This document shows positions 1 to 37,154 of a stretch of 37,154 bases of DNA, one piece after another (positions within the stretch are counted from its first letter, which is position 1; each line of letters opens with the position of its first letter). The translations under genes were made by a program, and so were the position numbers. This DNA comes from Clostridiales bacterium (GTDB taxonomy: Bacteria > Bacillota > Clostridia > Oscillospirales > Acutalibacteraceae). The notes under the pieces were generated by a model. It was given only the letters and a program-made list of their open reading frames with translations. It did no database searches and was not told the DNA's origin. The stretch is taken from assembly GCA_022793315.1 (NCBI GenBank), contig JAAWCO010000035.1:1-37154 (forward strand), read 5' to 3'.

Positions 1-360
1 GAGGGAAAATGCCTGAGGCATTTTCAGGGCCACAGCCATCAAGCGTTAGGTGAGCATAAGCGTTGGGCTGTGGTGATGACAAGATGAAGAGAGGGAAAAT
101 GCCTGAGGCATTTTCAGGGCCACAGCCATCAAGCGTTAGGTGAGCATAAGCGTTGGGCTGTGGTCAAGACAAGATGAGGTTCGGGAAAATGCCTGGGGCA
201 TTTTCAGGGCCACAGCCACCGGGCGTCACGTGAGCATAAGCGTTGGGCTGTGGTGATGACAAGATGAAGAGAGGGAAAATGCCTGAGGCATTTTCAGGGC
301 CACAGCCACCGGGCGTCACGTGAGCATAAGCGTTGGGCTGTGGTCATCGTATCAGGCTGG
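1..360. repeat. Tandem array of about four 90-bp units, each with two inverted repeats; probably continues left of the window
   Basis: GAGGGAAAATGCCTGAGGCATTTTCAGGGCCACAGCC...GGCTGTGG recurs at 1, 91, 181 (variant) and 271, with an exact 90-bp period. Each unit has GAAAATGCC-TGA/TGG-GGCATTTTC and CCACAGCC...GGCTGTGG stems. Confidence 0.95.
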
Positions 361-1351
361 CGCTTTCCTTTTTGAATACAGAGAGATAATCGAAGGCAAC
401 AATCGGCTCCAGCATCTCCCGCTCTCGCTGCAGCACCTTTTCCACCCACTGGCAGGCTGTCTCCAGGCAAACAGAACCGGTGGCGTGTGTCGGGCTCATG
501 TTATGCTTCATACAGAGCAGCAGCACCCGATTGGCGTCCTTTATCAGCTGTTCCCGGTCGGCCGCGGTAAAGGGATAGCCCGGAATTGCATAGCTTTCCA
601 TGATTTTCTCAATACGGAACATCATGAGCCTTTTATGCTCACAAAAGACGCATGGCCATCGTTCATCCACATGAGCGCCGGTATTTGCCATCAGATAAGG
701 AATAATCTGCCGGCAGGCCTCTGCGCCGAAGGCCTTCACAACCTCCTGATTGTGGTATTTGTGATCGTCCAGATCATAATCCTGTGAGTCCAGATAGCTT
801 TTCAGCTTCTTTTGAATACGGAGAAAACGGTAATCCACGCCGCGGGGATTGATGCGAAAGAATTGCAGCTGGCAGAGGAGGTCGGTCTGCAGCGAGCGGA
901 GAAATTCCGCATACCCCACCGTCCGGCTGTAGTAATGCTTGCCGTACATCATGGCGGAAAAGCCCTCCGGTCCGTAGCCGTACAGCAGAAGTCCCTCAAT
1001 ATGGGGCTCATCACCGTACCGCCGTGTGCCGGGGATTTCCGCACAGTTCACCCAGGCGGCGCAGTACCAGCCATCCTGCAGATAGCCACGGATGTGTGCC
1101 GCCGCGTCGGACAGCCGCCGGATCATATCCGGATAGAGGATGGACAGAGACAGGCAGGGCCAGTGGACATAAAGAGGCTCATGATAATCGTAAGGACAGG
1201 TATGAGAGGGGTCGTAGACCATCTGAATAAAGTGGTTGAGAATCCAATCGGTATAATATGGATTGGTCATCAGTACACTCAGCGGAAAGGCATAGTGAAG
1301 ATAAGACTGCATGGGTGGGGATGGTTCAATTGGCAGCTGAAATTCTTCCAT
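344..1351 (-). CDS. Uncharacterised 335-aa protein, last gene of the RiPP-like operon
   Basis: Long ORF whose start overlaps the stop of the upstream S8 gene at 1351. Cys/Trp/Tyr-rich; no family recognised with confidence. Confidence 0.8.
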   Translation of the reverse strand: MEEFQLPIEPSPPMQSYLHYAFPLSVLMTNPYYTDWILNHFIQMVYDPSHTCPYDYHEPLYVHWPCLSLSILYPDMIRRLSDAAAHIRGYLQDGWYCAAWVNCAEIPGTRRYGDEPHIEGLLLYGYGPEGFSAMMYGKHYYSRTVGYAEFLRSLQTDLLCQLQFFRINPRGVDYRFLRIQKKLKSYLDSQDYDLDDHKYHNQEVVKAFGAEACRQIIPYLMANTGAHVDERWPCVFCEHKRLMMFRIEKIMESYAIPGYPFTAADREQLIKDANRVLLLCMKHNMSPTHATGSVCLETACQWVEKVLQREREMLEPIVAFDYLSVFKKESASLIR

Positions 1352-3237
1352 TACACCGGGGCCCCTTTCTCTTCGCTGTCCGTTTCATCGGCAAAATAAT
1401 CAATCACGATGTCGGTCAGCGCCTCCATATCCTCCTCCTTTTCCAGACGCAGGACGGGCCGGTCAAACGCCGCCTCCCATTGGTGGCGCAGAGAGAGGAA
1501 CTCCTCCTCTGTCAGCGGGCGCTTTCCGCCCATCAGCCCCGACCGCGGAAAGCGCAGGGTCAGGGGAAAGACGACCAGCGCCGCCACTCGGCTGTCCACA
1601 GCGGATTCCAGAAAATGAATACAGCGCCGGAGATATGACTCCTCATCAAAGGGATTGACACACAGAAGGATTATATCCGGCTGAACGCCCATCAGAAAAT
1701 GTAGCTGATGCAGAGGATAATCGCCCAGATTCCCCGTATCGTGGGGGAGGATTTCCGACTGACACCCGGTCAGAATCAGCTCCGCACCGTCCTCCGACAG
1801 CTCGTTGATGGTCTGATTGAGCCAGGCGATGGCCGCATAGCTGCTGAGCTCTGAAGAGGAATCAAACCCGAAATGGAAGCACGCCTCCATACCGAAAAGC
1901 GGGGCGCTGGGCTCGGTGCCGATCTGCCCCAGCCGGTATCCGCGGCGGAGAAGCTTTTCCCGCAGCAGCAGCTGCAGAGTGAACTTTCCCTGACGGGAGC
2001 TGGTACCGAATACGGCGGCCACCGGAAGCCAGGGGCGATAGAGCTTGCCAAAATTGGGCGGTTTCAGGTCGGACAGCCGGAGCCGGGGGAAGTAAAAGCG
2101 GGGATTTTCCGCCCATTCCCCTGCGCCGCACGACTCCAGATCGTCAAAGGCATAGACATACTTGTCCGTTTCCGCCGCCTTTTGCAGCAGACGTGGGAGC
2201 AGAGTATCCTCCCTGATCAGCTGAGACAGCTCCCGTGTGTGTCCCAGTATCAGCGTATCGAAAGAGCTCCAGTCCAGCGCATCAATATCTCCGATGATCT
2301 GATCCTGTTCCGGCGGAATACCGGGCAGGAGGCGGGCGGTATGGGCGCCCACCCGGCCGGAAACCCGGAGGTCGCACACCCCCTCCACCGTGAAGGGGAG
2401 AAGCCGGGCATACCGCACCAGGCTGTGAATCTCCTTGTTAAAGGGGAAGAGAACGGCCCGGCGATAGCTGCCGACCGGCGGTTGGGGAGAGGGAGCGCCC
2501 GCCGCGGTGAAACGCCAGCGCGGGGGCGTTTCCCGGCAAAGGTGCTCATAAGCCTCCGCCGCGGTCACTCCGTCCCCACACATCCGCTGAGCCAGAAGAC
2601 CGCTGACATGGGCGCAGGCCAGACTGTTGCCTGAGTCAATAAAAACGTCGGGATTCACCCAGGCGACCCGCTGGGCGCGGCCGCAGGCGCACAAATCGAC
2701 CATGCCGTCCTCCACCCTTTCGTAATCGGTGCTTTTCAGGCATCGTTCCCCTGTGGTGACGCCGACAACACCCTCAAAGGCCGCAGGGTAGGTGACGGCG
2801 CCGCCGTTTTCAAAGGCGGAGACAATCAGCGTTCCCCGGCGGCGGAGACGGAGGCACTGCTCACGCAGCGCCTCCTTATGCTCGCTGACGCACAGGCCCA
2901 AGCTGAGATTGAGAATATCACAGGGGATATTCTCCTCCACATATTGCAGGGCCGCCAGCAGCAGCTCCTCATCAATCAGCGTCTCAAGGGAGTCAAACAG
3001 ACGGACGGCGAAAAGGCGAACCGACCGGCAGTGGGAAACCACGAGGCCCCCCATCGCGGTTCCATGACCCAGGCGGTCCTGATATTCCCCGGTCAGAAGG
3101 ATATCGCCCGCCGCGCTGCGCCCGATGGCAACACCGTCACAGAGCGCCTGCCGGAGATACGGATGTGAGGGATTGAGTCCCGAATCAATCAGGACCACCA
3201 GCGGTCCGCCGCCGGATGGGGGAGTGGGAAGAGACAT
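1351..3237 (-). CDS. S8 (subtilisin-like) serine protease fused to a C-terminal P-loop/DUF1611-like domain; candidate leader peptidase or peptide maturation protein
   Basis: Catalytic-type motifs VVLIDSGLN (Asp), GHGTAMGG (His) and GNSLACAHVSG (Ser). The C-terminal half has GTSSRQGKFT (P-loop-like). ATG at 3235-3237 follows AAGGAGGA. Confidence 0.85.
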   Translation of the reverse strand: MSLPTPPSGGGPLVVLIDSGLNPSHPYLRQALCDGVAIGRSAAGDILLTGEYQDRLGHGTAMGGLVVSHCRSVRLFAVRLFDSLETLIDEELLLAALQYVEENIPCDILNLSLGLCVSEHKEALREQCLRLRRRGTLIVSAFENGGAVTYPAAFEGVVGVTTGERCLKSTDYERVEDGMVDLCACGRAQRVAWVNPDVFIDSGNSLACAHVSGLLAQRMCGDGVTAAEAYEHLCRETPPRWRFTAAGAPSPQPPVGSYRRAVLFPFNKEIHSLVRYARLLPFTVEGVCDLRVSGRVGAHTARLLPGIPPEQDQIIGDIDALDWSSFDTLILGHTRELSQLIREDTLLPRLLQKAAETDKYVYAFDDLESCGAGEWAENPRFYFPRLRLSDLKPPNFGKLYRPWLPVAAVFGTSSRQGKFTLQLLLREKLLRRGYRLGQIGTEPSAPLFGMEACFHFGFDSSSELSSYAAIAWLNQTINELSEDGAELILTGCQSEILPHDTGNLGDYPLHQLHFLMGVQPDIILLCVNPFDEESYLRRCIHFLESAVDSRVAALVVFPLTLRFPRSGLMGGKRPLTEEEFLSLRHQWEAAFDRPVLRLEKEEDMEALTDIVIDYFADETDSEEKGAPV

Positions 3238-3255
3238 GGCCATTCCTCCTTTTTA

Positions 3256-3348
3256 TCAGTCCGGTATGGTTTCAGTCCGTGTTGAAAAAGAATAAAGCGC
3301 CCAAGGGTCAGATTCTTTTTTACTATACGGCGTTACATTTTTTGCCAT
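3256..3348 (-). CDS. Possible 30-aa small peptide MAKNVTPYSKKESDPWALYSFSTRTETIPD in the 190-bp gap upstream of the protease gene
   Basis: ATG...TGA read by hand on the minus strand. No clear Shine-Dalgarno at good spacing. Ends just before the RBS of the protease gene. Confidence 0.25.
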   Translation of the reverse strand: MAKNVTPYSKKESDPWALYSFSTRTETIPD

Positions 3349-3428
3349 ACGACAAAATTCCGGCAAACGTTTCTCCTGTCTGACAGAAATCTTTCGCCTT
3401 GGGTATTCCGTGGTTAATCGGGCAGGGC

Positions 3429-5222
3429 TTAAGCATCGACATAATACTGGGCCTGCTTGTGATAGAGGTCGGCGTAGATGCCGTCCGCCGCCATCAGGCT
3501 GGAGTGAGTGCCGTACTCGGCCAGGCGGCCCTGGTCAAAGACGGCCACATGGTCGCAGAAACGGGAGGAGGACATGCGGTGGGAGATGTAGAGGGCCGTC
3601 TTGCGGTCGGACAGGTCGTTGAACTGGCGGTAAATCTCGTGCTCGGCCAGCGGGTCGAGGGCGGCGGTCGGTTCGTCCAGAATCACCACCGGCGCGTCCT
3701 TGTAGAAGGCCCGGGCGATGGCCAGCTTCTGCATTTCGCCGCCCGACAGCTCCACCCCGCCCTCAAAATCCTTGTGGAGCCAGGTGTCCATCCCGAGGGG
3801 GAGAGCCTGTACCCGGTCGTAAATATGGGCCTTCTTCAGGGCGGCGGTCACCCGCTCCTCATTATCCGGCTCGCCGAAGCCGATATTCTCCCGGATGGTG
3901 TTGGGGAAGAGGCGGAAGTCCTGAAAGACGGGGGAGAAGAGGCGCAGATATTCGTCATAGTCGTATTCCCGGATATCGACGCCGTCGACGAGGATCACCC
4001 CGTCGGTGGGATCGTAGAGACGCATCAGCAGCTTGACAAAGGTGGTCTTGCCCGCGCCGTTCTCTCCGATGATGGAGAACTTTTCCTCCGGCGCGATGGC
4101 GAGGCAGATGTCCTCCAGTGTGTTTTGCTGCTGGCCGGGGTAGCGGAAGGAGACGTGGCGGAACTCCAGCGTCGGGGGACGTCCGCCGGAGAGAAGGAGA
4201 CGGCGGTCCTCCCGCCGGGTTTCACGCATGGTCTCGGGCTTCTCCATAAAGGAGCGGAATTCGTCGCAGAGGATATTGGTCTCGGCAAGCTCGTTAAAAA
4301 TATCGAGGATGTCGGAGATGGTCTCATAAAACTGGTTGGCGGCGCCGATGTAGAGGGTGAAGGAGCCGATGGTGATATGACCGAGGCTGTATTTTAAGAG
4401 GAGGAAGAGGTAGATGACGGCGGTCTGGAGATTGTTGAGCAGGGAGCGGAGCCAGCCGATCCGGCGGTTATAGCGGGACTGATCGTCCTGAATGGTGAGG
4501 GTCTCGCCGACGGCACGGTCGTATTTGTCCAGCAGAAGGGAGCGCGCCTGATAGAGGCGGAGCTCCTTGCCGGTGGGGATATCGGCCATGCGCCCGGCGG
4601 CATAGTCGGAGTGACGGCGGGTTTTGTTGACAGTAATCTGATACTCGTGATTGCGCTTCATGGCGCGGTTGTTGAGCAGCAGGTTGACGGCCACCAGCGC
4701 GAGCAGGATCAGGATCATGGACAGATCGAGGGTCGCCACAATGGCGATCAGACAAAACAGCTTGATGACACTGGTAATAAAAGAATTAAAAATAATAATC
4801 GATTTGGTGGTCATCTGGAAAATGTTATCCAGACCATGCATAAACTGATTTTGCGACTCGGCCCCCTCCATCTCGCCAAAATCAAGCCGGATGGATTTTT
4901 GCACCATTTTTAAAACAAGGAGATAGTCGTTTTTCATGTTTTTCCCTACCTGATAGCCCTTCAGATAAGAGAGAGTATGATTGCAAAAAAAGGAAAGCAG
5001 GGCAAAGGCGCCGATAAGGACGAGGGGCGCCGATACAGCGCCTTCCTGAAGCAGGGCATCCAGGATCAGCTTGGGAAATACGATGGCCATCAGGGATTCA
5101 AAATCCCGGAAAAGGCCGAAAAGCAGATTGAGAAGGACGGTTTTGGGATTCAGACTCCACTGGAGGCGAATGAGATAGACGAGATTACGCAGAGTACCCT
5201 TCGGCAGCTTCGGCAGTGCCAT
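3429..5222 (-). CDS. ABC transporter, fused permease and ATPase (exporter type)
   Basis: N-terminal TM region; Walker A GENGAGKT, signature LSGGEMQKLAIARAF, Walker B VVILDEPTAALDP. No C39 peptidase domain. Confidence 0.93.
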   Translation of the reverse strand: MALPKLPKGTLRNLVYLIRLQWSLNPKTVLLNLLFGLFRDFESLMAIVFPKLILDALLQEGAVSAPLVLIGAFALLSFFCNHTLSYLKGYQVGKNMKNDYLLVLKMVQKSIRLDFGEMEGAESQNQFMHGLDNIFQMTTKSIIIFNSFITSVIKLFCLIAIVATLDLSMILILLALVAVNLLLNNRAMKRNHEYQITVNKTRRHSDYAAGRMADIPTGKELRLYQARSLLLDKYDRAVGETLTIQDDQSRYNRRIGWLRSLLNNLQTAVIYLFLLLKYSLGHITIGSFTLYIGAANQFYETISDILDIFNELAETNILCDEFRSFMEKPETMRETRREDRRLLLSGGRPPTLEFRHVSFRYPGQQQNTLEDICLAIAPEEKFSIIGENGAGKTTFVKLLMRLYDPTDGVILVDGVDIREYDYDEYLRLFSPVFQDFRLFPNTIRENIGFGEPDNEERVTAALKKAHIYDRVQALPLGMDTWLHKDFEGGVELSGGEMQKLAIARAFYKDAPVVILDEPTAALDPLAEHEIYRQFNDLSDRKTALYISHRMSSSRFCDHVAVFDQGRLAEYGTHSSLMAADGIYADLYHKQAQYYVDA

Positions 5223-7014
5223 CTTCTTCCCCTCCTTCCTGATAATTCTGCGCCTGGGTGTTGAACATGTCGGCGTACAGGCCCGGCTCCGCCATTAGGG
5301 CGTCGTGGGAGCCCTCCTGAGCCAGCCGGCCCTCCGCAAACACCACGATGCGGTCGGCGATGCGGCAGCTGGACAGCCGGTGGGAGATGAAGAGGATGGT
5401 TTTCTGCCCCGCGAGCCGGTTGACCCGGCGGTACAGCTCATCCTCCGACCGGGGGGAGAGGGCGGCGGTGGGTTCGTCCAGAATGAACACCGGCGCGTCC
5501 TTGTAAAAGGCGCGGGAAATGGCCAGCTTCTGCTGCTCGCCGCCCGACAGCTCCAGCCCCTCCTCATCGAAGAAGCGGGTCATGGGGGTGGCGGCGCCGC
5601 GCGGCAGGCGCGCCGCTCGTTCGGTCAGGCCCGCCTGCTCCAGGGCGCGGGCCAGCGGCTCCTCTTCCACTGTTTCGCTCATGGCCACATTTTCCCCCAG
5701 CGTATAGCTGAGAATGTGAAAATCCTGAAAGACGGTAGAAAAGAGGCGGGCGTATTCGCCGGGGGCGCAGGTCTCCCGGTCCTTCCCGTTGATCCGGATG
5801 ACGCCGCCGGTGGGGGGATAGAGACCCATCAGCAGCTTGACAAAGGTGGTCTTGCCCGCGCCGTTGGGACCGACGATGGAGAGACTTTCGTTTTCCCGGA
5901 TGGTCAGACAGAGGTCAGACAGGGTTTCCCGCTCCTGCCCGGGATAGTGGAAGGAGACATGGTCGAACTCAATGGTGAGGGGGGAGCGCTCCGGCAGGGG
6001 GTCACAGCCGGAGAAGCCGTCCTCCTGCTCCAGAAAGCGTTTGAGGGCCTCCATGTACAGGCTCTGGGTGAGGAGGGAGGAGAGGCCGGTGAGACCGGCG
6101 GAAAAAAGGGAAGAAAATTGGAGGATGGCGGAGATATACAGACTGAAATCGCCCACCGTCGCCTGCCCGCCCAGCAGCTGGCGGGACAGGTACCAGTAGA
6201 CGAGAAAAATCTGCCCGCCGTAAGCCAGCGCAGTGAAAAAGCTGGTTTTCATATTCAACAGGGCGATATCGGTATTGTGGCGGTCGATCCATTGTAGGCT
6301 GCGGCTGTAATTCCGGCTGCAAAAGGGTTCTAGATGAAACAGACGGGTTTCCTTCCCGTATTCGGGGAAAGCGGCATGATGAAGAATCGTATAGATTTTG
6401 CGGCTTTCCACTCGATTCGTCATATCATAGCGATATTGCCGCTGGTTCACGATCAGCGTCGCCGCGGCATTCACCAGCGATACGGCAAGAGCCAGCAGCA
6501 GCACCAGCGGGGAGAGGCGGGAGATAATCCCCAGCACCGAAAAGAGGGTGAGAAAATTGGTGATAAGCTGAAGGAGCAGGCCGGCGGTCTGGGGGATGCC
6601 GGTTTCCGCGATCCCCTTTTTGGCGGTCTCCAGGTCGTCGAGGATGGCGGAGTCCTCCAGCCGGACGAAGCGCAGGGAGAGGAGCTTTTCATATAGCTGC
6701 CGGTTGAGATACCGGTCGAAGGTACGGTTGCAGCGCTCGATCCGCTCGGAGAGCAGGCCTTGCAGCAGGGAGATGGCCAGCGCGGTCACGATCATGATTC
6801 CGGCATAGACAAACGCCTCCCGCAGGCGGAGGACCGGATACAGGGAATCCAGAATGTATTTGGGAAAGAGCAGGAGGTTGAGCGACGCCCCGGCGCCCAG
6901 CAGAGCGGAGAGGAGCAGACAGGCGAAATAGCCCCGGTCGACCCGCCAGGCGGTACGCATCAGGAAGGCGACGCAGGAACAGGTTCGCTTGACAGGTGCA
7001 GTGATTCGCTTCAT
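5185..7014 (-). CDS. ABC transporter, fused permease and ATPase (exporter type); probable heterodimer partner of the next gene
   Basis: Walker A GPNGAGKT, signature LSGGEQQKLAISRAF, VFILDEPTAALSP. Overlaps the next ORF by 38 nt. RBS GGGAGGAGGTC upstream of ATG. Confidence 0.93.
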   Translation of the reverse strand: MKRITAPVKRTCSCVAFLMRTAWRVDRGYFACLLLSALLGAGASLNLLLFPKYILDSLYPVLRLREAFVYAGIMIVTALAISLLQGLLSERIERCNRTFDRYLNRQLYEKLLSLRFVRLEDSAILDDLETAKKGIAETGIPQTAGLLLQLITNFLTLFSVLGIISRLSPLVLLLALAVSLVNAAATLIVNQRQYRYDMTNRVESRKIYTILHHAAFPEYGKETRLFHLEPFCSRNYSRSLQWIDRHNTDIALLNMKTSFFTALAYGGQIFLVYWYLSRQLLGGQATVGDFSLYISAILQFSSLFSAGLTGLSSLLTQSLYMEALKRFLEQEDGFSGCDPLPERSPLTIEFDHVSFHYPGQERETLSDLCLTIRENESLSIVGPNGAGKTTFVKLLMGLYPPTGGVIRINGKDRETCAPGEYARLFSTVFQDFHILSYTLGENVAMSETVEEEPLARALEQAGLTERAARLPRGAATPMTRFFDEEGLELSGGEQQKLAISRAFYKDAPVFILDEPTAALSPRSEDELYRRVNRLAGQKTILFISHRLSSCRIADRIVVFAEGRLAQEGSHDALMAEPGLYADMFNTQAQNYQEGGEEDGTAEAAEGYSA

Positions 7015-7053
7015 GGGTGTGACCTCCTCCCAGTAAAGGGTGATAAGAAAAGG

Positions 7054-7091
7054 GTTCTGTATGGGGGAGATTTTTCTCCCCCATACAGAAC
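7054..7091 (-). terminator. Perfect 17-bp hairpin between the precursor gene and the ABC genes; terminator, attenuator or processing element
   Basis: GTTCTGTATGGGGGAGA-TTTT-TCTCCCCCATACAGAAC. On the minus strand it is followed by CCTTTTCTT. Confidence 0.75.
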
Positions 7092-7157
7092 AATGATTAT
7101 GCGTCCTGTTTTATGATTATGAAATTCAGAAAACGAATAGGGAAACCAGAACCATCA

Positions 7158-7262
7158 TTAGATGCAAATGAACGCGCATTTGCCCTTGTCACATTCATTG
7201 TCTCCGTACAGCCGAATGTAGGTATAACCGGACTTTTTCACCTTTTTCAATGTCTTTTTCAC
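7158..7262 (-). CDS. Putative RiPP precursor peptide (34 aa): MKKTLKKVKKSGYTYIRLYGDNECDKGKCAFICI
   Basis: GTG-start ORF absent from the ORF track. RBS-like AAAAGGAGGGAGGGG lies 5 nt upstream. Lys-rich N-terminus, Cys-containing C-terminus (C-x4-C-x3-C-I), located inside the radical SAM/ABC/protease operon. Confidence 0.75.
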   Translation of the reverse strand: MKKTLKKVKKSGYTYIRLYGDNECDKGKCAFICI

Positions 7263-7308
7263 GAAATCCCCTCCCTCCTTTTCCAGATTGGTTCAGCAGG
7301 ACGCTTAA

Positions 7309-7581
7309 TCAGGCGGGAGTTTGATTGCCCTCCTCCTGAAGGGCAGCGATGGTTTCACATAAGTTTTCAAGGGAGGAAAAAAAGTCCATATTTACGGCAT
7401 CCGGAGGGAAAAGAATGCCGAAGGTTTCTTCCAGCGCCAGAATGGTGGACATGAACTGGATGGAGTCCTCAAAATAATCGCTCAGATCCTGATCCCCGGC
7501 CTCTGCATCCGTGATAAAGATGCCGTTTTCCTCCAGCACCGCCTGCACACGGGACAGGAGCGCTGTTTTTTCCGTTATCAT
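7309..7581 (-). CDS. Acyl-carrier-protein-like protein (peptide maturation-associated)
   Basis: 90 aa from MITEKTALL; ACP-like helix-2 motif FEDSIQFMSTILALEETFGI keeps the Asp-Ser of a phosphopantetheine site. RBS GAGG before ATG. Confidence 0.75.
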   Translation of the reverse strand: MITEKTALLSRVQAVLEENGIFITDAEAGDQDLSDYFEDSIQFMSTILALEETFGILFPPDAVNMDFFSSLENLCETIAALQEEGNQTPA

Positions 7582-7594
7582 ATCCGTTACCTCC

Positions 7595-8923
7595 TCAAAG
7601 TTGATCCGGATGCAGGGTCGCGGCGGCCAAAAGGAGCAGAGGATTAGCTTCGTGAACATATCCGCAGTTGTGATGCCTGCCAACTACCCCCGACTTGGGA
7701 CAGGTTGTCATCAGGCAGGGGCCGCTGAACGAACAGTCGTCGCAGGACGACAGACTCAGGCGGCATCCGGCCACCCACAGCGCCTCCTGACCCTCGTCGA
7801 TTTCGGCGGTTCCGTCGGGGAGCAGGCGGCCAATGGCATATTGAGAGCCCGAATCGTCGCATTTGGTGAGCTGTCCCTCCGTGCCGACGGTGTATTTGTT
7901 CTTAAAGATGGCCGGACAGGTCGCGCCTCCCGGCTCCAGATCGCCAAAATTTCCGCGGAACAAAATCCGGCCTGGAATCCGGGAGAGTCGACGGTACACC
8001 TCGTCCATTTCCTCCAGATGGAGCAGACTGTCTGACATCTCCTTCACCCGGTCGCCGCCCCAGTCGCCCGCCGGCCGGACAAACAGGGAAAAACGGGGAT
8101 CGCCCCCGAACTCTCCGTCGTAGAAGCGGTAGTATTCCTCGATCCGGTCGAGAATTTCTCGTGTGACGTTGGTGCGAATAGTGACCGACAGCATCGGATT
8201 CGGAACATGGTCCCGTATGTACCGCAGGTTGCCGATCACCCGGTCGAAGGTGGGCTTCCCGTTCGCCAGAAAGCGCTGGCGGTCGTGGGTGTCCTTCAGC
8301 CCGTCCACCGTGATGGTGTAGTACATCACCCGGCAGCGCAGCAGGGTCTCCATATTCTCCGGCGTGAGCAGATAGCCGTTGGAGGTGATGGAGCCGATAT
8401 AGGGCTTGTGCGCCCGGCGGCAGATCTCCATCACCTCGCGGGAGATGTGCTCGATGACCTCCATCTCCAGCAGCGGCTCGCCGCCGAACCAGCTGATGGT
8501 CACCCGGCTGTGCTGAGAGATGCGGCGGCGGACAAAGCGGATGAGCCGGTCCTGTATCTCTCGCGGCATGGGCTTTGGCTGAAAATCCAGCGCGCAGTAC
8601 TGGCAGCGGAAGTTGCACGCGCTGGTGGTGTGAACCACCAGATGCAGGGCGGGGTCCATGATCCGCTCCATATGCCGCAGCTCCCGCAGCGCCTTTTCGT
8701 CCCGCTCCGCCGGGATCAGATAGCCGCCGCGAACCAGCGCCTGAAAGTCGGGGTCGTCCTCCTCCTCCATCGGCTCCCGCCGGTTCAGCCAGCCGGTCAG
8801 CTTCTCCTTTTTTTCCTGTCCGGCGACCCGGATGCTGCCGGTCCCCTCCATGGAATTGTACAGGATCAGGTCGCCTGCCTCGTCTTCCACACACCGGTTG
8901 AACATGGATACTTTAACAGACAT
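7595..8923 (-). CDS. Radical SAM/SPASM peptide maturase
   Basis: CNFRCQYC (CxxxCxxC) motif, SWFGGEPLL, and a C-terminal Cys cluster (CPAIF...KCDDSG...CRLSLSSCDDCSFSGPC...CPKSG...C). RBS CAGGAGGAATTTT before ATG at 8921-8923. Confidence 0.92.
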   Translation of the reverse strand: MSVKVSMFNRCVEDEAGDLILYNSMEGTGSIRVAGQEKKEKLTGWLNRREPMEEEDDPDFQALVRGGYLIPAERDEKALRELRHMERIMDPALHLVVHTTSACNFRCQYCALDFQPKPMPREIQDRLIRFVRRRISQHSRVTISWFGGEPLLEMEVIEHISREVMEICRRAHKPYIGSITSNGYLLTPENMETLLRCRVMYYTITVDGLKDTHDRQRFLANGKPTFDRVIGNLRYIRDHVPNPMLSVTIRTNVTREILDRIEEYYRFYDGEFGGDPRFSLFVRPAGDWGGDRVKEMSDSLLHLEEMDEVYRRLSRIPGRILFRGNFGDLEPGGATCPAIFKNKYTVGTEGQLTKCDDSGSQYAIGRLLPDGTAEIDEGQEALWVAGCRLSLSSCDDCSFSGPCLMTTCPKSGVVGRHHNCGYVHEANPLLLLAAATLHPDQL

Positions 8924-8998
8924 AAAATTCCTCCTGTGCACAGATTGATAAAATATTTACAATGCTTTTGAAATAATATAACTGTATTTCACAAATAA

Positions 8999-9027
8999 AG
9001 TGTATCATACTCAAAGAATAATGTCAA
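8999..9027 (-). promoter_or_regulatory. Sigma-A-like promoter for the RiPP operon
   Basis: Minus strand TTGACA - 17 nt - TACACT, about 75 nt upstream of the radical SAM start codon. Confidence 0.6.
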
Positions 9028-9188
9028 TACAAATACCAGAAAAAGTAATAAAAAGATATAACGCCATATATCGCGGCGAAAATCGCAGAAAAAACCTATG
9101 TTTTTTACATCCGTCATCGTGGGCAGAGGATGGAGAACGCGTCGAATGCCTCTGCGATTCCTTTGGCGGAAGCCGGTATCGCGGCAGA

Positions 9189-9224
9189 CAAAAACCGGCC
9201 GGAGCACAAGGGCCCCGGCCGGTT
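9189..9224 (-). terminator. Intrinsic terminator downstream of yebC
   Basis: AACCGGCCGG...CCGGCCGGTT stem, followed on the minus strand by TTTTTGTCT. Also T-rich on the plus side, so possibly bidirectional. Confidence 0.65.
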
Positions 9225-9310
9225 AAGCATTTTTTATATTCCCCATTTATCTTTGTGTTTCTGCGCCTGAGAACACAAGGTCGAAAGGAGATTTTTTATC
9301 AGGACAGGGA

Positions 9311-10048
9311 TCAGTCCTCGTCAGGTCTGTCCCAGTTATGCCAGACGTTCTGTACGTCGTCGTTATCCTCCAGCGTGTCGAGCAGCTTTTCCATCTTCAC
9401 CACGAGCTCCGGGTCGGCAATGGCAGTATAGACATCCGGCACCTGCTCAATTTCGGCGGAGACAAAGGTGTAGCCCTTTGCCTCCAGATCGTCGCGGACA
9501 GCGGAGAAGTCGTCCGGATCGGTGGTGATCTCAAACACATCGCCGTCGGAGGCGAAGTCGGCGGCGCCAGCCTCCAGCGCATCCTCCATGACCTTGTCCT
9601 CGTCGAGCCCCTCTGCCTCAATGGCAAGAATCCCCTTTTTCTGGAAGAGAAAACCGACACAGCCGGTCTGTCCCAGATTGCCGCCGAATTTGTCAAAATA
9701 ATGGCGGAGGTCGCCTGCCGTACGGTTGCGGTTATCGGTGAGGGTCTCCACAATGACAGCGATACCACTGGGACCATAGCCCTCGTACTGCAGCGCTTCA
9801 TAGGTGTCGGCGCTGCCCTCTCCCGCCGCTTTTTTAATGATTCGCTCGATGTTGTCGTTAGGGACATTGTTTGCCTTAGCCTTGGCAATCGCATCCTTTA
9901 GGCGGGAATTGGCGGCGGGATCGGCACTGCCCCCCTCTTTGACCGCCACGGCGATTTCCCGGCCCATTTTGGTGAAAATTTTAGCCTTTTGGCTGTCCGT
10001 CTTTTCTTTTTTTCGTTTGATATTGTTCCATTTGGAATGACCCGACAT
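9311..10048 (-). CDS. yebC: YebC/PmpR family regulator (TACO1-like)
   Basis: Starts [32 protein letters not shown]; 245 aa, characteristic of the family. Confidence 0.96.
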
Positions 10049-10282
10049 CGAGATTACTCCTTTAATTCATGGATTTCCGCCCGGCGGCAGAGCTGCTGCC
10101 GGCGCTTTTCACAGAGGTTCAATTTTTCCACAGGCATTATAGCATGATCTGTTCCCCTGTGCAAGGCGCTTGCTTCTCCCCGCCTGAAAAACGGGAGCTG
10201 CCGGGACTGCCCGGCGGCTTGCCATAATCGGCGCTGTATATTATAGTGAAGCACAGACAAACAGAAGAGGGAAGAAAAGGCA

Positions 10283-11038
10283 ATGGAAAGCATGAGCATC
10301 CTGAAAAAGATCCGATGCGGGCTGAATCGGAATCAGTTAAAATATATGGTGATTATCGCCATGGTGATTGACCACATTGCCTGGAGCTTTGTCGACCGGG
10401 TCAATCCGCTGGCCGGTGGGACGATGCATTTTATTGGAAGGCTCACCGGTCCAACCATGGCCTATTTTGTGGGGGAGGGCTACCGCTATACAGGAGACGC
10501 CGGGAGGTATCAGAAGCGGCTCGCGCTGTTTGCCCTGCTCTCCTGGGCTCCCTATGTATACTTTAAATACGGTACACTGCCAGTCTGTTTTGAAGATGGT
10601 CAATGGATCGTTAATCCCATACAAAGTGTAATTTATACCCTGTTTTTAGGGCTCACAGCGATCCGGCTGTGGGAAAATCAAAAATTAACCGGCCCCCTGA
10701 AGGTGATGGGGGTTATCCTGCTTTGCCTGCTTTCGTGCATAGGCGACTGGGCGGTGACAGATGTGCTGGCGTGCCTGCTTGTCCATATTTACCGAAACCA
10801 TCCCCGGGCCAAATGGACAGCTTACACGCTTACCTTCCTGCTCCCTCAGGTCCTGACGGTATGGCTGGCCGGATTTGAGGGAAACTGGTTTCAGCTGGGG
10901 GTTGTTCTGGCGCCGCTGATGCTCATCCTTTTTTACAATGGCGAAGAGGGGGGCAAAGCCCCCCTGCATAAATGGTTTTTCTACTTCTTTTACCCTCTTC
11001 ATCTGCTTGCGCTGGGGATATGGCGGTGGAATACCTGA
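10283..11038 (+). CDS. TraX-family membrane protein
   Basis: Multi-TM protein with N-terminal LKYMVIIAMVIDHIAWSF and FIGRLTGPTMAYFVGEGYRYT, typical of TraX-like proteins. Confidence 0.8.
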   Translation: MESMSILKKIRCGLNRNQLKYMVIIAMVIDHIAWSFVDRVNPLAGGTMHFIGRLTGPTMAYFVGEGYRYTGDAGRYQKRLALFALLSWAPYVYFKYGTLPVCFEDGQWIVNPIQSVIYTLFLGLTAIRLWENQKLTGPLKVMGVILLCLLSCIGDWAVTDVLACLLVHIYRNHPRAKWTAYTLTFLLPQVLTVWLAGFEGNWFQLGVVLAPLMLILFYNGEEGGKAPLHKWFFYFFYPLHLLALGIWRWNT

Positions 11039-11189
11039 CGGCATCTGTCCGCAAGCTGCTGCCGTGCTTCGCGGAGCAGGCCTTTTGCAGCGAAAGCGGG
11101 CCGCTCCTCCGTCTGCCGCATTTTTTACATCGTGAAACGACATTTCCCGGTTGCTTTTGCCGGTGGAATCGTGTATAATTCCAATATGT

Positions 11190-11346
11190 ATGAGCGCCGC
11201 ATGCTTTGGGGCATACGGACGGATGGGTCCCGTGCGACGGTACGCCGTGAACCATGTCAGGCGGGGAACCGAGCAGCATTAAGCGGTCGAGGCCGTGCGC
11301 CGCGGGGAACCTGTCCGTTCGTATGCCCGAGGGTGTGCGGCGTTTT
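11190..11346 (+). ncRNA. ffs: Signal recognition particle RNA (4.5S/scRNA)
   Basis: Conserved domain IV-like GTGAACCATGTCAGGCGGGGAACCGAGCAGCATTAAGC, complementary ends (CGCCGCA.../...TGCGGCG), upstream TATAAT at 11174-11179, and location directly upstream of dnaX. Confidence 0.85.
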
Positions 11347-11371
11347 GAAGCGAAGGAAAGGCGGAGATCGG

Positions 11372-12997
11372 ATGTATCAGGTGCTTTATCGCAAATGGCG
11401 GCCCCGGACCTTTTCGGATGTGTCCGGCCAGCCGCATGTGACCACCGCGCTGAAAAACGAGCTTCGCACCGGGCGGCTGGCGCACGCCTATCTGTTTACC
11501 GGCTCCCGCGGCACGGGAAAAACCTCCTGCGCTAAAATTCTGGCTAAGGCGGTCAACTGCCTCTCTCTTCATGACGGAGATCCCTGCAACGAGTGTGATG
11601 TCTGCCGCGGGATCGACAGCGGCGCCATTCTGGATGTGGTGGAGATTGACGCCGCCTCCAACAACGGGGTGGACAGCATCCGCGAGCTGCGGGAGGAGGT
11701 CAGCTTCACTCCGGCCGTAGCGCGATACCGCGTCTATATCATCGATGAGGTGCATATGCTGTCAAACGGCGCCTTCAACGCGCTGCTGAAAACGCTGGAG
11801 GAGCCCCCCGCCCATGTGATCTTCATTCTGGCCACTACCGAGGTACACAAGCTGCCCGCCACCATCCTGTCCCGCTGCCAGCGGTTTGATTTTTCCCGCA
11901 TCCCGCCCGAGGATATCGCCGCCCGTATCCAGTATATCGCCGGGGAAGAGAGGTTTACCATCACCGATGATGCAGCGCTGCTGCTGGCGCGGATGTCGGA
12001 CGGTGCGCTGCGGGACGCGCTGTCGCTGCTGGATCAATGCCTCTCCCGTTCCCGCGAGCTCACCGCCGATACCGTTGCTGAGGCGGCGGGAATCGCTGGC
12101 CGGGAGCATCTGTATGAGCTGTCCGCCGCTGTGCGGGAGCAAAATCCCGGTGCGGCCCTGACGGTGATCGACCGCCTCCATGCTGCTTCGGCAGATATGG
12201 AACGGCTATGTGTGGAGTTGATTGATTTTTACCGCCATCTGATGATTCTCCGAAGCGTTCCTCAGGGGGGCGATCTGGTGGTGGCTTCCTCCGCTGAGCT
12301 GGAGCGGCTGCGTCAGGAAGCGGAGCAGTATGAGCTGGCCGCCATTCTGCATGGGCTGGAGTCCCTGCAAAAAACGCTGGAACGGCTGCGCGGCGGCGCC
12401 TCACGCCGGGTGGAGATGGAGACCGCGCTGCTCCGTCTGTGCACCCCCGAGCTGGACGTTTCCCCCGCCGCCCTGCTGCGGCGGATCACCGCGCTGGAGC
12501 GGGCGGTCCGCGGGGGCGCAGCGGCTCTGCCTGTTTCGGAGACATTGAAGGCGCCGGCGGCGGAATCGACCGTCCCACCGGCGGAACCGGCTGCTGAGGC
12601 AGAGAACCCGCCGCCCGGAGAGGCGCCTCCTCCGCCGGAGTCCTCTGCCGGAGACGGTGCGGCGGAACAGCCCTTTCCCCAATGGGGGGAGGTGCTGGAG
12701 GCGCTGGCGCAGACCTGTCCGCCCCTTCACGGCGTGCTGCTTGGCTCGGCCGCCTCTCTGAGAGGTGATTTCCTTCTGATCCGTACCAACAGCGACCTGT
12801 TTAAGGCGCTGGTTTCGCGCGATGGAAACAAGGCTCATCTGACGGCCGCCCTGCGCGGGGTGACCGGCCGCAGCTACCGCATCGGGGTCAAAAACGCTGC
12901 GCCGGAGGGAGCCACCGCCAGAGCCGCCTCACCTGACCCGCTGGCGGACTTTATCCGCAGCAGCCGGGAGCTCGGCGTGGAGGTAGAGGTTAAATAA
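11372..12997 (+). CDS. dnaX: DNA polymerase III subunit gamma/tau
   Basis: MYQVLYRKWRPRTFSDVSGQPHV, GSRGTGKTSCAKILAKAVNC, Zn motif CNECDVC. The ORF-track start at 11132 reads through the SRP RNA, so ATG 11372 is preferred. Confidence 0.96.
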   Translation: MYQVLYRKWRPRTFSDVSGQPHVTTALKNELRTGRLAHAYLFTGSRGTGKTSCAKILAKAVNCLSLHDGDPCNECDVCRGIDSGAILDVVEIDAASNNGVDSIRELREEVSFTPAVARYRVYIIDEVHMLSNGAFNALLKTLEEPPAHVIFILATTEVHKLPATILSRCQRFDFSRIPPEDIAARIQYIAGEERFTITDDAALLLARMSDGALRDALSLLDQCLSRSRELTADTVAEAAGIAGREHLYELSAAVREQNPGAALTVIDRLHAASADMERLCVELIDFYRHLMILRSVPQGGDLVVASSAELERLRQEAEQYELAAILHGLESLQKTLERLRGGASRRVEMETALLRLCTPELDVSPAALLRRITALERAVRGGAAALPVSETLKAPAAESTVPPAEPAAEAENPPPGEAPPPPESSAGDGAAEQPFPQWGEVLEALAQTCPPLHGVLLGSAASLRGDFLLIRTNSDLFKALVSRDGNKAHLTAALRGVTGRSYRIGVKNAAPEGATARAASPDPLADFIRSSRELGVEVEVK

Positions 12998-13051
12998 TGC
13001 CGGTCTTTGGACGGCCGGGAATGGATATTGACACAGAAAGGACTGTTTGTG

Positions 13052-13399
13052 ATGAAAGCGAGACTGCCGAAGGGTGTGGGTGGAGGTCCCTCCAATATGC
13101 AGGGAATGATTAAGCAGGCGCAGAAAATGCAGGAGCAGATGACCCAGCTGCAGGCGGAGCTGGACGAGCGGGAATATACTGCCGCGGCCGGCGGCGGCGC
13201 GGTCTCCGCGACGGTGAGCGGAAAACGGGAGATTGTACGGCTGGAGATCCGGCCGGAGGTGGTGGACCCGGAGGATGTGGAGATGCTGGCGGATCTGATC
13301 ACTGCCGCTGTTAACGAAGCGCTTCGCACCGCGGCCGAAACCTCCGAAACAGCGATGAATAAGGTGACCAACGGCCTCAACGTGCCGGGCCTGTTCTGA
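13052..13399 (+). CDS. YbaB/EbfC family nucleoid-associated protein
   Basis: GMIKQAQKMQEQMTQLQAEL...VSATVSGKREIVRLEIRPEVVDPEDVEMLADLI; located between dnaX and recR. Confidence 0.93.
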   Translation: MKARLPKGVGGGPSNMQGMIKQAQKMQEQMTQLQAELDEREYTAAAGGGAVSATVSGKREIVRLEIRPEVVDPEDVEMLADLITAAVNEALRTAAETSETAMNKVTNGLNVPGLF

Positions 13400-13400
13400 G

Positions 13401-14003
13401 ATGGGGATGCAGATTGCCTCGCTGGCCCGGCTGGTGGAGCAGCTGGAGCGCCTGCCGGGCATCGGGCATAAATCCGCCCAGCGGCTGGCCTTCCATCTGC
13501 TGAACCTGTCGGAAAAGGAGGCGGAGAGCTTTTTGGACGCGGTCCGGGAGGCGCGGGAGAAAATACATGAGTGTGCCGTGTGCTGTAATCTGGCGGATCA
13601 GGAGCTGTGTCCCGTCTGCCGCGCCGGCAATCGGGACGCCGGCCTGATCTGTGTGGTGGAGGACCCGCGGGATGTGATGGCGCTGGAGCGCACACGGGAA
13701 TATATGGGCTCCTATCATGTGCTGCATGGCACCATTTCCCCAATGGATGGCGTGGGACCGGAGCAGCTGCGGATCAAACAGCTGCTGACCCGTGTGGCGG
13801 AGCATGATATCCGCGAGATCATCATGGCGACCAACCCCACCGTGGAGGGGGAGGCCACCGCCATGTATCTCTCCAAGCTGCTCAAGCCCTTTGATGTGCC
13901 GGTCACCCGGCTGGCCTATGGCATTCCGGTAGGGGGCGATTTGGAATACGCCGATGAGATCACCCTGCGCCGTTCGCTGGAGGGACGCAGCCGGATCGAA
14001 TAG
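13401..14003 (+). CDS. recR: Recombination protein RecR
   Basis: [24 protein letters not shown], Cys4 zinc motif, TOPRIM region [15 protein letters not shown]. Confidence 0.97.
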
Positions 14004-14035
14004 AGGCGCAGGTTATGGGAAGGAGGGCGCCGCTT

Positions 14036-14503
14036 ATGGCCAAAGAGATGATGAAGACCATAGCCGCCAATAAAAAGGCCTATCACGACTATTTTGTAGA
14101 GGATTCCATGGAGGCGGGTATCGCTCTGACCGGCACCGAAGTGAAATCCCTGCGGCAGGGAGGGGTCAATCTCAAGGATTCCTGGTGTGATATCACAGGC
14201 GGAGAGCTGATGGTCAACGGCATGCATATCAGCCCCTATGAAAAGGGCAATATCTTCAACCGGGACCCCCGCCGCCCTCGGCGTCTGCTGATGCATAAGC
14301 GGGAAATACTGCGTCTGTATGGCCTTGTTAAGCAGCAGGGGCTGACGCTGATCCCTCTGTCAATCTATTTTAAGGGGTCCCTTGTCAAGGTGCAGGTGGG
14401 ATTGTGCCGCGGTAAAAAGCTGTATGATAAGCGGGAGGACGCCGCCCGCCGCGATATGAAGCGGGAGGCTGACCGGGCCTTTAAGGGACAAAATCGGGAA
14501 TAG
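14036..14503 (+). CDS. smpB: SsrA-binding protein SmpB
   Basis: [39 protein letters not shown]...; classic SmpB. Confidence 0.97.
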
Positions 14504-14590
14504 AACGGCCGAGAGCGGGCTTTGTCCATCGGACGGACTCCTGAAGAGACCATTTTTTCAGCAGAAAAATAGCGAATTTTAGCAGGGTAA

Positions 14591-14622
14591 AACGGCCAAA
14601 ACGGGCCGTTTTTCTTTTTGCC
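14591..14622 (+). terminator. Terminator downstream of smpB
   Basis: AACGGCCAAAACGGGCCGTTTTTCTTTTT. Confidence 0.7.
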
Positions 14623-14805
14623 TGTTTCTGTAAAAAGGGGCCTCCTGTTTTTTCTGAGCCGGATGTTATCGCGATTATGTGCGCTGGCGATTTTCCGCTG
14701 GCGGAGGCTGTCCCCTTTTCCCATACGGGGCGGCAGGGACAAGGTTCCGGGGCCGCCCCGCCTGCATAGCATACAGAGAAGACGAAAAAAGGATGGTGCA
14801 CACGT

Positions 14806-16089
14806 ATGATCATCCATGTGGTACAGCCGGGCGACACGGTCTATACCCTTGCCCGGCTGTACGGCGTTTCTCCCCAGCGAATTATCAGCGACAATAACCT
14901 TGTCAATCCGCAGACGCTGGTGGTGGGGCAGGCGCTGCTGATTCTGATCCCTCTGACGGTTCATACCGTGCAGAGAGGCGAAACTCTCGACTCTATCGCG
15001 GACAGCTATGGTACTACCTCCATGGTCCTGCTCCAAAATAATCCGCAGCTGATTTTTTCGCCGGTGCTTCAGCCGGGCCAGCAGCTGACAATCCGATTTG
15101 ACACGGAGAAAAACCGAACCGTCACCCTGAACGCCTATGCGTATCCGTATATCCGGAGGGAGGTTCTGAAACGGGGACTTCCCTGTCTGACCTATCTGAC
15201 CATTTTCGGCTACGGCTTTACACCGGAAGGGGACCTGATCCCCATCGACGATCAGCCGCTGATTCAGCTGGCCTATCAGTTCAAAACCGCGCCGGTAATG
15301 CTGCTTTCCTCTATCACAGAGGACGGAAATTTCAGCAGCGCGCGTGCCAGCCTCCTCTTTCAGGACCCGATGCTTCAGGAAAAGGTGCTGAACAATGTGC
15401 TTGCCGTGATGCTGGAAAAGGGCTATCTGGGACTGGATGTGGATTTTGAATACATTCCGCCGGAGGACGGAGAGGCCTATATCCGGTTCCTGCAGAATGT
15501 GACCGCGCGGCTGCATCCCTACGGCTTTTTTGTCAACACCGATTTGGCGCCGAAAACCTCCGCCAGTCAGGAAGGGCTGCTGTACGAATCGCACGACTAC
15601 GCCGCTGTCGGCGCCGTTTCCGATACGGTGCTGCTCATGACGTATGAATGGGGATACGCGCACGGCCCGCCTATGGCTGTTGCTCCGCTGAATCAGGTTC
15701 GCCGGGTCGTTCAGTATGCGGTCAGTGAAATTCCGGTTAATAAGATTTTGATGGGGCTCCCCAATTACGGGTATGTCTGGCGCCTTCCCTTTGAGCGGGG
15801 GATCACCCAGGCTACCCCCATCGGGAATGCCTACGCGGTGGAGCTGGCCGCACGCAACCGCGCGTTCATCCAGTTTGATGAGACGGCGCAGAGCCCATTC
15901 TTTGAATACCGCCGGGAGGGTGTCGATTATGTGGCATGGTTTGAAGATGTGAGGAGTATCGAGGCCAAATTTGCCCTGATGGACGAATTTCAGCTGCTGG
16001 GCGGCGGTTATTGGAATCTGATGCGGCCCTTTGCCCAGAACTGGGCGTTTGTCAGCACGAAATACGACATCCGGAAGGTGGTGCCGTAA
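14806..16089 (+). CDS. LysM-domain GH18 glycosidase (SleL/YaaH-like spore-cortex or cell-wall hydrolase)
   Basis: Two LysM repeats (HVVQPGDTVYTLARLYGV, HTVQRGETLDSIADSYGT), then a GH18 core with GLDVDFEYIPPED. Confidence 0.92.
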   Translation: MIIHVVQPGDTVYTLARLYGVSPQRIISDNNLVNPQTLVVGQALLILIPLTVHTVQRGETLDSIADSYGTTSMVLLQNNPQLIFSPVLQPGQQLTIRFDTEKNRTVTLNAYAYPYIRREVLKRGLPCLTYLTIFGYGFTPEGDLIPIDDQPLIQLAYQFKTAPVMLLSSITEDGNFSSARASLLFQDPMLQEKVLNNVLAVMLEKGYLGLDVDFEYIPPEDGEAYIRFLQNVTARLHPYGFFVNTDLAPKTSASQEGLLYESHDYAAVGAVSDTVLLMTYEWGYAHGPPMAVAPLNQVRRVVQYAVSEIPVNKILMGLPNYGYVWRLPFERGITQATPIGNAYAVELAARNRAFIQFDETAQSPFFEYRREGVDYVAWFEDVRSIEAKFALMDEFQLLGGGYWNLMRPFAQNWAFVSTKYDIRKVVP

Positions 16090-16104
16090 AGGCGGCCGTT
16101 CGTG

Positions 16105-17568
16105 TTATTTCCGGCGGCTGAGGTATCCCACCGTGCGGATCGGAGGCCGCCGGGATGGTTCATCCCGCCAGAGCCGCAGCCGCTGGACCCGCTCCCGACC
16201 GAAGGCGCGCGTACACAGTGTGAACACAAGCAGGTTGGCCAGGGTGCCGATTACGGCCCCGTCGATTCCCCCCGGACGCTGGAGCAGATAATTCCACGCA
16301 AGGGTGGAGAGGAGCCCTGCCGCCAGCGCATATCGAAAGGCACGGCCGTTGGAGGCAATCCCCAGGAAGGCGGCAGCCAGCGGCACCAGGATCAGCGGGC
16401 ACCAGAAGGAATAGGCCAGCACCAGTATCTCGAAAATGTCCGGCACGGTAAAGGCTACGGCAACAGCGGCCAGCCCTGTCAGCAGATTGATGCCCCGCAG
16501 TGCACGAAGCTGCCCTCGGTCGGACAGACGGGGAAAGAGGGGCAGCACGGCGTCGCACACCAGCCCCACCGCTGCGCTGTTGAGAAAACCATCCGCCGCC
16601 GAAAGAATGATGGAGACCATGGCCGCCATGACAATACCCCGCACCCCCACCGGCAGCACCTGTAAAAGAAGCACCGGCATAGCGGCGGCGGGGTTATCGG
16701 TCACCTGGAGGGCATAAGCGGTAAAGCCGATCAGCCCGGTGACGACAAAGAAGGGAAGCGAAAACAGTCCGCTGAAAATAGTGGCGCGGGCGGTGGAGCG
16801 CGGACTTCGTCCAATCAGCAGACGCTGGGTATAGGGGGGCGCCAGCGCTTCTCCCAGCATCATGGTGAGAAAGAGGGAGAAAAATCCCACCGGGGTGGTG
16901 CCGTTAAACGGGTGATAGAACTCCGATGGAACCGACTGCAAAACGGCGGACAGGCCGCCCGCCCGATGCGCTCCCATCACCAGCAGCAGGGGCATTCCCG
17001 CCGCCAGCAGGGCAAACTGAACCATATCTGCCGCGATGACCGACTGCAGTCCCCCGGCGGTGGAATAGATCAGCACAATCCCGCAGCCAATCAGGATGCC
17101 CACACGGGCGTCCACTCCCAGCAGCACGTGAAAGACGAGGCCCATCGCCTCCATCTGCGCCCCCACCATGCCGGCGCTGCACAAAAAGATAAAGATACCG
17201 GCCAGAATTCTGGCCGCCCGGCCATACGACTGCCCAATCACGCCGCCCACGGTGGAAACGCCGGGAAACCGGCCCACACCGGGGACAAGGAAACGGCCAA
17301 TCAATATCATGGACAGGCTGAAGCCGAACAGGGCCAGTGTGGTGCCGATCCCGTTTTCAAAGGCCCGGGCGGCGTTCCCTGACGAATATCCGCCGCCGAT
17401 AAAGGAGGCAGCGAGAGAGGCAAACAGCACCAGCGTACCGTACCGGCCGCCGGAGGCGGTGAAATCACCGGCGCTTTTCACCTGCTTTCCGCCCAGCAGT
17501 CCCATCCCGACCAGTACGGCCAGATAGAGAAGCACAATGCCGATGTCCAGCCACATCACCGATCCCAC
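16105..17568 (-). CDS. Sodium:solute symporter family (SSS) transporter
   Basis: 487-aa multi-TM protein with GGRYGTLVLFASLAASFIGGGYSSGNAARAFENG and the overall SSS layout. Confidence 0.85.
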   Translation of the reverse strand: MGSVMWLDIGIVLLYLAVLVGMGLLGGKQVKSAGDFTASGGRYGTLVLFASLAASFIGGGYSSGNAARAFENGIGTTLALFGFSLSMILIGRFLVPGVGRFPGVSTVGGVIGQSYGRAARILAGIFIFLCSAGMVGAQMEAMGLVFHVLLGVDARVGILIGCGIVLIYSTAGGLQSVIAADMVQFALLAAGMPLLLVMGAHRAGGLSAVLQSVPSEFYHPFNGTTPVGFFSLFLTMMLGEALAPPYTQRLLIGRSPRSTARATIFSGLFSLPFFVVTGLIGFTAYALQVTDNPAAAMPVLLLQVLPVGVRGIVMAAMVSIILSAADGFLNSAAVGLVCDAVLPLFPRLSDRGQLRALRGINLLTGLAAVAVAFTVPDIFEILVLAYSFWCPLILVPLAAAFLGIASNGRAFRYALAAGLLSTLAWNYLLQRPGGIDGAVIGTLANLLVFTLCTRAFGRERVQRLRLWRDEPSRRPPIRTVGYLSRRK

Positions 17569-17638
17569 CTTTCCGGCAGGAGGAGCTTTTCGTCCCGGAG
17601 AGCAGCGCCTGAAAGCGTCCCTTTGCCGGCAGACAGAT

Positions 17639-17681
17639 ATCCCCTTCCGCTCCTCACAGCCTATGAGGAGCGGAAGGGGAT
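17639..17681. other. Perfect 18-bp inverted repeat (7-nt loop) between the pentapeptide and symporter genes
   Basis: ATCCCCTTCCGCTCCTCA-CAGCCTA-TGAGGAGCGGAAGGGGAT; no U-tract on either side. Confidence 0.9.
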
Positions 17682-17709
17682 TATAACCCGGGGGGAGCCT
17701 GTCCCCCCT

Positions 17710-18399
17710 TTATTCCGCCGGGAAATCGGGGTCCCGGATCACTACCCCCAGCAGGCGGGCCAGCTCCGCCGCCTGCCAGGCGGTCACTATTGCACCCTTC
17801 AGTTCAAAGCCTGCCGCCTGAATTCCCTCCAGCCGGCAGGAGGTCAAATCGACACCGTTCAGGGAGGTACGCAGAAAGCCCGCCCCGATCAGGGAGGATT
17901 CCTGAAACGCCACCGGATCAAAGGCGCAGTCCCCAAAGGAGGCTCCATCCAGCGTCACGCTGTCAAAGCGGACGCGGCGTAGACTGGCAGCATCCCAGAC
18001 CGAATAGCGCAGGTCTCCACCCTCAAACGACACGTGAAACAGTCGGGCGCGGGACAGCAGGCCTCCCACTGCCTTGCAGCCGTGAAACCGGCATCGCTGA
18101 AAGAAGGCGCCGTCAAAATCGCTGTTCGACAGGTCGCAGCTCTCAAAAGCCGTATCAAGAAAAGCGGTGCGCCGGAAGGAGCAATCGGTCAGACGAACGT
18201 TTTCCAGACGGGAGGAGCGGAAGCAGAGACCGTCCAATTCTTTCCCGGCCAGCAGGGTGTCCGCGATCCGCCGGCCGGAAATGTCGGTTTCCTCCTCCTG
18301 TGCGGTGCACAGAAGGCTGTCCAGGTCGGACACCTCCTCCAGCTCGCGAGGGAGGGCGGGGGGATTCAGCTTCACGGCAACGCCTCCTTCCGTGCTCAA
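17710..18399 (-). CDS. Pentapeptide-repeat-like protein
   Basis: Recurrent A/C-x-[LF]-x-x patterns (FRSSRLENVRLTDCSFRRTAFLDTAFESCDLSNSDFDGAFFQRCRFHGC). Confidence 0.8.
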   Translation of the reverse strand: MSTEGGVAVKLNPPALPRELEEVSDLDSLLCTAQEEETDISGRRIADTLLAGKELDGLCFRSSRLENVRLTDCSFRRTAFLDTAFESCDLSNSDFDGAFFQRCRFHGCKAVGGLLSRARLFHVSFEGGDLRYSVWDAASLRRVRFDSVTLDGASFGDCAFDPVAFQESSLIGAGFLRTSLNGVDLTSCRLEGIQAAGFELKGAIVTAWQAAELARLLGVVIRDPDFPAE

Positions 18400-18437
18400 A
18401 AAGCATCCGAATGGTTCCGGAGCCGGCAGAAGACGGA

Positions 18438-19763
18438 TCAGTCCGCCAGCATCCGTTTGTCAATCACCCGCTGGGCCTTGCCTTCCGAACGGGGAAGGCT
18501 GCCGGGCTCCATCAGGGTGACGTTCGCATGGATGTTCAGTGTGCTTTGCAGAGCGGCCTCAATCCGTTTTTCCGTGTTTTCAATGTCCCGCACCGTATCA
18601 GAGAAGAGGCCGGCGTTCATCTCTACCTGCACCTCCATGCTGTCCAGGTTGTTCCGGCGGTCCACCACAATCCGGTAGTTAGGGTCCATCCCCAGCTCCA
18701 GCAGCACATGTTCTACCTGAGAGGGGAAGACGTTGACACCGCGGATAATCAGCATGTCGTCACTGCGGCCGTGAGGCTTGCTCATACGCACGAGGGTGCG
18801 GCCGCAGGCGCAGGAGGTGCGGTGAAGAGCGCAGATATCGCGGGTGCGGTAGCGGATCAGCGGCAGCGCCTCCTTGCCGATGCAGGTGAAAACCAGCTCG
18901 CCGTATTCCCCGTCAGGGAGGGGCTCCAGCGTTTCGGGATCAATTACCTCCGGATAGAAGTAATCCTCATTGATGTGCAGCCCATCCTGGCGCTCACAGT
19001 CATAGGCAACGCCGGGACCGGCAATCTCGGACAGGCCGTAAATATCGTATGCCCGGATATCCAGCAGACGCTCGATTTCCCGACGCATGTTGTCGGTCCA
19101 CGGTTCTGCCCCGAACAGACCGCCCCGCAGCCGGAGGGCTTTGGGGTCGATGCTCATATCCCTCACCGTCTCGCCGATAAACATGGCGTAGGAGGGGGTG
19201 CAGCAAAGGAAATCGGAGCCGAAATCCTGTAAAATCTGCACCTGCCGTTTGGTGTTGCCGGAGGAGACGGGAATGGCGGTAGCACCCAGACGCTCCGCTC
19301 CATAATGGAGACCCAGTCCCCCGGTAAACAGGCCGTAGCCATAAGAGACATGGATAAAGTCCTCCCGGGTGGCGCCGGCGGCGGACAGGGCGCGTGCCGC
19401 ACTTTCCGCCCATACCTCCACATCATGCGCGGTGTAACCCACCACCGTCTGCTTGCCGGTGGTGCCCGACGAGGCGTGGATACGGGTCAGCTCCCGCGGC
19501 GGCACGGCGATCAGGCCATAGGGATAGTTATCGCGCAGATCGTTTTTGACTGTAAAGGGCAACTTCCTGATATCGTCAATGGAGTGGATATCCCCGGGCT
19601 CCAGTCCCATGTCATGGAGCTTTTTCTGATAAAAGGGGACATGCTCACAGGCGTGGTTTACCATACGGATCAGGCGCGCCGACTGTATCGCGTGCAGATA
19701 ATCGCGGGAGGCGCATTCAATTTCCGGCTGAAATACGGGCATGGGGTTCCGGACTCCTTTCAT
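18438..19763 (-). CDS. paaK: Phenylacetate-CoA ligase (PaaK-like), paralogue 1
   Basis: RIHASSGTTGKQTVVGYTAHDVE, YGLSEIAGPGVAYDC, DDMLIIRGVNVFPSQVEHVLLE. Confidence 0.92.
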   Translation of the reverse strand: MKGVRNPMPVFQPEIECASRDYLHAIQSARLIRMVNHACEHVPFYQKKLHDMGLEPGDIHSIDDIRKLPFTVKNDLRDNYPYGLIAVPPRELTRIHASSGTTGKQTVVGYTAHDVEVWAESAARALSAAGATREDFIHVSYGYGLFTGGLGLHYGAERLGATAIPVSSGNTKRQVQILQDFGSDFLCCTPSYAMFIGETVRDMSIDPKALRLRGGLFGAEPWTDNMRREIERLLDIRAYDIYGLSEIAGPGVAYDCERQDGLHINEDYFYPEVIDPETLEPLPDGEYGELVFTCIGKEALPLIRYRTRDICALHRTSCACGRTLVRMSKPHGRSDDMLIIRGVNVFPSQVEHVLLELGMDPNYRIVVDRRNNLDSMEVQVEMNAGLFSDTVRDIENTEKRIEAALQSTLNIHANVTLMEPGSLPRSEGKAQRVIDKRMLAD

Positions 19764-19867
19764 ATCGCGTCTGAGCGGTTTTTTATCACAAGGCGAAGAA
19801 AACGGTCCTGTCTGTTTTGGGGCAATTCCTCTTCTCTCAGCCGCTCAATGGTTTGCAGGGCTTCAGC

Positions 19868-20058
19868 TTACCATCGGTTGACAGGGAGAAACCCTCCTGG
19901 CGGAGGTCAAAAGCGGCGCTGCCGTCGTTCTCAGCTTTAGCGGGCCGTCAGCCCGCCGGCATCCTGCGGCCTTGTCAGCGCCGTCTTTTGTTCCACCGTC
20001 AGGTCTTTCAACGTTTTTCGGGAGAAAAACCGGGTCGGCCCCTGTCAACCGATGGTAA
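19868..20058. mobile_element. MITE-like element, 191 bp with 19-bp perfect terminal inverted repeats
   Basis: TTACCATCGGTTGACAGGG (19868-19886) and CCCTGTCAACCGATGGTAA (20040-20058). Nested internal palindromes include AAAAGCGGCGCTG/CAGCGCCGTCTTTT and GCGGGC/GCCCGC. Confidence 0.6.
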
Positions 20059-20066
20059 CAGTGAGA

Positions 20067-20663
20067 TTATTCTATTACGGCATCGTAACCAAGGGCAAAG
20101 GCCCTCTCGTTGACCTCTACCGTTTTAGGAGGCACGAGGGCACGGATGGCATCCTGCCATTTGTCCCGGTCATAGCCCATCCGGCCGGCGGTGACGCCCA
20201 GCAGCACCACATTGGCGGCTTTTGCAGAGCCGGCTTTTTCCGCGAGCGCAAGAGCGTCCACCGCCGTCACCTGGACGCCGATAGACTCCAGAGCCGGCAG
20301 AATTCCCTGCGGGTAGGCGGCTGCTCCCATGATCACCGGCATGGGGTCCAGCGCCTGAGTGCTGGTGATCAGCACGCCGCCGGGCTTCAGCCACGGCAAC
20401 CAGCGGGCCGCCTCCAGCTGCTCAAAGGAGACGATCAGGTCCGCTTCGCCCTCCTCAATCACAGGGGACCACACACGTTCACCATACCGCACATAGGTCA
20501 CAACCGAGCCGCCCCGCTGGGACATGCCATGGACCTCACTGACCTTGACATCAAAGCCATCCTCCACAAACACGCGGCCCATCAGCTTGGAGGCGAGCAG
20601 GGTTCCCTGCCCTCCCACGCCGACGATCAAAATATTTTTCACCTTGTCGTTTGTCGCCGCCAT
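20067..20663 (-). CDS. iorB: Indolepyruvate oxidoreductase subunit beta
   Basis: NILIVGVGGQGTLLASKLMGRVFVEDGFDVKVSEVHGMSQRGGSVVTYVRYG; adjacent to iorA. Confidence 0.95.
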   Translation of the reverse strand: MAATNDKVKNILIVGVGGQGTLLASKLMGRVFVEDGFDVKVSEVHGMSQRGGSVVTYVRYGERVWSPVIEEGEADLIVSFEQLEAARWLPWLKPGGVLITSTQALDPMPVIMGAAAYPQGILPALESIGVQVTAVDALALAEKAGSAKAANVVLLGVTAGRMGYDRDKWQDAIRALVPPKTVEVNERAFALGYDAVIE

Positions 20664-22429
20664 CAGCGGTCGCCCCCCTTCTCCGTGGATGCAATCGCAC
20701 CAAAGCGGCAGATTTTTGCGCAGATATCACAGCCGGCGCACTGTACCGGGTCGATCACGGCCCGGTGTTTCCCTTCGCTGTCCGTGCGGACCGCCAGTGC
20801 CGGACAGCCCGCCTGCAGACAGGCCTTGCAGCCGGTGCATTTTGCCGTGTCCACGGCAAGAGGGGGAGAGTGCTTCACCGTTTTCAGCAGGGCGCAGGGG
20901 CGGCGGGAGATGATCAGGGAGGGCTCCTCTGCCTTCAGCTCCTCCGACACAACCCGGCGCACCTGTTCAAGATCAAAGGGATCCACCACCGTCACCCGGC
21001 GAATACCCACCGCACGGGCCAGCGCCTCCAGATCAACCGCCACGGTGGGGTCGCCCTTGATGGTCAGACCGTTGGCGGGATTGTTCTGGTGGCCGGTCAT
21101 GCCGGTAATGGAATTATCCAGCACAATCACAGTGGAGATGCCCCGGTTGTAGGCGATATCAATCAGGCCGGTGATGCCCGAATGGATAAAGGTGGAATCG
21201 CCAATCACTGCCACTGATTTTTTGGCCTGTTCGGTTCCGCGTGCGGTGTTGTAGCCATGGAGGCCGCTGATGGAAGCTCCCATGCACACACAGGTATCGA
21301 GCATGGAGAGGGGGGCGGAAGCTCCCAGCGTGTAGCAGCCGATATCGCCGCTGACGTACAGCTTGTATTTTTTCAGGGCATAAAACAGGCCCCGGTGAGG
21401 ACAGCCGGCGCACAGCACGGGCGGGCGCGGCGGAATGGGCGCCGCTTCAAAGCGGAGAGCGGGACGCTCTTCACCCAAAAGGGCCTCTCTCACCGTTTTC
21501 TGCGAAAACTCGCCGCAGGACGGGAACAGCAGCTTGCCGATCACGGGAATTCCGTGCTTGCGGCAGTGGGTCTCAATGATGTCGTCCAGCTCTTCAATGA
21601 CGTATACCTGACCCACCTGACGGGCGAATTCGGCAATCAGCTGAACCGGCAGCGGATGGACCATCCCCAGCTTGAGATAGCTGGCGCGTTCCCCCAGCGC
21701 TTCCCGGGCATAGGTGTACGCGGCGCCCGCAGCGATGATGCCGATCCGGCGATCGTGATATTCCACCGTGTTGATGCCGGAGGTCTCGGCATACTGGCGC
21801 AGGGCCTCCATCCGCTTCTCCACCCGGAGATGGGCGGGCCGCGCCATGGCGGGCATCATCACATTTTTCATCGGGTCCCTTTGATAGTCCCGCAGCGGGC
21901 GTTCCTCCCGTTCGCCGAGCTCTGTCAGCGAGCGGGAATGGGAAATACGGGTGGAAAGCCGGAGCAGGAAGGGGGTGTCAAACTGTTCGGAAAGGGCAAA
22001 CGCCCGCTTGGTGAATTCCAGGCATTCGGCGGAATCGCACGGCTCCAGCATGGGGGTTTTGGAGGCGATGGCATGCCGGCGGGAATCCTGTTCGTTCTGG
22101 GAGGAATGCATGCCGGGATCATCGGCCACCGCGCACACCATACCGCCGTTTACCCCGATATAGGAAGCGGTATAGAGCGGGTCCGCCGCCACGTTCAGGC
22201 CCACATGCTTCATGGCGCAGAAGCTGCGGGCGCCGCCGGTACAGGCGCCGAAGGCGGCCTCAAACGCCACCTTTTCATTGGGGGCCCATTCGGAATAGAT
22301 CTCCTCATACTGGGTGACCGCCTCGGTGATCTCGGTGCTGGGGGTGCCGGGATAGGAGGAGACAAAGGTGACCCCCGCCTCATACAAAGCGCGGGCGACC
22401 GCCTCATTGCCGAGCATCAGTGCTTTCAT
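20663..22429 (-). CDS. iorA: Indolepyruvate ferredoxin oxidoreductase subunit alpha
   Basis: MKALMLGNEAVARALYEAGVTFVSSYPGTPSTEI; TPP-domain GDSTFIHSGITGL; C-terminal 2x[4Fe-4S] CTGCKACLQAGCP and CAGCDICAKICRFGAI. Confidence 0.96.
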   Translation of the reverse strand: MKALMLGNEAVARALYEAGVTFVSSYPGTPSTEITEAVTQYEEIYSEWAPNEKVAFEAAFGACTGGARSFCAMKHVGLNVAADPLYTASYIGVNGGMVCAVADDPGMHSSQNEQDSRRHAIASKTPMLEPCDSAECLEFTKRAFALSEQFDTPFLLRLSTRISHSRSLTELGEREERPLRDYQRDPMKNVMMPAMARPAHLRVEKRMEALRQYAETSGINTVEYHDRRIGIIAAGAAYTYAREALGERASYLKLGMVHPLPVQLIAEFARQVGQVYVIEELDDIIETHCRKHGIPVIGKLLFPSCGEFSQKTVREALLGEERPALRFEAAPIPPRPPVLCAGCPHRGLFYALKKYKLYVSGDIGCYTLGASAPLSMLDTCVCMGASISGLHGYNTARGTEQAKKSVAVIGDSTFIHSGITGLIDIAYNRGISTVIVLDNSITGMTGHQNNPANGLTIKGDPTVAVDLEALARAVGIRRVTVVDPFDLEQVRRVVSEELKAEEPSLIISRRPCALLKTVKHSPPLAVDTAKCTGCKACLQAGCPALAVRTDSEGKHRAVIDPVQCAGCDICAKICRFGAIASTEKGGDR

Positions 22430-22521
22430 CGGATCATCCTTTCGCTTGACGGCGGTGCCCGGCTCCACAGAGGAGGGGACCGCCGGTTTTTCTATGTTCT
22501 TTATATACCGGCGGGGTGCCG

Positions 22522-23844
22522 TCAGCATTCGCTGCGCAGATCGACCACGCGCTTTGCCTTACCGGTAAACCGCTCGATGCTTTTCGGCTCCACCAGGCTC
22601 ACGGTGATTTCGATGCCCAGAATCGCCTTGATCCGGTCATGGATACGGCGCTGAAGGGCCTCCAGCTCACCGTAGCGGTCGAGGAGGGAACCGTCGATCA
22701 GCTCCACCCGTACCTCCAGTGTATCGGCATAGCCCTGACGGCGGACCACCAGCTGATAGTGCGGGCTGATCTCAGTCACACCGATGAGCGCGCTTTCCAC
22801 CTGGGTGGGGAAGACGTTGACCCCGCGGATTTTCAGCATGTCGTCGGTCCGGCCGATAATTTTGTGCATGCGGGCGGTGGTCCGGCCACAGGCACAGGGT
22901 TCGTAGCAGATGTTGGTGATATCCTTGGTGCGATAGCGCAGCATGGGCAGCCCCCGTTTGGTCAGATTGGTGACCACCAGCTCACCGGTGGAGCCGGGCT
23001 CCAGCACTTCGCCGGTGGCGCTGTCGATGACCTCACAGAGGAAATGGTCCTCGTTGATATGCAGGCCGTCCCGCATCAGGCACTCACCCGACATGCCGGG
23101 ACCGTTCAGCTCCGATAGGCCATAGTTGTCGGTGGCAAAAAAATCGCCGCCCCAGCGCTGTTCGATGGAGGTACGCATTTCCGGTGTGCTGCCTTCGCTG
23201 CCCAGAATCCCCAGCTTCAGACGATACTGCTCCATGGGGAACTCTTCCGCTCGTTCCCGTGCCGATTCTGCCAGATACAGACAGTAGGACGGGGTGGCTA
23301 CAATGGCGTTGGTGCCGAAGTCCCGCATAAACTTCAGCTGTTTTTCCGTATTGCCGGAGGAGGTAGGGACCACCGTGGCGCCCACCCTTTCCAAACCATA
23401 ATGCAGGCCGAGGGCGCCGGTAAACATCCCGTAGCCAAAGCAGATCTGAACCACCGTGTTTTCATCCGCGCCGGCGGCACAGGCCAGACGGGCTACCTGC
23501 TCCGACCAGTTGTCAAGATCCTCCTGGGTATATCCCACCACGGTAGGGTTGCCGGTGGTGCCTGACGAGGCGTGGAGACGCACCATCTCTTTCATCGGTA
23601 CGCTGAACAGACCGAAGGGATAGTTGTCCCGAAGATCGTCCTTGGTGGTATAGGGGATGTGATGGATATCCGACAATGCTTTTATCCGGTCGGCGGAAAC
23701 CCCCGCCGCCTGGAATCGTTTGTGGTAAAACTCAACATTCCGGTCACAGTAATCCACCAGGGAGCGAAGCCGTTCCAGCTGGAGCCGTTCGAGCTCAGGG
23801 CGGCGGATACACTCCATCTCCCGGTTGAAAATATGGTTTTCCAT
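22522..23844 (-). CDS. paaK: Phenylacetate-CoA ligase (PaaK-like), paralogue 2
   Basis: RLHASSGTTGNPTVVGYTQEDLDNW, DNYGLSELNGPGMSGEC, DDMLKIRGVNVFPTQVESALIG. ATG at 23842-23844. Confidence 0.93.
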   Translation of the reverse strand: MENHIFNREMECIRRPELERLQLERLRSLVDYCDRNVEFYHKRFQAAGVSADRIKALSDIHHIPYTTKDDLRDNYPFGLFSVPMKEMVRLHASSGTTGNPTVVGYTQEDLDNWSEQVARLACAAGADENTVVQICFGYGMFTGALGLHYGLERVGATVVPTSSGNTEKQLKFMRDFGTNAIVATPSYCLYLAESARERAEEFPMEQYRLKLGILGSEGSTPEMRTSIEQRWGGDFFATDNYGLSELNGPGMSGECLMRDGLHINEDHFLCEVIDSATGEVLEPGSTGELVVTNLTKRGLPMLRYRTKDITNICYEPCACGRTTARMHKIIGRTDDMLKIRGVNVFPTQVESALIGVTEISPHYQLVVRRQGYADTLEVRVELIDGSLLDRYGELEALQRRIHDRIKAILGIEITVSLVEPKSIERFTGKAKRVVDLRSEC

Positions 23845-24181
23845 CCTCGTCTTCCCGTCCTTATGTGCAGATTGCGTCATCCGCGGGCCGCGCCCGGAGA
23901 ACGCCGTGGTTCCGAAACGCCGGATACCGCTCCAACCATCATACCTGTTTATTCGACGAATGTAAAGGCAAACCGACCGCTTTTTCCCGAAAGATTCTTC
24001 CTGCCTGGCGGTTCTTTCCATACAGACGGCCTCTCACGGCGTCCCAACGGAAAGCGAGGCGCCGGAGGGCCCGTCCACTTTTACAGATATATTGATACGG
24101 GCCGCTGTTTATGCTATTCTAATTTTGCCGGAAGATTTCGGCAGGGGAAGGCTTAAAATGCGGGAAAAGGAGTGGCGGAGT

Positions 24182-25963
24182 ATGCCGTATCGTTTTCAGG
24201 TCAATCTGGGCGGAATTCTGGATGTGCTGTCCAACCACCTGTATAAGAGCCCGGATGTGTTTTTGAGAGAGCTGCTGCAAAACGGCGTGGATGCCGTCAC
24301 CCTGCGCCGGAAGGGGCAGCCGGGATGGGACAGCGGACGGATCGTCATCCGGCTGGAGCCTGGCCGGCGTCTGGAGTTTCAGGATAACGGCGCCGGGCTG
24401 AGTGAGGAGGGAATCCATCGTTTTCTGGCCATTATCGGTCAGTCCTCCAAGGCGGAGCTGATTGACGGCAGGATACCGGAGGATTATATCGGGCGTTTCG
24501 GTATTGGTCTTTTGTCCTGCTTTATGGTATCGGACACCATTGAAATTCATACGCGAACCCCCGGGGGTCCAGCTCACGTCTGGATCGGCCGTGCGGACGG
24601 CACCTATACGCTGGAGCCGCAGGACAGCTGCCCGGAGGGGACCACGGTCATGCTCACCGCCCGCCCCGGTGCGGAGCATTATTTCCAGCCGGAAACGGTG
24701 GAGAGGCTGGTGCGGTACTATGGCCTGGCGCTGCCGGTGCCGGTATATCTGGAGGGGGAGCCGGAACGGATTAACCGCATTCCGGAGGATTTCTCCGCTG
24801 TCAACCGCAGCCAACTGCTGTCCTTCGGTGAATGGCTGTTCGGGGAGGAGTTTCTTGACGCCATCCCCATCCAGACCCCCCATATCAGCGGCGTTGCCTA
24901 TGTCCTGCCGTGCCGGACCGACGTCTCGGTGAAGGTGGGGCATCGCATCTATCTCAAGCAGATGCTCCTCACCGAGAGGGGGGATACGTTGCTGCCGGAG
25001 TGGGCCTTTTTTCTGCGGTGTTTTCTGAACACGCGCTCGCTGCGGCCCACGGCCTCCCGCGAGGATTTTTATGAGGATGGGGAGCTGGCAGCGGCCCGGA
25101 CCGAATTTTCCCAGGCGGTGGGGAGCTATCTGGCGGAGCTGTCCCAGGACGCTCCGGAACGCCTCCAGCGCGTAGTGGACATTCACGCGCAGGCGATCAA
25201 GGCCATGGCGATCTGGGATGACAGCCTTTTCCGACTCTTTATTGATTATCTGCCCTTTGAGACCTCTGAGGGAACCATGACCGGCAGGGCGCTGAAGCAG
25301 GCCGGAGCCGGGGCATGGGTTGGCTCTGTGCCGAAATTCAAACAGCTGCGCCCTCTCTTTATGACACAGGGGCGGCTGCTGATCTGCACCGGCTATACCT
25401 CCGATGAAGAGCTGGTGGAAAAGCTGGCTGATGACTTTTCCCTGCCGCTGGAGCCGCTGCGGGAGGACCAGCTGGAGCTGGTGATGGAGGCGCCCGCGCC
25501 GGAAGAGGAGCAGCGGGCCTTTGCCCTGCTTCGGGCGGCGGACCGGGGACTGAAGGAGTTTGACTGCCGTGCGGAGCTGCGGCGGTTTCTGCCCGGCGAC
25601 CTCCCCGCCCTCTACGCCATGAGCGATGAGGTGGGCTTCCTGCGGCGGCTCCAATCCGCCCAAAAGGACGAGGGAGGACTTTTTTCCGGGGCATTGGCCT
25701 CCCTGCTGGAGAGCGCGGAGACGCGACCTCTGGCCACCCTTTATCTCAACCAGAACAGCCCGCTGATCCAGAGACTGATCGAAAACGGCGGCGCGGACCT
25801 GCTGCAAAGCGTGATCCGGGTTCTGTATATTCAGGCGCTGCTGGCCGGCGGACATTCCCTCCATGGCGGAGAGCGAAAGCTGCTGAACCGGGAGCTGCTG
25901 CGGCTTGTCGAGTTTGCCGGAGGGCAAGGAAAGGAGAAAATTTCCCATGACGAAACCATTTGA
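24182..25963 (+). CDS. HSP90-family (GHKL) chaperone-like protein
   Basis: MPYRFQVNLGGILDVLSNHLYKSPDVFLRELLQNGVDAV, DNGAGLS, IGRFGIGLLSCFM. AAAGGAG RBS before ATG 24182. About 593 aa. Confidence 0.88.
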   Translation: MPYRFQVNLGGILDVLSNHLYKSPDVFLRELLQNGVDAVTLRRKGQPGWDSGRIVIRLEPGRRLEFQDNGAGLSEEGIHRFLAIIGQSSKAELIDGRIPEDYIGRFGIGLLSCFMVSDTIEIHTRTPGGPAHVWIGRADGTYTLEPQDSCPEGTTVMLTARPGAEHYFQPETVERLVRYYGLALPVPVYLEGEPERINRIPEDFSAVNRSQLLSFGEWLFGEEFLDAIPIQTPHISGVAYVLPCRTDVSVKVGHRIYLKQMLLTERGDTLLPEWAFFLRCFLNTRSLRPTASREDFYEDGELAAARTEFSQAVGSYLAELSQDAPERLQRVVDIHAQAIKAMAIWDDSLFRLFIDYLPFETSEGTMTGRALKQAGAGAWVGSVPKFKQLRPLFMTQGRLLICTGYTSDEELVEKLADDFSLPLEPLREDQLELVMEAPAPEEEQRAFALLRAADRGLKEFDCRAELRRFLPGDLPALYAMSDEVGFLRRLQSAQKDEGGLFSGALASLLESAETRPLATLYLNQNSPLIQRLIENGGADLLQSVIRVLYIQALLAGGHSLHGGERKLLNRELLRLVEFAGGQGKEKISHDETI

Positions 25964-27032
25964 CGGAGAGGTACTGGACGAGGTCATTCAAAAGCTGTCC
26001 GACGGCGCGCCTAAAATGACGGCGCTGCTGGATGCCATTCGCCGGGCTGACGAGGCGGGGGAGCTTTACTGGCGGCTGGCCTTTCGATGGGATTACCTCT
26101 GTCAGGCCACCTTCCATGACGACCCGTCCAAGGCTATCCCGGTGGCAGCGGAGTACAGCGCCATTTATGAGGAAAATCCCGGCGGCAGTCCCATGACCAA
26201 GCACAGCAAAGAGGCCTATCTCATGGCCATGGAAATGGGCATTGATCCGGCGGCGCGTCTGCCGCAGATTCCTCTGGAGCAGTACGATGCCATGCTGGAA
26301 AAATACCGGGAGCTGACCCGGCGCTATGGGCTGGGCGAAAAGAATTATCAATGGCAGAGGTATTTCCGCTGGGAGTTTGCCGATCAGGATCAGGCGCTGC
26401 AGTGCCTTCAGGCGGCGTGGGAGGCGGAGAGGGACGCTCTCTCCGATTGCGAGGCCTGTGAGCATGTCCGGGCGGTGCGCCAGTATCTTCGTGCCGGAGA
26501 CAGGGAAATGGCGGAGCGTTACACGAAGCCTCTGGTCAGCTATCGGGTATCCCCCTGTGAGAGCTCGTTTCAGAATCTCTGGCAGGCGTATCTGGATGAC
26601 GCCATGGACCGGGGCGATTGGGAGGCCGCTGTACCCTTTGCGGAAAAGCTGCAGAAAAAGGGGAATCGGGACCGGGGAGACCTGAGCTATGTGGGCTCTC
26701 TTCTGCGCTGCTGGGGGCGGGGAAATACGGACCAGGCGCTGTCCCTGTTTTCCCGCCGGCTGGAGTGGACCTTCGACATGTGGGATCAGAAATGGCTCTA
26801 TGATTTTTATAAAGGGGCCTGGGTCTGCTTCCGCGAGGCGGAGCGGGAGCAGGTGAAGCTGCGTCTGCCGGAGCGTTTCCCTCTGTACCGGGAGGACGGC
26901 GTCTATTCCGCTCCGGAGCTGGCGGAGTGGTTTTACCGGCAGGCTGCCGACATCGGCGGGCGCTTTGACCGGCGGAATGGCGCCGATTATTTTTCTAAAA
27001 ATTTGGCCGCCGCCGGACCGGAGAGAATGTAA
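25947..27032 (+). CDS. TPR-like helical-repeat protein, partner of the HSP90-family gene
   Basis: 361-aa helix-rich ORF overlapping the HSP90 stop by 17 nt. RBS AAGGAG before ATG 25947. Repeat-like segments (ALQCLQAAWEAERD, AVRQYLRAGDREMAERY). Confidence 0.75.
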   Translation: MTKPFDGEVLDEVIQKLSDGAPKMTALLDAIRRADEAGELYWRLAFRWDYLCQATFHDDPSKAIPVAAEYSAIYEENPGGSPMTKHSKEAYLMAMEMGIDPAARLPQIPLEQYDAMLEKYRELTRRYGLGEKNYQWQRYFRWEFADQDQALQCLQAAWEAERDALSDCEACEHVRAVRQYLRAGDREMAERYTKPLVSYRVSPCESSFQNLWQAYLDDAMDRGDWEAAVPFAEKLQKKGNRDRGDLSYVGSLLRCWGRGNTDQALSLFSRRLEWTFDMWDQKWLYDFYKGAWVCFREAEREQVKLRLPERFPLYREDGVYSAPELAEWFYRQAADIGGRFDRRNGADYFSKNLAAAGPERM

Positions 27033-27045
27033 CCGGAAAAGCATG

Positions 27046-27080
27046 GCAGGGAGGGACACACCCTCCCTGCTTTATTTCCT
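27046..27080 (+). terminator. Terminator downstream of the HSP90/TPR pair
   Basis: GCAGGGAGGG-ACACA-CCCTCCCTGC-TTTATTTCCTT. Confidence 0.75.
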
Positions 27081-27137
27081 TATATATAGAATTATCCGTC
27101 AGGAGGCAGGGACGGCACAGAGGGCAGAAGGGATGGC

Positions 27138-27166
27138 TTGTCCCGCCTGCTCCAATGTGCTACAAT
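27138..27166 (+). promoter_or_regulatory. Sigma-A-like promoter of the helicase transcript
   Basis: TTGTCC - 17 nt - TACAAT. Confidence 0.65.
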
Positions 27167-27172
27167 ATAAAA

Positions 27173-27360
27173 ACAGAGCTTTTTTGAAGGACTCTGGTCC
27201 TCTCTGTTTTGGCAGAGCGTTATTGTGGACGGCCCAATTCAGATAAATCTTACACAGCGCCTTCTTCTGCCGCCGGCTGCTGAAGGGACAGAAGGGGCTG
27301 AGGGAGACCGACGGGTTCCCAGCCTGACAAATGGCGAAGGCCTCCGGCGGCCTTTTTCAC
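27173..27360 (+). promoter_or_regulatory. Structured leader with predicted terminator/antiterminator upstream of the DEAD-box helicase
   Basis: Terminator AAGGCC-TCCGGC-GGCCTTTTT (27337-27357). GCCGCCGG (27269-27276) is perfectly complementary to CCGGCGGC (27344-27351), and the two pairings cannot coexist. Confidence 0.55.
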
Positions 27361-27438
27361 GTCAGTCGGTGGCGGGCAGGCTCTGAAAAAATTGCCCGAA
27401 CCGATGATTCATTTTTATGGAGGAAGGACCCCAACATC

Positions 27439-28644
27439 ATGAAGGATGAAGAGATCACCTGTTTTGAGCAATTGGAGCTCAGCAGCGAAATTCTGAAGGC
27501 CGTATCCCGCATGGGCTTTATGGCGCCGACGCCGGTACAGGCGCAAACCATTCCGCTGATGCGTCAGGGCAGCGATATCATCGCCAAGGCTCCCACCGGC
27601 ACAGGCAAAACCTGTGCCTTTGGGATTCCGCTGCTGGAGGGGCTGCGCGACGATACCGACGATATCCAGGCGGCAGTGGTCTGCCCTACCCGTGAGCTGT
27701 GTATTCAGATCGCGGAGGAGCTGCGCCAGCTGGCGGCCTTCCTGCCCGGTGTGCGGATTGCGGCTGTATATGGCGGTCAGCCTATTGCCCGACAGCTGAC
27801 CGCGCTGAAAAAGCGTCCGCATATCGTGGTGGCGACGCCGGGACGGCTGCTGGATCATATGAGCAGGGGAACTGTCTGGCTGGGCAATTTGTATACCGCG
27901 GTGCTGGACGAGGCGGACGAGATGCTGAAGATGGGCTTCATCCGCGATGTGCGCCGGATTTTAAACGCCACTCCTGCCGATACGCAGGTGGTGATGTTCA
28001 GCGCAACGATTTCCCGCGAGGTGATGGACGTTGCCTGGGAATATCAGCACAACGCGGCGGAGGTCCAGATTGCTGCCGAGGGCGACAGCCGGCCGCGCAT
28101 CGCCCAGTTCCAGCTGATGTCCTCCGGCAGCCGCCGGACAGAGGATATGCTGCGGATCGTGGACCTGCTGGACCTGCATCGTGTGATGGTGTTCGGCAAC
28201 CGCAAAAGTACGGTCCGTCAGCTGGGGGAGCGGCTCCGCCGCCAGGGCCGGTCAGTGGATTGTCTGCACGGCGATATTCCCCAGTCTCAGCGCAATCGGG
28301 TGATGAGCGCCTTCCGGGAGGGACGCTTTGAGATTCTGGTGGCCACCGATGTGGCGGCCCGCGGCATTGATGTCGATGATGTTGAGGCGGTTTTCAACTA
28401 CGACATCCCCGATGAGAATGAATATTATCTTCATCGGATCGGCCGTACCGGCCGGGCGAAACGACACGGTATGGCCTTTACCTTCATGACGCCTGACGAC
28501 CGTTTCCGCCTCCGCGATATCCGAAAATATACCCATTCGGAATTGTGGGACATTCATTTTGATGACAGAGGCCGGTTGATTTCCGATGAGGGCGCCGACG
28601 TGGAGGAGATCGCCCGTAGGATTCAGACAGCCGGTAAAGATTGA
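27439..28644 (+). CDS. DEAD-box ATP-dependent RNA helicase
   Basis: Q motif, APTGTGKT, DEAD (VLDEADEM), SAT, HRIGRTGR. ATG 27439 with GGAGGA RBS preferred. Confidence 0.96.
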   Translation: MKDEEITCFEQLELSSEILKAVSRMGFMAPTPVQAQTIPLMRQGSDIIAKAPTGTGKTCAFGIPLLEGLRDDTDDIQAAVVCPTRELCIQIAEELRQLAAFLPGVRIAAVYGGQPIARQLTALKKRPHIVVATPGRLLDHMSRGTVWLGNLYTAVLDEADEMLKMGFIRDVRRILNATPADTQVVMFSATISREVMDVAWEYQHNAAEVQIAAEGDSRPRIAQFQLMSSGSRRTEDMLRIVDLLDLHRVMVFGNRKSTVRQLGERLRRQGRSVDCLHGDIPQSQRNRVMSAFREGRFEILVATDVAARGIDVDDVEAVFNYDIPDENEYYLHRIGRTGRAKRHGMAFTFMTPDDRFRLRDIRKYTHSELWDIHFDDRGRLISDEGADVEEIARRIQTAGKD

Positions 28645-28697
28645 CCCCTCTTTCCCCCTGACGAAGAGAAGTATCCAGACAGCTGAAGCGAAAAGAC

Positions 28698-28735
28698 AAA
28701 TGCCTGTTCCGACAGAAAGGAGCAGGTATTTTTTG
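28698..28735 (+). terminator. Terminator downstream of the helicase
   Basis: AAATGCCTGTTCC-GACAGAAA-GGAGCAGGTATTTTTT. Confidence 0.7.
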
Positions 28736-29294
28736 TGATGAGAATCGGATTCAGAGGACAGGGGAGGCAGAGATCTTTTGAAGCTGTACGGCTGCCGGGA
28801 AATCAACAGGAATAACCAGCGGGAGAAGGCAGACACTAAAGTCTGCATCAAAGATTCTTTACAGGATCCGGGAAACAGCTGGAAATTCTGAAAGGAACGG
28901 ATAAAAAATCGCTGTTTTGCGAAACTTATGATACGTCTACTTTTTATCCCTGTCGAAAAAAAGAAAAAACAACACCAAAACAAACGGGATATTATGATAA
29001 CGGGAGGTTACAGAGCTGTAACTTTTGGATGGGTGCACAAAAAAACAGGGAAAAAATTCAAAGACAAATCCGACGACCAATTATGGAAAATAAAGGGATA
29101 TAATATGGCAAAATGACAGGATTTTGTTGATAAACAGAGGGGAAATCAGAGGTTTTATCTTAAAATTCCGGAAAAGCTGTCGGTAAAGATTGAAAAAGAC
29201 AAGGGCCGGAAAGAGACTGGCAGAGGTCGGTCAATTTCCGTCTCTTTCCAGTATCATTATGCAAAATGCACAAAAACAATGCGCTGAAAGAGGT

Positions 29295-29323
29295 TTGACA
29301 GCGCACTTTCGTCTGAGTATAAT
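29295..29323 (+). promoter_or_regulatory. Perfect consensus sigma-A promoter
   Basis: TTGACA - 17 nt - TATAAT. Confidence 0.9.
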
Positions 29324-29542
29324 AGCAAGCGATATACGGAGCAGCCACCAAAACGCTGACGTTCCTGATGCGGAGAGTGAATCCACCATACATAAAATCC
29401 ATGTACAGGCCTCTGACCCGTCGGCTTTGGATGAAAGCCAGAGGACGAGCGCCGGATTTTATCTCCGCTTGACATAGAGGGAGTTCATCCTGTTCCACAA
29501 AACTTCAAGGGATGTCTCCGCCATGAAGAAAGGAAGCATTTG

Positions 29543-30598
29543 ATGGATACCGTTACTCAAATGGTCACAACAATGGGCCGCCTTGTTCGCAGCCGGTTGT
29601 TTGGCGTGACCGCTCTGGCTGTGGTCAGTGCGGCGATGGTTACCTATGTTTCATGTAACATGCACGCCGTCACTGTCATTGATGGAGAAGAAAGCTGTGT
29701 GGTTCTGACCCTGAATCACGACGCGGATGCGATTTTACAGGAAGCCCGCATTGCCGTGGGCGCGGATGATGAAATCATCAGCGAGCTGGATTTCAGAAGC
29801 GGGGAGATCGAGATCAACCGCGCTTTTGACGTACAGGTGACGGCGGACGGCTGTACTACCGTGGTGCGTATGACCGGCGGAACCGTCGCCGACGCGCTTC
29901 AAAAGGTGGGCGTTTCAATCGGTGAGAACGACGTGACGAGCGTTCACACAGCGGAAACAGTGAGTGAGGGACTGAATATCTGTATCAACCGCGTGGCCTA
30001 TGGGGAGACGGTGGTCAACGAAGCCATTCCCTATGAGAGCAGCGTGGAATACACCAATGAGCTGGACAAGGGCAAAACCGAAGTCAAGCAGGCGGGACGC
30101 GAAGGGGTGCGCACCTATACCTATCGTGACACGATGGTGGACGGAGAAAAGACGGGCACCGAGCTTGTCAGCGAGGAGGTCACTCTTCAACCGGTATCGG
30201 AGATCAAGCTGGTAGGAACGCGGACAGCCAAGGCGGTATCGTCGGTTCAGCAGGATGGCGTGGTGCTGGACGCTAACGGGGTTCCCGCGAATTATAAAGC
30301 GGTGTATACTGGCCGGGCGACGGCCTACACCAACGATAGAGGGCTGGCTGGTCATTATACCGCCAGCGGCCGGCGCGCCGAGGTGGGCGTGGTGGCAGTC
30401 AATCCCAACATCATTCCCTATGGGACCCGGCTGTATATCGCCTCTCCTGACGGGAAATACGTGTACGGCTATGCGGTTGCCGGGGATACCGGCGGGGCGC
30501 TGATGTCAGGACACGCGGTGGTGGACCTTTTTATGGCCACCTATGAGGAATGCGTCCGGTTTGGTGCACGCACCATGAACGTGTATGTGCTGAATTGA
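29543..30598 (+). CDS. Cell-wall protein with DUF348/G5 and C-terminal 3D (double-psi beta-barrel) domain, YabE/Rpf-like
   Basis: N-terminal TM; G5-like ETVVNEAIPYESSVEYTNELDKGKTEVKQAGREGVRTYTYRDTMVDGEKTGTELVSEEV; 3D domain with YTGRATAYTNDRG...VAVNPNIIPYGTRLYI...AGDTGGAL. Confidence 0.92.
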   Translation: MDTVTQMVTTMGRLVRSRLFGVTALAVVSAAMVTYVSCNMHAVTVIDGEESCVVLTLNHDADAILQEARIAVGADDEIISELDFRSGEIEINRAFDVQVTADGCTTVVRMTGGTVADALQKVGVSIGENDVTSVHTAETVSEGLNICINRVAYGETVVNEAIPYESSVEYTNELDKGKTEVKQAGREGVRTYTYRDTMVDGEKTGTELVSEEVTLQPVSEIKLVGTRTAKAVSSVQQDGVVLDANGVPANYKAVYTGRATAYTNDRGLAGHYTASGRRAEVGVVAVNPNIIPYGTRLYIASPDGKYVYGYAVAGDTGGALMSGHAVVDLFMATYEECVRFGARTMNVYVLN

Positions 30599-30612
30599 CA
30601 GATGGAATGAGG

Positions 30613-30649
30613 AAAAGCGCTGTCCAGCTTGTCTGGACAGCGCTTTTTT
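30613..30649 (+). terminator. Strong intrinsic terminator after the G5/3D gene
   Basis: AAAAGCGCTGTCCAG-CTTGT-CTGGACAGCGCTTTTTT. Confidence 0.93.
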
Positions 30650-31060
30650 GCTGCTGATGGCCGTTTCCTGGACCGTGATTTGAAGCGCAGGCCGACAGTG
30701 ACCATTTTCCTGTACCGTATACCGTGATGGCAGCGGCTTTCATGTGGATTCTGATTTGACCCTGCAAATGGATTTTCGGCTGACAAAATCGGGAACGTCA
30801 GCCGCCAGCGCTTTAGACGCACATGTCATGTGAGAAATCATCTTTTATTGGGCGGCTGCCCGGCCGTGCCCGCAGATCATGTCAAGCGCTTTTCCTCTAG
30901 CGGCCGGTAACATCAGCGCACAAGGGAACAGGGGCTGTTTTGCCAATTCCGGTGGTCATGGTTTCTGCCGCCAGTGCCCTATCAAGAAAAATTTGCGGTT
31001 TGTTTACATACAGCGCGGCGAAAAACGGTAAGATACGGGTATACTATCGGCTGAAGGGAA

Positions 31061-31756
<696 letters not shown>

Positions 31757-31840
31757 GGCCTTGGGAGGCAGGAGAGGGGATGCTTGCTCCTTCCTTTCAT
31801 CATCATTCGCCGTTCTACAGGGCCCCGCTCATCAGGAAAC

Positions 31841-31882
31841 AAAAGGCCGCCCTGTCTCCGAAAGAATCGGAGACAGGGCGGC
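31841..31882 (-). terminator. Terminator of the PEPCK gene, possibly shared with the convergent ABC gene
   Basis: GCCGCCCTGTCTCCGA-AAGAA-TCGGAGACAGGGCGGC, a 16-bp perfect stem; minus-strand tail CTTTTGTTT. Confidence 0.88.
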
Positions 31883-31910
31883 TTGCGCTGTGTATCAGGA
31901 AGAAGACCGC

Positions 31911-33671
31911 TTATTTCAGGCGGGACTTCAGGCTCTCGAGCTGATTTTTCAGTTCCTTCGGCAACCGATCACCGAACTTCTGATAGAATTCTTCGATGCC
32001 TTCCGCCTCGGAGGCCCACAGAGCCTTGTCAACCTCCAGAATGGATTTCAGCGTGTCGCGGGAGATATCCAGATCCTCCAGATTGATGTCCTCTGCCTTC
32101 GGTACAAAGCCGATGGGGGTCTCTACTGCATCGGCCTTGCCTTCGCAGCGGGCGATGATCCACTCCAGCACACGGAGGTTATCGCCAAAGCCCGGCCAGA
32201 TGAAGTGCCCCTCGTCGTCCAGACGGAACCAGTTGACATTGAAGATTTTGGGGGCCTTGTCTCCGAGCTTCTTGCCCATTTCCAGCCAGTGGGCCCAGTA
32301 ATCGCCCATGTGGTAGCCGCAGAAGGGAAGCATGGCCATGGGGTCGCGGCGGACAACGCCAACGGCGCCGGTAGCGGCGGCGGTGGTTTCAGACGCCATG
32401 ATGGAGCCGACAAACACGCCGTTTTCCCAGTCGCGGGACTGATAGACCAGCGGAGCGGTCTTGGCGCGGCGGCCGCCGAAGACAATGGCCGAGATCGGCA
32501 CGCCCTTGCCCGAATCAAATTCGGAGGAAATGCAGGGGCAGTTTTTCGCCGGTGCGGTGAAACGGGAGTTAGGATGAGCCCCCTTGGTTTCCGGATCGGC
32601 GTTCCAGACCTCGCCCTTCCAGTTGAGGGAGTTTGTCGGCGGGTTCTTGTCCAGACCCTCCCACCATACCGTATTTTCATCCAGATTATGCACCACGTTG
32701 GTGAAGATGGTGCCCTTCTGGGTGGAAATCAAGGCGTTGGGATTGGACTTCATGTTGGTGCCGGGGGCCACGCCGAAGAAGCCGTTTTCCGGGTTGACGG
32801 CCCACAGGCGGCCATCCTCACCGATACGCATCCAGGCGATATCGTCGCCCACGCACCATACCTTATAGCCCTTCTTGCGATAGAGCTCCGGCGGAATGAG
32901 CATGGCCAGATTGGTTTTGCCGCAGGCAGACGGGAAGGCGGCGGCGATGTATTTGATTTCACCCTGCGGGTTTTCCAGACCGAGAATCAGCATATGCTCA
33001 GCCATCCAGCCCTCCTGGCGGCCCAGGTTGGAGGCGATGCGCAGCGCGAAGCATTTTTTGCCCAGCAGCACATTCCCGCCGTAGCCGGAATTGACCGAGA
33101 TGATGGTGTTATCCTGCGGGAAGTGGCAGATGTACCGTTTTTCCTCATCAATATCGCATTTGCAGTGCAGTCCGCGCACCCAGTCGTCGCTGTCGCCCAG
33201 AGCGTCCAGTACATTCTGGCCCACACGGGTCATGATCGCCATGTTCAGCACCACATAGATGGAATCGGTCAGCTCAATACCGTATTTGGCAAAGGGGGAA
33301 CCGACCGGACCCATGGAATAGGGGATAACATACATGGTGCGTCCCTTATAGCTGCCGCGGGCGATATCATCCAGAAGTTTATAGGCCTCGGCGGGCGCCA
33401 TCCAGTGGTTGGTAGGGCCGGCATCCTCTTCCTTCTCCGAGCAGATGAAGGTACGGTGCTCGACACGCGCTACATCATTAACAGCGGTGCGGTGCAGGTA
33501 ACAGCCCGGCAGCTTTTCCTGATTCAGTTTGATGATTTCGCCGGTGGAGCAGGCCTCCGCGCGCAGAGCCTCCAGCTGTTCCTCGGAACCGTCAATCCAG
33601 ACCACCTTGTCCGGATTGACCAGCGCCTTTTTCTCCTCGATCCAACCGAGGACAGATTTGTTGTTGGTCAT
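31911..33671 (-). CDS. pckG: Phosphoenolpyruvate carboxykinase (GTP)
   Basis: 586 aa; AAAFPSACGKTNLAMLIPP, VGDDIAWMRIGEDGRLWAVNPENGFFGVAPGTN. Confidence 0.96.
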   Translation of the reverse strand: MTNNKSVLGWIEEKKALVNPDKVVWIDGSEEQLEALRAEACSTGEIIKLNQEKLPGCYLHRTAVNDVARVEHRTFICSEKEEDAGPTNHWMAPAEAYKLLDDIARGSYKGRTMYVIPYSMGPVGSPFAKYGIELTDSIYVVLNMAIMTRVGQNVLDALGDSDDWVRGLHCKCDIDEEKRYICHFPQDNTIISVNSGYGGNVLLGKKCFALRIASNLGRQEGWMAEHMLILGLENPQGEIKYIAAAFPSACGKTNLAMLIPPELYRKKGYKVWCVGDDIAWMRIGEDGRLWAVNPENGFFGVAPGTNMKSNPNALISTQKGTIFTNVVHNLDENTVWWEGLDKNPPTNSLNWKGEVWNADPETKGAHPNSRFTAPAKNCPCISSEFDSGKGVPISAIVFGGRRAKTAPLVYQSRDWENGVFVGSIMASETTAAATGAVGVVRRDPMAMLPFCGYHMGDYWAHWLEMGKKLGDKAPKIFNVNWFRLDDEGHFIWPGFGDNLRVLEWIIARCEGKADAVETPIGFVPKAEDINLEDLDISRDTLKSILEVDKALWASEAEGIEEFYQKFGDRLPKELKNQLESLKSRLK

Positions 33672-34040
33672 GTCAAGAACTCCTTTCGGTTATCTCTCAG
33701 TCCCTTGGTGTCTTTCCCCATTATAATCCATCCTTACCGTGGAACGCAAGAGGGAATCATGAATAAATTGATAATTTTTTAACAGCTGATTGGGCGGTGT
33801 ATTATTTTTTAGAGCCCTGTATACAGAGAGGGCGGAAATAAGGCCTTGCCAGCAGGGATTTTCGACACAGCGGCTCTTTACAGAATCGGCAAAAACCGCT
33901 ACCATAGAGAGCAGGTTTATCCGGCAGGGACGCCATGCCGGTATGGGAATGGACAGTGCTCGGGGAAGCCTGCTGTCTTTCGGCAATAAAGGCCGGCAGA
34001 AATCTCTGATGTCCAACTATGGGAAAAAGGAGGCGGCGAC

Positions 34041-34895
34041 ATGCCTTGTCTTTCTTTTCGGTCGGGGAAGCTGGAGCTGACCGGCCGCACGGCTGTGATG
34101 GGGATTCTGAATGCAACGCCGGACAGCTTTTCGGACGGGGGGAAATACCAGGAGCCGGAGCAGGCGGCCATCCGCGCCCGCCAGATGGAGGAAGAAGGGG
34201 CCGATCTGATTGATATCGGTGCACAGTCCACTCGGCCGGGACATGTCCCGATAAGTGCAGAAGAGGAATGGGGGCGGCTGGAGCCTGTTCTGCGGTCGGT
34301 GCGGCGGGCAGTGGCTGTGCCGCTTTCCATTGATACCTACTATCATTCTGTGGCGCGTGCCGCTCTGGCATGCGGGGCGGATATTCTCAACGACGTTTCG
34401 GGCGGTGAAACGAACGGTCTGCCGGAGCTCGCAGCAGAGACCGGCGCGGCCCTGATCCTGATGCATGCCGGAAAGGGCGCAGACGATGACGGGGAAGGCC
34501 AGGATGCGGTGGAGACAGTACGGGCGTATTTTGAGCGGGTACTTCGATTGGCGGAACGGGTTGGACTCCCCCGCGAGAGGCTGTGCCTTGATCCGGGAAT
34601 CGGCTTTGGCAAGGGGAGAAGAGGGGACCTGAGACTGGCAGCCTGCCTCCCCGAACTTCTGCGGGGTCTGCCGGAGACGGCTGTCCTGTTCGGTGCCTCC
34701 CGCAAGCGGGTGACGGCGTTTTTCAGTGTGGCAGAGGGGGAGACACCCCCCGCCTTTGATCAGCGGCTGGGGGGAACCATTGCCATCCATACGGCCGCGC
34801 AGCTGGGAGGAGCTCATATTCTGCGTGTACACGATGTCGCGCCCGCCGTACAGGCGGCCCGCCTGATTGATGCGCTGCGAAGGGAGGCGGAATAA
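34041..34895 (+). CDS. folP: Dihydropteroate synthase
   Basis: MGILNATPDSFSDGG, DIGAQSTRPG, LDPGIGFGKG, GASRKR. Confidence 0.96.
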   Translation: MPCLSFRSGKLELTGRTAVMGILNATPDSFSDGGKYQEPEQAAIRARQMEEEGADLIDIGAQSTRPGHVPISAEEEWGRLEPVLRSVRRAVAVPLSIDTYYHSVARAALACGADILNDVSGGETNGLPELAAETGAALILMHAGKGADDDGEGQDAVETVRAYFERVLRLAERVGLPRERLCLDPGIGFGKGRRGDLRLAACLPELLRGLPETAVLFGASRKRVTAFFSVAEGETPPAFDQRLGGTIAIHTAAQLGGAHILRVHDVAPAVQAARLIDALRREAE

Positions 34896-34899
34896 GTCC

Positions 34900-35565
34900 G
34901 TGCAGGAAAAACAGCTTCTGCTTTTCGATCTGGACGGCACCCTGACCGATCCGGCGGAGGGGATTACCCGCTCCGTACAATATGCGCTGCGCTCCTTTGG
35001 TATCGAGGTTGAGGATTTGACCACGCTGTATCCTTTTATTGGACCGCCGCTGCAGGATTCCTTCCAGCGTTTTTTGGGATTTTCGGAGGAAAAAGCCCGG
35101 CTGGCGGTGACCAGGTATCGGGAATATTTTGCCGCAGAGGGGATTTTTGAAAATCGGGTGTATCCCGGCATCCCGGCTCTTCTGGCCGGACTGAAGGACA
35201 GGGGGAAGGAGCTGGTGCTGGCGACCTCCAAACCGACGGTGTTTGCTGAACGGATTTTGGAGCATTTCCAGCTTTCTTCTTATTTTACCTATATAAGTGG
35301 CAGCTTTCTGGACGGCCGCCGTTCCGACAAACGGGAGGTGGTGCTCCATGCGCTGGAGCATGGCCATGTACAGGAGCGGTCCCGCGCGGTGATGGTGGGG
35401 GATCGGGAATACGATGTTTTCGGTGCTGCTGGTGCGGGTGTTGACTGTATCGGTGTTGCCTATGGCTACGGCAGCCGGGCCGAGCTGGAGGAGGCTGGCG
35501 CCACCGTTGTCTCGGACACGGTGGAAGAGCTGAGGGCTTTGCTGATAGGGGAGGCTGCGGAATGA
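34900..35565 (+). CDS. HAD-superfamily hydrolase (phosphoglycolate phosphatase-like)
   Basis: LLFDLDGTLTDPAEGI, ATSKPT, MVGDREYDVFGAAGAGVDCIGVAYGYG. GTG start at 34900. Confidence 0.92.
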   Translation: MQEKQLLLFDLDGTLTDPAEGITRSVQYALRSFGIEVEDLTTLYPFIGPPLQDSFQRFLGFSEEKARLAVTRYREYFAAEGIFENRVYPGIPALLAGLKDRGKELVLATSKPTVFAERILEHFQLSSYFTYISGSFLDGRRSDKREVVLHALEHGHVQERSRAVMVGDREYDVFGAAGAGVDCIGVAYGYGSRAELEEAGATVVSDTVEELRALLIGEAAE

Positions 35566-36050
35566 AGAGAAGAAAAACGCCGCTCTGGAAAAGGGAGCTG
35601 TTGCTTTTTGGGATGGCCTTTTTGCTTCTGGCGGCCTGTTCGGCGCCGGTGCTGTGGCGGTACGGGACGGACCCGTCCCGTATCCCGCTTCTGAGCGGGT
35701 CCATTGACGGCTTACGCCGGGCCAGCGGGTCCGGCGGGTGGAAGGCGGTGCTTTCCCTGCCGATCTGGCTGCTGTCGGGGACGGGATTGCTGGCGGCGAA
35801 AACGGTGCTTCAGCGCCGTTTTCCTGAAAGAAGGGCGATTTTGGATTTGATATCTTACGGCATGATCGCGGCCGCCATGCCGGTTTTTCTGTATTTCTTC
35901 AGTGCGTCGTTTGAGCTAAAGCTGAGCGGCGTCCTCTGGTGTCTGCTGACGGGAATCTTTTTTCTGCTGACCTTTGGCGTCTGGTGTGCGGAACAGGCGC
36001 TGTGCTATATTCATAACCGGATGAAAAAGGAGAAAAGACACAATGGATAG
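35562..36050 (+). CDS. Small integral membrane protein of unknown function within the folate operon
   Basis: 162 aa with four predicted hydrophobic segments; overlaps both neighbours by a few nt. Confidence 0.8.
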   Translation: MKRRKTPLWKRELLLFGMAFLLLAACSAPVLWRYGTDPSRIPLLSGSIDGLRRASGSGGWKAVLSLPIWLLSGTGLLAAKTVLQRRFPERRAILDLISYGMIAAAMPVFLYFFSASFELKLSGVLWCLLTGIFFLLTFGVWCAEQALCYIHNRMKKEKRHNG

Positions 36051-36408
36051 TATCCAGATTCGGGGCCTTCGGGTCTATGCCTATCATGGGGTGAACCCGG
36101 AAGAAAAGGAAAAGGGACAGCCGTTTGTCCTGGATATCACGCTGCGGACCGATTTATCCCGGGCGGGAGCCAGTGATTCCCTGTCCGATACGCTGAATTA
36201 TGCCCGGGTGACCAAACGGGCGGTGCAGGTGATGCGGCAGGAAAGGGTGAACCTGATTGAGCGGGCGGCTACGCTGGTGGCCGAGGCGATTTTAAAGGAT
36301 TTTCCCGCGCAGGAGGTCACGGTGCTGCTCAGAAAGCCACGCGCGCCGATTGCCGCCGATTTTGAAGATGTCGCGGTGGAGATCACCCGGCGGAGGGAGA
36401 CGGCGTGA
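36043..36408 (+). CDS. folB: Dihydroneopterin aldolase
   Basis: MDSIQIRGLRVYAYHGVNPEEKEKGQPFVLDITL. Confidence 0.96.
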   Translation: MDSIQIRGLRVYAYHGVNPEEKEKGQPFVLDITLRTDLSRAGASDSLSDTLNYARVTKRAVQVMRQERVNLIERAATLVAEAILKDFPAQEVTVLLRKPRAPIAADFEDVAVEITRRRETA

Positions 36409-36923
36409 ACCGGGCGGTGGTAGCGCTGGGGGCGAATCTGGGGGACCGCCTTCAGAGCCTGAGAGAGGCTGTGGCAGCGCTGGACGCTTTGCCGGACACC
36501 AGGGTGGAGGCCTGCTCCCGTCTATATGAAACCGATCCGGTGGGTTATATGGATCAGCCGGATTTTCTCAATGCAGCGGCGCTTCTGCGCACCCGGCTTT
36601 CTCCTGAAGCTCTGCTGGGGGCCCTGCTGGGGGTGGAGGCGGCATTGGGCCGGCGCCGGAGCTTTGCCAATGCGCCCCGGACGATTGATCTGGATCTTCT
36701 TCTGATGGAGACGCCGGAGGAAGGGGGAATCCACCGCTCCTCCTGTGAGCTGACTCTTCCGCATCCTCGTATGTGGGAACGCGCTTTTGTCCTTCTGCCG
36801 CTGAGTGATTTGTTTCCTGATGGAAGGGCGTGCGGGATGCTCTTTGAGGAGAAACGGGCCGCTGTTTCGGCAGAAGGAGTCCGGTATTTTGCCGGTCCAG
36901 AGGCTTTTTTCAAAAAAGATTGA
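36405..36923 (+). CDS. folK: 2-amino-4-hydroxy-6-hydroxymethyldihydropteridine diphosphokinase
   Basis: VVALGANLGDRLQSLREAVAAL, ETDPVGYMDQPDFLNAA, RTIDLDLLL, PHPRMWERAFVLLPL. Confidence 0.97.
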   Translation: MNRAVVALGANLGDRLQSLREAVAALDALPDTRVEACSRLYETDPVGYMDQPDFLNAAALLRTRLSPEALLGALLGVEAALGRRRSFANAPRTIDLDLLLMETPEEGGIHRSSCELTLPHPRMWERAFVLLPLSDLFPDGRACGMLFEEKRAAVSAEGVRYFAGPEAFFKKD

Positions 36924-36942
36924 AAAACGGGAGAAATAGTAC

Positions 36943-36972
36943 TTGACAAGTGGAGGGGGAGTCTGGTATGAT
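36943..36972 (+). promoter_or_regulatory. Strong promoter, probably of an rRNA operon starting just beyond the window
   Basis: TTGACA - 18 nt - TATGAT, followed by a leader containing GACCTTGAAAATTAAACAACG, typical of the segment preceding Firmicute 16S genes. Confidence 0.7.
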
Positions 36973-37154
36973 AGCAAAGCACTCGAGAGGGGCGTAAGCG
37001 CTGGAGAGTGAAGTCTGAGAGGAGCTCAGGCGAAGGGACCTTGAAAATTAAACAACGACTGAGAGAGAAGCGGAAGTTCTGGAAGCGAGGAGCGGAAGGG
37101 ATGGAAGCGACTTGAAAAGGAACCCGTGAAAAAAGACGTCCGGGAAAGACCGGA

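What the first reader, a model, noticed from the sequence alone, without database searches (positions are those of the whole stretch)
7158..7262. Unannotated 34-aa precursor peptide with a GTG start
Reading the minus strand by hand gives MKKTLKKVKKSGYTYIRLYGDNECDKGKCAFICI* with a strong purine-rich RBS. It lies between the ACP-like and transporter genes, where no other minus-strand ORF is listed. The Lys-rich leader and C-terminal C-x4-C-x3-C-I core fit a sactipeptide or ranthipeptide-type substrate. The ORF track missed it because of its size and start codon.
Basis: partly seen in the sequence, partly recalled or inferred. Interest (0 to 1): 0.87.

Follow-up and report, generated by a model that had tools for sequence, protein, structure and literature searches.

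The report
Hidden precursor of modified bacterial peptide
The tiny unannotated gene is real: it encodes the raw material for a chemically modified bacterial peptide, made by a widespread but little-studied enzyme set that pairs a radical SAM enzyme with a fatty-acid-type carrier protein and a protease, so it may make small fat-tagged or otherwise capped peptides.

Summary
Confirmed: window 7262-7158 (-) is a GTG-started 34-codon gene with a strong ribosome-binding site, inside a minus-strand operon: radical SAM/SPASM enzyme, acyl carrier protein (ACP), this peptide, two ABC exporters, a subtilisin protease fused to a TIGR04066/DUF1611 domain, and a 335-aa protein (U335). A profile built from 40 precursors of other genomes, with the window and its nearest relatives left out, finds only this ORF among 502 window ORFs (E 8e-5; next 1.7). 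The protease fusion, ACP and usually U335 recur in Clostridia, Paenibacillus, Treponema and Latescibacterota; leader-like peptides (MKKLxKK...VxLYxxE, then a variable, usually Cys-bearing core) are about 100 times denser just after the ACP gene than on the opposite strand. It is a RiPP precursor of a system related to, but outside the curated cut-offs of, the CLI_3235 bacteriocin system. The thioether class cannot be decided here. New points: U335 has the fold of carrier-protein-dependent BtrH/CcbD/CtaG/AziU3 enzymes; the ACP attachment Ser is invariant; and one Paenibacillus operon adds ketosynthases, reductases, a phosphopantetheinyl transferase and an acyl-AMP ligase-ACP fusion. An acyl-capping step is therefore plausible but unproven; the window's U335 lacks the usual Cys/His.

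The parts
8999..9027 (-). sigma-A type promoter-like site TTGACA-17-TACACT with TG, ahead of the operon
   Evidence: consensus scan, 10 of 12 positions; a terminator-like hairpin 9224-9193 (-) separates it from the upstream yebC-like gene
7595..8923 (-). radical SAM/SPASM maturase, 442 aa, CX3CX2C at residues 103-110 and SPASM-type Cys pattern (CX13GX4C, CX2CX5CX4C, final C420)
   Evidence: Pfam PF04055 1.9e-18; best NCBIfam TIGR04463 162.6 bits against a cut-off of 525; motifs
7309..7581 (-). acyl carrier protein, 90 aa, phosphopantetheine Ser40 in an EDS-I motif
   Evidence: PF00550 4.4e-7; Ser invariant in 30 of 30 homologues
7158..7262 (-). precursor peptide, 34 aa, GTG start; leader MKKTLKKVKKSGYTYIRLYGDNE, core about CDKGKCAFICI
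7054..7091 (-). 17-bp hairpin with a 4-nt loop and T-rich tail between the precursor and the exporter genes; likely partial terminator or mRNA stabiliser
   Evidence: terminator scan; RNA fold z = -4.9, 0 of 200 shuffles as stable
5185..7014 (-). ABC exporter 1, 609 aa
   Evidence: PF00005 1.2e-26
3429..5222 (-). ABC exporter 2, 597 aa
   Evidence: PF00005 7.7e-29
1351..3243 (-). fusion protein, 630 aa: S8 subtilisin protease (triad D20/H60/S207) plus TIGR04066/DUF1611 (DgcN-like) P-loop domain
   Evidence: PF00082 6.5e-12, PF07755 6.6e-7; QhpE-like 110.6 bits, TIGR04066 69.7 bits; triad invariant; fold matches to DUF1611 structures and DgcN 7xrj
344..1351 (-). U335, 335 aa, fold of BtrH/CcbD/CtaG/AziU3 carrier-protein-dependent enzymes
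   Evidence: model pLDDT 92.6; Foldseek hits AziU3/U2, CtaG, CcbD; PF14399 in 14 of 38 homologues

Best explanation
The 34-aa gene encodes the precursor of a small RiPP. Shown by sequence: it sits in one operon with a radical SAM/SPASM maturase, an ACP, two ABC exporters, an S8 protease fused to a DgcN-like domain, and a BtrH-fold protein; its leader is conserved in homologous clusters and its core is not. Inferred: the maturase binds the Lys-rich, LYxxE-type leader and uses the core cysteines (C24, C29, C33) to build one to three thioether cross-links; the S8 domain then removes the leader near the conserved Glu, as QhpE does after QhpD; the ABC pair exports the product. More weakly inferred (about 0.4): the holo-ACP carries an acyl group that is put on the peptide by the BtrH-fold and/or DgcN-like proteins. 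The product is most likely a bacteriocin-like or signalling peptide.
For: Held-out profile test. Leader-grammar peptides at 1.67 per kb within 600 nt after the ACP gene, against 0.017 per kb on the opposite strand. The same-genus locus L009/L017 keeps the gene order and carries MKKLVKKTSEKKVRMVSLYANEGGTNKQCWGC at the same place. Of 46 S8-fusion loci with at least 7 kb held on each side, 43 carry an ACP, 38 the rSAM, 37 U335 and 44 an ABC gene. ACP attachment Ser invariant. U335 fold equals carrier-protein enzymes; DgcN-like domain. In L039 the precursor, ACP, protease fusion and rSAM share a run of genes with two ketosynthases, a ketoreductase, an enoyl-reductase, a PPTase and an AMP-ligase-ACP fusion. 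QhpD/QhpE/QhpF precedent (PMC7876137).
Against: No expression or mass data. The window's U335 lacks the Cys and His used by CcbD (Leu, and Glu-Gly, in those columns), so its acyltransferase role is doubtful. No acyl-loading enzyme lies in the window's operon. Only one of 80 loci shows the full acyl-building kit. The core is hypervariable, so cross-link positions cannot be predicted.
Confidence: 0.82

Rival explanations
1. It is an ordinary member of the known CLI_3235 bacteriocin system, with nothing beyond sequence divergence.
For: Same parts list (rSAM, TIGR04066, ACP, S8 protease, ABC, MKKL-type leader); 4 of 53 relatives touch TIGR04065, best 8.5e-4; 9 of 30 ACPs touch TIGR04069; SacP23 (PMC10731318) and Roseburia (PMC4573289) clusters have the same parts.
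Against: Window proteins score far under the curated cut-offs (rSAM against TIGR04068 97 of 500 bits; TIGR04066 70 of 200 bits). Protease and TIGR04066 domain are one protein here and separate genes in the canonical loci examined. The U335 profile finds nothing in the canonical TIGR04066 loci or fragments fetched, several of them short.
Confidence: 0.3
2. The peptide is a sactipeptide proper (S to C-alpha links).
For: SPASM maturase; nearest PDB sequence match is 5wgg (CteB), with SkfB second.
Against: 5wgg belongs to the SCIFF type, now classed as ranthipeptides (own knowledge); the rSAM belongs to no characterised family by cut-off. Link chemistry cannot be read from sequence.
Confidence: 0.25
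3. The ORF is a chance reading frame and the real precursor lies elsewhere.
For: Short ORF with a GTG start; an overlapping 33-aa ORF exists.
Against: Held-out profile, strong SD, exact synteny with L009/L017; no other window ORF scores.
Confidence: 0.03
4. The ACP and U335 do not acylate the peptide but act as a non-catalytic scaffold or feed another tailoring reaction on a carrier-bound group.
For: U335 lacks the CcbD-type Cys/His in the window and L017, and the Cys column varies across the family; AziU3, the best fold hit, is associated with aziridine formation rather than acyl transfer (own knowledge).
Against: ACP Ser invariant; acyl-building genes inside the L039 operon and PPTases in L039 and L041.
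Confidence: 0.35

Closest known systems
CLI_3235 / TIGR04065-04066-04068-04069 bacteriocin system (e.g. SacP23 of Paenibacillus polymyxa, PMC10731318)
   Same: rSAM/SPASM maturase, ACP-related protein, TIGR04066 protein, S8 protease, ABC exporter, short MKKL-leader Cys-rich precursor
   Different: Protease and TIGR04066 domain fused; an extra BtrH-fold protein; shorter cores; all curated NCBIfam cut-offs missed
QhpC-QhpD-QhpE-QhpF pathway (quinohemoprotein amine dehydrogenase; PMC7876137)
   Same: rSAM thioether formation, then cleavage of the leader by a cytoplasmic subtilisin-like protease, then ABC export
   Different: QhpC is an enzyme subunit, not a secreted small peptide; no ACP, DgcN-like or BtrH-fold partner (own knowledge of the operon)
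TIGR04463 and Clo7bot (TIGR04334) rSAM/Cys-rich peptide systems (NCBIfam)
   Same: Closest curated rSAM models (162.6 and 118.5 bits)
   Different: Far under cut-offs (525 and 600 bits); equivalence not supported
BtrH / CcbD / CtaG / AziU3 carrier-protein-dependent enzymes
   Same: U335 shares the fold (Foldseek E 1.7e-8 to 4e-4) and sits in one operon with an ACP
   Different: About 10% identity; the CcbD-type catalytic Cys/His are absent in the window copy
Selidamides (GNAT-acylated RiPPs; described in PMC9505594)
   Same: Precedent for fatty-acylated RiPPs
   Different: Selidamides use GNAT enzymes; none is seen here

Membership tests
RiPP precursor (general) | Small gene with ribosome-binding site inside a maturase operon, conserved in position | tested here: met
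RiPP precursor (general) | Conserved leader, variable core across homologous clusters | tested here: met
   leader consensus MKKLxKK...VxLYxxE; cores differ throughout
RiPP precursor (general) | Translated, modified and cleaved in the cell | not testable with these tools
   needs Ribo-seq or mass spectrometry
CLI_3235 bacteriocin system (NCBIfam) | Precursor matches TIGR04065 | tested here: not met
   no hit of the window peptide; 4 of 53 relatives hit weakly, best 8.5e-4
CLI_3235 bacteriocin system (NCBIfam) | rSAM matches TIGR04068 and maturation protein matches TIGR04066 over cut-off | tested here: not met
   97 of 500 bits and 70 of 200 bits
CLI_3235 bacteriocin system (NCBIfam) | ACP-related partner beside the rSAM | tested here: met
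   PF00550 4.4e-7; invariant Ser; but the window ACP itself does not match TIGR04069
Sactipeptide / ranthipeptide | rSAM with SPASM-type auxiliary cluster Cys motifs | tested here: met
   CX3CX2C, CX13GX4C, CX2CX5CX4C (canonical has CX3C), C420
Sactipeptide / ranthipeptide | Cys thioether to C-alpha (sacti) or C-beta/gamma (ranthi) | not testable with these tools
   needs MS/MS or NMR
BtrH/CcbD acyl/aminoacyltransferase family (U335) | Fold | tested here: met
   12 PDB chains with E at most 1e-3, all AziU3, CtaG or CcbD
BtrH/CcbD acyl/aminoacyltransferase family (U335) | Sequence match to PF14399 | tested here: inconclusive
   14 of 38 relatives match at E up to 0.1, best 7e-15; the window copy does not
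BtrH/CcbD acyl/aminoacyltransferase family (U335) | Catalytic Cys and His | tested here: not met
   window has Leu and Glu-Gly in those columns; His is kept in about 33 of 38 relatives, Cys in about 8; placement rests on a sequence alignment
S8 leader protease | Asp-His-Ser triad | tested here: met
   D20, H60, S207 invariant in five homologues

The most novel reading that the evidence does not exclude
The operon is one of a multi-phylum class of radical SAM RiPPs that are capped from an acyl carrier protein: a fused protease/DgcN-like protein frees the core and a BtrH-fold enzyme adds an acyl or aminoacyl group delivered by the holo-ACP, joining thioether RiPP chemistry to carrier-protein (fatty acid/NRPS-like) chemistry.
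Probability: 0.35. Interest if true: 0.82.

Novelty: new variant of a known kind. Interest (0 to 1): 0.6.

Why it matters
It supplies the missing substrate of an unannotated operon and shows that such precursors (25 to 60 aa, sometimes with a non-ATG start) follow a leader rule that can find them in dozens of genomes. It also gives a testable role for the unexplained ACP noted in CLI_3235-type clusters: fold and gene context point to carrier-borne acyl capping of a RiPP, which, if shown, would be a new route to ribosomal lipopeptides.

Tried and rejected
NCBIfam and Pfam give no real hit for the peptide itself; the single weak match (T4SS_Wip, 10.8 of 300 bits) is chance. Rfam finds no RNA element in the operon, only SRP RNA elsewhere. 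Chance ORF rejected by the held-out profile. A catalytic transglutaminase-like partner, present in L017 and 11 other loci with conserved Cys, His and Asp, was sought in the window and the window's genome and not found (genome about 78% complete). A Cys nucleophile in U335 was looked for and is absent in the window. A sequence search of U335 against the PDB gives nothing useful; only the fold search does. No paper was found on Clo7bot or on BtrH-type enzymes in RiPP clusters in the open library; the literature check is limited to open papers.

Full report
The minus strand at 7262-7158 reads GTG-led MKKTLKKVKKSGYTYIRLYGDNECDKGKCAFICI. It has AAGGAGG 11 nt and GGAGG 7 nt before the GTG, and an in-frame stop 11 codons upstream with no ATG, GTG or TTG between. 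It follows the ACP gene by 46 nt.

The operon. On the minus strand, in order: rSAM/SPASM (8923-7595), ACP (7581-7309), peptide, ABC1, ABC2, S8 protease fused to a TIGR04066/DUF1611 domain (3243-1351), and U335 (1351-344). Gaps run from -38 to 185 nt. A good promoter-like site (TTGACA-17-TACACT) lies at 9027-8999 behind a terminator-like hairpin of the upstream gene. A 17-bp hairpin at 7091-7054 separates the precursor from the exporters; I read it as a partial terminator or stabiliser that favours precursor mRNA (inference).

Relatives. In same-family genomes the rSAM is rare (7 of 300 at E 1e-40, the window's own included). All three genomes held of the genus carry the S8 fusion. The same-genus locus L009/L017 has the same order and a syntenic peptide MKKLVKKTSEKKVRMVSLYANEGGTNKQCWGC with a strong SD.

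A scan of GTDB genomes with the S8 fusion gave 80 loci (L016-L095) in Clostridia, Paenibacillus and Tumebacillus, Treponema, Latescibacterota, Gemmatimonadota and others. Of 46 with at least 7 kb held on each side of the protease, 43 have an ACP, 38 an rSAM, 37 a U335 homologue and 44 an ABC gene. Because the search was seeded with the fusion protein, these counts describe that clade and not all rSAM RiPPs.

Precursors. Small ORFs with an SD in these loci share MKKLxKK...VxLYxxE and then a variable, usually Cys-bearing core. A profile of 40 of them, without the window, L009, L017 and L021, finds only 7158-7262 among 502 window ORFs (E 8.4e-5; next 1.7). The training peptides were chosen with a leader rule, so the test is of generalisation to the held-out window, not of the rule itself. 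An independent control is the strand comparison: 34 rule-passing peptides in 20 kb of free sequence just after ACP genes (1.67 per kb) against 5 in 289 kb on the opposite strand (0.017 per kb); 31 of 67 loci pass this strict rule, and several more have a clear precursor elsewhere in the cluster. Two loci without the SPASM rSAM, L049 and L056, have precursors without core Cys; L056 carries a YcaO instead. This fits Cys being the rSAM substrate and the ACP/S8/U335 set being a shared chassis.

The ACP and U335. The ACP attachment Ser is invariant in 30 of 30. U335 has no Pfam or NCBIfam match itself, but 14 of 38 homologues match BtrH_N, best 7e-15, and one matches the BtrH-related acyltransferase DarH. 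Its model (pLDDT 92.6) matches AziU3/U2, CtaG and CcbD and, at E up to 1e-3, nothing else in the PDB. CcbD is a carrier-protein-dependent amide-forming enzyme with a Cys-His-Glu triad (PMC12945683). TIGR04066 here models as a DUF1611/DgcN-like protein; DgcN is described as an N-acetyltransferase in PDB entry 7xrj.

The strongest pointer to acyl chemistry is L039 (Paenibacillus polysaccharolyticus): ketosynthase, second ketosynthase, ketoreductase, PPTase, enoyl-reductase, precursor MKKLVKPKKVNNNVVLYGESNYKCS, ACP, S8 fusion, U335-like, rSAM, transglutaminase-like, BtrH_N, AMP-ligase-ACP and ABC genes run on one strand, with gaps of at most 32 nt from the second ketosynthase on and 460 nt after the first. 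L041 also carries a PPTase. Against it: the window operon has no loading enzyme, and its U335 has Leu and Glu-Gly where CcbD-like enzymes have Cys and His. I therefore hold the acyl-capping step at about 0.35 to 0.4.

Mechanism. Shown by sequence: gene, operon, conserved leader, near-canonical SPASM motifs, intact protease triad, ACP Ser. Inferred from the QhpD-QhpE-QhpF precedent (PMC7876137): cross-linking first, leader removal by the S8 domain second, export by the ABC pair third. Inferred only from context and fold: acyl capping from the ACP.

Known or new. CLI_3235-type clusters have been listed in silico in Roseburia (PMC4573289), and the SacP23 cluster from Paenibacillus gave antibacterial activity when expressed in B. 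subtilis (PMC10731318). The window's system has the same parts but misses every curated cut-off, fuses protease and TIGR04066, and adds a BtrH-fold protein that the profile does not find in the canonical TIGR04066 loci fetched (several of these are short). I file it as a new variant of a known kind.

Noticed in passing
window 1-344: A 90-bp tandem repeat (3.8 copies, 92% match), each unit with two hairpin-forming palindromes, directly after the 3' end of the operon and at the contig edge; apparently non-coding.
   Followed up: partly
window 11221-11319 (+): Bacterial small SRP RNA (Rfam RF00169, 67.6 bits).
   Followed up: no
L039 4405-20036: Paenibacillus operon joining a RiPP precursor and rSAM with ketosynthases, reductases, PPTase, AMP-ligase-ACP, transglutaminase-like and BtrH_N genes; a good candidate for an acylated RiPP.
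   Followed up: yes
L017 3688-4494 and 11 other loci: A recurrent transglutaminase-like family (PF01841) with conserved Cys, His and Asp in the same clusters; absent from the window.
   Followed up: partly
L056 17853-19568; L077 11811-13673: YcaO proteins in clusters with the S8-TIGR04066 fusion; in L056 no SPASM rSAM is found and the precursor lacks Cys.
   Followed up: partly
L054 9082-9849; L066, L067 and L069: A different precursor-like type in several goat-rumen Clostridia loci, e.g. MMFAKKERSNDVLLQGGYCYAGPDETGGKVRYTESYGNEC..., in up to three copies.
   Followed up: no
L094 16148-17901; L063 1732-3395: Arrays of about nine and six different precursors in one cluster (Ruminococcus and Treponema MAGs).
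   Followed up: no
L122 / L068 (G053 contig 13): An apparently decayed copy in a same-genus genome: protease fusion split into two frames and only a short rSAM remnant.
   Followed up: no
L082, L085, L095 (Latescibacterota, Gemmatimonadota): S8 fusion and U335 (with an ACP) without a SPASM rSAM in the stretch held; MKITLHKPQ-type peptides beside the first two.
   Followed up: no
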